Shown piece by piece: positions 1 to 64,000 of a stretch of 64,000 nt of DNA. The stretch covers positions 419,186-483,185 of the forward strand of contig NC_014363.1 of the NCBI RefSeq assembly GCF_000143845.1, written 5' to 3'. The DNA comes from Olsenella uli DSM 7084 (GTDB taxonomy: Bacteria > Actinomycetota > Coriobacteriia > Coriobacteriales > Atopobiaceae). A program made the translations under genes and the position numbers. The notes beneath the pieces are model-generated. The model was not told the origin of the DNA. It searched no databases and saw only the letters and a list, made by a program, of their open reading frames with translations. Every line of letters starts with the position of its first letter. The stretch's first letter is position 1.

Positions 1-1126
1 GGGCGACGACGTCGGCGACGGACTTGTCGAGTGCGGACGGGATGATGTTCCGGGCGCTCAGCTGGTTGTCAGGGACAAGCGACGCGAGGGCCTGTGCCGC
101 TGCGACCTCCATCGCCTCGTTGATCTCCCTCGCCCGTGCGGCAAGTGCCCCCTTGAAGATGCCGGGAAACACGAGCACGTTGTTGATCTGGTTTGGGAAG
201 TCCGAGCGACCGGTGCCCACGACTGCGGCACCGCCACGCAGTGCCTCGTCAGGCATGATCTCGGGGGTGGGGTTGGCCATGGGGAAGACGATGCCCTCGT
301 TCATGCTGGCGACCATCTCGGCCGTCACGAGGCCTGGGCGAGAGACGCCGACGAAGGCGTCGGCACCCCTGAGCGCGTCGGCGAGAGTGCCGCGCTCGTG
401 GTCGGCGTTGGTGACGTGGCTGATGGCCTCCTGGCCAGAGTTCAGACCCTCGTCGCCCTCGCAGACGATGCCGTTGACGTCGCACATGACGACGTTGCCA
501 AAGCCCATGTGGGCGAGCAGCGCGCCGATGGCACAACCCGCTGCGCCTGCACCGTTGATGACGATCTTGACCTGTCCCATCCGCTTGCCGGTGACCTTGA
601 GGGCGTTGATCATGGCTGCGGCCACCACGATGGCTGTGCCGTGCTGGTCGTCGTGGAAGACCGGTATGTCGCAGAGCTCCTTGAGCCTGCGCTCGATCTC
701 GAAGCAGCGCGGGGCGGCGATGTCCTCGAGGTTGATGCCGCCAAAGGACTTGCTGATGAGGTAGACGGTGCGGACGAACTCGTCCACGTCGTGGGTGTCG
801 ATGCAGAGGGGGAAGGCGTCGACGTCGCCGAACTCCTTGAAGAGGGCGCACTTGCCCTCCATGACGGGCATGCCTGCGGCGGGCCCGATGTCTCCCAGGC
901 CGAGGATGGCGGTGCCGTCCGTGATGACGGCGACCATGTTGCCACGACGTGTGAGGTCCCAGGACTTGGAGTAGTCTGCTTGGATCTGCCGGCAGGGCTC
1001 TGCGACGCCGGGCGTGTAGAGCAGAGACAGGTCGTCGCGGGTCTCCACATGCCTGCGAGAGATGACCTCGATCTTGCCGTGCAGCTGCTCGTGGAGCTCT
1101 AGGCTCCGCCTGCTGGTGTCATCCAT
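1..1126 (-). CDS. NAD(P)-dependent malic enzyme (3' end cut by window)
   Basis: Cytosolic malic enzyme, which oxidatively decarboxylates malate to pyruvate. Reading from the ATG at 1126, 375 codons are visible and the frame runs open off the left edge, so only the last few residues are missing. Family motifs are clear: [11 protein letters not shown] near residue 36, the stretch [16 protein letters not shown], the catalytic segment [27 protein letters not shown], and a Rossmann GAGAAG loop. The start lies 3 bp after the fumarase stop, so the two genes form a fumarate-malate-pyruvate operon. Whether NAD or NADP is preferred cannot be read from the sequence. Confidence 0.93.
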
Positions 1127-1129
1127 GCG

Positions 1130-2578
1130 CTAGACCATCTCCTCGGGTCTGAAGACCTTGTCGAACTCTGCCTCCGTCAGGTAACCCAGGGCGACTGCAG
1201 CCGTACGCAGGCTCGTGCTCTCGTCGAAGGCCTTGTGTGCGACACGTGCCGCGTTCTCGTATCCAATATAGGGGTTGAGGCAGGTGACGAGCATGAGCGA
1301 GTGGTGGAGGTTGTCGCTCATCCTGTCGCGGTTGGCACGAATGCCTGCGGCGCAGTTGTGGTCAAACGAGCGGATGGCGTCTGCCAGGAGACATGCGGAC
1401 TGCAGGTAGTCGTAGGCGATGACGGGCATGAAGACGTTGAGCTCGAAGTTGCCCTGGCTCGCGGCCATGCCGATCGCGGCGTCGTTCCCCATGACCTGGA
1501 CGGCCACCATCGTGACGGCCTCGCATTGGGTGGGGTTGACCTTGCCGGGCATGATGGAGCTACCAGGCTCGTTGGCGGGAATCGTGATCTCGCCCAGGCC
1601 CAGGCGTGGGCCGGACGCCAGCCAGCGGACGTCGTTGGCGACCTTCATCATGTTTGCGGCGAGCGCCTTCATGGCTCCGTGGCTGAACACGAGCGCATCC
1701 TTGCCCGTGAGCGCATGGAACTTGTTGGGGTCGCTCACGAAGGGCTCGCCTGTGATGTCGGCGATCTTTCGGGCGACCAGCGCATCGAAGCCTGCGGGTG
1801 CGTTGAGGCCGGTTCCCACGGCGGTTCCTCCGAGGGCGAGGCGACAGAGGCCGGGCAGGCTCGCCTCGAGCTGCTCGATGCCCGCCTCGACGAGGCCCCG
1901 CCAGCCGCTGATCTCCTGGCTGAATGCGATGGGCACCGCATCCTGCAGGTGGGTGCGGCCGCTCTTGACGATGCCCGTGTTCTTCTCCTCGAGCAGCCTG
2001 AAGGTCTGGGCAAGCTCCCGCGCGGCGGGGATGAGCCGCCGTTTGACCGCAAGGACTGCGGCAATGTGCATGGCGGTGGGGAAGGTGTCGTTGGAGGACT
2101 GGGAGCGGTTGACCGAGTCGTTGGGATGGATGGGCCTCTCCAGCGCGACCCCGTGCTCGTCGGCGGGCCGGCTGGCTTGGCTGACGATTGGGCTTGCCCG
2201 GTTGGCGATCTGGTTCGCCCGTCGCGCGATGACCTCGTTGAGGTTCATGTTCGTCTGCGTGCCCGAACCGGTCTGCCAGACCTTGAGGGGGAACTCTCGT
2301 TCGTGCGCTCCGGAGAGGATCTCGTCGCAGGCGGCTTCGATGGCTCTGGCGTCGGCGGCGGGAAGGCAGCCCAGCTCGGCGTTGGCCTGGGCGGCCGCCT
2401 TCTTCAGGATGGCGAATGCGCGGATGATGCCACCGGGCATGGTCTCGGTCCCGATCCTGAAGTTCTCGAGGGAGCGTTGCGTCTGCGCGCCCCAGAGCGC
2501 CGCGGCGGGCACGCGGACCTCGCCCATGGAGTCGTGCTCTATACGGAAGCCATCCGCCTCACCCGTCTCCCCACACAT
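1130..2578 (-). CDS. fumC: class II fumarate hydratase
   Basis: Class II (iron-independent) fumarase, interconverting fumarate and malate in the cytosol. The signature GSSIMPGKVNPTQCEA, the SSNDTFPTAMH segment and the TGSGTQTNMN segment near the N-terminus are all present. The open frame extends up to 2836, but the extra part is unlike the family. ATG 2578 gives 482 residues, close to the usual 460-470, and has AGAGGG about 9 bp upstream. ATG 2587 is an alternative only three codons earlier. The gene is the first of a two-gene operon with malic enzyme and is divergent from the LXG cassette. Confidence 0.93.
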   Translation of the reverse strand: MCGETGEADGFRIEHDSMGEVRVPAAALWGAQTQRSLENFRIGTETMPGGIIRAFAILKKAAAQANAELGCLPAADARAIEAACDEILSGAHEREFPLKVWQTGSGTQTNMNLNEVIARRANQIANRASPIVSQASRPADEHGVALERPIHPNDSVNRSQSSNDTFPTAMHIAAVLAVKRRLIPAARELAQTFRLLEEKNTGIVKSGRTHLQDAVPIAFSQEISGWRGLVEAGIEQLEASLPGLCRLALGGTAVGTGLNAPAGFDALVARKIADITGEPFVSDPNKFHALTGKDALVFSHGAMKALAANMMKVANDVRWLASGPRLGLGEITIPANEPGSSIMPGKVNPTQCEAVTMVAVQVMGNDAAIGMAASQGNFELNVFMPVIAYDYLQSACLLADAIRSFDHNCAAGIRANRDRMSDNLHHSLMLVTCLNPYIGYENAARVAHKAFDESTSLRTAAVALGYLTEAEFDKVFRPEEMV

Positions 2579-2791
2579 GTGCACCATCCCTCTGTCACTT
2601 GTCCCCTGGTTGCGGCATCCGGTTGCACTCGGGCCGCTCAGGTCCAAGCATAGCGCTTGTCGGCATGCCCCTGGGCGGCCCAGACGGCGAGCGTGGCTCG
2701 GAAGCCGCAACGGCTCGGAAGTGGCAATGGCTCGAAAGCGGTAAGCTATCTGTGATGCTCCTTCAGCGGATGCCGTTCTCAGGGGGATGCC

Positions 2792-3043
2792 ATGGAAGGC
2801 ACCACGAAGTCCAATTCCGAGGTGGCCGCCCGTCACGCGCAGGAGCTCTCCTCACAGTTCTCCCCTGGTGTCGTGGAGGTTGTCGGCAATGACAACACTC
2901 TCGCCGAGAGTGGCGTGCACTCAAGTGCCGACGAGCTCGCCAGGGCGATGCGCGGTCTCGTCCAGGCCCTCGGCGCGGATGCCGATGCCATCGGGTCTGC
3001 CGCAGCGACCTTTGACGAATGGGACGAGGGCCAGACCTACTGA
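2792..3043 (+). CDS. small DUF3130/TIGR04197-like LXG partner (Lap1-like)
   Basis: An 83-residue, acidic, mostly helical protein without signal peptide or membrane segment. Its size, the pattern of small residues and the central V-x-x-N-x-T-L segment resemble the TIGR04197/DUF3130 family, WXG100-like proteins that dock on the N-terminal domain of LXG toxins and guide them to the type VIIb secretion machine. It starts behind a good ribosome site (AGGGGG, 2778-2783) and lies 71 bp before the LXG gene, the usual place for such a partner. The family call rests on recognition by eye and on context; a profile search would settle it. Confidence 0.6.
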   Translation: MEGTTKSNSEVAARHAQELSSQFSPGVVEVVGNDNTLAESGVHSSADELARAMRGLVQALGADADAIGSAAATFDEWDEGQTY

Positions 3044-3114
3044 GGCCAAAATGCCAGGTGCCAAGGGCGGGGCGTCGATCGAGGCCAAAGCCACCGGAAC
3101 GAGGAGGTCCCCCG

Positions 3115-4545
3115 ATGATCCAAATCAGGCCGTCGGCCGTGCAGGCGCAGATCGAGGGCAAGTACGGGGTCATGAGTGCGTTGAGTGACGAGTGCGAGCG
3201 CATCGGCCGTGCGGCGCAGTCGTTCGCGGACGAGGAGGCGCTGACGGGTCCGGGGTGGGATGCGGCGAAGAGCCGCATCGCAGCGTACTCGAAGCTGACC
3301 GCTGCCATGGTGTATGCCTGTGGGATCATCGGGATCGCCGACAGGCATGTCTTCTCTGCCCTCAGCTCGCGCTTCGGGAGCACGTCGGCCGTCGACGAGG
3401 AGGAATGGCTCCAGATGCAGCAGGAGGCCCGACACATGCTCGCTCAGGCCGAGTCGATCCTGAGCTCGTCGACGAGCCGTGGCACGGGACAAGATGGCGC
3501 GCTTGGCGAGTACGCGAGCGCGATCCCCGGGTACTTGGAGAGGATCCGGCGCGCCGGCGAGGTGCTCTCGAAGATCTACTCGTACTGCGAGGAGACGAAC
3601 GGGCTCTATTCCGACGACGAGCTATCGGGCCTGTGCAACTTGGTGGCTCGTGGCACCAGGGCTCTCGCGTCGAGCGGCTTCGATGGCCAGACGTGCTCCT
3701 GGTCGGCATGGGATGACGGTTGGGTGGGTGAGCTGGACGTAGTGGTACAGGGCATTGCTGCGTGCGACCCCATGAGCGAAACGGGTGCGGTGGATACCGA
3801 CGAAGTCTCTCGCGCACTGTACATGATGCGTGCGTTCCCCGAGGGCTCTGCCCCCTACGAGAGTGCCAAGAGGATGCTGGAAGCGGCCCTTGGCAAGATA
3901 ATGGAGATGGATGAGGGGGTCAGGCGGGCCGCGCTTGCGTGTTTCGCGCAGTCCGGGCTGGTAACGGGGGCTAGGGACGAGTACGGTTACCTCAGCCCCC
4001 AGTGCAGCGACGAGTTGGGGACCATCCTGCAGGAGACGGGGACCAGCTGGGATGTCTTCCTGGCCGATGCCGGCTACGACGAGCACGAGGGCGCCGATGA
4101 CCTGGACGTTGCCGATACGGCGATAGGCACGGTCGTGTCGGGCCTGTTCGAAGCGTCCATGTGGTCTTATGGTCTTGAAGAGCTCGCCAAGGGCTTCAGT
4201 ACCATTGGTGGTGTGACGTCTGCCACCTTCCTTCTCGCTGAGACGATGCATTCCTATCAGGATGCATACGATGACGCCTTCTACCTGGACGAGCGATCCC
4301 GCAGGATACACGCTCGCTCTGAGCTTGATAACACACTTGTGACTGGGGCGGGATCGATTGTAATTTGCGGGTTTATTGGATCAGGGATCGGAGGAGCTGC
4401 AGGTGCGGCTATTGGTGCTTTTGGGGGAGCTGCCCTTTCGGTGGGAATGAGTGTGGTTGGTGCTGACAAGGAGGTTCATGGAATGTTAGACCCAATGTTT
4501 GATGACTATGCTGCCTGGCTTAATGATTCTGAGAGAGAGCTGTGA
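3115..4545 (+). CDS. LXG-domain type VIIb secretion effector with glycine-zipper C-terminus
   Basis: A 476-residue protein. Residues 1 to about 200 are helical and carry an L-T-G (43-45) followed by a tryptophan at 48, as in LXG targeting domains. Residues 410-449 are a hydrophobic, glycine- and alanine-rich stretch with repeated GxxxG spacing, followed by a short acidic tail. Pore-forming LXG toxins such as TelE of Streptococcus gallolyticus are reported to use glycine zippers, so a membrane-depolarising toxin is the best guess; no enzymatic motif was seen. ATG 3115 was chosen over the upstream frame because GAGGAGG sits just before it. The stop overlaps the next gene by one base. The last 200 bp are visibly less GC-rich than the front, which fits exchange of toxin tips. 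Confidence 0.68.
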   Translation: MIQIRPSAVQAQIEGKYGVMSALSDECERIGRAAQSFADEEALTGPGWDAAKSRIAAYSKLTAAMVYACGIIGIADRHVFSALSSRFGSTSAVDEEEWLQMQQEARHMLAQAESILSSSTSRGTGQDGALGEYASAIPGYLERIRRAGEVLSKIYSYCEETNGLYSDDELSGLCNLVARGTRALASSGFDGQTCSWSAWDDGWVGELDVVVQGIAACDPMSETGAVDTDEVSRALYMMRAFPEGSAPYESAKRMLEAALGKIMEMDEGVRRAALACFAQSGLVTGARDEYGYLSPQCSDELGTILQETGTSWDVFLADAGYDEHEGADDLDVADTAIGTVVSGLFEASMWSYGLEELAKGFSTIGGVTSATFLLAETMHSYQDAYDDAFYLDERSRRIHARSELDNTLVTGAGSIVICGFIGSGIGGAAGAAIGAFGGAALSVGMSVVGADKEVHGMLDPMFDDYAAWLNDSEREL

Positions 4546-5237
4546 TGGATGTGTCGAGCTCCGGGGGTAGGCGAATCGCCTCCACCTTCGTCGTGGACGC
4601 TGACTTCTATCGCCTCTACGCGAGACATACGATGTCCAAGCGGGTATTTGCTATCCTCCTTGCGGTGGGTGTTGCTGCTGTATGGGCGAGCTTTCTCGTT
4701 TTGCGCCTTCCACACGGGAGCCTGCGTGTGCACCTTCGCGTTATCTTCATCGTAATTTCGTTTTGGGGGTTCTGGCAGTTCTCTACCACCTCCATCGCAC
4801 TGGTTCGCTCTCATCACCTGCAGCGCGTCGAGATTCACATGGTGGGCGGCAAGTGGTGCGAGGGCGTGCTCGTGATGGCAGAGGTGACAGACTCCTCCGC
4901 ATCGGTGAGCAGGTCTGCCACCGAGTGCGGCAGTGGGGAGAGGCCTCCCAGCAAGCGCGTGCGGAAGATGACCGAGGGACGTTACCGCGACTTCCCGCTG
5001 CTTGAGGGTACGTATTCCCTCGACGAGGTGACGAGGGTTGTCTGGTCGGAAGGGTACGCCCTGCTCGTCGTTGGGGGGATGGCGAGGACGCTCCCCTCGG
5101 AGACCTATAGGGCTATGGGCATCCGTGAGGCCCCGGCGATACCCGTGGCGCTTGGGCCTCTGGGCGAGGACGGGCGGCGGCGCCTGCGCGCCCTGCTTGA
5201 CGAGCGCGGCATACCCGTCCGGCGCGTGCGTCGTTAG
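4545..5237 (+). CDS. two-TM membrane protein, candidate immunity protein
   Basis: A 230-residue protein with two closely spaced membrane segments (about residues 34-52 and 65-83) and a soluble C-terminal domain of about 140 residues that may be a PH- or YcxB-like beta fold. It begins on the last base of the LXG stop codon, so its translation is coupled to the toxin. Position and topology suggest a membrane immunity protein against a pore-forming toxin, by analogy with TipE for TelE; this is inference. I do not recognise a named family. A GTG one codon earlier (4542) could also start it. Confidence 0.55.
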   Translation: MDVSSSGGRRIASTFVVDADFYRLYARHTMSKRVFAILLAVGVAAVWASFLVLRLPHGSLRVHLRVIFIVISFWGFWQFSTTSIALVRSHHLQRVEIHMVGGKWCEGVLVMAEVTDSSASVSRSATECGSGERPPSKRVRKMTEGRYRDFPLLEGTYSLDEVTRVVWSEGYALLVVGGMARTLPSETYRAMGIREAPAIPVALGPLGEDGRRRLRALLDERGIPVRRVRR

Positions 5238-5278
5238 CCCGGGGCGCATCGCTGGCGCAGGAGAGACAGGAGGTCGTT

Positions 5279-5644
5279 ATGCAGGATGGTCACGCTAGGG
5301 GCGTTGGTGCGGATGACTGGCTCCCGCTCGGAAGCGTCGTCACGCTCAGGGGCGCCCGTCACCAGGTGATGATCTACGGACGGCGCCAGCGCGTCCAGGG
5401 TGCCGTGGGGGCGGATGCATCCGATGACGCCACGGGGGTGGCGCCTATGGATGGGCGCGAGTGGGACTACGTGGCGTGTCCGTGGCCCGAGGGCAACATG
5501 GGCCCTGGCCACACCTACCTCTTTGATGCCGAAAGCATCGATACCGTGTGGTTTCTGGGCTATCAGAACCGTGACGAGTTCAGCATGCGCAGGCGACTTG
5601 GTACTGAGCCAAGTGCGGAGGGGCGGCATGGGCTGGCAGAATAA
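5279..5644 (+). CDS. DUF4176 domain protein
   Basis: A 121-residue soluble protein. The order LPLGSVVTLRG, MIYGRR, WDYVACPWPEGNMGP and VWFLGYQN matches the DUF4176 family, which occurs almost only in type VIIb/LXG gene clusters and, as I recall, includes a reported chaperone for the LXG toxin TelA. It has a strong ribosome site (CAGGAGG) before ATG 5279 and overlaps the next gene by 17 bp. Its presence supports reading the whole 2.8-6.0 kb stretch as an LXG cassette. Confidence 0.72.
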   Translation: MQDGHARGVGADDWLPLGSVVTLRGARHQVMIYGRRQRVQGAVGADASDDATGVAPMDGREWDYVACPWPEGNMGPGHTYLFDAESIDTVWFLGYQNRDEFSMRRRLGTEPSAEGRHGLAE

Positions 5645-6026
5645 CGATGGCGAGCGCTATGCGGAGGGTGCGGAGGATGAGCGTTACGTGGCCAGGTATC
5701 GGCAGTGCTGCCTTGACATAGAGCTGCGAGAGGACGGGCTGCGCAACCGCGAACGGAGGGCCTACGAAGAGCTCGATGCCCTAGAGCTCCTGCATGCCGA
5801 GAGCCGGCGTTGGGTCGAGCGCTACCAGTCCCTCACCGAGGGCATGCCAGGCGAGGCTGCGAGCGTCGCGTGGATGTACGAGGGGCTCAGTGCGGACGAG
5901 CAGGGCCTCTGGCGCTGTCATGACAGGCTCGATGAGCAGTTTGCGAAGGAGCGCAGACGTCTTGAGGATGAGCGCGAGAGCGTCGAGCTTGGGTGGCGCA
6001 CCCATTGGAGGGGCCGTGGGGCCTAG
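5628..6026 (+). CDS. small helical/coiled-coil protein of LXG cassette (Lap2-like?)
   Basis: A 132-residue, highly charged, almost wholly helical protein rich in Arg, Glu and Leu, without membrane segments. It starts inside the end of the DUF4176 gene. LXG toxins usually have two helical partners, DUF3130 and DUF3958; by size and location this could be the second, but the sequence match is not strong enough to assert. Its stop lies inside the first copy of a 20-bp direct repeat that begins the following repeat-rich spacer. Confidence 0.5.
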   Translation: MGWQNNDGERYAEGAEDERYVARYRQCCLDIELREDGLRNRERRAYEELDALELLHAESRRWVERYQSLTEGMPGEAASVAWMYEGLSADEQGLWRCHDRLDEQFAKERRRLEDERESVELGWRTHWRGRGA

Positions 6027-6066
6027 CGGAGCCCTGAGGCCTCGGAGGCCGTGGGGCCTAGCGGAG
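6012..6066. repeat. 20-bp direct repeat pair
   Basis: GGCCGTGGGGCCTAGCGGAG occurs at 6012-6031 and again at 6047-6066, 35 bp apart. The first copy overlaps the end of the helical protein gene, the second is intergenic. It may be a small tandem duplication that shifted the gene's end. Confidence 0.8.
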
Positions 6067-6113
6067 GCCGTGATCATCGCACCGGGATCATCAACTTTCG
6101 CGCCGATGCCGCC

Positions 6114-6280
6114 AGAAGTGAGTACCTGCCCCTCGGAAGTGAGTATCTGGTACTCACTTCTGGTGATCCTGTCAATGCGTGTACCTGTGGATACTCTGAG
6201 AAACACGTGTTTGTCGAATGTCATATGTCCGCAAGGAGTACCAAAAAGTACTCACTTCTATTAGTTGAGTACTCACTTCT
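6114..6280. repeat. repeat element family A, copy 1
   Basis: Five 13-bp units near AGAAGTGAGTACC. Direct units lie at 6114 and 6135, inverted units at 6149, 6247 and 6268; neighbours of the same orientation are exactly 21 bp apart. An 85-bp core (6162-6246) lies between the inverted units. On the minus strand it shares three blocks with the other copies: CATATGA, TATCCACAGGTACA and ATTGACAGGAT. Decayed units can be followed to about 6370. See findings. Confidence 0.85.
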
Positions 6281-6555
6281 GATGAAGTGTATGCCTCTGA
6301 CAGCTGGGCATCCACTCCTAATAAACTCCTAGTAATGAACTCCTAGTCAGTAACAGTAAGTGACTTCTGGCGATTGAACCCATGTTTCGCGGGCTCGAGG
6401 CCTGCGGTCCTGCGTATCACCTGCGCGATCTGCATTGCCTCTCTCACAGCCGTCCCATCCGCTCGCCGTCCTTCGCAAGCGTTCTCAACTCCCAGGCCCT
6501 GGCGACCCCACATGGCCTGGTGGCTCTGCGGACTGGTACCTGCATAGACTGGTGA
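6281..6555. other. intergenic, decayed repeat units
   Basis: Up to about 6370 there are degenerate family A units (GAAGTGTATG at 6284, then pieces such as TAAGTGACTTCTGG). From 6371 to 6555 I see no gene, RNA or clear terminator. Confidence 0.4.
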
Positions 6556-7599
6556 TCACATGGGCTGATGGTTTGGAGTCCGCACCCAGCCGAGCAACTT
6601 AGCGCGAGCGGCTCTCACTTCGGGATCTTCGCTCTCAACCGAGGTCCTAAGACACCTCGACAGGCGTTTCATCAGGCGCATCATGTCGGCCTGGCTCCTG
6701 AAATGAAGGCTTGATGCCGTGACCACCTCGTATCCGATGGCTCTCAGTCCATCCGCCCGGTCTTTGTCTCGTTCGAGCTCCTCCTCGTTTGCGTGGAACG
6801 TCCTGCTGTCGTACTCGCAGATCACGCTCGTGCCGCAGAACAGTATGTCAGGACTCCGGTTTGTGCCACCTGTGAGCTTGGCATCCTCCCCCTGGAACAA
6901 GAGGTCCGCGTTAAGCGTAAAGTCCCCCATCCAGTAGCCGCCCTCCTTGGGTGAAAGTCCCAGGAGCATCGCGAGGTCGCTCTCGCGTGGGGACGCGCTA
7001 CCGTCCCTCAGGTGGCGAAGTACCTCGCCCACCCTCGCAGAGCCACGCAACCCTTTTGCTTCCATAAGAAATCGCTTGATTGCATCGACTGAGGTCAGCG
7101 GTTCAAGGTGTGAGGCGAAGCCGGCTTCCAGGGACGGATCGAGGCAGTAGCTGCCACAGAGCTCGTACGCCAGGGCGATGAGTTCCCAGGGGGACAGGTT
7201 GGAGGAGAGCAACGTGAGCAGAAGCTCCGGCGACGGCAGGTACACGCCGTTGGCGAGTAGGAAGAACGACCCCTCTGGGAACTCGCCTGTCAGCAGGTGA
7301 TGCCGAACTCCCTTGATGCGGTGTCGCTGGCTGCGCTTTGCCACGAGGACGTCGAGCTGCCCGAGCGGAGCCTGCGGGCCGTCCGATGGGTCCCTTGCGC
7401 ATCCGCGCAGGATGCATGTGGCCTCATCCGGTGGAGTCGTGTCGGCGAGAGGCCCCAGCCCGCAATGTGCGAGCTCGACGGCGCTCGTGGCTGGGTCTGC
7501 GACGGAGCGGCATGCGCTGCGACGAGGCACCGGGAGCCTGCCCTGTCGTACCTGCCTCCACGCCCTGAGGGCGCTCATGTGTCCGAGGTAGAGTCTCAT
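6556..7599 (-). CDS. DUF559/Vsr-like nuclease-domain protein
   Basis: A 347-residue protein of unknown role. The C-terminal third carries a restriction-nuclease-like pattern: SPDILF, then ICEYDSRTFH, then a long basic helix ERDKDRADGLRAIGYEVV, as in DUF559/Vsr-type PD-(D/E)XK folds. The N-terminal part starts MRLYLGHMSALR and has an unassigned cysteine-containing region. The open frame reaches 7680, but ATG 7599 fits the N-terminus I recall for such actinobacterial proteins. It stands alone and is flanked on both sides, in inverted orientation, by family A repeat elements, so it may be a mobile or defence-related cargo gene. No partner antitoxin or methylase is adjacent. Confidence 0.6.
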   Translation of the reverse strand: MRLYLGHMSALRAWRQVRQGRLPVPRRSACRSVADPATSAVELAHCGLGPLADTTPPDEATCILRGCARDPSDGPQAPLGQLDVLVAKRSQRHRIKGVRHHLLTGEFPEGSFFLLANGVYLPSPELLLTLLSSNLSPWELIALAYELCGSYCLDPSLEAGFASHLEPLTSVDAIKRFLMEAKGLRGSARVGEVLRHLRDGSASPRESDLAMLLGLSPKEGGYWMGDFTLNADLLFQGEDAKLTGGTNRSPDILFCGTSVICEYDSRTFHANEEELERDKDRADGLRAIGYEVVTASSLHFRSQADMMRLMKRLSRCLRTSVESEDPEVRAARAKLLGWVRTPNHQPM

Positions 7600-7756
7600 A
7601 GGCTGAACATATCCCTTTGGGGAACCGTCGCACCGGTGTTTTCGAAAAACCTCTGCAGCTGGCTGACGCATAGATTGCATGTGGCTTGCAGAGCGCGTGT
7701 CCCACAGAGCGCGTGTCCCACAGAGGCTCGCGCCTGATCAGAGTGCGCGTTCCACT

Positions 7757-8007
7757 AGAAGTGAGCACCTGCACCGTAGGAGTGCGTACCTGCGCACCGG
7801 AAGTGAGCACCCGGCTACCAGAAGTGCGTACCTTCTCGGCTTTCTCGGAGGCATATGATGTCTGGAAGGCATGCGCCGCCTGGAATATCCGCAGGTACAG
7901 GGACTGGTGAGATTGACAGGGACGAGCGCCAGATGCGCACTTCTGTCAGCTAGGTACGCACTTCCGGTGCGCAGGTACGCACTTCTGTCGGCCGGGCACT
8001 CACTTCC
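7757..8007. repeat. repeat element family A, copy 2 (most regular)
   Basis: Four direct units at 7757, 7778, 7799 and 7820, and four inverted units at 7932, 7953, 7974 and 7995, each step exactly 21 bp. Units are variants of (A/G)GAAGTG(A/C)G(T/C)ACC, with one AGGAGTGCGTACC. The 99-bp core between them has GGCTTTC, CATATGA, TATCCGCAGGTACA and ATTGACAGG. The arrangement is symmetrical, and no gene lies between 7600 and 8207. Confidence 0.9.
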
Positions 8008-8207
8008 TGCTGCCTTGGGGCGATCGATGCCCCTTGGCGCGACTGATGGTCTTGCCGCAATTAACGGCTCGGGGCGAGACGGGTGCTCTGGGACGACTGA
8101 CGACCCTGATGCAAAGACCGTGTCCAGCATAGGGCTACGGCGTTGTCAGCTGCAAACCTGCATTGTGGTGTCGCTATCCGCGGCATCGCAAGTTGCTACA
8201 TCACCAG

Positions 8208-8720
8208 CTACAGCCTGGTGACGGTCTCCTCGAGTGCCTTACGATTGCCGTGGTTGGCGAGCGGCTTCGTCCCTTCGGCGGGATAACCCAGGTCAAGCGC
8301 CATGAGGATGATCTCCCCCTTGGGAAGGGCGAGGGTAGCCGCCAAGGCGTCGGGGTCGAAGAAGTTAACCCAGCAGGAGTCAACACCGAGGCTCTTGGCC
8401 GCGAGCATCATGTGCGTTGCGACGATGGCGGCATCCTCGACGCCCGAGTCGTGTGCGTTACCGGGGTACGTGAAGACATTCTCGCTGTCAAAGGCGACGA
8501 GAAGAACGGTGCTTGCGCCGTAGCGGCAGGGCGATGCTCCATCGAACTTTGCCAGGGCGTCGGCCGACTCAAGTATGTAGACGTGCTGTTCCTGCAGGTT
8601 CTTGGCGGTCGGCGCCAGCCGTCCGGCCTCGAGGATCTGCTGCAGGAGAGACTCGTCCACCTTGCGGCCGTCGAACTTCTTGCACGAGTAGCGCTCTCTT
8701 GCGAGTTGCATGAAATCCAT
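8208..8720 (-). CDS. nitroreductase family protein
   Basis: A 170-residue FMN-dependent oxidoreductase of the nitroreductase superfamily, usually a homodimer reducing nitroaromatics or quinones with NAD(P)H. The N-terminal RERYSCKKFDGRKV and EAGRLAPTAKNLQ segments form the FMN phosphate site; GVEDAAIVATHMMLAAKSLGV is the dimer helix, and the C-terminal LGYPAEGTKP is typical. ATG 8720 was chosen because the family begins just before the RYSxKKF motif and GGGAGAG lies upstream; the open frame before it has no resemblance. The true substrate is unknown. Confidence 0.88.
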   Translation of the reverse strand: MDFMQLARERYSCKKFDGRKVDESLLQQILEAGRLAPTAKNLQEQHVYILESADALAKFDGASPCRYGASTVLLVAFDSENVFTYPGNAHDSGVEDAAIVATHMMLAAKSLGVDSCWVNFFDPDALAATLALPKGEIILMALDLGYPAEGTKPLANHGNRKALEETVTRL

Positions 8721-8772
8721 GACCGCTCTCCCGTCTTCTCGACTGGGCCCCTTGCTGCTTGGTGTGCCCATT

Positions 8773-8937
8773 CTAGCAGTCTGGAAGATGGTCAGCGACG
8801 GCCTCCTGGAGCCACTGGAGCCAGACCTCCATGTCCTCGTCGGTCGTGACGGAGAGCGGCATGATGGCACGGTCGCGGTTGCGCAAGCGCACGCTCTTCT
8901 CGTGCTCCGCCAGGTTCGAGTCGAAGTGGGGCGTCAT
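8773..8937 (-). CDS. small acidic protein, 54 residues
   Basis: An ORF of 54 residues with an AAGG site before ATG 8937, rich in Asp/Glu and ending in a tryptophan-containing helix (MEVWLQWLQEAV). It ends 52 bp before the nitroreductase start and could share its transcript. I do not recognise it; it could also be the tail of a degraded gene. Confidence 0.45.
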   Translation of the reverse strand: MTPHFDSNLAEHEKSVRLRNRDRAIMPLSVTTDEDMEVWLQWLQEAVADHLPDC

Positions 8938-9109
8938 ACCTGCCTTGCTCGCGGGGCGAGGTCCGATGCCCCGAGCATGAGGGGATTGTGGCATCATGGT
9001 CCCATGAGGCATGCGGCGCGACGCCGGCGCGATGGCCACGACATTCGACATCAGTGCTGGTGCGGCGCGCCGGTGGGGCGCGCTGCCATGAGCGGCAAGG
9101 AGGCACGGT

Positions 9110-9832
9110 ATGGGAAAGTTCGTGGTCGAGGATTCGTTCTGGAAGCTGCTGCCCGAGGTCGAGATCGGCGTCGTCTGCGTGGACGGAATCCTCCCGACAG
9201 ACCAGATCAGCAAGGAGGGCGCGGTTCGTGCGGCCAAGCTCCTGGACGTTGCCAACAACGCCGCCGAGCGCTGGCTCACGAGCACCACGATCAGCACCAA
9301 CGAGGTCGTGGCCGTCTGGCGTCAGGCATACCAGAAGTTCAAGACCAAGAAGGGCGCCCGCTGCTCGGTCGAGAACCTGCTCAAGAGAGTCCTGAAGGAT
9401 AACCCCGTCGGCCACATCAACCCGGCCGTGGACGTCTCGAACGCTATCTCGCTCAAGTACGCGCTACCCATCGGTGCGGAGAACCTCGACGCGGTCGAGG
9501 GCACGTTCCGTCTGGCCCAGACCGAGGGCGGCGACCGCTTCCTGCCCATCGGCGAGGAGGAGAGCGATCCCACGCTGCCGGGCGAGGTTGCCTACCTCGA
9601 TGACGGTGGGGCCATCTGCCGCTGCTGGAACTGGCGAGACGGACAGCGTACCAAAGTCTCCGGTGCGACCCCGCACTGCGTGTTCATCATGGAGAACGTC
9701 GACCCCAGCCGCTCCGCCGACCTGCATGCCGCCATCGACGAGGTGGCGCGGCTCGCAGAGGAGATCCTGGGTGGCACGGTGACAGCCAAGGGCTTCGTCA
9801 CCAAGGATAGCCCTGAGATGGAGCTGGTCTAG
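9110..9832 (+). CDS. B3/B4 tRNA-binding domain protein
   Basis: A 240-residue cytosolic protein of the B3/4 family, stand-alone relatives of the editing region of the phenylalanyl-tRNA synthetase beta chain. Matching segments are GARCSVENLLKRVLKDNP, NPAVDVSNAISLKYALP and the late CRCWNWRDGQRT followed by HCVFIMEN. Editing or binding of mischarged tRNA is possible, but the activity of free-standing members is uncertain. Its stop is 14 bp before the start of the next gene, suggesting a two-gene operon. Confidence 0.82.
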   Translation: MGKFVVEDSFWKLLPEVEIGVVCVDGILPTDQISKEGAVRAAKLLDVANNAAERWLTSTTISTNEVVAVWRQAYQKFKTKKGARCSVENLLKRVLKDNPVGHINPAVDVSNAISLKYALPIGAENLDAVEGTFRLAQTEGGDRFLPIGEEESDPTLPGEVAYLDDGGAICRCWNWRDGQRTKVSGATPHCVFIMENVDPSRSADLHAAIDEVARLAEEILGGTVTAKGFVTKDSPEMELV

Positions 9833-9846
9833 CCATGGAGCGTCCG

Positions 9847-10308
9847 ATGAGACGCCAGGACCGTGTGGTCCCTGCGGAACGTGCGCGGGAGATTCTGGAA
9901 GTGGGGGAGTATGCGGTCCTGGCGTTGGTCGACGTGGACGGCGAGCCCTATGGCGTGCCCCTCAGCTATGCGGTCGAGGGCGACCGCGCGTTCTTCCACG
10001 GCACGACCGAGACCAGCCACAAGCTCGATGCCATCCGCGCCAACCCACGGGCGAGCCTGACCGTGGTCATGAACACCGAGGTCCACGGGGCGCAGTACTC
10101 CACGGCGTTCGACTCGGTCATTGCGTTTGGTCCCATACGCCCTGCGCACGACGATACCGAGAAGCGCATGGGACTCATGGCGCTTTTGGGCAAGTACAGC
10201 TCGATGGTCCCACCCGAGCGGGCGATGCGCTACCTCGAGGCTCAGCTCGACCGGACATCTGTCATCGTGATGGACCTGGAGCGCGTTACGGGCAAGCACC
10301 ACGCGTAG
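9847..10308 (+). CDS. pyridoxamine 5'-phosphate oxidase-family flavoprotein
   Basis: A 153-residue split-barrel flavin-binding protein of the PF12900 type (also called nitroimidazole-resistance-like). MRRQDRVV, YGVPLSYAVEGDRAFFHG, GHKLD-like SHKLDAI and the C-terminal segment VMDLERVTGKHH fit the family. ATG 9847 was preferred to ATG 9835 because the family starts MRRxDR and GGAG lies 5 bp upstream. The physiological substrate is unknown; members bind FMN or F420 and act in redox detoxification. Confidence 0.85.
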   Translation: MRRQDRVVPAERAREILEVGEYAVLALVDVDGEPYGVPLSYAVEGDRAFFHGTTETSHKLDAIRANPRASLTVVMNTEVHGAQYSTAFDSVIAFGPIRPAHDDTEKRMGLMALLGKYSSMVPPERAMRYLEAQLDRTSVIVMDLERVTGKHHA

Positions 10309-10440
10309 CGCCCTGCTCGTGTCCGCGTGTCCGCGGGATGCTTCGATGTCAGTGGCGTGACCGCATGACGTCCATCGCGCTGTGCGGCGCACATCGCATC
10401 GCGCCGTATGCCGCATTGCACCACCCTTGTACCCACCGCT

Positions 10441-10956
10441 TCAGACAATGTCCGAGAAGTCCGTGACATCCTCGATTGTGCGAGCGACCGCCTCAAGCCC
10501 GCGCGCATCAGTCTCGGTGAAGTGCGAAAGCAGGGGGCTATCGATGTCGAGTATGCCGACAACGCTGTCGCACGCGTGCAGCGGCACGGCAATCTCTGAG
10601 TTCGAGGCGCTGTCGCAGGCGATGTGTCCTGGGAACCGGTGCACGTCCTTCACCAGCTGGGTGCCGTCCGTTGCGGCCGCCGTTCCGCAGACCCCGCGTC
10701 CCAGGTCGATATGGACGCAGGCGGCCTTGCCCTGGAAGGGTCCCAGCACGAGACGACCACTGCGCATCAGGTAGAAGCCAGCCCAGTTGACCGTTGGCAC
10801 CGCGGGGTCACAGGTCCCGGGGGCACGGCAGTCCGGTACGCTCTCGTTGAGCGCGGCATAGACGAGCGCCGACGCGTTCGACAGGACGCAAGACCAGTGG
10901 CGGTCTTCCTCTGCGAGGGACAGAATCTGTGCGGCGAGGAGCTCGTAGTCTGGCAC
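10441..10956 (-). CDS. GAF-domain free methionine-(R)-sulfoxide reductase
   Basis: A 171-residue GAF-domain enzyme that reduces free methionine-(R)-sulfoxide and so repairs oxidative damage. WAGFYLM, GPFQGKAAC, GRGVCGTAAATD and FPGHIACDSASNSEIAVP are the diagnostic segments and hold the catalytic cysteines. The open frame reaches a TTG at 11010, but the GTG at 10956 gives a start that aligns with family members (PDYELL) and has GGGG upstream. It is convergent with the flavoprotein gene. Confidence 0.86.
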   Translation of the reverse strand: MPDYELLAAQILSLAEEDRHWSCVLSNASALVYAALNESVPDCRAPGTCDPAVPTVNWAGFYLMRSGRLVLGPFQGKAACVHIDLGRGVCGTAAATDGTQLVKDVHRFPGHIACDSASNSEIAVPLHACDSVVGILDIDSPLLSHFTETDARGLEAVARTIEDVTDFSDIV

Positions 10957-11329
10957 GGTATCCCCAATGCGCTCGTGCAACCAGCTGTCTTGCGGCCGGT
11001 GCCCATGCAAGCTTGCTGGCAGCTGATCATGTGGTGCTCTGACGGCAGATTATACGGCTCCACTCTGACGCATGGCGCGCTCTTCTGCCGCCTGGCCCTA
11101 TGTGGTTGAGACAAGTTATCGTCTATACAGAGGACAGCTCACCTCATATGCCCCTTTCGAGGGACCCGGGCTCGCCTGGACCCCTTTTTGCGGTATGGTT
11201 GCAAGGCTGAAACAAAGGCGGCGCGGGCCTCTCGTCCGGCATGCATCTTGTCCAATGGCCGTTTGGCATGCAGGTGGCATATCGAACGAGAGAGAAGGCC
11301 GTGCCCACTACCCTAGGGGGCTCACTCTG
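10957..11329. other. intergenic before asnS
   Basis: The divergent promoter region of the sulfoxide reductase and asnS. I looked for a T-box leader because of asnS and found no TGGNACCGCG-like specifier-sequestering element. A GC-rich stretch at 11150-11190 could fold but has no clear terminator tail. Confidence 0.35.
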
Positions 11330-12733
11330 ATGGATCGCACCAAGGTCGCGCAGCTCTTTGCGCAGATGGACGAGCTGGGCGGCAGCGAGGTCACCGTCGC
11401 GGGCTGGGTTCGCTCCATCCGGGACATGAAGAACTTCGGCTTCGTCGTCCTCAACGACGGCAGCTGCTTCAAGGACGTCCAGGTGGTCATGAACCGCGAG
11501 AAGGTCGCCAACTACGACCAGGTGACGACCCTGACCGTGGGATCGGCCCTCGTCGTCACCGGCACTCTGGCGCTGACCCCGGACCGCCCCCAGCCCTTCG
11601 AGCTCCAGGCGGCCGAGGTCGTGATCGAGGGGGCCGCGCGTCCGGACTACCCCATGCAGAAGAAGCGCCAGTCCCGCGAGTTCCTGCGTACCCAGCAGCA
11701 CCTGCGCAGTCGCACCAACCTGTTTCGCGCCGTCTTTCGCGTGCGGTCGGTGGCGGCCTTTGCCATCCATCAGTTCTTCCAGGGACGTGGCTTCGTCTAC
11801 GTGAACACGCCGATCATCACCGCGTCGGACGCCGAGGGTGCCGGCGAGATGTTCCGTGTCACCACGATCGACCCCGCCAACCCCCCGCTGACGGAGGACG
11901 GGAAGGTCGACTACAGCAGGGATTTCTTCGGCAAGGCCACGAATCTCACCGTGTCCGGTCAGCTCCAGGGCGAGAACTTTGCCATGAGCTTCGGTGACGT
12001 CTACACCTTTGGTCCCACCTTCCGTGCCGAGAACTCCAACACGCGCCGCCACGCCGCCGAGTTCTGGATGGTCGAGCCCGAGATGGCGTTCTGCGACCTC
12101 GCGGGGGAGATGGACGTCTCGGAGGAGATGCTCAAGTACGTCATCACCTACGTGATGGATCGCTGCCCGGATGAGATCGACATGCTCAACAGCTTCGTGG
12201 ACAAGGGCCTGAGGGAACGCCTGAGCCATGTGGCCAGCTCCGACTTCGCACGCGTCAGCTACACCGATGCGGTGAGTATCCTGCAAGAGGCCCAGGCTGC
12301 GGGCGCCACGTTCGAGTATCCCGTCGAATGGGGCGTCGACCTCCAGACCGAGCACGAGCGCTACCTCACGGAGCGGCACTTCAGGCGTCCGACCTTCGTG
12401 ACGGACTATCCGGCGGCGATCAAGGCCTTCTACATGCGGCAAAACGATGACGGCAAGACCGTTGCCGCAGCGGACTGCCTGGTTCCCGGCATCGGCGAGA
12501 TCATCGGTGGGTCCCAGCGAGAGGAGCGCCTCGACGTTCTCGAGAGGCGCATCGCCGAGCTGGGGATGGATGTCGGTCAGTACAAGTACTACCTGGACCT
12601 CAGGCGCTACGGCAGCTGTCGCCACGCAGGCTTTGGCCTGGGCTTCGAGCGGCTGGTCATGTACCTGACGGGCGTGGACAACATCCGCGACGTCATCCCA
12701 CACCCACGCACCGTGGGAAACGCGGACTTCTAG
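11330..12733 (+). CDS. asnS: asparaginyl-tRNA synthetase
   Basis: A class IIb aminoacyl-tRNA synthetase charging tRNA-Asn, 467 residues. The N-terminal OB fold ([21 protein letters not shown]) binds the anticodon. Class II motif 2 is seen as [21 protein letters not shown], and motif 3 as [13 protein letters not shown] near the C-terminus. The open frame begins at 11072, but ATG 11330 gives the normal N-terminus and has AGGGGG upstream. A HAD phosphatase follows 21 bp later. Confidence 0.96.
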
Positions 12734-12754
12734 CTGGGAAAGGACTGAGGCGCC

Positions 12755-13606
12755 ATGATCAGGCTCGTCCTGACCGATCTCGATGACACCCTCATTCCCT
12801 TTGGGGTGGGGCATACGAGCGCGAGGGCGAATCGTGCCATCCACGCACTGCTCGATGCCGGCGCCCACTTTGGTCCGGTGACGGGCCGTATTCCCGCAAG
12901 CATGGGGACGATGTTTTGCGAGGACGAGGAATGCTACCGCACGGGCGCCTTTGCAAATGGCCAGGTGGTGTCCATTGACGGCGAGGTTGTCCAGAGGACC
13001 CTCATCGAGGGGGCCTTGCTGCGCAGGGTGGCAGGCCTGCTGGATGACCTCTGCGCCAATGCCTGGCTTGCGATCTACGACTCTGACGACCTGCGCAACG
13101 TCAACCTGGTTACGGCCCATCCCGAGCGAATACGCGCAAATCCCCCCGAGACCTGGGGTGTCAGTGTGTTCGGCATCGTGTCTGACGTCGAGGACCGTGG
13201 CTACCTCAAGGCAAACCTGCAATGCTCGTGCGATCGTGACGAGATGACGTACGTGCGCGATCGGCTGAGACGGTCGATTCCCGAGCTGCGCTTTGTCTTT
13301 CCCAGCATGACCGCAAAGGTCATCGACATCAATCCGGGGGACTGGGAAAAGGGCGACAGCGTGCGCCTCATCGCCGCTCGTCTGGGCGTCTCGCTCGATG
13401 AGGTCGTGGTCTTCGGAGACTCGGAGAACGATCTCTCCATGATGCGGGCAGTGCCAAACTCGGTTGCCGTGGCAAACGCCGACGAGGCGGTCGCGGCGGC
13501 AGCACGTTGGCATATAGGCGACGTGCGTGACGATGCGGTTGCCATCGCGCTTGAGGACATCGCTTTGGCATGCGCGCGAGGGGGAGTCCCGTCGTTTTTC
13601 GACTGA
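12755..13606 (+). CDS. HAD-superfamily phosphatase (Cof type)
   Basis: A 283-residue haloacid-dehalogenase-type hydrolase of the Cof subfamily, likely a sugar-phosphate or nucleotide phosphatase. HAD motif I is DLDDTLIP (nucleophile Asp 8), motif III is the lysine in KGDSVR and motif IV is VVFGDSENDLSMM. The alpha/beta cap lies between about residues 80 and 190. Good ribosome site (AAAGGACTGAGG) before the start. Substrate cannot be inferred from context. Confidence 0.9.
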   Translation: MIRLVLTDLDDTLIPFGVGHTSARANRAIHALLDAGAHFGPVTGRIPASMGTMFCEDEECYRTGAFANGQVVSIDGEVVQRTLIEGALLRRVAGLLDDLCANAWLAIYDSDDLRNVNLVTAHPERIRANPPETWGVSVFGIVSDVEDRGYLKANLQCSCDRDEMTYVRDRLRRSIPELRFVFPSMTAKVIDINPGDWEKGDSVRLIAARLGVSLDEVVVFGDSENDLSMMRAVPNSVAVANADEAVAAAARWHIGDVRDDAVAIALEDIALACARGGVPSFFD

Positions 13607-13866
13607 CGCGCCGCACCGATGACTTGACGCGTCGCGTGGCCAACCGACAGTCCACGTGGCCAACTGACATGCCGCACTGCCGATCGACAGCCCGCACGGG
13701 CGCAGGACACATTAGACGAACTCCCTTCTTGGGGCTTTGAAAGCCTTTCGACTTACCGAACGTGCTGCGTACGCGTTACTTTTAGTTCATGGCATCGCGG
13801 GCGTGCTAGGAATTTTCTTATGTGTCGTCACATTCCTCTTCTGCGGTCGGGGGTTTGATAGTCGAT

Positions 13867-15969
13867 ATGAACAAGAGGACGGTTCACATCGTTCAGAAGC
13901 TCTCTCGCACATCAAGCCCATGCAGCTTGGCAAGCCTTGCGAGGCACTTCGAGGTCTCGGAGCGCACGATTCGCAACGACATAAAGGCCCTCAACCGGTT
14001 CCTCGACAAGCAGTCCCTGGGCCAGATCAGCTTTGGCCCCAAGGGCGTGATCGTGCTTCCCGATGGCTTCGCGCAGGTCGAGGGCCTTCTGCCGGTCGAG
14101 GATACGTTTGCCTACAAGATGTCGAGCGAAGAGCGCAAGGACCTCGGTGCGGCGGTCCTCATAAACGCGACGGACTACATGACGCTAGGAGAGATCGCCG
14201 AGCTGTTCTCGGTCAGTCGAGCGACCATCCTCAACGACCTCGACGGCATAAAGGGGCGAATAACCGAGAGCGGGCTGGAGGTCGTGTCAAAGCCCAGCCG
14301 AGGCATCCTCGTCAGGGGGCGCGAGAGCGCCAAGCGCACGTTCTTACGCGACTTCATCACCCGAAAGGTGCCTATAGTCGACCAGTGGCTCGCGCTTCCC
14401 GAGAACGCCTCCATGCGGCTTGATGGCGTGACGGTCAAGAAGATCATGAACGAGCAGTGCCATGCCCACGGCATCACGATGATGGACGGACCCTTTCGGT
14501 TGGCAACCAATCACCTGTGCATCTGCGTCATGCGCAACCGTAGGGGCGCACGCCTCGAGGAGCTGGGGGGCCGTTACCATGATTGCGCCCAGGAGGACGT
14601 CGGTGGTTTCGAGCGTGAGGTCGTGGGGCTTGTAAGCCAGTACTGCCTGGTCGACATGGGTACGGACGAGGCGCTGTTCTTTGCGGCGCTGGGGCAGTCC
14701 CTTCGCTTTCAGGGAGGCACCCAGTTCAGCATCGATGACATGCAGGTCCAAAAGCTCTCCCGCATGTTCATCCGTGACATGTCGGGCGAGATCGGCGTCG
14801 ACCTTAATGGTGACTACGACCTGTTCGAGTACCTCTCCAACCATCTCGAGTCGATGTTCACGACCGAGCCGTCCCACTTTCCCGAGACGCCGGCCCTCAT
14901 GGAGGTCGTCAACGACCAGCCCGAGGTACTCGAGGCCGTCGAGAGGAACGTCGGACAGCTCGAGAGGTATGCTGGTCGCGAGATCACGCCAGTCGAGGTC
15001 ACGTACATCGCGCTCCACATCTGCGCCGCCCTCGAGAGGCGTAAGAACAGGGGGGTGCGCCCTCGCGTCGTCGTCGTATGTGACGGTGGGATCGGAACGT
15101 CGCAGCTGCTTGCCGAGGAGCTGCGCGGCCACTTCGAGATCAAGGTCGTCAAGGTCATGCCGGCCCATGACGTTCCCTATATCGAGGCGTACCATGCCGA
15201 CCTCGTCATCTCGACGGTGCCTCTCGACAGCTGCCCCGTCGATCACATCGTGATCAAGCTGCCACTCAAGGACAGCGAGTACAGCCTCATCCACGAGAAG
15301 CTGGCCTCCATCGAGTCAAGCATCCGCATGTCGGCCTCCGATCTTGACGATCTCAGCGCGCAGGGCCTGCTGGACAGGATCGAGCCCGTCATAGCCGATC
15401 GCGTGCCGAAGGACGCCGACCTCCTGAACGCGATTCGCATCGAGGTCAGGCGATACTTCCGTGAGGCCCAGCACCTGGAGGACCAGCTCGTCTCCCCTTA
15501 TCTGCATCAGCTGCTCCCTCCAAGCCACATCAGCCTCGACGTCGATTGCGCTGATTGGCGAGACGCCATCCGAAAGTCGGCACAGCCCCTGCTGGACATG
15601 GGTTACATAGAGGAGCGCTACGTCGAGTCGATGGTGCATGGGGTGGAGAAGCATGGCCCCTACATCGTCTTGGCGCCCGGCTTTGCCATCCCCCACTCGT
15701 CTCCCGAGAACGGGACGATAAAGATGGGCATGAGCCTCATACGGCTCAGGAGGCCCGTCCGCTTTGGCAGTGACGAGAATGACCCCATAGAGTTCGTGTG
15801 CACGCTCAGCGCGGTGGACCGCAAGACCCATCTGAAGGCGTTTGCCGATCTTCTTGACATGATTGTGATGCCGAGGAACTCGTTTTTGGATGACATGCGC
15901 AAGGCCGCCGATCCCCTTGAGGCCGCGAGCCTGATAGAACGCTATGAGTATCTCGTCATACAGAGGTAG
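13867..15969 (+). CDS. PRD-domain transcription activator (BglG/MtlR type) with EIIB and EIIA domains
   Basis: A 700-residue regulator. Order of domains: N-terminal helix-turn-helix (VSERTIRNDI), a second HTH (LFSVSRATILNDL), PRD1 around 180-290, PRD2 around 300-395 (ITPVEVTYIALHI), a GatB-like EIIB domain with Cys 405 (VVVCDGGIGTS) and a fructose/mannitol-type EIIA domain with His 610 (FAIPHSSPENG). Such proteins activate PTS operons when phosphorylation reports that substrate is being transported. It lies directly upstream of the galactitol-family PTS and is its probable activator. The ATG at 13867 was preferred over 13822 because homologues start just before the HTH. Confidence 0.9.
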   Translation: MNKRTVHIVQKLSRTSSPCSLASLARHFEVSERTIRNDIKALNRFLDKQSLGQISFGPKGVIVLPDGFAQVEGLLPVEDTFAYKMSSEERKDLGAAVLINATDYMTLGEIAELFSVSRATILNDLDGIKGRITESGLEVVSKPSRGILVRGRESAKRTFLRDFITRKVPIVDQWLALPENASMRLDGVTVKKIMNEQCHAHGITMMDGPFRLATNHLCICVMRNRRGARLEELGGRYHDCAQEDVGGFEREVVGLVSQYCLVDMGTDEALFFAALGQSLRFQGGTQFSIDDMQVQKLSRMFIRDMSGEIGVDLNGDYDLFEYLSNHLESMFTTEPSHFPETPALMEVVNDQPEVLEAVERNVGQLERYAGREITPVEVTYIALHICAALERRKNRGVRPRVVVVCDGGIGTSQLLAEELRGHFEIKVVKVMPAHDVPYIEAYHADLVISTVPLDSCPVDHIVIKLPLKDSEYSLIHEKLASIESSIRMSASDLDDLSAQGLLDRIEPVIADRVPKDADLLNAIRIEVRRYFREAQHLEDQLVSPYLHQLLPPSHISLDVDCADWRDAIRKSAQPLLDMGYIEERYVESMVHGVEKHGPYIVLAPGFAIPHSSPENGTIKMGMSLIRLRRPVRFGSDENDPIEFVCTLSAVDRKTHLKAFADLLDMIVMPRNSFLDDMRKAADPLEAASLIERYEYLVIQR

Positions 15970-16073
15970 CCCCGCATTTTGGGAGATTGCCAAGATGTTG
16001 GATCGAGCGGGTCTGCCGTCCTGACGCGCGGATCGCAGGTATGGGGGTTCTGAGGACCATTAGACCACCTTGC

Positions 16074-16128
16074 TTCACGAGAACATGAAAAAGAATCGAC
16101 CAGCATATATGCCTCGCCTCCTCGTGAA
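16074..16128. promoter_or_regulatory. inverted repeat upstream of gat-like PTS
   Basis: TTCACGAG (16074-16081) and CTCGTGAA (16121-16128) form a perfect 8-bp inverted repeat with centres 47 bp apart, in the 260-bp gap between the PRD activator and EIIA. Its place fits a binding site for the activator. It could also be chance; no second copy was found. Confidence 0.35.
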
Positions 16129-16229
16129 AGACCTTTGGCTAGTGTGGCGGTTTCGTGGACGATAGCCTGTCCTTGAGCACATAGCAGTTCATATGACCAC
16201 GTAGATGCGGAATGGGGGTGAAGCATTTC

Positions 16230-16703
16230 ATGCTAGGAAAAGAAATCATCATGCGCGACCTGACCGCTCTCGACCTCGATGCGAAGAGCTGTGAGCAGGT
16301 GTTTGACATCATGGGTGCCAGGTTTCTGGAAAAGGGCTATGTCAATGAGAGGTACCTTCCCACCATCAAGGAGCGTGAGGCGCAATATCCGACCGCGCTT
16401 CCGGTCGAGCCGTATCCCATAGCCATTCCCCATACCATGGCAGACGCCATCCTCAAACCCTTCATAGCTCCCGTGCGCCTGAAGAATACGGTTGAGTGGG
16501 GCGATATGTCCGATCCAGACAACAAGTTTGACGTGAAGCTCGTCTGCATGCTCGGGTTCAAGGACCCTGGTGAGCATATCGAGCTGCTCCAGATTCTCAT
16601 GCACAACTTCCAAAAGTCCGAGTGGGTCAATCCGCTCTTCTCTGCGAAGACCGAAGACGAGTTCTTCGAAGCGTTCAACAGCATGGAATGGGCGCACGAA
16701 TAG
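16230..16703 (+). CDS. gatA: PTS galactitol-family EIIA
   Basis: A 157-residue phosphocarrier of the fructose/mannitol-type EIIA fold (galactitol branch). The phosphorylated histidine is His 68 in IAIPHTMAD. It passes phosphate from HPr to the EIIB encoded next. ATG 16230 was preferred to 16212 because GGGGGTGAAG lies just before it. First gene of an EIIA-EIIB-EIIC operon that continues into metabolic genes. As the second PTS locus at 25.8 kb has no EIIA, this protein might serve both. Confidence 0.9.
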   Translation: MLGKEIIMRDLTALDLDAKSCEQVFDIMGARFLEKGYVNERYLPTIKEREAQYPTALPVEPYPIAIPHTMADAILKPFIAPVRLKNTVEWGDMSDPDNKFDVKLVCMLGFKDPGEHIELLQILMHNFQKSEWVNPLFSAKTEDEFFEAFNSMEWAHE

Positions 16704-16769
16704 TGCGTCTGACCACTTGGCTTGGCCGTGCGTGCCAAAAGGGGTCCGCAACACAAAAAGGAGGAGAAC

Positions 16770-17060
16770 ATGTCAGTCAAGGTGATCGTTGCGTGCGGTA
16801 GTGGTGTCGCCACCTCCCAGACGGTTGCATCCAAGGTCAATCGTCTTCTTGCTGCCGACAAGATCGACGCAAAGGTCGAGGCCGTTGACCTCAAGTCCGT
16901 CGACCGCCATCTCAAGGATGCCGCTGCCTATATCACCATCGTGAGGGACAAGAAGACCTACGACCTGCCTGTCATCGATGGCATTGCGTTTCTGACTGGC
17001 GTCGGCCAGAAGCAGCAGTACGAGAAGCTGCTCGATGCGATCAAGAGCTACCGGGGCTAG
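16770..17060 (+). CDS. gatB: PTS galactitol-family EIIB
   Basis: A 96-residue phosphotransfer protein. The P-loop-like motif ACGSGVATS holds the phosphorylated Cys 9, as in GatB proteins. It receives phosphate from EIIA and passes it to the incoming sugar on EIIC. Strong ribosome site (AAAGGAGGAG) ahead of ATG 16770. Confidence 0.92.
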   Translation: MSVKVIVACGSGVATSQTVASKVNRLLAADKIDAKVEAVDLKSVDRHLKDAAAYITIVRDKKTYDLPVIDGIAFLTGVGQKQQYEKLLDAIKSYRG

Positions 17061-17144
17061 GTGTTCCCTCGAGTCGATTTTTGCGACCGTGGACACGACA
17101 GGTAGGCAAGCGAGAAGAAACATGGTTGAAGGAGAGTGAGAAGC

Positions 17145-18533
17145 GTGGACTTCGCAGCTGCAAGTGCATGGGTTAACGGCTTCCTAAGCTCGGTGGGAGC
17201 AGCCGTCTTTGTGCCCATCATCATGATTGTCATGGGCCTCGTCGTCCGGATGAAGCCAAAAGACGCAATCTCTTCCGGCATTTTGCTCGGTGTGGCCTTC
17301 ACAGGCATGTCGATGCTCATCAGCTATATGGGTGAGATCATCTCGCCCGTCGGCGAGGCAATGCTGAAGAACATCGGTATCAACCTGCCAATCCTCGACG
17401 GTGGGTGGACAACCATGGCGGCAATCGCCTGGTCCTGGCCATATGCGATTCTGATGTTCCCCCTGATGATCGCCATCAACATCATCATGCTCGTCGCAAA
17501 CAAGACCGACACCTTCAACGCTGACCTCTGGAACGTCTGGGGGAAGATCTTCACGGCCGTGGGTGTCGTTGGACTTACCGGCAACATCGTTCTTGCCTTC
17601 GTGATCGCCGCCATCCAGATTGTCTTCGAGCTTAAGACGGCCGACCTCTTCTCAGACGAGATCTGCGAGCTTACCGGCATCCCCGGTGTCACCTGCACCC
17701 ACAAGATGGTCTTCCTGTCTGCAATCTACTATCCGATCGACAAGCTGCTCCGTAAGATTCCGGCTCTCAACCACAAGGCCGATGCCGAGGCCTTGCACGA
17801 GAAGGTCGGCATCTTCGCGGAGAATCATGTCCTCGGCTTCATCCTGGGCTGCTTCTTCGGAATTCTCGGCCAGTATGACCTCGGTGCCCTTCTTACCCTT
17901 GGCGTCCAGTGTGCTATGTGCCTGACGCTGTTCCCCGTCATCTCCAAGTACTTCATGGAGTCGCTATCCCCGATCTCCGAGGCGGTCTCAGACTACATGC
18001 ACGGCAAGTTCGAGGGTCGTCAGCTGGTCGTTGGTCTTGACTGGCCGTTCCTTGGTGGCTCCAACGAGATCTGGCTTGCGGTCATCTACGGCATCCCCGT
18101 GACCGTCCTCTTTGCGTTCATCCTCCCACAGAACCAGATTCTTCCCTTCGCCGGCATCGTTAACATTGCGCTTGCCGTCCCGGCATACCTGGTCACCAAG
18201 GGTAACCTGCCGCGTATGATCATCCTTTCCACCATCGGCGTGCCCATCTTCCTGCTCGTCGGCACCGCCTTTGCTCCGTTCATCTCCGAACTCGCGACCT
18301 CTACGGGCGCCGTTGCCGCCGACGCCCTGGGTGCCTCCGGCCTCATCTCCAACTCCTCGATTGACGGCCCCTGGTTCACCTATGCGTTCTCTCAGTTCCT
18401 TGCCGTTCAGAACGGAAACGTCCTGCCGTTGGGCATGCTGATTGTCTGGATTGGTGGCTACGCTCTGATGTATCACGATCTCACCAAGGAGCGGAAAGCC
18501 AGGAAGGCTGCTGCCGAGGCACAGGCCGAGTAA
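17145..18533 (+). CDS. gatC: PTS galactitol-family EIIC permease
   Basis: A 462-residue integral membrane protein with about ten hydrophobic segments, the sugar channel of the PTS. GLVVRMKPKDAISSGILLGV near the N-terminus and the late VIWIGGYALMYHD are typical of the galactitol family. GTG 17145 was chosen because GGAGAG is 8 bp upstream; a GTG three codons earlier is possible. Substrate specificity within the family (galactitol, tagatose, other polyols or ketoses) cannot be read off. A hairpin follows before the aldolase gene. Confidence 0.9.
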   Translation: MDFAAASAWVNGFLSSVGAAVFVPIIMIVMGLVVRMKPKDAISSGILLGVAFTGMSMLISYMGEIISPVGEAMLKNIGINLPILDGGWTTMAAIAWSWPYAILMFPLMIAINIIMLVANKTDTFNADLWNVWGKIFTAVGVVGLTGNIVLAFVIAAIQIVFELKTADLFSDEICELTGIPGVTCTHKMVFLSAIYYPIDKLLRKIPALNHKADAEALHEKVGIFAENHVLGFILGCFFGILGQYDLGALLTLGVQCAMCLTLFPVISKYFMESLSPISEAVSDYMHGKFEGRQLVVGLDWPFLGGSNEIWLAVIYGIPVTVLFAFILPQNQILPFAGIVNIALAVPAYLVTKGNLPRMIILSTIGVPIFLLVGTAFAPFISELATSTGAVAADALGASGLISNSSIDGPWFTYAFSQFLAVQNGNVLPLGMLIVWIGGYALMYHDLTKERKARKAAAEAQAE

Positions 18534-18583
18534 GCGAAAGGCAGTCCGGACCGGCGTGGACAACGCTCTGCGCAGCTGTTCCA

Positions 18584-18623
18584 GGCCGGCAGGTGTCAAG
18601 GCGCGCCTGTCGGCCTCCTTTTT
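18584..18623 (+). terminator. hairpin with T-run between EIIC and aldolase
   Basis: GGCCGGCAGG (18584-18593) pairs with CCTGTCGGCC (18606-18615, one G-U), with a 12-base loop, followed by TCCTTTTT. As the same-strand aldolase starts 30 bp later, this is either a partial terminator that lowers expression of the metabolic genes or the true end of the transporter transcript. Confidence 0.75.
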
Positions 18624-18653
18624 AGGGGAAGCACCTTTAGATGGAGGTATCAA

Positions 18654-19322
18654 ATGCTGGAGGATCTCAAGCTCAGAGTCATGAACGTCGCAAAGCAGGC
18701 ACAGAGGGAGGGCATGTGCAAGCATAAGTCCGGGAACTTCTCCGCCCGTGATGAGGAGACCGGTCTCGTGGTCATCACGCCGACGAGCGTTGACCGCGAG
18801 GACCTTGTCGTTCCCGATATGGTCGTCATGGATCTCGATGCCAACGTCGTCGAGAACCAGACGGGACTTCGTCCGACTTCGGAATCTCTGATGCACCTCA
18901 AGATCTACCAGACCCGTCCGGACGTAAGGGCAATCGCCCACACCCACTCCCAGTTTGCGACAACCTTCGCCGTCCTCGAAAAGCCCATCCCTGCGGTCGT
19001 CTACGAGATCGCAAACCTGAACTGCTCCAAGGCTCGCATCCCGGTCGCTCCCTATGGCCGTCCCGGCACCCCCGCTCTTGCGGACTCCGTTGTCGACTCT
19101 GTCAAGGAAGCTGACGTCCTCCTTCTCCAGGGGCATGGATCCGTTGCCGTTGACGAGGACAACATCGACGAGGCCTATCTCAAGGTCTGCTACATCGAGG
19201 AGCTTGCCGAGCTCTACTACCACGCCCTTACTGCAAATGGCGGCCAGGAGCCCAAGTCCTTCCCCGTCGAGGAGCTTCAGAAGTGGGAGTACCCGAAGGA
19301 GATCAAGTTCCCCAATGCGTAA
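18654..19322 (+). CDS. class II aldolase/adducin-family sugar-phosphate aldolase
   Basis: A 222-residue zinc enzyme of the class II aldolase family (L-fuculose-phosphate aldolase, rhamnulose aldolase, ribulose-phosphate epimerase). The zinc histidines are seen in AHTHSQFATTFA (near residue 96) and LLQGHGSVAVDED (near 160); SGNFSARD is the phosphate-binding start. It probably splits a ketose 1-phosphate, and one product could be a DhaK-type kinase substrate, since three Dha-kinase genes follow. The exact substrate is open. GGAGG lies before ATG 18654. Confidence 0.85.
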   Translation: MLEDLKLRVMNVAKQAQREGMCKHKSGNFSARDEETGLVVITPTSVDREDLVVPDMVVMDLDANVVENQTGLRPTSESLMHLKIYQTRPDVRAIAHTHSQFATTFAVLEKPIPAVVYEIANLNCSKARIPVAPYGRPGTPALADSVVDSVKEADVLLLQGHGSVAVDEDNIDEAYLKVCYIEELAELYYHALTANGGQEPKSFPVEELQKWEYPKEIKFPNA

Positions 19323-19338
19323 TCGTCTTCATGATCAT

Positions 19339-19364
19339 GGCTCACCCCCTTGGGGGGGTGAGCC
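19339..19364. terminator. strong GC hairpin after aldolase
   Basis: GGCTCACCCCC and GGGGGTGAGCC form a perfect stem around a loop of about four bases. There is no T-run after it, so it may act as a processing or stabilising hairpin at the 3' end of the aldolase message. Confidence 0.6.
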
Positions 19365-19425
19365 CTCTGACAACATGATTGGATGACGGATACACATGGA
19401 CGGCCAAGAAGAATGAAGCTGTGAG

Positions 19426-20016
19426 ATGAGTAAGAAGAATCCAAGGAAGAAGTCGGCAGAGGGCAACGCCCCGAATCAGACCAACCGCAAGGGCTTTTCG
19501 CTCCCTAAGGTCTCTGAGCGCAGGCATCCGGAGCCGGTGTCCGCGGGATCACGTGTTGCATCACTTGTTGAGCTCGCGGCCGTCTGCGCCGTCTGGGTTC
19601 TGGCGGCCCGCGTTCTCTTCGTGGGAGGGACTCTGCTCACGACAGCTCTTGTTGCCGTCCTGTATTTTGTGGGGGCACTCTCCATGTATGTGGTCCGCGC
19701 AGCGCTTGAGGCCAAACGGCGCTACGGCAGGACCGACAAGGACGCGCTGCTCTATTACAACCAGATGATCAAGGGAGACCAGAAGTGGTCCCTCTACATA
19801 GGAATGTCGTTCTTCGCGGTGTTCGTTGTCATGCGCTGGCTCTTCCCGAGCCCGAACTTTGACATGGTTGGTATTGATATCGCGACGGCTTTCTATCTCG
19901 GATATATCTGGACGGCCAAGTACAAGGGAGAGGAGCACCTGCCCTTCCAGTACATGGAGACCGTCTACCTCTTCCTGACCGTGATTACCAACTACATCGT
20001 TTATTTCCTTGGCTGA
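19426..20016 (+). CDS. unknown membrane protein of polyol cluster
   Basis: A 196-residue protein with a basic, Lys-rich N-terminus (about 40 residues) and four or five membrane segments, at about 44-66, 68-92, 120-142, 150-166 and 176-195. No family recognised. It sits between the aldolase and the DhaK gene on the same strand and ends 13 bp before DhaK, so it is expressed with them. It might help transport or anchor the pathway enzymes; this is a guess from context only. Confidence 0.7.
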   Translation: MSKKNPRKKSAEGNAPNQTNRKGFSLPKVSERRHPEPVSAGSRVASLVELAAVCAVWVLAARVLFVGGTLLTTALVAVLYFVGALSMYVVRAALEAKRRYGRTDKDALLYYNQMIKGDQKWSLYIGMSFFAVFVVMRWLFPSPNFDMVGIDIATAFYLGYIWTAKYKGEEHLPFQYMETVYLFLTVITNYIVYFLG

Positions 20017-20029
20017 GAGGACTGCAAGC

Positions 20030-21022
20030 ATGAAGAAGATCATCAACAGTTCCGAGAGCTACGTGGACGAGATGCTCTCTGGCATCTACGCCGCACATCC
20101 GGATCAGGTAAAGTATGCGGCCAATGACCTGCGCTGCTACTGCGCCGCCAAGAAGAAGGAGGGCAAGGTCGCCATCATCACTGGTGGAGGTACGGGTCAC
20201 CTGCCTCTCTTCCTTGGCTATGTTGGCGAGGGGCTGCTTGATGGCTGTGGTGTGGGCGGTGTGTTCCAGTCTCCCTCGGCCGAGCAGATTTATAACATCG
20301 CTACTGAGGTTGAGGCTGGTGCCGGCGTCCTCTTCCTGTACGGCAATTACACTGGTGACATCATGAACTTCGATATGGCTGCCGAGATGCTCGAGATGGA
20401 CGATATCGAGGCCAGGTCCATAGTGGGCGCTGATGACATCCTCTCGAACAAGGATCCCGAGTCTCGCCGTGGTGTCGCTGGAATCTTCTTCATGTACAAG
20501 GCGGCTGGCGCCAGGGCCGACCAGATGGGCACCTTGGGCGAGGTCCTTGCTGCAGCCAAGAAGGCTGGCGATAACGTCCGCACCGTTGGCTTTGCGCTCA
20601 CTCCCTGCATCGTCCCCGAGGTCGGTCGTGCCAACTTCGAGCTTGCCGAGGACGAGATGGCATTCGGTATGGGCATCCATGGTGAGCCCGGTGTCTGGAA
20701 CGGCCCCGTCAAGACCGCAGATGAGCTTGCCGAGGAGTCTGTGGACGAGATTCTGACCGACATGCCTCTCACTGACGGTGATGAGGTCGCGCTGCTCGTC
20801 AATGGCCTTGGAGCCACCTCAGTCGAGGAGCTCTACATCCTCAACAACTCGGTTCGCAAGCAGCTCGAGACTAAGGGCATCAGTGTCTATCGCTCCTGGA
20901 CCGGAGAGTACGCCACCTCCATGGAGATGATGGGTGCCTCCATCTCCATCTGCAAGGTCGACGATGAGCTCAAAGGTTACTTTGACTATCCCATCGATAC
21001 CCCCTTCCTGTGCCAGAAGTAG
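20030..21022 (+). CDS. dhaK: DhaK-like dihydroxyacetone/tetrulose kinase subunit
   Basis: A 330-residue kinase substrate-binding subunit. The covalent substrate histidine is His 217 (GMGIHGEPG), the acid/base pair is His 57 (GGGTGH) and Asp 110 (TGDIMNFDMA). After GGGTGH, the usual E-P-x-H of classical DhaK is L-P-L-F here, so the pocket differs from dihydroxyacetone kinases; homologues acting on erythrulose exist. It should work with the DhaL subunit encoded next. No DhaM phosphoryl donor is in the window, so ATP or another PTS protein would be the phosphate source. Confidence 0.85.
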   Translation: MKKIINSSESYVDEMLSGIYAAHPDQVKYAANDLRCYCAAKKKEGKVAIITGGGTGHLPLFLGYVGEGLLDGCGVGGVFQSPSAEQIYNIATEVEAGAGVLFLYGNYTGDIMNFDMAAEMLEMDDIEARSIVGADDILSNKDPESRRGVAGIFFMYKAAGARADQMGTLGEVLAAAKKAGDNVRTVGFALTPCIVPEVGRANFELAEDEMAFGMGIHGEPGVWNGPVKTADELAEESVDEILTDMPLTDGDEVALLVNGLGATSVEELYILNNSVRKQLETKGISVYRSWTGEYATSMEMMGASISICKVDDELKGYFDYPIDTPFLCQK

Positions 21023-21076
21023 TCTTTGTGCGCTCGCAAAGGGGTTGGTGGGCACCGAGCTTGGAGGGCTTGAGTG

Positions 21077-21727
21077 ATGGATAAGCTTACGATTGAAAAC
21101 ATTCCGCAGATGTTTGACTATGTCGGCATCCTCTTTGCCGAGAAGAGAGACGAGCTTTGCGCGATGGATGCTGTCATGGGTGACGGTGACCTCGGTCTCA
21201 CGATGAGCAAGGGCTATGGTGCTCTTCCTGCCTTCCTGCGTGACCTTACGGGAGAGGGTGACATCGGCAAGATGATGCTCAAGGGTGCCATGAAGATGCA
21301 GAACACCGTACCCTCTACCATGGGAACTCTGATGTCTTCGGGCATCATGGAGGCTAGCAAGGCATTCAGGGGCAAGACCGAGCTTGTCCCTGCTGACATG
21401 GTCACGTACGTAACCCAGTTTGCCATCGGCATCAGGAAGCGTGGCAAATGCGAGCTTGGCGACCGCACCATCCTAGATTCCGTCGATGCGGGGGCGAAGC
21501 GGGCAGCTGCCTTGGTTGAGTCCGATGCTTCGGCCAGTTTCCTGGACGTTTTGACCGCCGCCGTCGAAGGTGCCGAAGAGGGCTGTGAGGCCACTAAGGG
21601 TATGCTCCCGAAGTTCGGCAAGGCGGCCGTCCATTCAGCCAAGGCCAAGGGTATCGTCGACCAGGGTGCCCTTGCAGGCAAGTACATGCTTGAGGGCCTG
21701 AAGAACTACTTCGCCGACCAACAGTAG
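21077..21727 (+). CDS. dhaL: DhaL-like kinase subunit
   Basis: A 216-residue helical-barrel nucleotide-binding subunit. The three magnesium aspartates are Asp 31, 36 and 38 (MDAVMGDGDLGLTM), but the usual histidine after GDGD is Leu, and the usual GGASG/GGTSG phosphate loop is replaced by PSTMGTLMSSG. These changes mirror the altered DhaK partner. ATG 21077 was preferred to the GTG one codon earlier. Whether it holds ADP permanently (PTS type) or exchanges ATP cannot be judged. Confidence 0.83.
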   Translation: MDKLTIENIPQMFDYVGILFAEKRDELCAMDAVMGDGDLGLTMSKGYGALPAFLRDLTGEGDIGKMMLKGAMKMQNTVPSTMGTLMSSGIMEASKAFRGKTELVPADMVTYVTQFAIGIRKRGKCELGDRTILDSVDAGAKRAAALVESDASASFLDVLTAAVEGAEEGCEATKGMLPKFGKAAVHSAKAKGIVDQGALAGKYMLEGLKNYFADQQ

Positions 21728-21809
21728 CGTACCAACCCTAGCGGCGTAGGTGGGATAGCGTCTCCCTGCGCCGTTCTACCGCTTCTCAGCCAGTCGAAAG
21801 GAGACTCGC

Positions 21810-23522
21810 ATGCTCTACAACGATCCCAAGACTTTCCGCGAGGACATGCTCAGGGGTTATGTCGCTGCGTATCCTGACTATGTCGTCGAGGTCCCCGGTG
21901 GTGTCGCCCGTGCGACCAAGATGCCCGAAGGCAAGATCGCCGTCATCAACGGTGGTGGTTCCGGCCATTATCCCGCGTTCTGCGGCATCGTGGGCGATGG
22001 CTTCATGGACGGGACCGTGGTGGGCAACGTGTTCACCTCTCCTTCCACCGAGGACGTCCTGGGGGTCGCTCGCTCCGTCGACAACGGTAGGGGCATCTTC
22101 ATCGTCGGCGGTAACTATGCGGGCGACAAGATGAACTTCAACATGGCCCGCGACCGCCTTGTTGGGGAGGGCGTCGATTGCCGCTCCTTCTACATCACCG
22201 ATGACGTCGCGGCCGCCAAGGCCGAAGAGAAGGAGAAGCGTCGCGGCAACGTGGGCACCTTCATGGTCTTCAAGGCCGCCGGTGCCGCTGCGGCAGCCGG
22301 CGTCTCGTTCGACGACCTCGTCCGCATCACCGAGAAGGCCAACGAGCGCACGCGCACCATGTCCATGGGCTTCCGTGGCTGCACGCTGCCTGGCGAGGCG
22401 GCACCGCTGTTCCACGTTCCCGAGGGCAAGATGGAGATCGGCCAGGGCATCCACGGGGAGCCTGGCGTAGGCGAGGATGACCTGAGGCCTGCCGCCGAGG
22501 TTGCCCGGATCCTGGTCGACCGCGTCCTGGCCGAGGCGCCTGCCGACGACTCGAAGCGCATCGCCGTCATCCTGGATGGCCTGGGCTCCACCAAGTACGA
22601 GGAGCTCTTCGTGGTCTGGGGTACCGTGCGCGGGCTCCTCGAGGACAGGGGCTACACGCTGGTCGAGCCGCTGGTGGGCGAGTACGTGACGTCCCTCGAC
22701 ATGGAAGGTATCGCCCTTGCCGTCGAGTTTCTGGACGATGAGCTCGAGACCTTTTGGAGCGCTCCCTGTGACACCGCCTCGTTCCGCAAGGGCGCAAGCT
22801 CCATGGCCGCTGGCGAGCGCAAGGTCTATGCCGAGTCTGTCGAGGCTGCCGAGACCTTCGAGGAGGGCTCCGAGGCCTCGAACGCCGCAGCGGACGGCAT
22901 CGTCGACGCGTTCGCGCGCATGCAGGCCGCCATTGTCGATGCCGAGGACGACCTTGCCAGGATCGATGGCGTCGCCGGTGACGGCGACCACGGCCGTGGC
23001 ATGGTGAAGGGCTCCACCTTCGCCGCCGACGCCGCCAAGGCCGCGCGCGAAAGGGGCGCTGCCGCAGGCTCCGTGCTCAAGGAGGCTGGCAGGGCCTGGG
23101 CAGCCAAGGCCGGTGGCACCTCTGGCGTCCTGTGGGGCTCTGCCCTCGAGGCTGCCGGCGAGGTCGTGGGTGACCAGGCCGAGTCCTACGACGCAAGTCT
23201 GGCCGCAAAGGCCGTCAAGGCCGCCTACGAGAGGATGCTCTCCCTAGGTGGTGCCCATCGTGGCGACAAGACCATGCTCGATGTGTTGATTCCGTTTGGC
23301 GAGGAGCTTGAGGCGCAGGCCGCCGAGGGCAGGTCCCTCAGGGACGCCTGGTCTGTGGCCGCCGAGGTTGCGCAGAAATCGGCTGAGGAGACCGCGAACC
23401 TGGTCCCGAAGGTCGGCCGCGCCCGTCCCGCAGCCGAGCGGAGCCTGGGCACGCCCGACGCAGGCGCCGTCTCCATGGCCCTCTGCATAAGGGCCGCCTT
23501 GGGCCCAGGCCGTCCTGCCTGA
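21810..23522 (+). CDS. fused DhaK-DhaL kinase (ATP-dependent type)
   Basis: A 570-residue fusion. The DhaK part (1 to about 325) has GGGSGHYPAFCG, GGNYAGDKMNFNMA and the substrate histidine in GQGIHGEPG; the DhaL part (about 345-570) has the canonical GDGDHGRGM and GGTSGVLWG. Fused forms of this kind are ATP-dependent dihydroxyacetone or D/L-erythrulose kinases. It is the third Dha-type gene in a row and, unlike the separate pair before it, keeps the standard DhaL loop, so the two systems probably phosphorylate different ketoses or positions. It ends the operon; a family B repeat follows. Confidence 0.87.
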   Translation: MLYNDPKTFREDMLRGYVAAYPDYVVEVPGGVARATKMPEGKIAVINGGGSGHYPAFCGIVGDGFMDGTVVGNVFTSPSTEDVLGVARSVDNGRGIFIVGGNYAGDKMNFNMARDRLVGEGVDCRSFYITDDVAAAKAEEKEKRRGNVGTFMVFKAAGAAAAAGVSFDDLVRITEKANERTRTMSMGFRGCTLPGEAAPLFHVPEGKMEIGQGIHGEPGVGEDDLRPAAEVARILVDRVLAEAPADDSKRIAVILDGLGSTKYEELFVVWGTVRGLLEDRGYTLVEPLVGEYVTSLDMEGIALAVEFLDDELETFWSAPCDTASFRKGASSMAAGERKVYAESVEAAETFEEGSEASNAAADGIVDAFARMQAAIVDAEDDLARIDGVAGDGDHGRGMVKGSTFAADAAKAARERGAAAGSVLKEAGRAWAAKAGGTSGVLWGSALEAAGEVVGDQAESYDASLAAKAVKAAYERMLSLGGAHRGDKTMLDVLIPFGEELEAQAAEGRSLRDAWSVAAEVAQKSAEETANLVPKVGRARPAAERSLGTPDAGAVSMALCIRAALGPGRPA

Positions 23523-23546
23523 CAATGCGCGCGCGACGAGGATCGC

Positions 23547-23660
23547 GTGCACGCGTTTCGAAATCGTGTGCACGCCGGGCCCGGCCGATCGGATCTGTGT
23601 GCACGCCGGGCCCGTTCGATCGGGTCTGTGCGCACGCCGGGCCCGGCCGACGGCGGGCCG
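23547..23660. repeat. repeat element family B, copy 1
   Basis: A 27-bp near-palindrome (23547-23573) built as GTGCACGCG-TTTCGAAAT-CGTGTGCAC, running into three tandem 31-bp units that start at 23568, 23599 and 23630. Each unit begins (G)(T/C)GCACGCCGGGCCCG. It follows the last gene of the Dha kinase operon. Confidence 0.88.
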
Positions 23661-23798
23661 AGGGGGGCGTTGGACCCGGATGGCATCACACGATAGGCTA
23701 TGATTCACATACGGCTGTTGTCTAAGCCAGGGCGGCTTCTCCTTCTTGGTACTGCGCCTAGGGTATGTCTGGTGGCTGAGAGACGCGGGGGTGGTTGA

Positions 23799-24530
23799 GT
23801 GCAAAGCAACAGCACGACACCGCTGCATGTCCAGGCCTGTAATTATATCCGTGAAAAAATATATAACCACGAGTGGGAAGTGGGAAAGAAGATCCCTACT
23901 GAATTCGAATTGTGCGAGCAGTTGGGAATGAGCAGGGGGTCCATCAAGAAAGGCATCAAGACGCTCGTTGATGAGGGACTTCTCGTTCAATATCGTGGAC
24001 GGGGGACGTTCGTTACGGAATCCAACCGCTTTTCGCATCCATCGGGGAGCACCCTGCTGTCCTTCGCCGAGTCGCTCAGAGCGCAGGGCATAGAGTTCAC
24101 CACGGAGGTTCTTGGTAAGGAGCTTATTCCAGCGGATGACTTCCTGAGCAAGAAACTGGGTATTGCCATCGGCGAGCCGGTTTTCTATATGCGGCGAGTG
24201 CGCCTTGTTGAAGACGAGCCGGTAATGTATATCGAGAATCGCATCAATCGGACAGTCTGTCCGGGGATCGAAGAGATTGATTTTGAGACCGAGCCGTTGT
24301 TTCAGAGCCTAGAGAGATGCTCCAAGCACCGACTGGGCTTTTCGCGCGTGAAGTATGCCGCCAAGGTCGCAGGAGAGGAACGCGGCAGGGTCTTGAAGGT
24401 AAGCGAAGATGCGCCAATCCTGCATCTCGAGCAACATATATTCTATGATGACGATACGCCCACGGAGTGGGGAAACGTCTGGCTAAAGGCCAACAGGTAT
24501 GTCGTGGGTACGGTGTTGCTAAGGACGTAG
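23799..24530 (+). CDS. GntR-family regulator (HutC/UTRA type)
   Basis: A 243-residue repressor. The N-terminal winged helix (PTEFELCEQLGMSRGSIKKGI, ending YRGRGTFVTE) binds DNA; residues from about 85 on form a UTRA effector domain that binds a small sugar phosphate. GTG start at 23799. The gene is less GC-rich than its neighbours. It stands before the second sugar locus and is its likely regulator; two TTTGTA inverted repeats lie in the gap after it. Confidence 0.9.
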   Translation: MQSNSTTPLHVQACNYIREKIYNHEWEVGKKIPTEFELCEQLGMSRGSIKKGIKTLVDEGLLVQYRGRGTFVTESNRFSHPSGSTLLSFAESLRAQGIEFTTEVLGKELIPADDFLSKKLGIAIGEPVFYMRRVRLVEDEPVMYIENRINRTVCPGIEEIDFETEPLFQSLERCSKHRLGFSRVKYAAKVAGEERGRVLKVSEDAPILHLEQHIFYDDDTPTEWGNVWLKANRYVVGTVLLRT

Positions 24531-24572
24531 CCTGGGCTACCGTTTGAATCTTGACGTCGTGAGCGGTATGAA

Positions 24573-24602
24573 TCTCCCTGCGAGTGGCACGGGAGGTTTT
24601 TT
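24573..24602 (+). terminator. terminator after GntR gene
   Basis: CTCCC (24574-24578) pairs with GGGAG (24591-24595), followed by GTTTTTT. The stem is short, but the T-run and place, 43 bp after the stop, fit an intrinsic terminator separating the regulator from the aldolase operon. Confidence 0.6.
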
Positions 24603-24623
24603 CACTGCGTGCAAAAGACCGTG

Positions 24624-24647
24624 TTTGTATAGACGGCCAGATACAAA
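24624..24647. promoter_or_regulatory. candidate GntR operator 1
   Basis: TTTGTAT and ATACAAA form a perfect 7-bp inverted repeat with a 10-base spacer, in the AT-rich gap upstream of the aldolase gene. TGTATA-type inverted repeats are usual for HutC-type GntR repressors. Confidence 0.5.
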
Positions 24648-24743
24648 TCTGCTTGGCGCAAACAGGCATACAGTTATTTTAATAAGGTATTTATAGAGTT
24701 GGCAGGCCTGTGACGTGGGTCAGATCCTATCTAGAGGCCCTGC

Positions 24744-24794
24744 TTTGTACACAGATTACAAACTTGTCTGCATCTGTGCGCATTTGTATAAATA
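24744..24794. promoter_or_regulatory. candidate GntR operator 2 and half-site
   Basis: TTTGTA and TACAAA (24744-24762) form a second perfect inverted repeat with a 7-base spacer, and TTTGTATAAATA (24783-24794) looks like a further half-site. They lie 80-130 bp before the aldolase start, where a repressor would block its promoter. Confidence 0.5.
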
Positions 24795-24872
24795 CGCAGT
24801 AATCAGAGAACGACAGGACGACGTCAGGGCTTTTGTCGTGTATCCCAGCAGGTTCAAGAGAAGGAATCGGCC

Positions 24873-25724
24873 ATGCCTCTCATCAATATGGGTGACCTTA
24901 TCAAGATTGCAAAGAAGAACGACATCATGCTTCCGGCGTACAACACCACAGACGTCGAGATGACCCTTGGCATCATGGATGCGTTCGACAGAGCGGGAAT
25001 GCCCGGCATCATCCAGATTGCCCCGACAAACGTGAAGGTTACCGGATATGACTTCATTGCCGAGACAACACGCATGGCAGCCGAGAACTACGTCACTCCG
25101 TTTGCGCTCCACCTTGATCACGGCAAGGCGTTGGAGGATGTAAGACAGGCAGTCCTTGCGGGGTTCACGTCCGTGATGATTGACGGGGCGGCACTTCCCT
25201 TCGAGGAGAACATCCGGCTCTCTCGCGAGGCCGTCGATTTTGCCCATTGCTATGGCGTGTCGGTTGAGGCAGAGCTTGGTGCGATTAGGGGTAAAGAGGA
25301 CGATCACGTCTCTGAGGCGGACAGTCACACCGATCCGTCCCAGGTGGCAGAGTTCTGCGAGCGGACGGGCTGCGACACGCTTGCCGTGTCTATCGGCAAT
25401 GTCCATGGCCTTGAAGAGAGGCCCAAGATCGACCTGAGCCACCTTGCGAAGATTGCCGAGGTCGCGCCTGTGCCTCTTGTGCTGCATGGGGGCTCGGGCA
25501 TTCCCGATGAGACGATTCGTGCGATGAGGCGGTACGGGATGATCAAGGTTAACATTGCCAGCGATCTGAGGCGGGCGTTCATTCGCGCGATTGCATTGCG
25601 ATACGAAACAAATCACAACGAGGCAAATCTCGCCTCCGTCCTTCTCGATGCGCGCCATGCCGTTACAGAAGTGGCATATCAAAAGACGATGGCAATGAAC
25701 GCGTCCGAGATGCCTGTCGTCTAG
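24873..25724 (+). CDS. class II ketose-bisphosphate aldolase (tagatose/fructose type)
   Basis: A 283-residue zinc-dependent aldolase of the GatY/KbaY/Fba family, splitting tagatose or fructose 1,6-bisphosphate (or a related ketose phosphate) into DHAP and an aldehyde. The zinc histidines and catalytic Asp lie in HLDHGK (near residue 81), EAELG follows at about 130, GNVHG near 177 and LHGGSGIP near 207. It is the first gene of a second sugar operon, followed by EIIB, EIIC and a FGGY kinase, so a kinase product could be its substrate. Confidence 0.9.
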   Translation: MPLINMGDLIKIAKKNDIMLPAYNTTDVEMTLGIMDAFDRAGMPGIIQIAPTNVKVTGYDFIAETTRMAAENYVTPFALHLDHGKALEDVRQAVLAGFTSVMIDGAALPFEENIRLSREAVDFAHCYGVSVEAELGAIRGKEDDHVSEADSHTDPSQVAEFCERTGCDTLAVSIGNVHGLEERPKIDLSHLAKIAEVAPVPLVLHGGSGIPDETIRAMRRYGMIKVNIASDLRRAFIRAIALRYETNHNEANLASVLLDARHAVTEVAYQKTMAMNASEMPVV

Positions 25725-25794
25725 TCTCCGATGCGTGAGCAGTCCTCTGGTCTGCTGAATGTTGGACTGGGTGGGGAGAAGGGAAGGATTGGTC

Positions 25795-26076
25795 ATGACG
25801 AAGAAGAGGGTTCTGTTTGTGTGTGCGACTGGCATCGCAACGTCCACAGTGGTTGAGGAAAAGGTCATCGAGTACTGCAAGGACCAAGGCATCGAGTTCG
25901 ACTATGACCAGCGAAATGTTGCGAGCGTCCCGAACATCGCCGATGACTTCGATTTGATTGTCGCCACTACGAACATTCCGTACAAGCTCGACGTCCCCGT
26001 CATGAGCGGCCTTCCCATCCTCACGGGGTGGGGGTCGCAGGAGGTCCTCGACCAGATCGCGGACGCGCTGAGGTGA
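25795..26076 (+). CDS. PTS EIIB, galactitol family (second locus)
   Basis: A 93-residue EIIB with the phosphocysteine Cys 10 in FVCATGIATS. GGGAAGG lies before ATG 25795; the upstream in-frame ATG at 25759 adds residues foreign to the family. It is followed by an EIIC, but no EIIA gene is present in this operon. Confidence 0.9.
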   Translation: MTKKRVLFVCATGIATSTVVEEKVIEYCKDQGIEFDYDQRNVASVPNIADDFDLIVATTNIPYKLDVPVMSGLPILTGWGSQEVLDQIADALR

Positions 26077-26133
26077 GATGCGCTGAGGTGATAACGGAGC
26101 TCGCTTGGCTAGAAGAGAAGGGAACGAACGCAG

Positions 26134-27495
26134 ATGGATGGGCTGACACAGACGCTGTACGACATAGTGCAGTACATTTTGGGCTTTGGCGCGACGGTCA
26201 TGCTTCCGCTGGTCATCTTTGTCCTGGCCCTTGTTTTCCGCATCAAGCCTGCCAAGGCATTCAGGTCGGCACTGGTCGTCGGGATCGGTTTCGTTGGCGT
26301 CTTCGCAATTTTCAGTCTGATGGGCGAGCAGATCGGTCCGGCCGCGCAGGCAATCGTGGAGCGAACTGGGCTGAGCCTTCCGGCAGTAGACCTTGGATGG
26401 GCACCGCTTTCGGCAATCACGTGGGGGTCACCTATCGCGCCCTTTGCCATCGTCCTGACGTTGCTTATCAATCTTGTCATGCTGGCGGTAAAGTGGACGA
26501 AGACCATTGACATTGATATCTGGAATTACTGGCACTTTGCCTTTGCCGGTTGCCTTGTCTATGTCGCTACGGGCAATTTTGCGCTCGGCCTCCTCGGGTC
26601 TGCGATCGCTGCGGTCATCATTATCAAGATTGCCGACTGGTGTGCGCCGCTTGTCCAGAAATATTGCAACCTTCCTGGCATCTCCCTGCCGACTCTGTCC
26701 AGTGCCGTGTTCTTTCCTATTGGACTGCTGGGAAACTGGATCCTCGACAAGGTCCCCGGCATCAACAAGCTGCATGCCGACCCAGAGACGATCCAGAAGC
26801 GCTTCGGTATTTTTGGTGAGCCGATGATGGTTGGCTTCATGCTCGGCATGCTCCTTGGGTTGCTCGCCGGCTATGACTTCAAGGGTGTTCTTGCGCTCGC
26901 CATTAATCTTGGTGCGGTCATGTACATCCTCCCGCGCATGGTCCGCATACTCATGGATGGCCTTATCCCTATCTCGGATGGCGTGAAGGACTTCATGGCG
27001 AGGCGTTTCCCTGACCGCGCGGACTTCTATATCGGTCTGGACATTGCCGTGGCCATTGGCAACCCCGCGATCATATCGACGGGCCTCCTCCTGACCCCCA
27101 TCGCCATCCTCCTTGCCTTCCTCGTTCCCGGTAATCAGACGCTTCCGGTCGCTGACCTGTCGAACATGGCCGTCTTCTGCTCAATGATTGTCGTTGCGTG
27201 CAATCAGAACATAGTGCGTGCAGTCATCATTGCCATTCCCTGCCTGATCGGCGATCTTCTCGTATGCTCTGCCGCCGCGCCTCTCATCACCCAGCTGGCC
27301 ACAAGCGTCGGATATGACACCTCTGCGAGTGGTAGCCTCGTCACAGCCTTCCTTGATGGTGGCAACCCGTTTAGATACCTCATCTACCAGGTCTTCTCTG
27401 GAAACATCGTTGCGGCCGTCGTGGCGGTCATCGTCGCCGTGCTCGTAGCCTTCACCTGGAGGGTGACTCACAGGCAGGCGTATATGGAGGGCTAG
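26134..27495 (+). CDS. PTS EIIC, galactitol family (second locus)
   Basis: A 453-residue membrane permease with about ten hydrophobic segments, homologous in layout to the EIIC at 17.1 kb (VFRIKPAKAFRSALVVGIGF corresponds to VVRMKPKDAI there). It forms the transport complex with the preceding EIIB. Substrate unknown; the neighbouring aldolase and kinase suggest a ketose or polyol. Confidence 0.88.
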   Translation: MDGLTQTLYDIVQYILGFGATVMLPLVIFVLALVFRIKPAKAFRSALVVGIGFVGVFAIFSLMGEQIGPAAQAIVERTGLSLPAVDLGWAPLSAITWGSPIAPFAIVLTLLINLVMLAVKWTKTIDIDIWNYWHFAFAGCLVYVATGNFALGLLGSAIAAVIIIKIADWCAPLVQKYCNLPGISLPTLSSAVFFPIGLLGNWILDKVPGINKLHADPETIQKRFGIFGEPMMVGFMLGMLLGLLAGYDFKGVLALAINLGAVMYILPRMVRILMDGLIPISDGVKDFMARRFPDRADFYIGLDIAVAIGNPAIISTGLLLTPIAILLAFLVPGNQTLPVADLSNMAVFCSMIVVACNQNIVRAVIIAIPCLIGDLLVCSAAAPLITQLATSVGYDTSASGSLVTAFLDGGNPFRYLIYQVFSGNIVAAVVAVIVAVLVAFTWRVTHRQAYMEG

Positions 27496-27511
27496 CCCAA
27501 TCTGGTCCTGC

Positions 27512-27544
27512 CGGGCGCCGCATATGATGCGACGCCCGATTTTT
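27512..27544 (+). terminator. terminator between EIIC and FGGY kinase
   Basis: CGGGCGCCGCAT and ATGCGACGCCCG form an 11-of-12 stem around a three-base loop, followed directly by ATTTTT. The kinase starts 37 bp later, so it either depends on readthrough or has its own promoter. Confidence 0.85.
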
Positions 27545-27580
27545 ATGAGTCATCAGTTCTGAAAACGAGGTGAGACGGCC

Positions 27581-29086
27581 ATGCCCTATGCGATTGGTAT
27601 CGATGTCGGCACCACCAATAGCAAGGTCGTTTTATGTGATCTCTCGTCATGCGTGGTCATGGATACCGAGAAGTTCGAGAGCCCTCGCACCGTCGAGGGC
27701 GAGCACGTTGATTACGACATCAATGTGCTGATGGAGAGGATCGTGGGGTCACTGCGCCATTGCACGAAACGATTGGGTGCCAGCTCCCGCGATGTCAGAT
27801 TCGTATCGATAGCAAGTGTCGGCGAATCTGGGGTCCTCGTTCACAGAGACGGGAGCTTCGACGGCCGTTCGATATTTTGGTATGACCGTCGTGGAGAGAC
27901 ATACTCCAACGCAGTATGCCGCGAAGGCTATGCACGCCGCATGTATGGGATAACTGGCCTGCCGGTACATCCCAACTCAGCTCTGTTCAAGATCCTCTGG
28001 CTTCGCGACAACGGCGCGGACATCGGCGATGCCGTCTGGCTTCCCTTGGCGGACTTTGTAGCCTGGTACCTGTGTGGAGAGCAGGGCCAGGATCAGACAC
28101 TGGCCTCGAGAACTGCGGTGCTGGACATGAAGAGTGCGACTGTATCCGACGAGATACTCGATAGGTTCTCGCTACCCCATACCTTTTTCCCTGCAGTGAA
28201 AAGGAGTGGCGTGTCTCGGGGTACCGTTCTTGCGGATATATCCAAGGTGACCGGACTCCCAACGGCATGTGAGGTATGCGTTGCTGGTCACGACCATATG
28301 GTTGGGTCGATGGCATGTGGCGTGATGAGCGAAGGCAGTATCTTGAACTCGACGGGTACCTCTGAGGGGATCCTCTCCCTAGGTAAGGAACCGAAGCTTG
28401 GTGACGAGGCGTTTGATCGCAACCTGAGTAACGGGAGGTACGTCCTCGACGGGGCTTACTCGTTTTACACTTCGGTCCCGGCTGCCGGCTTCTCCTTTCA
28501 ATGGGGGCTTTCTGTTCTTGGCATGAATCCTGACGATTTTTTTGGTCGAGGCCAATTTGATTTGTACGACAGGTATGTTAAATGCCGACCTGTCGACAAC
28601 CGGCCTATCGATAGCGACGTGCTCTTTGTCCCTCACCTGAGAGGCAGTGGCCCCCCACATAGGAATCCAAAGTCCCGTGGCGTTTTTTATGGGCTGAGCG
28701 AGACGACGAAGAGAGATGATCTGGTCTACTCGCTGCATCTTGGCGTCTGCATGGAGTTCAACCGACTTTTCCGGTGCATGTCGGACGAGAGCATAAGGGC
28801 TGCATCGAACATCAAGGTTATCGGGCCTGCGGTAAAGAATCCGCTGTGGATGCAGATGAAGGCGGATGTGCTAGGGGTTCCTGTCATCGGTTGTGATGTG
28901 CAGGAGGCGGTTGCCTTGGGTGCGGTTCTCGTGGCCGCTCGCCAGCGTGGGCTTTCCTGCGAGCTTTCGTTCGACAGCTCCCTGTATGAACCTGACTCCC
29001 ATCGTCATGAGCGACTTCAGGATGTGTATGAGAATCGCTACGTCCCACTGTGTGATTCCATACGGGCATTTGAGGACCGACTGTAA
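27581..29086 (+). CDS. FGGY-family carbohydrate kinase
   Basis: A 501-residue sugar kinase with the two-domain actin-like fold. IGIDVGTTNSKVVLCD is the N-terminal phosphate loop; the catalytic Asp is expected in VAGHDHMVGSMACG, and the second phosphate motif lies at NSTGTSEG. Family members act on xylulose, ribulose, gluconate or polyols. Placed after a terminator but on the same strand as the aldolase-EIIB-EIIC operon, it probably phosphorylates the product of that transporter or a side substrate. Good ribosome site (GAGGTGAG). Confidence 0.88.
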   Translation: MPYAIGIDVGTTNSKVVLCDLSSCVVMDTEKFESPRTVEGEHVDYDINVLMERIVGSLRHCTKRLGASSRDVRFVSIASVGESGVLVHRDGSFDGRSIFWYDRRGETYSNAVCREGYARRMYGITGLPVHPNSALFKILWLRDNGADIGDAVWLPLADFVAWYLCGEQGQDQTLASRTAVLDMKSATVSDEILDRFSLPHTFFPAVKRSGVSRGTVLADISKVTGLPTACEVCVAGHDHMVGSMACGVMSEGSILNSTGTSEGILSLGKEPKLGDEAFDRNLSNGRYVLDGAYSFYTSVPAAGFSFQWGLSVLGMNPDDFFGRGQFDLYDRYVKCRPVDNRPIDSDVLFVPHLRGSGPPHRNPKSRGVFYGLSETTKRDDLVYSLHLGVCMEFNRLFRCMSDESIRAASNIKVIGPAVKNPLWMQMKADVLGVPVIGCDVQEAVALGAVLVAARQRGLSCELSFDSSLYEPDSHRHERLQDVYENRYVPLCDSIRAFEDRL

Positions 29087-29228
29087 CGTCTGCGCACGAA
29101 CATGCCGTCTGCTGGTGATTGGAAGGGACTCCCGCCCTCCGGGACCCTGGTCGTGATCGGTGCGGCGCGCGACGTCTTGGGGGTTGCCCTACAGATGCAT
29201 GCTTTTGCAAACGCATGTTTTGTTGCGC

Positions 29229-29372
29229 GTGCACGCGTTTTGAAATCGTGTGCACGCAGGCGAGAAAAGCCCAGTTCGGAGACGGGCCCGTGCACGCGTT
29301 TCGAAATCGTGTGCACGCCGGGCCCGTTCGATCGGGTCTGTGCGCACGCCGGGCCCAGCCGACGACGGGCCG
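29229..29372. repeat. repeat element family B, copy 2
   Basis: Two 27-bp palindromes (29229-29255 and 29290-29316), starts 61 bp apart, followed by the 31-bp tandem tail (units at 29311 and 29342). It fills the gap between the convergent FGGY kinase and histidine phosphatase genes, which holds no other feature. Confidence 0.88.
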
Positions 29373-29414
29373 AGGGGAGCGTTGGGCCATCCGGCCCACC
29401 TCGGACCATCCGGC

Positions 29415-30038
29415 CTACCTCGCATTGACCTCCACGGGAGTCGAGTACTCGATGGCGGGGGTTCCGTTGTCGACATCGATGACGGTGTAGCCGCAGTTGG
29501 CCTGCTTGACGCTCCAGAAGTCCTTGAGAGGTATGTCAAACAGACATCCCATGATGGCGCAGTTGACCCCGCCGTGTCCCGCCACCAGGATGCCGTCGTG
29601 TCGTTCCGCCTCCGGCAGGAGCACCTCGTCTATGAAGCTGCGTGCGCGGGCGTAGACGTCCTCGAAGGTCTCCCCGCCAATGGGCGCGCGGTAGCGTTCG
29701 GGGCGGCACTCGTAGTTATATGCCTGTGAGGTGAGCCGAAACCAGGGTGTCCGGCGATAGCTGGTGCTTTCGAGGAGGCCGTAGCCATGCTCGATCAGGC
29801 GCTCGTCCTTGATTATGGGTATGTTGCGGTCTTCGAGGGCGAGCTGTGCCGTCTTGAGCGAACGTCCCAGGGGACTGGCGTAGCAGACGTCAAGTGGAAA
29901 TGGAGAGATCTGCCTTGCAAGGCCCCTTGCCTGTCGGACTCCCACGTCGTTGAGGGGAATGTTGACCTGACCCTGCATCATCTTCCTGGCGTTCCAGTAG
30001 GTGAGCCCATGGCGAATGAGTATGACCTTGCATCCCAT
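29415..30038 (-). CDS. histidine phosphatase (phosphoglycerate mutase-like)
   Basis: A 207-residue cytosolic phosphatase. The phosphohistidine is in LIRHGLTYWN at residues 7-16; the second catalytic histidine is in AGHGGVNCAIMG. The set of residues fits CobC-like or general phosphatases rather than true glycolytic mutase. GGAGG precedes ATG 30038. The substrate is unknown. Confidence 0.88.
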   Translation of the reverse strand: MGCKVILIRHGLTYWNARKMMQGQVNIPLNDVGVRQARGLARQISPFPLDVCYASPLGRSLKTAQLALEDRNIPIIKDERLIEHGYGLLESTSYRRTPWFRLTSQAYNYECRPERYRAPIGGETFEDVYARARSFIDEVLLPEAERHDGILVAGHGGVNCAIMGCLFDIPLKDFWSVKQANCGYTVIDVDNGTPAIEYSTPVEVNAR

Positions 30039-30231
30039 AAGTCCTCCGTGGCGACGTTTCCCGTCCCAATTCTACTCATCATCGCACTTGCGATTGCGTG
30101 TCTGGGGCACAAGGTCAAGTATGAGGCCGACACTCGTGGAGCAGCGGAAGGCCCGCCATCATCCAGATGCTGGCGCGATGCGCGTATCGCGCCAGCCATC
30201 CAACGCGCCCCATGCGATCCTCGTTACGGGC

Positions 30232-30672
30232 CTAGTACAGAGGGAGGCTGCCTGTGATGGGGTCGATCTTGCTGGCGGGCAGCGGCTCGAAGGCGAGGCA
30301 GGTGTAGGTGGTCTCCCCGTGGAACTCCGTGAGGCCTGCGTCACGTACGAGCGCGACGGCAAATCCCTGCTCACGGCCCTGGTGGGCCACGTCGAGCAGG
30401 GCGTCCTCGCCATCCACGTAGACGCAGACCTTGGCGACGCCCGCGTCAAACCAATCCGAGAGGGGCGTGGGCTCCGTCCCTTCGTCGTCCAGGTAGACCC
30501 AGGACTGGTCGTCGGTGACGCGGACCTGGCCCAACCGCCCCTCCCGTGCCAGTGCCATGAGGGTTGCCTCGACGCAGGCGTGCCCGGACTGCGCGGCAAT
30601 CTTGCCCTTGCGCATTTTGAGGTCGCGTCGCATCACGATCATCTGCTTCGACTTGTAGGAAGAGACTGTCAT
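30232..30672 (-). CDS. archaeal/eukaryotic-type peptidyl-tRNA hydrolase (Pth2)
   Basis: A 146-residue protein of the PTH2 family, which frees peptide from peptidyl-tRNA. KQMIVMRRDLKMRKGKIAAQ and SGHACVEA carry the family's lysine and active-site region. This family is standard in archaea and eukaryotes and patchy in bacteria. ATG 30672 was chosen (GGAGCC upstream). A normal bacterial Pth is not in this window, so redundancy cannot be judged. Confidence 0.82.
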   Translation of the reverse strand: MTVSSYKSKQMIVMRRDLKMRKGKIAAQSGHACVEATLMALAREGRLGQVRVTDDQSWVYLDDEGTEPTPLSDWFDAGVAKVCVYVDGEDALLDVAHQGREQGFAVALVRDAGLTEFHGETTYTCLAFEPLPASKIDPITGSLPLY

Positions 30673-30724
30673 CAAAGGCTCCTACCACCGGGGCATCTTG
30701 CCGCCTTGCCGTCGCTGCCGTGGT

Positions 30725-31174
30725 CTAACCCTCGACCTCGAGGAGCTCGATCTCGAAGTTGAGGGCCTTCCCGGCCATCTCGTGGTTCATGTCAAGGTAG
30801 AGTGCCTCGGGCGTCACGCGACGGACGGTGGCGGGGATGGGGGCGCCCTGCGGTGACCTAAGGAAGAGCTTCTCACCCACGGAGATGCCACGCATGTGTT
30901 CGGGCACCTGCGTCATGGGGAACTCCCGGACCAGCTCGTCGTGGTGCTCTCCGTAGGCCTCTGCGGGCTCGAGGTGCACGGTGAGCGTCTGTCCTACCTC
31001 CATACCGCGGACCGCCTGGTCAAAGCCGGGAATCATCTGGCCGGCCATGCAGGTGAACGCCAGCGGCTCGCCTCGGTCGCGGCTGCTGTCGAATTTGGTG
31101 CCGTCGTCCAAGGTGCCAACGTAGTGGACCTTGACCCTCTTGCCTTCGTTGCTCACGGGTGTGACTCCTGTCAT
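30725..31174 (-). CDS. FKBP-type peptidyl-prolyl isomerase (SlyD-like)
   Basis: A 149-residue folding catalyst. KVHYVGTLDDGTKFDSSRDR and MIPGFDQAVRGMEVGQT are the FKBP core, with an inserted IF domain in the middle (about residues 70-120) as in SlyD. The frame stays open to ATG 31300, which would add 42 residues holding two copies of TAADGTT; neither start has a good ribosome site, so the longer form is possible. It is divergent from murI. Confidence 0.85.
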   Translation of the reverse strand: MTGVTPVSNEGKRVKVHYVGTLDDGTKFDSSRDRGEPLAFTCMAGQMIPGFDQAVRGMEVGQTLTVHLEPAEAYGEHHDELVREFPMTQVPEHMRGISVGEKLFLRSPQGAPIPATVRRVTPEALYLDMNHEMAGKALNFEIELLEVEG

Positions 31175-31370
31175 GTAGTCGTGGGGTGGTTCCGTCGTGC
31201 CGTCGGCCGCTGTCATACCGCCGGCCGTCTCCCTGCCAACGGTCGTGCCATCGGCTGCCGTGCGAGACTGACTGTACCCAAAACCTGCGGAGCCGTCCAT
31301 GACAGCACCATCTGTCCGTCATATGATGGAAGACCATCGGTATGGCATGTGGTGGCGCGAAGGAGGCGGC

Positions 31371-32144
31371 GTGGCGGACAAGAGCAGCTTCGTGGGCGTC
31401 TTCGACTCGGGCGTGGGCGGCATCAGCGTGCTACGCCACCTGGTGGATGAGCTGCCGCATGAGGACTTCTGCTACTTTGGTGACTCGGCCAACAACCCCT
31501 ATGGCGGCAAGACGCCCGACGAGATCCTCTCCCTCTCGCGCGGCATCGTGGACGACATGGCGGCTCGTGGCGCCAAGGCGGTGGTGATCGCCTGCAACAC
31601 CGCGACGAGCGTCGCTGCCGCGCGGCTGCGCCTCGAGTATCCCGACCTGCCGATCGTCGGCGTGGAGCCAGCCATCAGGCCAGCCACCCGGGCGCCCAGG
31701 CACGAACGCATCCTGGTCATGGCGACGCAGGTCACGCTTGCGCTCGACAAGTACCACAGGCTGGCCGAGGAGTGCGGCTCCAGCTCGCAGATCCTGGGCG
31801 AGCCCTGTGTGGGCCTGGCCCACCGCATCGAGCAGGGCAACCTCGATGCCCCCGATCTGCACGGACTCATCGAGACCCTTGTGGGCCGCTATCGGGGCAC
31901 CGTCGACTCCGTGGTGCTGGGCTGCACGCATTACCCCTTCGTCCGCGCGCAGATTCGCGACGTCGTGGGCGACGTGCCCCTCTTCGATGGCGGCACCGGT
32001 GCGGCGAGAAGGCTCCGCTCGCTTCTCGCCGAGCGCGACCTTCTCGCCGAAGGCGATGCCCCGGGCAGCGTCGCCTTTGCCTCCAGCCTCAGGGGCCCGG
32101 GCCAGCTTGACCTCTACGAACGCTTCTTCAGGCTCGAGGTCTAA
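31371..32144 (+). CDS. murI: glutamate racemase
   Basis: A 257-residue enzyme making D-glutamate for peptidoglycan. The first catalytic cysteine is in VVIACNTATS and the second in VLGCTHYPFV; GVFDSGVGGISVLR is the conserved start. GTG 31371 was preferred to upstream starts because AGGAGG lies 5 bp before it. Confidence 0.93.
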   Translation: MADKSSFVGVFDSGVGGISVLRHLVDELPHEDFCYFGDSANNPYGGKTPDEILSLSRGIVDDMAARGAKAVVIACNTATSVAAARLRLEYPDLPIVGVEPAIRPATRAPRHERILVMATQVTLALDKYHRLAEECGSSSQILGEPCVGLAHRIEQGNLDAPDLHGLIETLVGRYRGTVDSVVLGCTHYPFVRAQIRDVVGDVPLFDGGTGAARRLRSLLAERDLLAEGDAPGSVAFASSLRGPGQLDLYERFFRLEV

Positions 32145-32253
32145 GCGCCCCTCCAGGTTCGGGACCTAGGCAGGTCCAGGTGCCCCCTCGAGGGGTGCCC
32201 CCTCGAGTTGTGCCCCTTAGACGGTGTCCCTCGGACGCGAGGCCCAGGCGGGC

Positions 32254-33138
32254 CTAGGCGCGCTCCTTGCCCCAGAAGAACGTGGCAACCGTGCCGGGAC
32301 CGGTGTGGCAGCCGATGGTGGCACCGATGTCGAAGTGCTGCACCGGGCCATCCATCTGGGGAAACTCCCCCTCGATCATGCGGGCGACGTCCTGCGCGTC
32401 TCCCAGGCAGGCGGAGTTGCTGATGAACACCTTGCCACCGTAGCCATCGCCGCCCTGGGCCAGCTCGCGCATGAGCTCCAGGACGCGTCGTTCGGCCCTG
32501 CGCTTGGTACGGACCTTCTCGCGTACGGCCAACGAGCCATCGGGCTCCACGTCCATGACCGGACAGATCTTGAGCATGTTGCCGAAGAAGCCCGCGGTCT
32601 TCGAGATGCGACCGCCACGGATGAAGAAGGTCAAGTCAGACGAGAAGAACCAGTGCTGCACCTCTCGCCTGTGAGCCTCCGCCCAGGCGGCCAGCCCGTC
32701 GAGGTCCATGCCAGCGCGCCTGAGCTCGGACAGCTTGTCCATGAGCAGGCCGTAGCCGGACGAGGCGGCCAGGGAGTCCACCACCACGACGCGACGGTCG
32801 GGGAACTCGGAGGCGATCTCGTCTCGTGCGGTGCAAGCCGAGTTGTAGGTGCCCGAGATGCCCGAGGACAGGGTGACGTGGAGCACGTCCTGGCCGGAGG
32901 CGAGCATCGGGCGCCAGAATGCCATGTAGTCTCCCACGGACACCTGTGAGGTCTTGGTCTGCGCCCCTGCCTCCATGCGTGCGAACAGGTCGGTGGGGGA
33001 GTGGGTCAGACCGAAGTCATCCTTGCACTGTTCGCCATCAAGCTCGTAGTTGAAGAATACGTAGCGGATGTCACGCTCCTTGAGGAAGTCCTCGGTCACG
33101 TCTGCCGTCGAGCAGCAACAGAGAGTGTAGTTGGGCAT
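32254..33138 (-). CDS. DegV family fatty-acid-binding protein
   Basis: A 294-residue two-domain protein of the DegV/FakB family, which presents fatty acids to a FakA kinase. The lipid-contact segment is VTLSSGISGTYNSA (near 90-103), and the domain signature RGGRISK is at about 175. Usually FakA contains a DhaL-like domain; no FakA gene was recognised in this window. Confidence 0.88.
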   Translation of the reverse strand: MPNYTLCCCSTADVTEDFLKERDIRYVFFNYELDGEQCKDDFGLTHSPTDLFARMEAGAQTKTSQVSVGDYMAFWRPMLASGQDVLHVTLSSGISGTYNSACTARDEIASEFPDRRVVVVDSLAASSGYGLLMDKLSELRRAGMDLDGLAAWAEAHRREVQHWFFSSDLTFFIRGGRISKTAGFFGNMLKICPVMDVEPDGSLAVREKVRTKRRAERRVLELMRELAQGGDGYGGKVFISNSACLGDAQDVARMIEGEFPQMDGPVQHFDIGATIGCHTGPGTVATFFWGKERA

Positions 33139-33500
33139 CGGGGGTCTCCAAATCGTAGTGGGCGCGTCTGAGCAAATTGTAGCCGGAGTGGTGGGACATA
33201 GCGGTAGAAGAATACATCCTTATGCGAGAGGTTGTGGGTAGGCAAGCCTGCTTTACCATATGCATCGGTAGGTTCCTGGCAGTAGGATGCACCCTTCTAC
33301 ATTCCACATGGGCTGCCTCGGTCCCGGGGAACGTGCCTTCGGACGCATGGACTCTCCCGGGCCGCTGATGGTTCGGCAGAGGGCAGCCCAAGAGCGCATA
33401 AGTCGTTCGCTCCTTTGACGCGCTGAGGGATAATGGGAGTGCTCGCAGGGGCCTAGCCCCAAGGGCTTGCCAGCAAATCACGGGATAGAGGGGGAAGACG
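33139..33500. other. intergenic, divergent promoter region
   Basis: A 362-bp gap between the divergent DegV and EIIA-Glc genes. It has somewhat more A and T near 33180-33260, as a promoter would, but no clear -35/-10 pair, hairpin or repeat. Confidence 0.35.
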
Positions 33501-34019
33501 ATGGGATTCTTCGACAGGTTCAAGCGTCCTGCCAAGCCGGAGGCTCTGGGAGTCACGCCATCCGAGGGGGTGGTCCTTGCGCCGGTCAGCGGCGAGGAGA
33601 TTCGTCTCGAGGACTCGTCCGACCCGGTGTTCAGCTGTCTCGCGCTGGGAAAGGGCTGCGCCATCAAACCGGGCGCGTCTGTCGTGTACGCCCCGGTGTC
33701 CGGCACCCTCACTGCTGCGGGCGCCCCGAACTTCCATGCCATCGGCATCACGTCGGACGACGGCGTGGAGGTTCTCATCCATGTGGGTGTGGACACGGTG
33801 GAGATGCACGGCGAGGGCTTCGAGGTGTTTGTCGAGAAAGACGCACACGTGCGCGCCGGCGAGCCCCTGCTGCGCTTCTCGGCCGAGAAGATCCGTGCCG
33901 CCGGCCACGATGACGCGGTGCTCATGGCCATCACCAACACGGACGACTATTCCTCCGTCGAGCCCGCGGAGCTCGGGGAGGTCTCCGCAGGCTCTCCCGC
34001 ACTCATCGTGAGAAGGTAG
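33501..34019 (+). CDS. crr: PTS glucose-type EIIA
   Basis: A 172-residue phosphocarrier of the glucose family. The active-site pair is His 79 (NFHAIGI) and His 94 (LIHVGVDTVE), matching E. coli His 75 and His 90. It stands alone, so it may serve EIIBC transporters encoded elsewhere and may also signal carbon status. The ribosome site is AGAGGGGGAAG. Confidence 0.92.
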   Translation: MGFFDRFKRPAKPEALGVTPSEGVVLAPVSGEEIRLEDSSDPVFSCLALGKGCAIKPGASVVYAPVSGTLTAAGAPNFHAIGITSDDGVEVLIHVGVDTVEMHGEGFEVFVEKDAHVRAGEPLLRFSAEKIRAAGHDDAVLMAITNTDDYSSVEPAELGEVSAGSPALIVRR

Positions 34020-34159
34020 GCGCCTCGCCTCCATCGCCTGTTGGGAGGGCGGGCCGCCGTCGTGCGCGGGCGCCGTCGCGCATGGTTGCTACCGTGCGCG
34101 ACGGCCTGCCCTTTGTGTCGAGCTCCCATCGGCTGCCTCGCCTGCCGCCCCCAACGAAA

Positions 34160-34188
34160 GGCCCGCCGTCCCACTGGGGCGGCGGGCC
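34160..34188 (-). terminator. hairpin terminating the GGGtGRT operon
   Basis: GGCCCGCCG and CGGCGGGCC form a long GC stem; on the minus strand it is followed by TTTCGTT. It lies 36 bp past the GGGtGRT stop and would also serve the converging crr gene. Confidence 0.65.
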
Positions 34189-34223
34189 AGCTGTCTCTGA
34201 TGGGCAGAATGGATGGTGCCTCG

Positions 34224-35237
34224 CTAGGCGATGGCCTCCTCGACGGCCACGGCGCAGGCCACGGTGCAGCCGACCATGGGGTTGTTGCCCATGCCGATGA
34301 GGCCCATCATGTCCACGTGCGCGGGGACGGAGGATGAGCCGGCGAACTGGGCGCTTGAGTGCATGCGGCCCATGGTGTCGGTCATGCCGTAGGAGGCGGG
34401 ACCGGCGCCCATGTTGTCCGGGTGCAGGGTGCGGCCGGTACCGCCGCCGGACGCGACCGAGAAGTACTTCTTGCCCGCCAGCGTGCGCTCCTTGAAGTAG
34501 GTGCCCGCGACGGGGTGCTGGAAGCGCGTGGGGTTGGTGGAGTTGCCGGTGATGGAGATGTCCACGTTCTCGTGCCACATGATGGCGACGCCCTCACGGA
34601 CGTCATCGGCTCCGTAGCAGTTGACGGCGGCGCGGGGGCCATCGGAGTAGGGGATGGTCTCGACGACGGTGAGCTCGCCGGTGTAGTAGTCGAACTTGGT
34701 CTTGACGTAGGTGAAGCCGTTGATGCGGGCGATGATCTGGGCGGCGTCCTTGCCCAGGCCGTTGAGGATGACGCGCAGCGGCTTCTTGCGGGCCTTGTTG
34801 GCGTTGTTGGCTATGCCGATGGCGCCCTCGGCGGCCGCGAAGGACTCGTGGCCGGCCAGGAAGGCAAAGCACTCGGTGTCCTCGCCCAGGAGCATGGCGC
34901 CCAGGTTGCCGTGGCCCAGGCCGACCTTGCGGTCCTCGGCGACGGAGCCGGGGACGCAGAAGGCCTGCAGGCCCTCGCCGATGGCCGCCGCTGCCTCGGA
35001 GGCGTTGGTGACCTCGCCCCTCTCGGCCTTCCTCAGGGCGATGGCGCAGCCGAGCGTGTAGGCCCAGGCGGCGTTCTCGAACGCGATGGACTGGACGCCC
35101 TTGGTGATGTCATAGGGGTTGAAGCCCCTGTCGGTGCAGAGCTTGAGGGCTTCCTCGAGATCGGCGATGCCGTACTCAGCAAGCGCCTTGTTGATCTTGT
35201 CGATGCGACGCTCGTAGCCTTCGAACGTAACTGCCAT
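34224..35237 (-). CDS. GGGtGRT family protein
   Basis: A 337-residue protein of unknown function. It has the name-giving GGGTGRTLHPDNMG segment in its C-terminal third, followed by the glycine- and methionine-rich MMGLIGMGNNPMVGC. Members occur in anaerobes, next to an iron-sulfur scaffold-like gene, as here (19 bp apart). It may handle a metal cofactor, but that is inference. A good ribosome site (AAGGGAG) precedes it. Confidence 0.88.
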   Translation of the reverse strand: MAVTFEGYERRIDKINKALAEYGIADLEEALKLCTDRGFNPYDITKGVQSIAFENAAWAYTLGCAIALRKAERGEVTNASEAAAAIGEGLQAFCVPGSVAEDRKVGLGHGNLGAMLLGEDTECFAFLAGHESFAAAEGAIGIANNANKARKKPLRVILNGLGKDAAQIIARINGFTYVKTKFDYYTGELTVVETIPYSDGPRAAVNCYGADDVREGVAIMWHENVDISITGNSTNPTRFQHPVAGTYFKERTLAGKKYFSVASGGGTGRTLHPDNMGAGPASYGMTDTMGRMHSSAQFAGSSSVPAHVDMMGLIGMGNNPMVGCTVACAVAVEEAIA

Positions 35238-35256
35238 GTAAGCTCAGCTCCCTTCT

Positions 35257-35949
35257 CTACTCTTCGCGGGGATCGATGACCTTGGCGGGGTTGTCCCACT
35301 GGCCGTAGCGCCCCATGGCGTCGTCGACGGCCTGCTTGGGGTCGGTGCCGGCCTTGAGGGCATCGGTGAACTTGCCGAGGTTGAGGAACTCGAAGCCGAT
35401 GATCTCGTCCTTGTCGTTGAGGGCGAGGTGCGTGACGTAGCCCTGAGCGAGCTCAAGGTAGCGCGCACCCTTCTCCTTGGTCCCGTAGGTGGTGCCGACC
35501 ATGGAGCGCAGGCCCTTGCCCAGGTCGTCGAGGCCGGCGCCCACCGGCAGGCCGTCCTCGGAGAAGGCGGTCTGGGTACGTCCGTAGACGATCTGCAGGA
35601 AGAGCTCGCGCATGGCGACGTTTATGGCATCGCAGACGAGGTCGGTGTTGAGGGCCTCGAGGATGGTCTTGCCGGGCAGGATCTCGGCGGCCATGGCGGC
35701 GGAGTGGGTCATGCCCGAGCAGCCGATGGTCTCGATGAGGGCCTCCTCGATGACCCCCTCCTTGACGTTCAGGCTGAGCTTGCAGGCACCCTGCTGGGGA
35801 GCGCACCAGCCTACGCCGTGCGTGTAACCGGAGATGTCAGAGATCTCCTTCGCCTGTACCCATTTGCCCTCCTCGGGGATGGGCGCAGGGCCGTGGTATG
35901 CGCCCTTGGCAACGGGGCACATCTTCTCCACTTCTGCGGAATACTGCAT
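35257..35949 (-). CDS. NifU/IscU-like iron-sulfur scaffold protein
   Basis: A 230-residue protein related to the scaffold domain of IscU/NifU. Candidate cluster cysteines are in GVGWCAPQQGAC, ETIGCSGMTHSAAMAAE and TDLVCDAINVAM. It is longer than standard IscU and lacks nearby isc/suf genes; it is paired with the GGGtGRT gene, an association seen in many anaerobes. ATG 35949 was chosen for its GGAGAGGAG site. Confidence 0.85.
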   Translation of the reverse strand: MQYSAEVEKMCPVAKGAYHGPAPIPEEGKWVQAKEISDISGYTHGVGWCAPQQGACKLSLNVKEGVIEEALIETIGCSGMTHSAAMAAEILPGKTILEALNTDLVCDAINVAMRELFLQIVYGRTQTAFSEDGLPVGAGLDDLGKGLRSMVGTTYGTKEKGARYLELAQGYVTHLALNDKDEIIGFEFLNLGKFTDALKAGTDPKQAVDDAMGRYGQWDNPAKVIDPREE

Positions 35950-36131
35950 GATTCTCCTCTCCACCACATAGAGCGCCTAGGTCCCTTTCCTGGGCGCCTT
36001 TGTCTGGCGACGCCGGCCCTAGGGCCGACCAGTCCTAGTTTATACTTACTTGTCATGAGACTTCCCGAGAACATCCCTGCCAGGGCCTTTGAGCTGGCCA
36101 TTATGTTTACCGTGGTTATCTGGGGCGCGAC

Positions 36132-39100
36132 GTGATCTCCGAGGCGGCGCTGCGCCGCTCCTGCCGTCCCGCCGTCCTGGGCCGTGCCCAGACCATCGTC
36201 CAGCGTGGGGGCCACATCTGGCAGCGCGACTGCCGCCACGACGGTCCCGTCACGCACCTGTCCGCCAACGTGGACGGCTCCTCGGGCCATGACGTCAGCT
36301 ATCACGCGACCATCTCCTTCGACGAGATTGCCGAGAGGGTCTGTGGCTTCAGCTGCACCTGCCCCGCCGCCGTACGCTTTCCCGGCCCGTGCAAGCACAG
36401 CGTCGCCCTGGCGCTGGACTACAACCGCGGCGCGCGCGGCTTCGCGGGCTACGACGCGCTCGTGCACGCCAGTACCTCGCCGGCCCTGAGCAACCTTTTG
36501 GACCGCAGCGCGCAGCCCGTGCGGACGCGCCTCTCGTCGGCACCCGAGGAACGCGCGGGCTCCGTGTCGCTCAAGCTCACGCTGGTACACGACCTCGAGC
36601 TCTTCGCGCGCTTCGACCTGAGGGGGTCGCGCGGGAGCTATGTCGTGCGCAGCATATCGGACCTGGTGTCCGACGTCGCCGAGGGCGCGTGGCACGAATA
36701 TGGCAAGAGGCTCGCCTTCACGCATACGGTCGATGCCTTCGACGGGCCCTCCCGTGCCGTCGTGCGCTTCCTCACGCGCTGTGTCAGGAACCGCCGCTCC
36801 TTCGCATCGGAGCGGCTCTACGGACATGTCTACGGTACGCCGTCGCCCAGCCAGGTGAGCGTGGGACGCGAGATGAGGCTCTCGTCCCCCGAGGCGGACG
36901 AGCTCATCGGCCTCTACATGGGCCGCGAGATCGACCTCGACGACGTGCGGATGGGCTTCAGGGGTCCACTCCGGGTGGCCGAGGGCAACCCGAGCGTGAG
37001 CCTGTCCGTCGAGTCCGTGGGCGATGGCGCCTACGAGCTGGTGAGGGGCGGGGACGTTGCGTTCTTCTCGACCGACGAGGCCCTCTACGCCTGCCAGGGT
37101 GGCCGGCTGCTGCGCTGCGACGACCGGCTCGCGCGCGTGGCACCGTTTCTCACCGGCGTCTACTGCAGCCCCACGCCGCGGCTTCTGCTGTCCGAGAGGG
37201 ACGCGCCGCGCTTTGCCGCGACGCTGCTCCCCGCCCTGGAGGAAGCCCTGCCCGTGAACGTCGCCCCCGCCGTCGAGCGCCTGCGGCCTGCCCCATGCCG
37301 ACTGGAGTTCCGTCTGGACCGCACGCGCTCTGACGTGACCTGCGAGGCCGACGCCGTCTACGGGGAGGAGCGCCACGCCCTGCTCGGGCACACCCTGGGC
37401 GAGCAACTCGACCCCGCTCGCGACGCCAGCCGCGAGGCCGACGCCCGCCAGCTGGTGGGCCGTTACTTCGCCGTGGGCCGCACGGGCGTCGCCACGATCG
37501 CCGAGAAGGACTCCGACGCGCTGGCCCGCCTCCTCTTCGAGGGACTGGGGGAGCTTCGACGCATGGGCGAGGTGCTCTCGACCGACGCCTTCGACGCGCT
37601 GGTGGCCACCGCCGTCCCCCGTGTGCGCGTCGGCCTGTCCGTGCGCGCCAACCTCATCGACCTCAAGGTCTCTGCGGATGACCTGCCGCTCTCCGAGCTC
37701 CATGCGCTTCTGGGCAGCTACCGTGCCCATCGGCGCTTCCACCGCCTGCGCGATGGGTCCTTCGTCGACCTTGCGGGGGCGGACCTCTCCGAGGCGGCCC
37801 GCCTCGCCGACGAGCTGGGCCTGACGGCGCGCGAGCTCTCTCGCGGCGAGGTCCAGATCCCCTCGTACAAGGCCTTCCTCCTCGATGCGATCGCGAGCGA
37901 CGAGGAGAAGGACGCCTCGTTTGTGGAGTACGTCGACAACTTCCGTTCGGTCGACCCCAGCTGCTACGAACCGCCCGCCTGCCTTGCGTCGGTCCTGCGT
38001 CCCTACCAGGTCAGTGGCTACCAGTGGCTGAGCGCCCTGGTCGACATGGGCTTCGGCGGCATCCTAGCGGACGAGATGGGGCTGGGAAAGTCCGTGCAGC
38101 TCATATCGCTGCTGCTGGCGCGGCGGGGCAGGGGTGCCACGCTGGTGGTGTGCCCGGCCTCGCTCGTCTACAACTGGGAGGCGGAGTTCGCCAAGTTCGC
38201 GCCCCAGCTGGACGTCGCAGTGGTTGCGGGTAGCGCCGACGAGCGGGCGCGCATCCGCGGCGAATGCGGCCACGAGGTGCTCATCACCTCCTATGACCTG
38301 TTGCGCCGCGACATCGAGGGCTATGCGCGGCTCGACTTCTGGTGCGAGGCCCTGGACGAGGCCCAGTACATCAAGAACCACGAGACCCTGGTCGCACGCG
38401 CGACCAAGGCCGTCCATGCGCGCCATCGCTTCGCGCTCACGGGCACCCCCATAGAGAACCGCCTGTCCGAGCTCTGGAGCATCTTCGACTACCTGATGCC
38501 GGGGCTCCTGGGGTCCTACGACCGCTTCCGCGAACGTTACGAGCAGCCTGTGTTGGACGGTGACGAGGAGGTGGGGGCATGCCTGCGTGCGGCCACCGGT
38601 CCGTTTGTGCTGCGTCGCCTGAAGCGCGACGTCCTGAACGACCTCCCCGAGAAGCTCGAGCAGGTTGTGTATGCCCGTCTCGCGGGCGAGCAGCGCAGGC
38701 TGTACCAGGCCCATGAGCAGGCGCTGCGCGTATCGCTCTCCAGGCAGACGGACGAGGCCTTCGGCAGGGGCAAGATCCAGGTCCTGGCCGAGCTCATGCG
38801 ACTCCGCCAGCTGTGCTGCGATCCCCGCCTGCTCTATGACGACTACGAGGGGGGCTCCGCCAAGCTGGCCACGGTCATGGACCTGGTGGGCTCGGTGGTC
38901 GACTCGTCCCACAAGATGCTGCTCTTCTCGCAGTTCACCAGTTACCTGTCGCTGATTGCGAGTGAGCTGGACGCACGTGGCGTGCGCTACTACACGATCA
39001 CGGGCGCGACCCCCAAGCACCGTCGCCTCGAGCTGGCGGACGCCTTCAACGCCGACGAGACGCCCGTGTTCCTCATCTCGCTCAAGGCCGGGGGCACCGG

Positions 39101-39371
39101 CCTGAACCTGGTGGGCGCCTCGGTCGTCGTGCATGCGGACCCCTGGTGGAACGCTGCGGCGCAGGACCAGGCCACCGACCGTGCCCACCGCATCGGCCAG
39201 ACGCGCGACGTCTCCGTCTACAAGGTCATCGCGAAGGATACCATCGAGGACCGCATCCTCGCCCTGCAGGAGGTCAAGAGCGACCTGGCCGAGCAGGTCA
39301 TCGGCGTAGGCGGCGGCGCGGGCCTGTCGGCGCTTCGCAAGGAGGACCTGATTGCGCTGCTGGGGGAGTAG
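36132..39371 (+). CDS. SWIM zinc-finger SNF2-family DNA translocase
   Basis: A 1,079-residue protein. Residues about 70-92 hold a SWIM finger (CxC...CxH, FSCTCPAA to CKHSVAL). The SNF2 ATPase has Walker A DEMGLGKS near residue 646 and a DEAQ box near 741; the helicase C part has KAGGTGLNLVGA and the terminal QATDRAHRIGQT, the usual SNF2 motif VI. It probably remodels protein-DNA complexes during transcription or repair; bacterial members are poorly studied. GTG 36132 overlaps the TGA of a 26-codon leader frame (36055-36135) without its own ribosome site. Confidence 0.9.
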   Translation: MISEAALRRSCRPAVLGRAQTIVQRGGHIWQRDCRHDGPVTHLSANVDGSSGHDVSYHATISFDEIAERVCGFSCTCPAAVRFPGPCKHSVALALDYNRGARGFAGYDALVHASTSPALSNLLDRSAQPVRTRLSSAPEERAGSVSLKLTLVHDLELFARFDLRGSRGSYVVRSISDLVSDVAEGAWHEYGKRLAFTHTVDAFDGPSRAVVRFLTRCVRNRRSFASERLYGHVYGTPSPSQVSVGREMRLSSPEADELIGLYMGREIDLDDVRMGFRGPLRVAEGNPSVSLSVESVGDGAYELVRGGDVAFFSTDEALYACQGGRLLRCDDRLARVAPFLTGVYCSPTPRLLLSERDAPRFAATLLPALEEALPVNVAPAVERLRPAPCRLEFRLDRTRSDVTCEADAVYGEERHALLGHTLGEQLDPARDASREADARQLVGRYFAVGRTGVATIAEKDSDALARLLFEGLGELRRMGEVLSTDAFDALVATAVPRVRVGLSVRANLIDLKVSADDLPLSELHALLGSYRAHRRFHRLRDGSFVDLAGADLSEAARLADELGLTARELSRGEVQIPSYKAFLLDAIASDEEKDASFVEYVDNFRSVDPSCYEPPACLASVLRPYQVSGYQWLSALVDMGFGGILADEMGLGKSVQLISLLLARRGRGATLVVCPASLVYNWEAEFAKFAPQLDVAVVAGSADERARIRGECGHEVLITSYDLLRRDIEGYARLDFWCEALDEAQYIKNHETLVARATKAVHARHRFALTGTPIENRLSELWSIFDYLMPGLLGSYDRFRERYEQPVLDGDEEVGACLRAATGPFVLRRLKRDVLNDLPEKLEQVVYARLAGEQRRLYQAHEQALRVSLSRQTDEAFGRGKIQVLAELMRLRQLCCDPRLLYDDYEGGSAKLATVMDLVGSVVDSSHKMLLFSQFTSYLSLIASELDARGVRYYTITGATPKHRRLELADAFNADETPVFLISLKAGGTGLNLVGASVVVHADPWWNAAAQDQATDRAHRIGQTRDVSVYKVIAKDTIEDRILALQEVKSDLAEQVIGVGGGAGLSALRKEDLIALLGE

Positions 39372-39436
39372 GGGGTCTTGTCGGCGTGTCCCTCCCGTCC
39401 GCGGGTGCCTTCGGTCAAGTGCCCCTGCGGTGCGTC

Positions 39437-39507
39437 GCCGCCGTGCGGGCCCGTGGTTGCGACGGTGCGCCGCCGCCGTGCGGGCCCGTGGTGCGCCGCC
39501 GCCGTGC
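39437..39507. repeat. GC-rich direct repeats
   Basis: GCCGCCGTGCGGGCCCGTGG occurs at 39437 and 39472 (35 bp apart), with a truncated third start at 39498. It lies between the SNF2 gene and the next terminator. Confidence 0.75.
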
Positions 39508-39560
39508 AGGTGATTACGTTCTTCGCCTTTGGGTAGAAGAAGGGCATCAGACAAGGTTCG

Positions 39561-39600
39561 GACAAGCCGCGCGGGCACATCGCCGTGCGGCTTGTCGTTT
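39561..39600 (+). terminator. terminator-like hairpin after SNF2 gene
   Basis: GACAAGCCGC (39561-39570) pairs perfectly with GCGGCTTGTC (39587-39596), followed by GTTT. It lies before the ribosome site of the acetyltransferase gene. Confidence 0.7.
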
Positions 39601-39625
39601 CGCTTACGGGGACGGGAGGCATGTC

Positions 39626-39901
39626 ATGGTGTTCCAGACCAACGACAACGAGATTCTCTTTCTGGGCGACAATGGCGCGGTGAAGGGCCGAGTGTCGTTC
39701 CCCGATGTCGGCGAGGGTCTCGTCGACATCACCGAGACCTTTGTCGCGCCAACGGAGCGCGGCATGGGCCTGGCGGGACGTCTGATGGGCCGGGCGGCCA
39801 CGCACATCAGGTCGCAGGGCAAGAAGGCGCGCCTTTCGTGCAGCTATGCCCAAGACTGGTTTGGGAAGCACCCCGAGTACGCGGACCTCGTCGTGGAGTA
39901 G
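39626..39901 (+). CDS. small GNAT acetyltransferase (YjdJ-like)
   Basis: A 91-residue protein of the short GCN5-related family (PF14542). The beta strands ending DITETFVAP and the acetyl-CoA loop RGMGLAGRLM are typical, as is the late CSYAQDWFGKHPEY. Its substrate is unknown. ATG 39626 follows GGGAGG. Confidence 0.88.
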   Translation: MVFQTNDNEILFLGDNGAVKGRVSFPDVGEGLVDITETFVAPTERGMGLAGRLMGRAATHIRSQGKKARLSCSYAQDWFGKHPEYADLVVE

Positions 39902-40005
39902 GGGACCGTTCCGGAGGGGCTCTCGTGGCGCTTGCGAGAAACCGGGAAGGAGCCGAGGGAGGATTCGGGGGAGGGCGGCTACCGGCGTGGGCGGTCCTGT
40001 TTGTC

Positions 40006-40255
40006 GGAAGTGAGTACCTGGTCGCCGGAAGTGAGTACTTTTTGGGCTTTCCGTGGGGCCTCAGCGCCCGACTGGCGCGTCTCTCGATATATCCGCAGTT
40101 ACACTCGTTGCCAGGATTATCGGAAGTGAGCACTGGTGCTCACTTCCGATACTCGGGTACTCACTTCTGGGAGCGGGGAGCGTGGCGTGCAGTTCGGCCT
40201 TGGCAGAATGCTCATTCCCGATGGCCGGGCTTCCGATACTCGGGCACTCACTTCC
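40006..40255. repeat. repeat element family A, copy 3
   Basis: Direct units at 40006 and 40027, an 82-bp core, then a direct unit at 40122 and inverted ones at 40135, 40156 and 40243, all on or close to the 21-bp grid, with decayed units between 40177 and 40235. The core has GGGCTTTC, TATCCGCAGTTACA and TTGCCAGGAT, matching the other copies. Confidence 0.88.
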
Positions 40256-40365
40256 GATGATTGGCGCGGCTGGATGCGCGCCGGTGTCTGGTTCCCAGCA
40301 TGATTGGGGTCATGCACCGAGCGGGCCGCGCATGCAATGCAACGCTAGTCGATGCCCACGCCGCC

Positions 40366-40429
40366 AGAAGTGCGGGTGTTTCTCGGTCGCAACCTTGCGA
40401 ATAAGCGATATTCTCGTACCCGCACTTGT
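40366..40429. repeat. short family A variant
   Basis: AGAAGTGCGGGT (from 40366) faces ACCCGCACTTGT (to 40429) around about 40 bp beginning GTTTCTCGGTC. It is a reduced version of the element with one unit per side, preceded by the same GCCGCC context as copy 1. Confidence 0.7.
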
Positions 40430-40537
40430 GCTGCGGCCTCTCCGTCACTCGCATTGGGCGTCCCGCGTCCGCTGCGAGTGCGTCTGCGCTTGCGCATCGT
40501 CTGCCCAAACTCACGATGAGTCATCAAGGAAGTGGCC

Positions 40538-41254
40538 ATGGTCCTGCTCGGCGCCCTGCTCAACGGTCTTGAGGCATTTCTGGGGGGCGTCATAGGCCTG
40601 CTGTTCAAGAGCCATGTCTCCGATGATCTGGGCGACTTCCTGCTCAAGGGACAGGGCCTGTGCGTCGTGCTTGTGGGCGTGCAGGGCATGACGTCGGGCG
40701 GCAGCGTCGTCGTGGTGACGGCCGCAATGGCGCTTGGTTGCCTCGTAGGATACCTCATCGATTTTGATGGCCTGGTCAGACGCCTGGGCAACTGGGTGCA
40801 GCGGCGCCTGAGCACCACGTTTTCCGGCAGCGAGCGCCTGGGCAGCTTCTCGGAGGGCTTCGTCGCGGCGACGCTCTTCTGCTGCACGGGTGCCATGGCG
40901 ATCGTGGGGTCGCTCCAGAGCGGCTTGCAGCTCGATCATGCCACGCTCGTCGCGAAGGGCCTCATCGACCTGGTGGTCTGCATTCCTCTTGCCGCAACCC
41001 TGGGCGTGGGCGTGCCCTTCGCGGGGGTGAGCCTTTTAGTCTACGAGGGGATCCTCAGCCTGCTGGCCAGCGCTTTGGGTGGCGTGCTGACCGAGGCGGT
41101 CATCGCAGAGGTCTCCGTCACGGGCTCGCTTCTGCTGCTGGCCGTGGGCACCAACCTGCTCAAGGTGACCGACCTCAAGGTGGCCAACATGCTCCCTGCG
41201 GCCTTCATGCCCATCGCGCTCGTGCCACTGACGAGCGCGATGGGGCTCCTCTAG
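40538..41254 (+). CDS. DUF554 family membrane protein
   Basis: A 238-residue protein with six or seven hydrophobic segments. GCLVGYLIDFDG, GSFSEGFVAATLFCCTGAMA and LKVTDLKVANMLPA are typical of DUF554 (YqgA-like) proteins. Function is unknown; a transport role has been suggested for the family. ATG 40538 follows AAGGA. Confidence 0.88.
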   Translation: MVLLGALLNGLEAFLGGVIGLLFKSHVSDDLGDFLLKGQGLCVVLVGVQGMTSGGSVVVVTAAMALGCLVGYLIDFDGLVRRLGNWVQRRLSTTFSGSERLGSFSEGFVAATLFCCTGAMAIVGSLQSGLQLDHATLVAKGLIDLVVCIPLAATLGVGVPFAGVSLLVYEGILSLLASALGGVLTEAVIAEVSVTGSLLLLAVGTNLLKVTDLKVANMLPAAFMPIALVPLTSAMGLL

Positions 41255-41328
41255 GCAAGGTTCGTGAGCGACCGCCGGCCGCCTCCCTGCCGCCGGCCGC
41301 CTCACGGCCACTGTCCCCATCGTCGCCG

Positions 41329-42186
41329 CTAGAGCGTGGTGCCGAACCACCTCTGCTCGAGCCCGTCGACGGTGCCGTCCTCCTTGAGGTCCTTGAGCGC
41401 CTGGTTGATGGCCTCGGTCAGCTTGGGGTTGTCCTTCGACACCACGACGCCGTACTGCTCGCCGGTCGGTATCTCCATGGCGGTCCTGAGGTCCGTGTAG
41501 GCGATGCCTATCTCGTACGAGGCGACGGGCAGGTCGCAGACGGACGCCTGGTAGAGACCGCTCTGCACGCCGGTCAGGCACTGGATGATGTCGTCGAGGG
41601 GAACGATGGTGGCGTTGGGGATGTTCTCCCTTGCCCAAGCCTCGCCGGTGGTTCCGGACTGGACGGCGACCTGCGTCCCTGACACGTCGAGCGCGGCGGC
41701 ATCGGTGGCGGCGGAGGCCGCCTTGACGACAAGTGCCTGGTTGGAGTCCAGGTAGGGGTCGGAGAAGTCGATCTCCTGCTCGCGCTCGTCGGTGATGGTG
41801 ATGGCACCCAGGGACACGTCGGCCTTGCCGCCCTGCTTGATGGTCGGGACGATGGTGTCGAACTGCACGGTGGGCAGGATGTTGGGCTCTAGGCCTAGCT
41901 TGGCGCAGATGGCCTTGTAGAGGTCGACGTCGAAACCCTCGTAGTCGCCCGTCTTCTCGTCCATCGAGACGAACGGCGGGAAGTAGAAGTTGGAGATTAA
42001 GGTGAGTCTGCCGTCCTCGACGAGGGTGTAGCCGGCTTGCGTGGTGGTGTCAGACGAGGCTGCACCTCCGGTTTGCGTACCGTCGCTCCGCGAGCTGTCG
42101 CTTTGCGAGCCGCAGCCCGCGAGCCCCACGGCCGCCAGGCCGAGGCCGCACATGGTCAGGAAGTTACGCCGAGTGGTGTCGTACAT
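41329..42186 (-). CDS. amino-acid ABC transporter substrate-binding lipoprotein
   Basis: A 285-residue solute-binding protein of the polar-amino-acid family. The signal peptide has arginines (TTRRNFLTM, possibly Tat) and ends in the lipobox LAGC near residue 26; a Ser/Thr/Gly linker follows to about 50. YFPPFVSMD, DYEGFDVDLYKAI and the hinge DFSDPYLDSNQALVVK are family segments. No permease or ATPase gene is adjacent, so it must work with a transporter encoded elsewhere. Confidence 0.9.
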   Translation of the reverse strand: MYDTTRRNFLTMCGLGLAAVGLAGCGSQSDSSRSDGTQTGGAASSDTTTQAGYTLVEDGRLTLISNFYFPPFVSMDEKTGDYEGFDVDLYKAICAKLGLEPNILPTVQFDTIVPTIKQGGKADVSLGAITITDEREQEIDFSDPYLDSNQALVVKAASAATDAAALDVSGTQVAVQSGTTGEAWARENIPNATIVPLDDIIQCLTGVQSGLYQASVCDLPVASYEIGIAYTDLRTAMEIPTGEQYGVVVSKDNPKLTEAINQALKDLKEDGTVDGLEQRWFGTTL

Positions 42187-43160
42187 GATGGTCTCCGTCC
42201 CTATTTGCTTCGTGCGCCCGTCATCGGTGCGGCCGCCCACTGTCACGCCCGGGGGTTGCTCCGTGCGTTAGTGCGACAGTTTCTGGCGTCTTCCAGTAAA
42301 ACGCCGTGACGTCCCCTTACTTGTAATCAAGATGTTATAAATGCACTATATATTTCCGTAAAAACAATACATGTGTTTATTATCTTTAGTAAAAGTGATT
42401 ATTAATAGTATATATATGAAATACGAGACGTGGAATAACCCAGGGGAGCAAGCGCTGTCCTATAGAGCTGAAAACGCATGTAATCAGCGTAAACGAAGAG
42501 GACAGGCAGGCCTGTCCCACGGTCGGGCCCCTCGCTCGTTCGCTCATCCCGCATATCGTGGCGTTCCGTTAGGATGCTGTCCCTGTCTCCATCCCCATCC
42601 CCATCCCCATCCCCATCTCCATCAGGCTGTCGTCCTCGACTTTGTTCCCGCTCGTGCCGCTTCTCGCTGTTCGGGAAGCTGATTGCGGTGCGCATCTTGT
42701 GTAGGGCGTCAGTCATACCCCCCAGGCTAGGCTGCTCCGTCACCTGGCCCTGGCTGCAATTGCCGAGATCACGAGTGGGGCTTCCGTTGGCTGCGACGTT
42801 GTGCCTAATGGTGACATATCCTGTGTGAACCTGTGCAAGGCTGGTGACATCTCTGGGGTTATGAGGTGCATCCCAGGCTCTGCGACTACTACTTTCTACT
42901 GATCTGCTGACGGGCGTTTCTCCGGCGCATCAGGTGACCTCTCCGTTGGCCGCCCCTGCTCCGAGGCGGTGTAAGGTGGTGGTATCGCTCTCCTGAGGGA
43001 CGATGACATGGTCGACATCGACCTTAACGCGAACTCAATGACTCCATGAGAAGTTGCTGATGGCGAGGGACGCGGAGCAGGGTGGATGTTCCGTCTCGCT
43101 TCCTCGCCTTTGAGTACTCTTGGCCACTTGAGATGCTTTCGATCATTACCGGAAAAGCTC
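42187..43160. other. long intergenic region with AT-rich island
   Basis: From about 42310 to 42430 the sequence turns very AT-rich (TTATAAATG, TATATATG). It then returns to mixed composition, with a microsatellite at 42587. Short open frames exist on both strands, but none has family resemblance or a convincing start. The composition suggests foreign or decayed DNA. Confidence 0.4.
42587..42623. repeat. CCCCAT hexanucleotide microsatellite
   Basis: CTCCAT, then four CCCCAT units, then CTCCATC. Such tracts slip easily. It is not inside a gene I can support. Confidence 0.9.
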
Positions 43161-43371
43161 GATGTAACAAAATCGGGACTTATGTGTGTTTGGGAACGCC
43201 TTCCGCGAGCTCTTTCTCCCGCATAAGCGTAAGGATAAAAAAGTTATATCTTAATAAGCTGGAGGTATAAAATTTTACCTGAATATCTCCTTGGCTAATC
43301 GATTGTCTTAAAGAAGCCATACGTATAAAAAAGGAGTCCGAAACACACATAAGTCCCGATTTTGTTACATC
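43161..43371. repeat. 31-bp perfect inverted repeat around 149 bp
   Basis: The 31 bases 43161-43191 (GATGTAACAAAATCGGGACT and 11 more) occur as an exact reverse complement at 43341-43371. Between them is an AT-rich 149-bp segment. It has the size and form of a MITE or a remnant of an insertion sequence; no transposase and no clear target duplication were seen. Confidence 0.92.
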
Positions 43372-43528
43372 TGGACTTTGGGGCGAGACACGTCGGGACT
43401 TCGGGATGAGCTATACCCGGACTTTGGGGCAGGTCATGCGTCGAACGATGTTGTGACAGACGCCCTGACGTACTGCGGGTGGGCACGACGGCATAAGGTG
43501 ACGAGCTGCTGCAACGCTCCGCTGCGCC

Positions 43529-43760
43529 CTAGGCCTCGAGCAGGTCTTCCGTGTGGCATCTCAGTACCTGGGCCAGCAGGTGGACCGAGATGGCCTGGGC
43601 ATGGTTGACGTCCTTCCCGCGCTGCTCATACTGCTGTATGGCACGAAGCGAGACCCCCGAGGCCCTCCCGGGCGTCCTCGATGACTTGCTGACGGAGGTA
43701 TAGCACGAGGACGACGGCAGAGTGGGTCCACTTGCTCTTGCAGGGTGATAACCTGCCTGT
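43529..43760 (-). pseudogene. frameshifted XRE-type regulator remnant
   Basis: The C-terminal frame ends ASGVSLRAIQQYEQRGKD then AQAISVHLLAQVL, like the helix-turn-helix of XRE-type proteins. The upstream part, with KWTHSAVVLVLYLRQQVIED, is in another frame; the two join at about 43665 if one base of a GGGAGGGCC tract is removed. Boundaries are approximate. No toxin partner is adjacent. Confidence 0.65.
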
Positions 43761-43849
43761 AATAGCATTGTGCCGATGGACGGCTTCGAGCGGTTTCGTC
43801 GTGAGATGGGCCTTGCACGTCGCATATGGAATGCTATAGGAGGTAGGCT

Positions 43850-44446
43850 ATGGACTACGTGCATCACTACGACTCGCCGCTTGGCGGCATCACGATCGCG
43901 AGCGATGGCGTTGCGCTCGTGGGCCTCTGGTTTGACGGACAGAAGCACTTCCCCGACCCCCTCGTCCTGGGCGCCCTTGCCGAGGGAAGTGCCGAGAGTG
44001 ACCCGCCCGTCTCTGCCCAGACGGACGCCTGGCTCGACGCGTACTTTGCCGGGAGCGACCCAGGCCCCACGCCACCCCTGGCACCTCGCGGCACGGCGTT
44101 CCGGCGTGAGGTGTGGGAGATCCTGCTCCAGATCCCCTACGGTCGGACCACGACGTACGGTGACATCGCGGCACAACTTGCGCGCCGATGCGGCCTCGGG
44201 CACTTCAGCGCGCAGGCCGTCGGGGGAGCCGTGGGGCACAATCCCATCTCGGTCATCATCCCCTGCCACCGCGTCTTGGGTTCGGACGGCAGCCTGACGG
44301 GGTATGCTGGCGGCCTTGAGCGCAAGGCTGCGCTCCTCGCCCTCGAGCGCACGGGTGGGATGCGCAGCGGAGCGCCCCTTCCTGAGCTACCTTCCCATGG
44401 CGGCGCGGGGCGGCGGGAACTGCGCGCCTCTCGCCGCCCGCGCTAG
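43850..44446 (+). CDS. ogt: methylated-DNA-protein cysteine methyltransferase
   Basis: A 198-residue suicide DNA repair protein removing O6-alkyl groups from guanine. The acceptor is Cys 139 in IIPCHRVLGSDG; REVWEILLQIPYGRTTTYGDIA is the DNA-binding region. The last 25 residues after the family's usual end are Arg/Gly-rich. A strong AGGAGG site precedes it. Its stop overlaps the broken manA by 4 bp. Confidence 0.92.
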   Translation: MDYVHHYDSPLGGITIASDGVALVGLWFDGQKHFPDPLVLGALAEGSAESDPPVSAQTDAWLDAYFAGSDPGPTPPLAPRGTAFRREVWEILLQIPYGRTTTYGDIAAQLARRCGLGHFSAQAVGGAVGHNPISVIIPCHRVLGSDGSLTGYAGGLERKAALLALERTGGMRSGAPLPELPSHGGAGRRELRASRRPR

Positions 44447-45196
44447 TGACGCATCCTGCTTGAGATGAGGCGGCAGGGGCTGGTGACGGTGTAGCTGCCA
44501 GCGCTTGCGGGAACAAGGCAGGATTCGGTGAAGCCAAGGTGGACGGCACCCTCCTCGCTGGATACGTCGTACTCGCCGGCAACGCAGGCGAGGACGCGAT
44601 AGGATCCGTCGCAGTCCTCGCCCCACGTGTCAGGGACGTCCATGATGTCGATGACGAAGAGGCCGGCGACGGCGGTGCCGCGCGTGGTTCGCGCGGGCGC
44701 GGTGGCGTCAAAGCCTCCCAGGTGGATGGGGTCGGGCTGTGGGCGGACGTCAAGGACGTCGAAGCCCTTCTCCACATGCAGCTCGCGACTGCGACCCCAG
44801 TCGCAGAGGCGGTATGTCGTGAAGCCCAGCGTGCTGATCCCGACGGCGAAGATGCCGGCACCATAGGCGTGAAGCGTGCCTGCGGGCACGACGATGAAGT
44901 CACCTTCGGTCACGGGCACGCGCCGTCCGTACTTGTCGCCGATGGTGTTGTCGGCGGCTGCGGCTCGCAGCGCATCGACATCATCGGTGAGGGAGCCGGC
45001 AATGAGGGTCGAGCCCGGGTCTGCCCCAAGGACGTACCAGGCCTCCGCCTTTGACGGAGGTCGCCATGCCGCGATGGGCCGTGAGATCGAAGCCCTCGCC
45101 GTAGAGCTCGGGCCCGCCAAGACCGCGCACCTTGTTGATGCGGTCCCCCGACCAGATGGGTGCGATGTAGTTCGTGTTGAAAAGAAGCGGACCCAT
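44443..45196 (-). pseudogene. manA: mannose-6-phosphate isomerase, internal deletion and frameshift
   Basis: The start (45196) reads a normal class I isomerase head, with FNTNYIAPIWSGDRINKVRG. Near 45060 the frame changes and resumes at KAEAWYVLGADPGSTLIAG, which in intact enzymes (KTExWYVL) comes some 50-70 residues later. So the piece with the zinc residues QVHP is missing. The rest is intact to the stop. It would follow deoC in an operon (14 bp apart). Isomerase activity must be lost unless a second copy exists. Confidence 0.82.
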
Positions 45197-45210
45197 GGGT
45201 TCCTCCCGAG

Positions 45211-45921
45211 CTAGATCTCGATGTAGTCGGCGCCGGCCTCGGCCATGCGGCGACGGAACTCCTCGATGATGGGGATGCCCTGGCTGCAGCCGATGCGCTC
45301 GGCGCCGGCGGCGACCATGGCGGCAAAGTCATCGGCTCTGCGGATGCCGCCAGAGGCCTTGACCTTGACTGCGGGATCGACGGCTTTGCGCATGAGCGCC
45401 ACGTCCTTGACGGTTGCGCCACCGGCGACGGTACCGGAGGAGGTCTTGACGAAGGTGGGCTTGACCTCGCTCGCTATGTTGCAGATCTCCATGATCTCCT
45501 CGTCGGTGAGGAAGTAGGTTTCCAGGATCACCTTGGAGATGGCCCCCGCCTCGTTGCAGGCGGCAACGATCTGGGCCATCTCGTCCTTCACATAATCCCA
45601 GTCATGGGCCTTGACCTCTGTGAGGTTGATGGAGTAATCGATCTCGTTCGCCCCGTTTGCCAGGGCATCCTTGGTCTCGAAGACCTTGGTGGCGACAGTT
45701 GCCTGGCCGAAGGGGAAGGCGATGGCGGCGCCGGTGTCGATGTCGGTGCCCACAAGCTCCCTGGAGCAGACCTCGGATTGCAGGGCGGTGACGGCCACCA
45801 TCTTGAAATGGTATGCCTTCGCCTCACTGCAGAGCCTGACCATGTCCTCGTGCGTTGCGTTGGGACGGACGTTGGTGTGGTCAACCATGCGGGCGAGCTG
45901 ATCGATCGTGTAACGTGCCAT
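45211..45921 (-). CDS. deoC: deoxyribose-phosphate aldolase
   Basis: A 236-residue class I aldolase, splitting deoxyribose 5-phosphate into glyceraldehyde 3-phosphate and acetaldehyde. The Schiff-base lysine is in FVKTSSGT; the second lysine is in KVKASGGIR. DHTNVRPNATHEDM is the usual start. AAGGAAAGGGAG lies before ATG 45921. It is not with nucleoside genes but in a hexose locus whose other members are broken. Confidence 0.92.
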   Translation of the reverse strand: MARYTIDQLARMVDHTNVRPNATHEDMVRLCSEAKAYHFKMVAVTALQSEVCSRELVGTDIDTGAAIAFPFGQATVATKVFETKDALANGANEIDYSINLTEVKAHDWDYVKDEMAQIVAACNEAGAISKVILETYFLTDEEIMEICNIASEVKPTFVKTSSGTVAGGATVKDVALMRKAVDPAVKVKASGGIRRADDFAAMVAAGAERIGCSQGIPIIEEFRRRMAEAGADYIEI

Positions 45922-45970
45922 GGGGCTCCCTTTCCTTCGTGGACATCGCCTTGTTGTTGTGAGTATAGAC

Positions 45971-45983
45971 AGAAGTGCGTTCC
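45971..45983. repeat. single family A-like unit
   Basis: AGAAGTGCGTTCC differs at one base from the AGAAGTGCGTACC unit of family A copy 2. Alone it could be chance. Confidence 0.3.
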
Positions 45984-45986
45984 CAA

Positions 45987-46005
45987 GACATATATGTCCG
46001 TACAA
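45987..46005. promoter_or_regulatory. operator candidates between deoC and PTS remnant
   Basis: GACATATATGTC (45987-45998) is a perfect palindrome, and the overlapping ATGTCCGTACAA (45994-46005) matches TTGTACGTACAA upstream of the GntR gene at 10 of 12 positions. The AT-rich divergent promoter, with TATAAT at 46020, lies beside it. Confidence 0.5.
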
Positions 46006-46139
46006 AAAATAGAAAAATGTATAATATGTACCACTCATAACAAAAAAACAGACCGTTTGCTGGACGTACTTCGGTTCATGTGAGCGATACGATGAGGGGC
46101 CCGTCACAGTTCGGTGTAGATAAGACGAAGGGGGTACCA

Positions 46140-46623
46140 ATGAACATTCTGGTCACTTCCCACTCGACGTTCTGCACAGGGCTCATCTCGGCTTACGAGA
46201 TGCTCGTGTCGCCTGATGCTCACAGGTTCTCGGCGGTCTCCCTGACCGATGGGGGCATCGGTGACTTTCGCGCCCGCCTCGGCCGGAAGTTCGCGGAACT
46301 CAGCTCCCAGGGCAACGTGCTCACACTCGCCGACCTCACCCGCCTTGGGGGCAGACTACGGAGGCGTCCTCAACATCGGCAACTACAGCGTCGGTGCGCT
46401 GGCTGCGGGCAACATCGCCCTTGCCACCATGCTGAGCATCCCCAATGCGGGAGAGTGGCTGCCGCTCCAGACCACGCTTGACGGCATCTCCCCCCGCGTG
46501 CTGCCGCTCATTGCCGTGCTGACCACCTGGTGGATGATCAACAAGAAGCAGTTCTCGCCCACCAAGGTAATCATCGTCTTCAGCGTCGTGGTCGCCATCG
46601 CCTGCCTGCTTAGCGTGTTCTAG
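46140..46623 (+). pseudogene. collapsed mannose-type PTS: EIIA head joined to EIID tail
   Basis: Residues from ATG 46140 (MNILVTSHSTFCTGL, with the phospho-histidine at 8) match the start of a mannose-family EIIA for about 68 residues. At about 46348 the frame changes to GADYGGVLNIGNYSVG..., which ends KKQFSPTKVIIVF like the C-terminus of a mannose-family EIID. The end of EIIA, all of EIIB and EIIC and the start of EIID, normally over 2 kb, are gone. Not functional. Confidence 0.78.
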
Positions 46624-46743
46624 GCAAGGGTGGACCGGGGGGGGGAGGCGGGCCGTCGGGTCATCCGGTGGGCCGCCTTTCCGAGGTCCCCGACGGGGTG
46701 GGGCAGGCGAGAAACGCGTTCTTCTCGTCTGCGTGGCGCCCTC

Positions 46744-46755
46744 TTGTACGTACAA
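46744..46755. promoter_or_regulatory. perfect palindrome upstream of GntR gene
   Basis: TTGTACGTACAA lies 11 bp before the GntR start, where binding would block its own expression. A near copy stands in the deoC/PTS promoter. Confidence 0.55.
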
Positions 46756-46765
46756 TTAGGCGAGT

Positions 46766-47497
46766 GTGTCAGACAAGCGGGCGGACGGGACAATGGCTCT
46801 CCACAACGAGATTCGCGATGACATCTACGGCAAGATCAGCGACGGCACGTATCGTGAGGGCGACTCCATCCCCTCCGAGATCGACCTCGCCTCAAGCTAT
46901 GGGGTGAGCCGTTCGACCATCAGGCAGGCGCTCCAGGCGCTCGTCCACGAGGGCTACCTCGAGCGCCGCAAGCGTCGCGGCACCATCGTCACGCGGCCGA
47001 AGGTGGACCAGTTTGCCGCCATGGGAATCCGCAGCTTTGAGGAGGAGCAGGCAAACGTCGGCCGCAAGATCAGGACGACCGTCATCAACTTCAAGCGTCA
47101 GAGGGCAAACGCCGAGGTGGCGCGTGCGCTCGAGCTGTCCGCCGCCGCCGAGGTCTGGCACCTTGTGCGCCTGCGCTACGTGGATGACCGCGCCAACGTC
47201 TTTGTGGAGAGCTACGTGCCATGCGAACTGTACCCCGGCTTTGACGAGTACGACTTCGCCACCACGCGACTCTACGGTGCCATGGCCGATAAGGGCCGTC
47301 CCGTCGTGAGGGCGCACCGTCGTCTGGGCGTCATCAAGGCCGACTCCGCCATGGGCGCGCTTCTGGACGTGAGCGCGAGGGATCCGCTGATTCTCATGCA
47401 CACCGTGGGCCGGGACGAGGACGGCAATGCCGTGGAGTACTCCGTTGCGACGTATCGCGGCGAGAACAACGTCTTCGAGTTCGATGTGGCTAAGTAG
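46766..47497 (+). CDS. GntR-family regulator (UTRA type)
   Basis: A 243-residue repressor. The winged helix (PSEIDLASSYGVSRSTIRQAL, then RRKRRGTIV) is at about residues 35-78; the UTRA effector domain follows. GTG 46766 is taken as start, with ATG 46793 as alternative. It likely controls the adjacent mannose-type PTS and deoC-manA genes, most of which are now broken, so the regulator may soon be without a target. Confidence 0.88.
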   Translation: MSDKRADGTMALHNEIRDDIYGKISDGTYREGDSIPSEIDLASSYGVSRSTIRQALQALVHEGYLERRKRRGTIVTRPKVDQFAAMGIRSFEEEQANVGRKIRTTVINFKRQRANAEVARALELSAAAEVWHLVRLRYVDDRANVFVESYVPCELYPGFDEYDFATTRLYGAMADKGRPVVRAHRRLGVIKADSAMGALLDVSARDPLILMHTVGRDEDGNAVEYSVATYRGENNVFEFDVAK

Positions 47498-48205
47498 GCA
47501 GCGCTCAATCCGCCCCGAGCGCATAGCATCTCGGCGTTTTCTGCGACCCCGGGCTTCGCTGCTCTTTGCGTGGCCGGGCTGTGGCATGGCCGTGAGAGCG
47601 CGGAGGTTGGCGATTGGCAGCTTGCGGATTGCAGCTTGCGGATTGCGGCGAATGTACGGCGCATTACGGCGTGGTGTGGCTGGTAGGTTTTGGCCGGTAC
47701 CCCCGTGCACACGTTTCGAAAACGCATGCACGGTCCCGGCGTTTGTCCAGCTCGCAAGATGACCCGTGCACACGTTTTGAAATCGCGTGCACGGGGCGCC
47801 GGCCCTTCCTGCAGTGAGTGGGCGGCTGGAGAGCTTCTGTGAAAGCGCGCTTGCGGAGGCTCACAAAAGTCGCTCAGCTGTCCAGCCGAGCGAGCTGGCC
47901 GAAAAGCGCTTCGTAGCGCGACGCCTTGGTCTCCCCGATCCTCTTTTCGGGAGACGCGTACTTTCCAATATCGTGATCTGCCTTGTACGGCAAAAACGGT
48001 ACGTGCCTATGCCATATTTTATTGAGATGGCGCAGAAGGAGGTGCAGTTGTCGTGGTGAGGCTACGGCGTTGAGAAGACTGATCCCGCGCGATTCCACGA
48101 TTTAAAGCGCCCCCTGCCGCGCGAGGCAAAAGGTTACGAGGCAAAGGGTTACTATGGACTTACCGCGCCCGGCTTCCGGACACCCAGGCGACAGGAGGGT
48201 CGGCC
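47498..48205. other. intergenic region with repeats
   Basis: It holds a 14-bp tandem duplication, AGCTTGCGGATTGC (47620-47648), a family B element (47705-47792), and the direct repeat CGAGGCAAA-GGTTAC near 48120 and 48137. Small open frames at 47787-48059 (plus) and 47874-48098 (minus) have no recognisable product. Confidence 0.5.
47705..47792. repeat. repeat element family B, copy 3
   Basis: Two 27-bp palindromes at 47705-47731 and 47766-47792, starts 61 bp apart as in copy 2, each GTGCACACGTTTYGAAA followed by the reverse half. The 31-bp tandem tail is absent. It follows the GntR gene. Confidence 0.88.
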
Positions 48206-48959
48206 ATGTCCATTAGAGTCGAGTTCGAAGCAGACCGAGGTGCTTCGGTCCATGCTTTCCGGGTCCGAGCTTCAGGGGGAATCGTATTCCGCGTTCCGTG
48301 ACAGGGTGAGGAGCCTGCGCTTACCGCTTGTCGAGGCCCATCGCGCCGCCTTCGATGTGATGTACGCCTGCAATGAGGAGAATGTGGCCAAGGTGTCGAC
48401 CCTGCCAGAGACATCCCCTGGCATTTCGGACACGGATGAGGCGCAAGCGAAAATCGAACGTCTGCAGGAGCTCAACCAGGCCTACATGCGCCTGATCGAC
48501 GCCGACCCGCCGGGGACCTCGAATGATGCAGTACGCTCCGTTGAGGGTGCCATCAGGGTGAACGAGGACCTCATTGCCTCGCTGAGGGACGTTATTTACC
48601 AGATAGAGGACTATGCGGCCCGTTCTGTGGGAATCTATGCACGCGCCCGGAGCGCCGTGGACGTTTTGCGGGAGGCGGGCGCCTCGGTGAAGAGCTGCCT
48701 TGTCGGCAACGGGTACGGGGATCTCTCGTGGGCGGATGGCTTTACCGAGGGTGACGACGAGCTGGTGGCCGAGAGGCTGGGCGTCTCCAAGGAGGACTTC
48801 GTCACCATGCAGCGTGATCAGTTTGGCTTCAACGCCGAGACCGTGGAGACCATGTGGGACATCTACGCTGCGCTGTACCGTCGCTATCCCGACTTGAGCC
48901 AGGAGAAGATCGCGCGGCGTCCGCCTCACACGTCCCGTCCCATTGTCCAGACTCTGTGA
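48206..48959 (+). pseudogene. frameshifted and truncated LXG protein
   Basis: ATG 48206 reads MSIRVEFEADRG and soon stops. One base later the frame reads SSKQTEVLRSMLSGSELQGE, with an L-Q-G and helical pattern of an LXG domain, on to 48959. Removing one base near 48221 would give MSIRVSSKQTEVL, a normal LXG start. The end (YPDLSQEKIARRP) breaks off in a motif that normally continues into the toxin domain. A GTG at 48240 could still make the helical part. No partner genes are near. Confidence 0.65.
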
Positions 48960-48983
48960 CGCCGCTCGCATTCCTTCACAACG

Positions 48984-49018
48984 TGTGCAATACTACGCGT
49001 GCTAAGAGTTATTACACA
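48984..49018. promoter_or_regulatory. candidate TetR operator
   Basis: TGTGCAATA and TATTACACA form an inverted repeat with one mismatch, 24-60 bp before the TetR start, suggesting autoregulation. Confidence 0.35.
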
Positions 49019-49041
49019 TACTGTGAAGAATTGAGACAGTC

Positions 49042-49746
49042 GTGCAACAGGTACTCAGAGGCGTTTCGTCGCCCCCGGCGCGCACCGATCCGCGCAGCGT
49101 CCGCACGCGCCGCGCCCTGCGTGACGCCCTTGCCGCCGAGATCCTTTCGACGGGAGACCTCTCGCAGGTCACCGTCACCGCAGTCAGCAACCGCGCCGGC
49201 GTCACGCGCCGCACGTTCTACTCCCACTTCAAGGACATTCCCGACCTGGTCGATCAGGTTGAGCGCGAGACGGTGGACGGATCGCGCGCGCTGGTGGAGC
49301 GCATCGCGTCCACCCACTTGGACGAGCTGCAACGTTCCATCGAGAACCTCAAACCCTGTCCCGGCTCCGTCGAGCTGCTGGAGTACTTCCGCGCACGCGG
49401 CGGCTACCTGGGGGCGCTCTTGGGTGACGGTGGCGACCCGGCCTTTGCAGAGCGACTCAAGCACATGGTGCGCGAGACCGTCGCGTCGCGCGCGCTGGAG
49501 GGCATCGACCTCCTGGCCATCGGGGCCTTTTTCGACTACTACCTCACCTTCGCCATCTCGGCTGAGGTAGGCGTCCTCGTTCGTTGGCTCACCAGCGGCA
49601 TGCGCGAGAGCAGCGAAGCGATGGCGCGCGTCATGACTGCCCTCATGTTCGTACGCCCCGGCGACCTGTACGGAAAGAAGATCGAGTTCGACATCCCGAG
49701 CTTGGGGCTTGCCTTGCTGACAATGAGGGAGAACGACGATGACTAA
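49042..49746 (+). CDS. TetR/AcrR-family regulator
   Basis: A 234-residue repressor. The helix-turn-helix lies at about residues 35-60 (VTAVSNRAGVTRRTFYSHFKD). The C-terminal part is the ligand domain, with no family signal. GTG start at 49042. Its last bases overlap the start of the big activase gene by 8 bp, so the two are cotranscribed and the regulator probably controls itself and the activase. Confidence 0.88.
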   Translation: MQQVLRGVSSPPARTDPRSVRTRRALRDALAAEILSTGDLSQVTVTAVSNRAGVTRRTFYSHFKDIPDLVDQVERETVDGSRALVERIASTHLDELQRSIENLKPCPGSVELLEYFRARGGYLGALLGDGGDPAFAERLKHMVRETVASRALEGIDLLAIGAFFDYYLTFAISAEVGVLVRWLTSGMRESSEAMARVMTALMFVRPGDLYGKKIEFDIPSLGLALLTMRENDDD

Positions 49747-52700
49747 CCACATGGAATCGACAGCTGCCCAGGTCCGCGCCCGCCAGCCGATCGAGCTCGT
49801 GCAGTTCGAGGCGGAACTCAGGCCCAAGAACCCCATCGATTTGTCCCACGCGCACCTGCGCCTGGGCATCGACGTGGGCTCGACCACCGTCAAGCTTGCC
49901 GTCATCGACGACAACGACAACCTGGTCTACGCCAACTACGAGCGCCACCACACCGACGTCAAGGCCACGGCCGCGCAGGTCTTCGCCAAGGCGCGCAGCG
50001 TCGTCGGCGACGTGCCCATGCGCGTCTCCATCACCGGGTCGGGCGGCATGCTCCTGTCCCAGTGGCTGAACGTGGAGTTCGTCCAGGAGGTCATCGCCTC
50101 CAAGCACGCCGTCGAGGCCCTCATCCCCCAGACCGACTGCGCCATCGAGCTCGGTGGCGAGGACGCAAAGATCATCTACTTCGACAATGGCATCGAGCAA
50201 CGCATGAACGGTACCTGCGCCGGTGGCACGGGTGCCTTCATCGACCAGATGGCCTCCCTCATGGAGACCGACGCGACGGGCCTGAACGAGCTCGCCAAGG
50301 GTGCGTCGCACATCTACCCGATCGCGTCGCGCTGCGGCGTCTTCGCCAAGTCGGATGTCCAGCCGCTGCTGAACGAGGGCGCCGCCCGTGAGGACGTGGC
50401 CGCCTCCATCTTCCAGGCCGTCGCCAACCAGACCGTCTCTGGCCTGGCCTGCGGCCATCCCATCCGTGGATATGTCGCCTTCCTCGGCGGCCCCTTGCAG
50501 TACCTCTCGGAGCTGCGCCACCGCTTCTACGAGACCCTGCGGCTCGACGAGCAGCATCGCGTCATCCCCGAGAACGCCCACCTCTTCGTCGCCACGGGTG
50601 CCGCCCTTGCCGGCGAGTCCGACACCTATGTCACCTTCTCCGAGGTCATCGACGACCTCAGGAACCTGGGCGACACCCAGGGCAGCGAGGTTGCCCGTCT
50701 CGACCCGCTCTTCGCGACCGAGGACGCCTACCGCAGCTTCAAGGAGCGCCATGACCAGGAGGTCGTGGCCAAGGGCAGCCTGGACGGCTACCACGGCCGC
50801 GTGTTCATCGGCCTGGACGCGGGCTCCACCACGATGAAGGCCGCCGTCGTGGGAGAGGACGGCGAGCTCCTCTACACCTGGTACGACAACAACAACGGCG
50901 ACGTCCTGGGCACGGCGCGCAGGATCATGGACGACATCTACGACCATCTGGGCGAGGGCTGCACCATCGGTCACGTCACCACCACCGGCTACGGCGAGGG
51001 CATCCTGATCGAGGCGCTCGGTGCCGACTCCGGCGAGATCGAGACCGTCGCCCACCTGCGTGGGGCCCGCGCCTTCGTCCCCGACGTCAACTTCATCCTC
51101 GACATCGGCGGCCAGGACATGAAGTGCCTGCAGGTCAAGAACGGCATCATCGAGCACATTTCGCTCAACGAGGCCTGCTCCTCGGGCTGCGGCTCGTTCA
51201 TCGCCAACTTCGCCGACTCCATGGGCATGGACGTGCGCCAGTTCGCTGCCGCGGCGGTCAAGGGGGAGCGTCCCGTCGACCTGGGCTCGCGCTGTACGGT
51301 CTTCATGAACTCCCGCGTCAAGCAGGCCCAGAAGGAGGGTGCGACCATCGGTGACGTCGCTGCGGGCCTCTCGTACTCCGTCATCAAGAACGCGCTCTTC
51401 AAGGTCATCAAGCTGCGTGACTACGACGAGATCGGCAAGTACGTCGTGGTCCAGGGCGGCACCTTCATGAGTGACGCGACACTGCGGGCCTTCGAGCTCC
51501 TGACGGGTCGCGAGGTCATCCGGCCCGACATCGCGGGCGCCATGGGCGCCTACGGCGCGGCGCTGCTTGCGCGCGACCGCGCCGGTGCAAGTGGCACCTC
51601 AATGCTCCTCTCGCGCGAGAAGATCGACAACCTCGAGGTCAAGCATACCAACGCCCACTGCGGTCGCTGCTCCAACAACTGCCTGCTCACCATCAACTCC
51701 TTCGGCAACGGCCGTCGCTTCATCACGGGCAACCGCTGCGAGAAGGGCTCGGGCAAGCCCAAGAGCCAGCAGTCCCAGGCGCCCAACCTCTTCAAGTTCA
51801 AGAGCAGGCTGCTCTTCGACCGTGAGGTCCTGCCCGCCGACGAGGCCCCACGCGGCACCGTGGGCATACCCCGTGCCCTCAACATGTACGAGAACTACCC
51901 GTTCTGGCACGCGTTCTTCACCAGGCTGGGCTTCTCGGTCGTGCTCTCCGACCCCACCACGCGCAAGACCTACGAGGCAGGCACCGAGTCCATGCCATCG
52001 GAGTCCGTGTGCTACCCGGCCAAGCTCTCGCACGGCCACATCATGAACCTTTTGGAGAAGGACCCCGACTTCATCTGGATGCCCTGCATCCGCTGGGAGC
52101 GCCAGGAGGATGACGGTGCGACCAACCACTACAACTGCCCCATCGTCATGAGCTACCCGCAGGCGCTGGGCCTGAACGTCGACGAGCTCTCCGACCCCAA
52201 GGTGGAGTACCTCGACGCCTACATCCCCTATGACAACAAGAAGGAGCTCAAGCGCCGCCTGTACGAGCTCATCCAGCTGCAGCGCAGAGCCGATGCGGCC
52301 GCCGGCAGGGGTCGCTTCAGGGGGGCGGACATCACCCGTGCCGAGGTCGATGCCGCCGTCAACGAGGCCTGGGAGGCCGACCTCGCGTTCAAGGACGCCA
52401 TGCATCGCAAGGGCGACGAGACGCTCAGGTGGATCGAGGACAACGATGCCCACGGCATCGTGCTGGCGGGTCGCCCCTACCACAACGACGGCGAGATCAA
52501 CCATGCCATCCCCGAGATGCTCCAGGGCTTTGGCTTCGCGGTCCTGACCGAGGACGCCGTCGCGCACAAGATGAGGCCCGAGCGTCCCATCCGCGTCGTC
52601 GACCAGTGGATGTACCACAGTCGCCTCTATCGTGCGGCGCGCTTTGTCGCCAGCCGAAACGACCTCGACCTCATACAGCTGCAGTCCTTCGGCTGTGGCC

Positions 52701-54520
52701 TCGACGCGCTTACGACCGACCAGGTCCAGGAGATCCTCGAGAACTCCGGCAAGATCTACACCGTCCTCAAGATCGACGAGGTCTCGAACCTAGGTGCCGC
52801 GCGCATCCGTGTCCGCTCGCTCATGGCCGCCCTCAAGGAGGGGCGTGCCGAGCTCGAGCGCGAGACTGCGGCGGGCATCGCCACGGAGGTCGCGCCCGTC
52901 GACGTCCGTCGTGCCGATGGCACGCTCGAGCACGCCCGCCAGACGGACCTCTCGCGCCGCACGCCCGTCTATCGCAGCGCCAAGGGGTCGGACTTCAAGA
53001 AGGTCCGCTACACCAAGGAGATGCAGGCCGAGGGGTACACCATCCTCGCACCTCAGATGGCACCCATCCACTTCGACCTCGTCGAGCCCCTTCTGAGGGG
53101 GGCCGGCTACAACGTCGTGCTGCTGCCCTCCGTCGACCACGCGGCCGTCGACACGGGCCTCAAGTACGTCAACAACGACATCTGCTACCCGTCCATCCTG
53201 GTCACGGGACAGATCATGGAGGCCGTCCTCTCGGGCAAGTACGACCTCAGCCGAACGGCAGTCCTGATCTCCCAGACCGGTGGCGGCTGCCGAGCCACCA
53301 ACTACATCGCCCTCATCCGCAAGGCGCTCAAGGACTCGGGACATCCCGACATCCCGGTCATCTCCCTGTCCGCAGCCGGCAACCTCGACGAGAAGAACCC
53401 CGGCTTCAACATCCTGTCCGATCCCCAGCTGCTGGTTCGTGCCGTGTACGCGCTGCTGTACGGTGACCTCATCATGCAGCTGCTCTACCGCGTGCGCCCC
53501 TATGAGGTCGAGAGGGGCTCGGCGGACCGGCTCTACGACAGCTTCATGAGCCGTGCCAAGACCCTCATCCCACGCACGGATCGCAAGAGCTTCTATCGCC
53601 TGTGTCAGGACACCATCGACCGCTTCGAACGGCTGCCGCTGGAGAACGACCGCTCCAAGCCACGCGTCGGCGTGGTCGGCGAGATCCTCGTCAAGTTCCA
53701 CCCGACGGCCAACAACGAGGTCGTGCGCGTCATCGAGAGCGAGGGCTGCGAGGCAGATGTGCCCGGCCTGGTCGACTTCTTCCTGTTTGGCATGTCCAAC
53801 CAGATCAACATGAAAAGGGAGCTGGGCACCAAGGCCAGCTCGCGCCTCACGCACATCGCGGGCATCAAGGCCATCGACGCCCTGCGTGCGCCCATCAACA
53901 AGATGCTGCGCAGGACAACGCGCTTCGAGCCCTATGGCTCCATCTTCGAGCTTGCGGAGAAGGCCGAGCAGGTCCTGTCCCTGTGCAACACGATGGGCGA
54001 GGGCTGGCTGCTCACGGCCGAGATGGTCGATCTCATCGAACACGGCACGCCCAACATCGTGGTGTGCTCGCCGTTTGCCTGCCTGCCCAACCATGTCGTG
54101 GGCAAGTCGGTCATCAAGCGCCTGCGCCAGATGCATGGCGAGTCCAACATCGTGGCCGTCGACTACGACCCCGGTGCGTCCGAGGTCAATCAGCTCAACC
54201 GCATCAAGCTGATGATCTCTGTCGCGAAGGAGAACTTCAAGAACGGTGGCGCGTTCAGGATCGAGAACGCGAACGACCCCACCACCAGCGTGGTCATGCC
54301 CTACGTGGACGAGACCTCCTCGCATCGGCGTCACCGTGGCGAGCTTGGGGACAGCCTTGTGAACGAGGGTGCGGTAGTCTCGGGAGTCTATGCCGCCTAC
54401 GGTGCGCCGGCGTCAGAGGATGGCGGTGCGACGTACGGTCGCGGGGAGGGGAGGATCCACCTCTCGCCCGAGCAGCTCGATGCCATCCGGCAGGCCAAGG
54501 AGAAGGCTGGCGTGAGGTAG
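49739..54520 (+). CDS. giant 2-hydroxyacyl-CoA dehydratase activase-family protein
   Basis: A 1,593-residue cytosolic protein. Two ASKHA ATPase domains of the BcrA/BadF/HgdC type follow each other (LGIDVGSTTVKLAVID at about 42, FIGLDAGSTTMKAAVV at about 357); the second holds the iron-sulfur cysteine motif NEACSSGCGSF. The rest (about 690-1,500) is a DUF2229/dehydratase-like region with cysteines such as HCGRCSNNC and FGCGLDA. Long fusions of this kind are common in anaerobes, and their substrate is unknown. It should use ATP to drive low-potential electron transfer. A second ATG at 49751 is possible. Confidence 0.88.
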   Translation: MTNHMESTAAQVRARQPIELVQFEAELRPKNPIDLSHAHLRLGIDVGSTTVKLAVIDDNDNLVYANYERHHTDVKATAAQVFAKARSVVGDVPMRVSITGSGGMLLSQWLNVEFVQEVIASKHAVEALIPQTDCAIELGGEDAKIIYFDNGIEQRMNGTCAGGTGAFIDQMASLMETDATGLNELAKGASHIYPIASRCGVFAKSDVQPLLNEGAAREDVAASIFQAVANQTVSGLACGHPIRGYVAFLGGPLQYLSELRHRFYETLRLDEQHRVIPENAHLFVATGAALAGESDTYVTFSEVIDDLRNLGDTQGSEVARLDPLFATEDAYRSFKERHDQEVVAKGSLDGYHGRVFIGLDAGSTTMKAAVVGEDGELLYTWYDNNNGDVLGTARRIMDDIYDHLGEGCTIGHVTTTGYGEGILIEALGADSGEIETVAHLRGARAFVPDVNFILDIGGQDMKCLQVKNGIIEHISLNEACSSGCGSFIANFADSMGMDVRQFAAAAVKGERPVDLGSRCTVFMNSRVKQAQKEGATIGDVAAGLSYSVIKNALFKVIKLRDYDEIGKYVVVQGGTFMSDATLRAFELLTGREVIRPDIAGAMGAYGAALLARDRAGASGTSMLLSREKIDNLEVKHTNAHCGRCSNNCLLTINSFGNGRRFITGNRCEKGSGKPKSQQSQAPNLFKFKSRLLFDREVLPADEAPRGTVGIPRALNMYENYPFWHAFFTRLGFSVVLSDPTTRKTYEAGTESMPSESVCYPAKLSHGHIMNLLEKDPDFIWMPCIRWERQEDDGATNHYNCPIVMSYPQALGLNVDELSDPKVEYLDAYIPYDNKKELKRRLYELIQLQRRADAAAGRGRFRGADITRAEVDAAVNEAWEADLAFKDAMHRKGDETLRWIEDNDAHGIVLAGRPYHNDGEINHAIPEMLQGFGFAVLTEDAVAHKMRPERPIRVVDQWMYHSRLYRAARFVASRNDLDLIQLQSFGCGLDALTTDQVQEILENSGKIYTVLKIDEVSNLGAARIRVRSLMAALKEGRAELERETAAGIATEVAPVDVRRADGTLEHARQTDLSRRTPVYRSAKGSDFKKVRYTKEMQAEGYTILAPQMAPIHFDLVEPLLRGAGYNVVLLPSVDHAAVDTGLKYVNNDICYPSILVTGQIMEAVLSGKYDLSRTAVLISQTGGGCRATNYIALIRKALKDSGHPDIPVISLSAAGNLDEKNPGFNILSDPQLLVRAVYALLYGDLIMQLLYRVRPYEVERGSADRLYDSFMSRAKTLIPRTDRKSFYRLCQDTIDRFERLPLENDRSKPRVGVVGEILVKFHPTANNEVVRVIESEGCEADVPGLVDFFLFGMSNQINMKRELGTKASSRLTHIAGIKAIDALRAPINKMLRRTTRFEPYGSIFELAEKAEQVLSLCNTMGEGWLLTAEMVDLIEHGTPNIVVCSPFACLPNHVVGKSVIKRLRQMHGESNIVAVDYDPGASEVNQLNRIKLMISVAKENFKNGGAFRIENANDPTTSVVMPYVDETSSHRRHRGELGDSLVNEGAVVSGVYAAYGAPASEDGGATYGRGEGRIHLSPEQLDAIRQAKEKAGVR

Positions 54521-54579
54521 GCGACATAACAGGCGACATAACAGTCGACATAACAGGCGGCATAACAGGCGGCATAAGG
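54520..54579. repeat. five 12-bp tandem repeats
   Basis: Units GGCGACATAACA (twice), GTCGACATAACA, GGCGGCATAACA and GGCGGCATAAGG start at the last base of the activase stop codon. A tract of this sort varies between strains. Confidence 0.9.
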
Positions 54580-54686
54580 TATGCGGCGAGATATGAGGCG
54601 TGTGGCAGGTGACATTCTGGCTGCGAGGCGAGTGCGGGTAAGGCGACTCGCCCAAGCGATGGGGGCAGACGAGGATGTGCCGGCAG

Positions 54687-54725
54687 AAAAGTAGCAAAAG
54701 TCGCTTAGGCACTTTTGCTACTTTT
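54687..54725. terminator. bidirectional terminator, 15-bp perfect stem
   Basis: AAAAGTAGCAAAAGT pairs perfectly with ACTTTTGCTACTTTT around a 9-base loop. T-runs occur on both strands, fitting the convergent activase and plsY genes. Confidence 0.8.
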
Positions 54726-54760
54726 ATACATTCGCGCAGGTAGACACGCAAAAATTGCCA

Positions 54761-54797
54761 AAAGTACCAAAAGTCCCTCAGGGGTTTTTGTTACTTT
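54761..54797. terminator. second bidirectional hairpin
   Basis: AAAGTACCAAAAGTCCCT pairs at 15 of 18 positions with AGGGGTTTTTGTTACTTT, with almost no loop. It resembles the hairpin 60 bp before it and would stop the minus-strand plsY transcript. Confidence 0.7.
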
Positions 54798-54873
54798 CGC
54801 CTGTGAATGAAGCGTCGGGTCGCTTGCTGGTTACATTCGGGTCCCTCCAGGTTCGACAACACCCCGTGCGGCA

Positions 54874-55557
54874 TCATGTCTCGGCATCGCCTTTCGCGCC
54901 GTCCTTCCCGCCCCTGTCCTTCCCGCCCTTCTTCCTGAGCCTGTCCCAGACCTTGTCGGAGAGGGTCGCACGACGGGTCGTCCCGTCTGCGATTCCGCGG
55001 ATCTTGCCCCAGTGCGCGCGGAGCATCAGAAGCGTCAGCACGAGGGCGACCGCTGCCTGTTCGGACGTGCCGACGAGCAGTGTGAACAGGAAGAACGCTC
55101 CGCATATCGCGACGGCGCCCACGCAGAGGTAACCCGAGAGCACAACGACCGCGAATCCGAGAAGGGACGCTGCGATGCCCCAGAGCGGACTCGTGAGGAT
55201 GATGGCCGAGCAGGTCGTGGTCACGCCCTTGCCGCCATGGAAGCGGTGCCAGAAGGGATAGTTGTGACCGAGCGTCGCACCGAGGCCCGCCCAGAGGCCG
55301 GCGGCGTCCGCGCCGCCTGCTGCATCGGCAAAGACCGTACGTGCGACCATCCAGGCGAGGAGCGTCTTGAGGATGTCGCCCGCAAGCACGGCGAGAGCTG
55401 CCTTGGTGCCCAGCTCGTGGCCGACGTTGGCCATGCCGGGGTTGCCCTGCCCTACCTCGAAGGACGACTTGTGCACGAGGGTGCGACACACGACCTCGGC
55501 CGTGAGGAGGCCGCCGAAGGCATACCCGATGAGGAGCGATGAGATTCTTGCGACCAT
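54874..55557 (-). CDS. plsY: glycerol-3-phosphate acyltransferase, PlsY type
   Basis: A 227-residue membrane enzyme that moves acyl groups from acyl-phosphate to glycerol 3-phosphate, the first step of phospholipid synthesis. Segments GQGNPGMANVGHELG, LGHNYPFWHRFHGGKGVTT match PlsY motifs, with the catalytic GNP and GGKG loops. Five to six membrane segments. It is somewhat divergent (GNPGMAN for the usual GSGNIGATN) and has a charged tail. ATG 55557 follows GGAG. Confidence 0.82.
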   Translation of the reverse strand: MVARISSLLIGYAFGGLLTAEVVCRTLVHKSSFEVGQGNPGMANVGHELGTKAALAVLAGDILKTLLAWMVARTVFADAAGGADAAGLWAGLGATLGHNYPFWHRFHGGKGVTTTCSAIILTSPLWGIAASLLGFAVVVLSGYLCVGAVAICGAFFLFTLLVGTSEQAAVALVLTLLMLRAHWGKIRGIADGTTRRATLSDKVWDRLRKKGGKDRGGKDGAKGDAET

Positions 55558-55963
55558 GCTGGCTCCGTCCTGTGGGGATCTATGCCGGGTTCCGCTCGGG
55601 GGGCTCGTAACGTCTGGTCTCCCAGTCTTCCTGAGTGGAGGGTGGATAGGGTGGGGGACGGCTAGATTAAAGGGTAGCTGGTCGGGCCGATGGCGTCCCT
55701 TGGGATTGCCCGTTGGGCTCAGAAGTCTCTGAGACCCCATCTTTGGGGAGCTCGTTAATGTGGTTCCCCGGTTTTCCACAGCGACAAGCCGCACCGCGGC
55801 GTCCCTCTCGCCAGCGCCATGGCGTACTGGGGTACCATCAGAGGGTCTGAACGAGGTGTGTCAGGGCGCGTTCCCGCTTGTTCGGAGGGCGTGACCTGTC
55901 CTATGCCTACGCTTCCCTGCCTGCAATCCCCGTTTGTCCCACGCAACGAGAAAGGTCCCCGCC
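55558..55963. other. intergenic, divergent promoters
   Basis: A gap of 406 bp between plsY and pepT. I see no gene or hairpin with T-run; there are G-rich tracts near 55600-55650. Confidence 0.35.
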
Positions 55964-57313
55964 ATGGCCAGCGCCACCGAGCACCGCGAACCCAAGCACC
56001 GCGAGCCCAGACCCTGCGAGCCCAGACCCTGCGAGCCCAGACCCTGCGAGCCCAGATCCTATGAGCCCAAGCCCTCCGACGTGCTCGAGCGCTTCCTGCG
56101 CTACGTGCAGGTCGACTCCCAGTCCGATCCCGACAACGAGTCGGAGACGCCCTCCACGCCTGCACAACATGACATGGCACGCGTTCTGGGAGAGGAGCTG
56201 CGCGCCCTGGGCTGCGAGGACGTCGTCGTGGACGGGCACGCCTACGTCACCGCGACGGTTCCGGCCTCTGCGGGTGCCGAGGGCCTTCCCGCCCTGGGCC
56301 TCTGCGCCCACATCGACTCCACGGTCGACGCCCCTGCCGCAGGCGTGAGGCCCCACGTGGTCCACTACGAGGGTGGCGACCTGGTCGCAGGCGTCATCGA
56401 CGGCACCGAGGTCTCCACCTCCTCCGATCAGGTTCCCGACCTGGGACAGTTCGTGGGCCAGGACATCGTCGTGAGCGACGGGCGCACGCTCCTCTCGGCT
56501 GACGACAAGGCCGGCGTGGCGGAGATCTGCGCGTTGGTGGCGCGTCTCGGGGACGATCCCAGCCTGCCACACCCCACGCTCAAGATCGCCTTCGTGCCGG
56601 ACGAGGAGATCGGTCACGGGGCCGCCCTCCTGGACCTCGATAAGTTTGGCGCCGCCTGGTGCTACACCGTCGACGGCGAGGCCTTGGGCGAGTTCAACTA
56701 CGAGACGTTCAACGCAGCCGAGGCCACCGTGCGCGTGCGCGGCGTGATGGTGCACCCAGGCAGCGCCAAGGACGTCATGGTCAACGCAATCACCGTGGCA
56801 GGCGAGTTCGAGCGGCTGGTGCCCGCCTTCGAGCGCCCGGAGCACACCGAGGGTCGCGAGGGCTTCTACCATCCCATCCAGGTCAGAGGCACGGCGTCCG
56901 AGGTCACTCTCACCTACATCGTGCGCGACCACGACGCCAGTCGCTTCGAGGGACGCCAACAGGTCCTTCGTGACATCGCGGCCTTCCTGAACGGCCGTCA
57001 TGGGGAGGGGACCGTCACGGTGGAGCTGCGCGAGCAGTACCGCAACATGTCCGAGGCCTTTGGCGACTGTCCCTTCCTGATCGCCAACGCGCTCGAGGCA
57101 CATCGGGAGGTGGGCATCGAGCCCAAGGTCGTCGCCGTCCGTGGCGGCACCGACGGCTCGCAGCTCTCGCTGCGCGGGCTGCCCTGCCCCAACATCGCGA
57201 CAGGCGGCTACAACGCGCATTCGGTACGCGAGTTCGTTCCCGTGCGTAGCCTTGAGCTCACGGTCGACCTCCTTGAGCGTCTGGTGGGGAAGTTCTCCGT
57301 GCCCCAGTCGTAG
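55964..57313 (+). CDS. pepT: peptidase T-like tripeptidase
   Basis: A 449-residue zinc aminopeptidase of the M20 family. Metal ligands are in LCAHIDSTVD, SADDKAGVAE, PDEEIGHGA and the late TGGYNAHSVREFVP; GGTDGSQLS is the PepT signature. Unusually, the first 40 residues contain six 5-residue repeats of the type (C/R/Y)EP(R/K)x before the family's normal start VLERFLRYVQVDS. ATG 55964 is after GAGAAAGG; no later ATG or GTG lies between the repeat and the core. Confidence 0.9.
   Translation: MASATEHREPKHREPRPCEPRPCEPRPCEPRSYEPKPSDVLERFLRYVQVDSQSDPDNESETPSTPAQHDMARVLGEELRALGCEDVVVDGHAYVTATVPASAGAEGLPALGLCAHIDSTVDAPAAGVRPHVVHYEGGDLVAGVIDGTEVSTSSDQVPDLGQFVGQDIVVSDGRTLLSADDKAGVAEICALVARLGDDPSLPHPTLKIAFVPDEEIGHGAALLDLDKFGAAWCYTVDGEALGEFNYETFNAAEATVRVRGVMVHPGSAKDVMVNAITVAGEFERLVPAFERPEHTEGREGFYHPIQVRGTASEVTLTYIVRDHDASRFEGRQQVLRDIAAFLNGRHGEGTVTVELREQYRNMSEAFGDCPFLIANALEAHREVGIEPKVVAVRGGTDGSQLSLRGLPCPNIATGGYNAHSVREFVPVRSLELTVDLLERLVGKFSVPQS
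55986..56075. repeat. 15-bp tandem repeat inside pepT
   Basis: Six 15-bp units. Three are exactly GCGAGCCCAGACCCT (56001, 56016, 56031), flanked by three variants. The unit length is a multiple of three, so gains or losses keep the frame. Confidence 0.92.
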
Positions 57314-57333
57314 CGCTCCCGTTTGCGTGCGAG

Positions 57334-57362
57334 AAAAGACAAGCCGTCTACCGGGTCTTTTT
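57334..57362. terminator. hairpin after pepT
   Basis: AAAAGAC (57334-57340) pairs with GTCTTTT (57355-57361) and is followed by T's; loop of 14 bases. It lies 20 bp past the pepT stop. Confidence 0.6.
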
Positions 57363-57493
57363 CACCGCCTGCCGGAGCGTTTCCCCTTGTCCTGCCGTCT
57401 GCGCCGAAAGCCGGGCCCCCTGCGAGGCGCTGGGCCGCCAGCTGTGTGCCGTGGGATACAGTGGGCACAGACGACAGATGAGGGGAGGTCCGC

Positions 57494-57571
57494 ATGTACG
57501 ACAGGGGGCGCGTCGGTGGCATCTTGCGCGCCCGTGGCGTGCGTGTCTGTAGAGTGGCGGCCTGGTCATGA
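57494..57571 (+). CDS. 25-residue leader ORF
   Basis: A short Arg-rich frame (MYDRGRVGGILRARG...) with the strong site AGGGGAGG 5 bp before its ATG. Its TGA overlaps the ATG of the next gene (ATGA), which has no ribosome site of its own, so it probably serves to couple translation. Confidence 0.5.
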   Translation: MYDRGRVGGILRARGVRVCRVAAWS

Positions 57572-58110
57572 CCTTTGGCGTGGGGCTTCTCCTGACGGTG
57601 GTCCTGCCGATGGTGGCGCTCCTGCGTGCGAGCCTCATGGGTCCGGGTTTGGCTGAGCGCCATCACAGCCACCATGACACCTACAGCGTCTCGAGCTTCC
57701 TGCTGCGCAGCGTCGTCGTCGCGATGCTGTTCATGGCGGTCCTGGGCGTCATCTTCGGGTGGCTGTGCGAGGTCGATGCCTTTGCGGCGGACTCCGACGT
57801 GGTCGTCGCGTTCTTTGCGGCCTTCGAGCTGATGGCCTTCTTCATGTGGTTCTGCATGGTACGCTATCGCGTCGTGACCTATGGCGATCACATGAGCGTG
57901 ACGCCATTCGTGGGTCCCCGCGTGGACGTTCCCTACGACGCTATCGAGTGCATGGAGTGGACGAGCTCCAGTTCGCTGGTGGGCTACCAGAGCGTGCGCG
58001 TGCGTTCGCGGGGACGCCGCCGCGTCACGCTCTGGGGCACCATCGACGTGGACCAGGTCCTCATGCGCATCGACCGCTATGACGTGCTGGAGAGCCGCGT
58101 GCATGAGTGA
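57568..58110 (+). CDS. unknown membrane protein with PH-like tail
   Basis: A 180-residue protein with three hydrophobic segments (about 3-22, 47-67 and 80-98) and a C-terminal beta-rich part beginning RVVTYGDHMSVTPF and continuing to VDVPYDAIECMEW, in the style of bacterial PH domains. No named family recognised. A stop codon just upstream prevents a longer form; translation is likely coupled to the leader ORF. Confidence 0.68.
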   Translation: MTFGVGLLLTVVLPMVALLRASLMGPGLAERHHSHHDTYSVSSFLLRSVVVAMLFMAVLGVIFGWLCEVDAFAADSDVVVAFFAAFELMAFFMWFCMVRYRVVTYGDHMSVTPFVGPRVDVPYDAIECMEWTSSSSLVGYQSVRVRSRGRRRVTLWGTIDVDQVLMRIDRYDVLESRVHE

Positions 58111-58154
58111 GCCCGTCCCCGGCGTCTCTTCGCGTCCCCGTCCCGGCTCCCTCC

Positions 58155-59675
58155 CTAGGCGCCCATGCCCGCGAAGCCGTAGCAACCCATCTCCCAGGCA
58201 CGGTGCTCTCCCGGGAGCGTCGAGGTGACGCACAGCTCCGAGACGTCCTGTGGGTACCAGCGTGTGGTCAGGGTGACCTCCCCGCCGTTCACGAAGACCT
58301 CCACGATGGAGGTGTCGACCAGCATGCGCAGCGACTCCACGCGACCGGCCGAGAGCGTGCTCGCAAGGAGGCGCCGTACGCCGCGATGGGCCCCTGCCGC
58401 CCCGTGGAAGCAGAGCTCGAGCATCTGGTCGCACACCAGGAGCTCGAGCTCGCTGCCCAGAAGGACGCGCCCCTCCCCGTCGATGTCATCGATCACAAGG
58501 TCGCAGCTGCCATCCGCGAAGCGCGCCCCCCTGGCGCCCGTGAGGTCGAAGACGTCGTAGGGGGAGGTCCCGACGGTGCCCGTGAGCCCGTGGGCGTCCT
58601 GCGCCGTGAGCTTGACCTCCTTGCCACGCAGGCCGTCGATCTCTCGGGCGGGCCACTGGCAGATGCGGCCGGCGGCATTCGTCGTGAGCTCGCGTGGCAC
58701 GGTCAGCGTGTGCGTCCACGCACGGGTCGGGTTGTCGTACTGGGTCTCTATGTCGGGCAGGCCTGCCCAGCCCACCAGGAGCGTCCGCCCGGACTCGTCC
58801 TCGAACGCCTGCGGTGCGTAGAAGTCGAAGCCAAAGTCCAGCTCGACGAAGCTCCTCTCGTCGATGCAGGGGTAGGGGCCACTGGCGCCCATGAGATCCC
58901 CGTCGCCGCGCATGAGCTCGACGAGGCTTCCCTCGAGGGGGAAGTAGCCGCTGTTATGGATGTTCTGGAACGAGAAGGGCCGCTTGCTCACGCCCTGGGG
59001 GCATACGAGGAGGAACTCACGCCCATCCACACGCACCAGGTTGGGGCATTCCCACATGTAGCCGAAGGGCTCGGCACCCGTGCCCGTTGCCGACCCCTCC
59101 AGCTCCCAGGCAAGGCCGTCGGGGCTGCCGTACAGGAGGATGGCCCCCCGGTCGTCCATCGTCCGCGCCCCCAGCAGCATGTGCCAGCTGCCGCCTTGTC
59201 GCCACACCTTGGGGTCGCGCACGTGGCAGCTGCAGTAGGAGGGGTAGCCCTCGTTGCCCAGGACGAGCCTCTTCTCGCCAAAGCGCACCCCGTCGCTCAC
59301 CACCAGGGTCTCATTGGCGAGACGACCCGAGCGGTCGTAGTCGTGATCGCCGGGGAGCAGGGCATTTCCGGTGTAGTAGCACCACATCTGCCCGTCATGC
59401 ACGACGGCGGAGCCCGAATAGGATCCGTTTCGGTCCAGGTCGCAGTCGGGCATGATGGGGCAGCCCATCCACTCCCAACTCACAAGGTCGCGGCTTGCCC
59501 AGTGGGCCCAGCCATGCGCGGCGTCGGGCCAGAGGCGGCGGTGCTGGTGGAAGAAGTGATAGGTCCCGTCCAGCTGGCACAGCCCGTTGGGGTCGGTGAT
59601 GTCCCCGGTCTGGGTCTGGAGGTGGAAGCGCAGGCGCCAGTTGTGCTTCGGGTTGGCGTTGTAGTCTATGGCCAC
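58155..59675 (-). CDS. scrB: sucrose-6-phosphate hydrolase (GH32)
   Basis: A 506-residue glycoside hydrolase of family 32, cutting sucrose 6-phosphate to glucose 6-phosphate and fructose. The nucleophile Asp is in DITDPNGLCQ, the transition-state Asp in VRDPKVWR and the acid/base Glu in MWECPNLV. The beta-sandwich follows from about residue 350. GTG 59675 was chosen over ATG 59717 for its AAGGAG site. Last gene of the scr operon. Confidence 0.9.
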   Translation of the reverse strand: MAIDYNANPKHNWRLRFHLQTQTGDITDPNGLCQLDGTYHFFHQHRRLWPDAAHGWAHWASRDLVSWEWMGCPIMPDCDLDRNGSYSGSAVVHDGQMWCYYTGNALLPGDHDYDRSGRLANETLVVSDGVRFGEKRLVLGNEGYPSYCSCHVRDPKVWRQGGSWHMLLGARTMDDRGAILLYGSPDGLAWELEGSATGTGAEPFGYMWECPNLVRVDGREFLLVCPQGVSKRPFSFQNIHNSGYFPLEGSLVELMRGDGDLMGASGPYPCIDERSFVELDFGFDFYAPQAFEDESGRTLLVGWAGLPDIETQYDNPTRAWTHTLTVPRELTTNAAGRICQWPAREIDGLRGKEVKLTAQDAHGLTGTVGTSPYDVFDLTGARGARFADGSCDLVIDDIDGEGRVLLGSELELLVCDQMLELCFHGAAGAHRGVRRLLASTLSAGRVESLRMLVDTSIVEVFVNGGEVTLTTRWYPQDVSELCVTSTLPGEHRAWEMGCYGFAGMGA

Positions 59676-59809
59676 GGCTCTCGTCTCCTTGGGTTCGTCG
59701 CGACAGGGCGTCGGCATGACGTGATGTTAGCGGGCGTGGCGCTGGCAAGCGTGGCGCCGGCCGGGCAGGCGCCGACCGGGATGATGCTGGTCGAGAGGGG
59801 CGGTCGGAC

Positions 59810-60760
59810 CTAGCCCAGGACCTTCTCGACCTCAGCGAGCGTCGGCATGGAGGGGATGGCCCCGCGGCTGCGGACGCAGAGCGAGGCGACGGCGTTGCCG
59901 AAGCGCGCGAAGCCCTTCGCGTCCTCGAGGGTCACGTCGGCAGGGGAGGTCCTGCTGTCCACGAAGGCGCACAGGAACCCACCCCAGAAGGAGTCCCCGG
60001 CACCGGTGGTGTCGACGGCCTCGACACGGAAGCTCGGCACAGTCGCGCCGCCATCCTTGGTGGCAACGTAGGCGCCATCTGCGTCGAGCGTGACACAGAC
60101 TACCTTCGCGCCCTGGTCCAGAAGGACCTGGGCCGCGGCCTGGGGGTCGGTGGTGCCGCACATGAGCTCGCACTCCTCGCAGGAGATCTTGATGAGGTCC
60201 ATGTAGCCCACGATGGAGCGCATGTGCCCGGAAGCGACCTCGGCCGAGGGCCAGAGGCTGCTGCGGTAGTTGGGGTCGTAGGACATGACGCAGCCAGCCG
60301 CCTTGGCCGCCTCGAGCGCGGCCATGGTCGCGGAGCGCGCAGGCTCGTCGGTGAGGGAGAGCGAGCCCACGTGGAAGACCTTGGAGTTGCGGATGATTCG
60401 GGTGTCCACCTCCTCGGGGCGCAGCTGCGTGTCCGCCCCGGGCTTGCGCGCGAAGGAGAAGGTGCGCTCGCCGTCCTCGGAGAGCGCCACGAACGCGAGC
60501 GTGGTGAAGTGCTCGGGGTCGCTGACGAGGCCGTCGCAGTTGACGTCGTTGGCGACGAGGGTGGCGCGCAGGAACTCCCCGTGCATGTCGTCACCGACCT
60601 TGCCGATGAAGGCGCAGGACATGCCCAGGCGCTCGAGTGCAACCAGGACGTTGGCGGGGGCGCCCCCGGGGTTGCGCTCGAAGAGCTTCTGCCCTGCGGC
60701 AGAGGTCCCGGCGTCGGTGAAGTCGATGAGCAGCTCTCCAAGGGCGGTGACTGCAAACAT
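59810..60760 (-). CDS. scrK: PfkB-family fructokinase
   Basis: A 316-residue sugar kinase phosphorylating the fructose released by ScrB. ALGELLIDF is the usual fructokinase start, PGGAPANVLVALERLG the substrate site, and the catalytic base is in DTTGAGDSFWGGFL. It lies between scrA and scrB. Confidence 0.92.
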   Translation of the reverse strand: MFAVTALGELLIDFTDAGTSAAGQKLFERNPGGAPANVLVALERLGMSCAFIGKVGDDMHGEFLRATLVANDVNCDGLVSDPEHFTTLAFVALSEDGERTFSFARKPGADTQLRPEEVDTRIIRNSKVFHVGSLSLTDEPARSATMAALEAAKAAGCVMSYDPNYRSSLWPSAEVASGHMRSIVGYMDLIKISCEECELMCGTTDPQAAAQVLLDQGAKVVCVTLDADGAYVATKDGGATVPSFRVEAVDTTGAGDSFWGGFLCAFVDSRTSPADVTLEDAKGFARFGNAVASLCVRSRGAIPSMPTLAEVEKVLG

Positions 60761-60796
60761 GTGGGTTCCTTTCGGTTGGGTCCGCGTCGCTCAAGA

Positions 60797-60826
60797 GGGG
60801 GACGGCCGCTGGTGCGACCGTCCCCC
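60797..60826. other. hairpin between scrA and scrK
   Basis: GGGGGACGG and CCGTCCCCC form a perfect 9-bp stem with a 12-base loop and no T-run. Probably an RNA-stability or attenuation element that lets scrA and scrK differ in dosage. Confidence 0.6.
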
Positions 60827-60863
60827 GCAGGCGTGAGCGTGTGGTCAGGAGACGGCCTGCTGC

Positions 60864-62840
60864 CTACGTGAGGTCGATCAGGTCGTCACCGGCTGCGACG
60901 TCGGAGCCGGTGTGGCCCTCGACCGCGCCGTAGGAGTCGGTGTTGGTGACGATGACCATGGTGGTCGCGGGCTTTCCGGCGGCCTTGATGACCGAAAGGT
61001 CGACATCCATCAGGAGCTGGCCCTTGCTGACCTTGTCACCGGCTGCGACGTGGGCGGTGAAGGGCTCTCCCTTGAGCTCGACGGTGTCGATGCCAATGTG
61101 GAGAAGGACCTCGGCGCCTGCGTCGGAGAGCAGGCCCAGCGCGTGACCTGTCTCGGCGAGCAGGGTGACGCTGCCGTCGACGGGCGAGTAGACCTTGCCG
61201 TCACTCGGCTCGATGGCGGCGCCCTTCCCCATGGCCTCGGAGGCAAAGACGGGGTCCGAGACCTCGGTCATGGCGATGGCCCTGCCGCTCATGGGAGCCA
61301 CGATCGTCTCGGAGGCGATGGAGACCGGAGCGGCGTTGTCGACGGCCGTGGCGACGGCGGCGGCCTGGTTTGCCGTGGCGGACACCTCGGCGACGGCCTC
61401 GGTGGTCTCGGCCTTGGTCGCGGCGGCGACGGCATCGTCACGGTAGATCACGGACGTGATGCCGAAGGCGACGCCAAAGGCGACGGCGAACATGATGGCG
61501 TACTGGATGGGCTGCTGGATGCACAGGAGGATGCCGAAGATGCCCGTGACGCCGGTGCCGCTGGCGGCCAGGTTGAAGAGGAAGCAGCAGAAGGCACCGC
61601 AGGCGGAGCCGATCATGCCGGCGACGAACGGCTTGATCTTGGGGAGGTTGACGCCGAAGATGGCGGGCTCGGTGATGCCGAGCAGGCAGGAGATGCCGGA
61701 AGGGACGGCCAGGGCCTTGGTCTTGTCAGACTTGGTCCTGAGCGAGACGGCCAGGCAGGCACCGCCCTGGGCGATGTTGGCGGCGCTGGCGATGGGCAGC
61801 CAGTACGTGACGCCGTAGTTGGCGAGCATGGAGACGTCTATCGCGGTGTACATCTGGTGCAGGCCGGTGACGACGGACGGCGAGTAGATGAGGCCGATCG
61901 CCATGTAGCCAAGGCCGAGGGGGACGGAGAGCAGGAACTGCAGGACGCCCAGGATCGAGTTCTCGAGCCAGACGAAGACGGGGCCGATGAAGAGGATCGT
62001 GATGTAGGCGGCCAGCGAGACGGACAGCAGCGGGGTCAGGAACAGGTCGAACATGTCGGGGACGAGCTTGTGGAGGCGCTTCTCGAAGAAGCAGAGGATC
62101 CAGACCCCCACGAGGATGGGGATGACGTGGCCCTGGTAGCCCACCCAGTCGATGCTGTAGAGGCCGGGGATGACGCTCAGGGTCACCATGCTGCCGTCCG
62201 CGATGGCCGACGAGGCGTTGTAGGCGTTGACGAAGTCTGAGCTGATGAGCAGGGCACCGAGCGAGGCGCCCAGGTAGGGATTGCCCCCAAAGACCGTCGC
62301 TGCGGAGAAGCCCAGAAGGATCTGCAGGTTGGCCAAGGCGCAGGCGTTGACCAGGGCTGCGATGCGCCACCAGACGGTGGTGGTGTCGAGCGTGAAGAAG
62401 CCGGCCCCGTCCGGGGCGGGGGTGCCCATGTAGCTGATGGCGCCCATGATGCCCATGAGCATGCCGGACGCGACGATGGCGGGGATGATGGGGACGAAGA
62501 CGTCCGAGAGGACCTTGATGGCGCGCTGGAGGGCGTTGCCCTTGTTGGCCGCGGCCTCCTTTGCCTCGTCCTTGGACGCGGCGGACACCCCGGACTGGGC
62601 GATGAAGGCGTCAAAGACCTTGTTGACGGTTCCGGTGCCATAGATGACCTGCAGCTGGCCGGCTGCCTGGAAGTTCCCCTTGGCGCCGACGCAGTCGTCG
62701 AGCTTGGCCTTGTCGACCTTGGAATCGTCGGCGATGACGAGGCGCAGGCGCGTTGCGCAGTGCGCCGCCGAGACGACGTTGCCGGCACCGCCCACCGCGT
62801 CCAGGATCTCCCTCGCCGCTTGCGCGTGATCAAGTGCCAT
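60864..62840 (-). CDS. scrA: sucrose-type PTS EIIBCA permease
   Basis: A 658-residue transporter. The EIIB domain has its phosphocysteine at Cys 28 (AAHCATRLRL), EIIC runs from about 105 to 465 with some ten membrane segments (including GITEPAIFGVNLP), a linker rich in Ala/Val/Thr follows, and a glucose-type EIIA domain ends the protein with His 581 (LLHIGIDTVE). With scrK and scrB next to it, sucrose is the most likely substrate; a trehalose or beta-glucoside role is less likely. AGGAGG precedes its ATG. Confidence 0.92.
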   Translation of the reverse strand: MALDHAQAAREILDAVGGAGNVVSAAHCATRLRLVIADDSKVDKAKLDDCVGAKGNFQAAGQLQVIYGTGTVNKVFDAFIAQSGVSAASKDEAKEAAANKGNALQRAIKVLSDVFVPIIPAIVASGMLMGIMGAISYMGTPAPDGAGFFTLDTTTVWWRIAALVNACALANLQILLGFSAATVFGGNPYLGASLGALLISSDFVNAYNASSAIADGSMVTLSVIPGLYSIDWVGYQGHVIPILVGVWILCFFEKRLHKLVPDMFDLFLTPLLSVSLAAYITILFIGPVFVWLENSILGVLQFLLSVPLGLGYMAIGLIYSPSVVTGLHQMYTAIDVSMLANYGVTYWLPIASAANIAQGGACLAVSLRTKSDKTKALAVPSGISCLLGITEPAIFGVNLPKIKPFVAGMIGSACGAFCCFLFNLAASGTGVTGIFGILLCIQQPIQYAIMFAVAFGVAFGITSVIYRDDAVAAATKAETTEAVAEVSATANQAAAVATAVDNAAPVSIASETIVAPMSGRAIAMTEVSDPVFASEAMGKGAAIEPSDGKVYSPVDGSVTLLAETGHALGLLSDAGAEVLLHIGIDTVELKGEPFTAHVAAGDKVSKGQLLMDVDLSVIKAAGKPATTMVIVTNTDSYGAVEGHTGSDVAAGDDLIDLT

Positions 62841-62861
62841 TGAGTCCTCCTGTCTCTGTTA

Positions 62862-62875
62862 TGGAACCGTTCTCA
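62862..62875. promoter_or_regulatory. candidate ScrR operator 1
   Basis: TGGAACCGTTCTCA, an imperfect palindrome centred on CG, lies 22 bp before scrA. It shares 11 of 14 bases with operator 2. Confidence 0.6.
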
Positions 62876-62930
62876 CACCACTTTGCTCCTGCGACCGACT
62901 CCAAATCAATCATACTGCCCTATCGTGATA

Positions 62931-62944
62931 TGAAATCGTTCTCA
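62931..62944. promoter_or_regulatory. candidate ScrR operator 2
   Basis: TGAAATCGTTCTCA lies 69 bp from operator 1, close to a TATGAT that could be the -10 box of scrA on the minus strand. LacI-type sites are palindromes centred on CG, as here; the spacing would allow looping. Confidence 0.6.
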
Positions 62945-63039
62945 TATTCATACTAATACTCCCAGATGTGGGGATGCGCACCTCAGTGGGTGGGGCCGGA
63001 CGTGAACGGTATCTATCGCGCGGTGAGCGGTAGGCCCTC

Positions 63040-64000
63040 CTAGCGCGTGGAGCGTCTCCGACGCAGCTCGAAGCCCATCATGATCTGGCGCGCCACGTTG
63101 TCCGAGACATCGGCCATGGCCGCGACCAGCATCTTCGCGGCCTCGATGCCACTCGTCTTGTAGTAGTTGTGCACGGTGGTGAGGGAGGGGCTGATGATCT
63201 GGGAGAGGGTCCCGTCGCCTATGCCCGTCACCTGAACCTCGTCCGGCACGCCGTGGCCGTACTCGCGCAGGCAGGTCAGCGCCCCGTAGGCGACGCTGTC
63301 CGTGGCGCACACCACCGCGTCGACCTCGGGGTAGGCCTCGAGGAGCCCCTCGCAGCTGGTGTAGCCCGAATCCACGTCGAAGCCGCCTATGACCTGGGCC
63401 CGGTCGGGCACGTTGAGGCCCGCCTCCCTGCAGGCGGCAAGGAAGCCCTGGTGGCGGTGGCAGCCTGCGGAGAGGTCGTCCTCGCGTACGCCTATGAACG
63501 CGGGATGTGCGCTCTTCTCGGCAACCAGGCGCGTTATCTCGAGCGTGGCGCGGTAGTCGTCCTGGAACACGCAGGACCGCCCCTCCATCTGCTGTCCCAG
63601 CACGACCAGCGGCACCTTCAGCGCGTCGAGGGCCCTCTGGTGGGCGGGCGTGACGATCGTGCTGATGAGCACGACCCCGTCCACCTGGCTGCGCTCGGCG
63701 AACAGCTGCAGGAAGCGGATCTCCTCCTTGGCGTCGTTGTCGGTGTTCGCCAGGAGCATCTGGTAGCCGGCCTCGTTGAAGACCACGCTCAGCCCCGCCA
63801 CCATGCGCGAGACCGAATGGGAGTTGATCTTGGGGATGATGACGCCCACGAGCCTGGTCTTGCCGGTGCGCAGGGTCTGCGCCTGGGGGGAGGGCACGTA
63901 GCCGGTCTGGTCTATGACGCGCTTGATCAGGCGGCGCTTCTCCTCCGACACGTAACCGTCGTTGAGGTAGCGCGAGACGGTCGCGCGCGACACGCCTGCC
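63040..64000 (-). CDS. scrR: LacI-family regulator of the sucrose genes (5' end cut)
   Basis: At least 320 residues of a LacI-type repressor; the frame is open off the right edge, where AGVSRATVSRYL of the helix-turn-helix is visible, so fewer than about 15 residues are missing. The hinge (PSPQAQTLRTGKTRLVGVI) and periplasmic-binding-like core are complete. It is upstream of scrA on the same strand and is its probable repressor, with fructose or a phosphate of it as inducer. Confidence 0.88.
   Translation of the reverse strand, partial: AGVSRATVSRYLNDGYVSEEKRRLIKRVIDQTGYVPSPQAQTLRTGKTRLVGVIIPKINSHSVSRMVAGLSVVFNEAGYQMLLANTDNDAKEEIRFLQLFAERSQVDGVVLISTIVTPAHQRALDALKVPLVVLGQQMEGRSCVFQDDYRATLEITRLVAEKSAHPAFIGVREDDLSAGCHRHQGFLAACREAGLNVPDRAQVIGGFDVDSGYTSCEGLLEAYPEVDAVVCATDSVAYGALTCLREYGHGVPDEVQVTGIGDGTLSQIISPSLTTVHNYYKTSGIEAAKMLVAAMADVSDNVARQIMMGFELRRRRSTR

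Follow-up and report, generated by a model that had tools for sequence, protein, structure and literature searches.

The DNA studied here, hereafter the window, is a 64-kb stretch that corresponds to positions 419186-483185 of the single 2,051,896-bp contig of Olsenella uli DSM 7084. It harbours, on the minus strand at 6556-7599, a gene for a DUF559/Vsr-like, PD-(D/E)XK-type nuclease of 347 aa, which is accompanied on either side by a copy of a hairpin-forming repeat that we refer to as family A. Copy 1 (6114-6279, plus strand) comprises two forward GAAGTGAGTACC-type units, followed by inverted units around a core of ~97 nt with TGTACCTGTGGATA, and copy 2 (7757-8007, core on the minus strand) possesses four inverted units per side. 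In both copies, units of the GAAGTGMGTACC type follow each other at 21 nt and are turned against each other around the core; with up to two mismatches they are found at 6115 and 6136 (plus) and 6149, 6247 and 6268 (minus) in copy 1, and at 7758, 7779, 7800 and 7821 (plus) and 7932, 7953, 7974 and 7995 (minus) in copy 2. Altogether, the window contains 23 matches to the unit against 7.3 expected, a level reached in none of 100 shuffles. A model search placed the ~130-nt cores in opposite orientation at 6134-6261 (plus, 86.5 bits) and 7816-7945 (minus, 76.1 bits), both copies being among the 21 used in model building. The hairpin at 6134-6166 in copy 1 folds at -9.4 kcal/mol (z -6.6), and the RNA fold of copy 2 has a z of -10.2, its arms pairing across spacers too. 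The nuclease gene has an open frame and, with the start at 7599, begins with MRLYLGHMSALRAW; this start was chosen over the longer ORF from 7680 because it fits the N-terminus of the family better. Units, core scores and open frame thus bear out the original prediction of a nuclease gene lying between two family A copies with opposed cores. A third copy in the window (40007-40254, minus strand), where an additional partial copy occurs on the opposite strand, has no adjoining nuclease gene.

The O. uli genome contains six relatives of the window nuclease, and homologues are present in 46 of the 60 genomes searched, O. uli included. Among 27 homologues, Pfam DUF559 was matched by six and MTES_1575 REase by seven (E<=0.01); for the window protein, no profile match passed the cut-offs (MTES_1575, E 0.033). 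The DUF559/Vsr-like label given to it beforehand holds for the family through the homologues. Conservation over 27 sequences is found in the C-terminal domain, where D251 and H269 occur in every sequence and E262 and D278 in at least 90%; we take these four residues to be the Vsr-type catalytic positions. The homologue profile weakly matches two PDB entries, 3hrl (endonuclease-like) and 3r3p (mobile intron protein), at E 0.006-0.01, both presumably Vsr-like nucleases. None of the 27 homologues matched NCBIfam. PADLOC returned three weak families for them, namely AbiEi (one member), PDC-S69 (one) and PDC-S37 (two); as to membership in the AbiE type IV toxin-antitoxin systems, there was no PADLOC match for the window protein, and the AbiEi match in one of the 27 homologues was weak (E 7e-4). 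No relatives of the nuclease protein were found in viral contigs, and a single-sequence structure prediction (pLDDT 35) was set aside.

A search of the O. uli genome for family A yielded 22 clusters of units. An alignment over ~130 nt is possible for 21 of these, which represent full copies and form the basis of the sequence-only model (R1); the degenerate cluster at 770902 was left out of it. Each element has a hairpin formed by two inverted units and an oriented core of ~97 nt, in which TGTACCTGCGGATA, in some cases as a variant, recurs in most copies. Another unit follows AAAAAGTAC, and further units, differing in number from copy to copy, lie on either side; within the arrays the spacing of units is mostly 19-22 nt. 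In the alignment of the hairpin 88.4% of cells are paired, as against 30-51% in a slid control, which was preferred because kinship of the sequences can inflate a shuffle control, and covariation in the form of double-sided changes is seen in 6 of 13 pairs. At two of four positions, the unit variants of one copy resemble each other somewhat more than those of different copies (10/2000 and 21/2000 shuffles). Known RNA families were discarded as an explanation, the two copies flanking the nuclease gene having no Rfam match at E<=5. A coding function of the core was likewise rejected: one frame seems open, but column shuffles are as stop-poor, and there is no 3-base periodicity.

Family A copies lie mostly between ordinary genes, such as groEL, enolase, rpiB, yebC, murJ and others, and none of 30 scanned proteins that flank the other copies matched DUF559 or MTES_1575; the check whether other copies stand beside similar genes thus had a negative outcome. 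A tie between the nuclease paralogues and family A itself was also rejected, as the six other O. uli nuclease genes (six of the seven in the genome, all at more than 5 kb) are 5.8-60 kb away from the nearest copy. The search for family A in 59 further genomes from this family and order gave marginal single matches in two and no convincing element; single pattern hits in 13 genome_contigs and four viral contigs (best E 0.006 at 13.6 bits) are read as chance. The original prediction had regarded a gene without repeats in relatives as evidence against a connection. For family A this is literally what the 59 genomes contain, but such a comparison misses the different repeats that accompany the same gene family in these relatives.

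The surroundings of the bracketed gene differ from those in related genomes over an interval (2747-9109) that extends from fumC to a B3/4-domain gene and includes a T7SS-type cluster, the bracketed nuclease gene and a nitroreductase. In four relatives (G020, G029, G024 and G025) fumC lies beside the B3/4 gene, with the two matches ~434 bp apart in G029 and without the O. uli interval genes at this site in G020, G024 and G025, while O. uli has ~6 kb of extra genes there. What varies among relatives is therefore not the block of 6.1-8.0 kb proposed earlier for comparison: the T7SS-type cluster and the nitroreductase lie outside copies 1 and 2, and since the variable interval exceeds the bracket, the block is not a repeat-delimited unit in this comparison. 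As a side observation, the region 3019-6026 encodes a DUF4176 protein and a protein of 508 aa, has a GC3 below that of its neighbours and looks like a T7SS substrate cluster; the search for close relatives of the 508-aa protein yielded just G006 and G036, both from a single genus (47% identity).

Within O. uli alone the bracket could be a product of chance. When 21 elements are placed at random, a pair equally close is obtained in 29% of trials, and the probability of a pair both close and inverted is 0.157; the significance of the arrangement comes from relatives in other Coriobacteriia, whose homologues very frequently stand between repeats. When the 1.1 kb on the two sides of the gene were compared at 34 nuclease loci, a shared repeat of at least 38 bits appeared at 15 of them, and the maximum in 80 cross-locus flank pairs was 30.2 bits. 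Inspection of the flanks showed palindromes, in pairs, before and after the gene, their sequence differing from locus to locus. In 40 further regions, the count was 17 of 42 nuclease genes, including four re-fetched loci (L181, L182, L183 and L203), versus 1 of the 122 controls (p=7e-11). In a comparison with a larger control set, a flank-to-flank repeat of at least 38 bits was present at 16 of 42 nuclease genes versus 0 of 338 other genes. Genes near a nuclease gene are omitted from both control sets; in the larger one, identical genes were counted once and the genes of L159 beyond position 15000, an assembly duplication, were left out. Four high controls in an earlier run had come from this duplication (two), from the nuclease gene itself and from an ORF over it. 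Control genes were called mechanically (ORF length, GC3), and L083 and L094 stand outside the flank tests.

Because nuclease genes have longer intergenic gaps than controls (median of the smaller gap 162 bp vs 12.5 bp), controls were also matched by gap. Where both gaps are at least 100 bp, 13 of 31 nuclease genes and none of 62 controls reach 38 bits, and by 9-mer count the numbers are 17 of 31 and 0 of 62. In a set of 72 unique loci, from which the re-fetches L181, L182, L183 and L203 and nuclease ORFs below 250 aa had been dropped, 27 have a flank-to-flank repeat; at a threshold of at least 34 bits it is found at 31 loci and absent from 41. The best flank matches at these 31 loci are inverted in 14 cases and direct in 17; their median distance from the gene is 176 bp on the start side and 57 bp on the stop side. 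The window locus yields only 28.2 bits because copies 1 and 2 have diverged; it fails the bit test but passes the 9-mer test (score 4), so that the bit test undercounts diverged cases. By the 9-mer test, four of the seven O. uli nuclease loci are without such a repeat. The proposal that the gene may need the repeats as a target or boundary is supported by this association, which applies to the family as a whole.

Some loci deserve separate mention. A third O. uli nuclease paralogue (L012, genome 1497132-1500785) has palindromes of its own, of the GGCGCTGTGGC type, on both sides. At L080 (G005), arrays of 31-nt direct repeats (GACTTGTGCGG type) are found on both sides of the nuclease homologue, with at least 14 copies upstream. 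Long direct repeats flank the homologues at L189 (272 bp, 95.6%), L084 (221 bp, 95%) and L192 (119 bp, 100%), which may reflect recent duplication or mark the boundaries of a unit.

The repeats are specific to their loci: among 116 pairs of nuclease loci from the same genome, a common flank repeat was found in one, an adjacent pair with overlapping flanks. All five families searched, each in its own genome, are dispersed genome-wide. Besides family A, these are the family of the O. uli locus L014 (16 matches) and those of G021 (21), G003 (38) and G036 (6), counts in which several matches represent paired arms at a single site. When aligned, copies of each of the latter four form paired palindromes over roughly 95-105 nt. 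Dispersed copies are mostly 70-83% alike, and recent movement is therefore not evident. In the fetched regions, which cover a few per cent of each genome, extra copies in the same genome were seen for 5 of 25 strong families, and there were four hits in all for the 25 in other genomes. Cross-genome flank matches had been considered as shared repeats, and were dismissed as mainly neighbouring genes. A TACCTGC/GCAGGTA motif occurs mid-repeat in several unrelated families (family A, G036, L079, L093 and L178); as a core common to all families it was rejected, its enrichment not being established (20 of 72 nuclease loci vs 14 of 72 for the reversed motif).

The L014 family is a second repeat family of O. 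uli and flanks the nuclease paralogue at genome positions 1327444-1328010. One of its dispersed copies lies in the window (29225-29318, plus strand; genome 448410-448503; 83% identity), and copies or fragments also occur in the window at 23544-23575 and 47758-47793. At genome positions 872698-873015 (L055), a family A copy adjoins an L014-family copy in one intergenic region. Judging from shared neighbours, homologues of different genera occupy the same place in two pairs, L014/L179 and L082/L086. L014 and its counterpart L179 (in G024) have the downstream neighbour in common, so that the nuclease gene seems to stay in the same place, and their repeats look different.

The reading that we favour, with a probability of roughly 0.6, is a two-part system in which a DUF559/Vsr-like nuclease gene is combined with cognate, dispersed, hairpin-forming intergenic repeats that are likely mobilised in trans. 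It builds on several established parts, namely the bracket, the dispersal, the locus specificity, the hairpin potential with its covariation and the conserved nuclease-like residues, and on sequence grounds the arrangement in O. uli and its relatives suggests a hitherto undescribed partnership between an enzyme family and a small repeat. The pairing itself is seen as an association, from which we infer binding or cleavage of the repeats by the nuclease, and movement of the repeats. In analogy to REP/RAYT systems, each nuclease would recognise its own repeat type and would nick or cut at the cognate repeat. The repeats would then be copied or moved in trans while the nuclease gene stays put; the nuclease would in this way promote the spread or upkeep of its repeat, two copies of which would bracket the gene with the rest being dispersed.

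The main rival is that the repeats are cognate to the nuclease but immobile, serving as operators or structural sites for the enzyme or its N-terminal domain, for example in autoregulation, immunity or a chromosomal role. We regard this as unlikely, although it accounts for the same association data; the mostly regular spacing of family A units is moreover what is expected of protein-binding arrays, and the weak AbiEi match of a single homologue points in the same direction. Dispersal to many matched sites, in family A by housekeeping genes, would nevertheless need a spreading mechanism. Less probable still, and rather doubtful, is a composite or homing-like unit in which both copies and the gene move as a whole, an idea already contained in the original prediction. 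The long near-identical direct repeats at L189, L084 and L192 would suit it, but the 21 family A elements give no signal of target-site duplication (matches between an element's own flanks average 4.33 nt, vs 4.44 for cross pairs, in a test weakened by fuzzy element ends), the block covers only part of the lineage-specific interval, and homologues of different genera are found in the same place, at L014/L179 with repeats that look different. A mere coincidence, whereby nuclease genes reside where intergenic DNA is long and rich in repeats and the bracket has no meaning, would agree with the p of about 0.16 in O. uli alone and with the wider gaps of nuclease genes, yet it is very improbable and already contradicted by locus-specific repeats and by a contrast that persists with gap-matched controls.

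The two-part system favoured here invites comparison with REP/RAYT. In the sections of PMC3116915 and PMC3733652 that deal with these systems, palindromic repeats lie on either side of a single enzyme gene, repeats of this type are also dispersed intergenically, often as inverted doublets, and each enzyme has its own repeat class. All three features recur here: the gene is flanked on both sides (by copies 1 and 2 in the window, and by the family-level enrichment), the same repeats are dispersed, and each enzyme has a repeat class of its own. The enzymes differ, however, RAYT being a Y1 (IS200/IS605-type) transposase and the protein described here a DUF559/Vsr-like nuclease. No match to the Y1 transposase profile (PF01797) was obtained in the O. 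uli genome, to which this search was confined, and mobilisation by such an enzyme was accordingly discarded. RAYT-associated REPs also have a GTAG tag; none was noticed in the family A consensus. Since the organisation is that of REP/RAYT but the defining enzyme is not, the system is better regarded as a variant than as a member of REP/RAYT.

Repeats of the BOX, ERIC and MITE types are modular, hairpin-forming, intergenic and limited to one lineage, a character that they have in common with the repeats described here; to our knowledge, no pairing of such repeats with a nuclease of this fold is known. With the DUF559, MTES_1575 and Vsr-type nucleases, the proteins have in common a C-terminal domain with conserved D, E, H and D. 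We found no description of DUF559 nucleases as partners of palindromic repeats in the open-access literature, and such a pairing is not described in that on Olsenella and Coriobacteria palindromes and on REP and very short patch repair, nor in the portion covered of that on REPIN in Actinobacteria. If the favoured reading is true, a nuclease family that spans a class of gut and oral bacteria lies between its own dispersed repeats, a function would be at hand for a family that NCBIfam does not match, and the origin of intergenic repeats could be put to the test with a single purified enzyme and the repeat belonging to it. More tentatively, and with somewhat less conviction, systems of a selfish or domesticated kind may be widespread in Coriobacteriia; their dispersed palindromes would be recognised and spread by a Vsr/DUF559-type nuclease in place of an HUH transposase, enzyme and repeat would co-diversify, and the REP-RAYT way of life would have arisen a second time, independently. 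The CGTC-tagged REPs are, in the part of PMC3733652 that treats them, short dispersed palindromes with no adjoining Y1 transposase and apparently without a dedicated transposase. They resemble the present repeats as dispersed short palindromes, and differ in that a specific nuclease family adjoins the repeats here. As some REP classes are reported, in the same part of that paper, to be without a dedicated enzyme (PMC3733652), the nuclease would, if our reading is true, be a candidate partner outside the tyrosine transposases.
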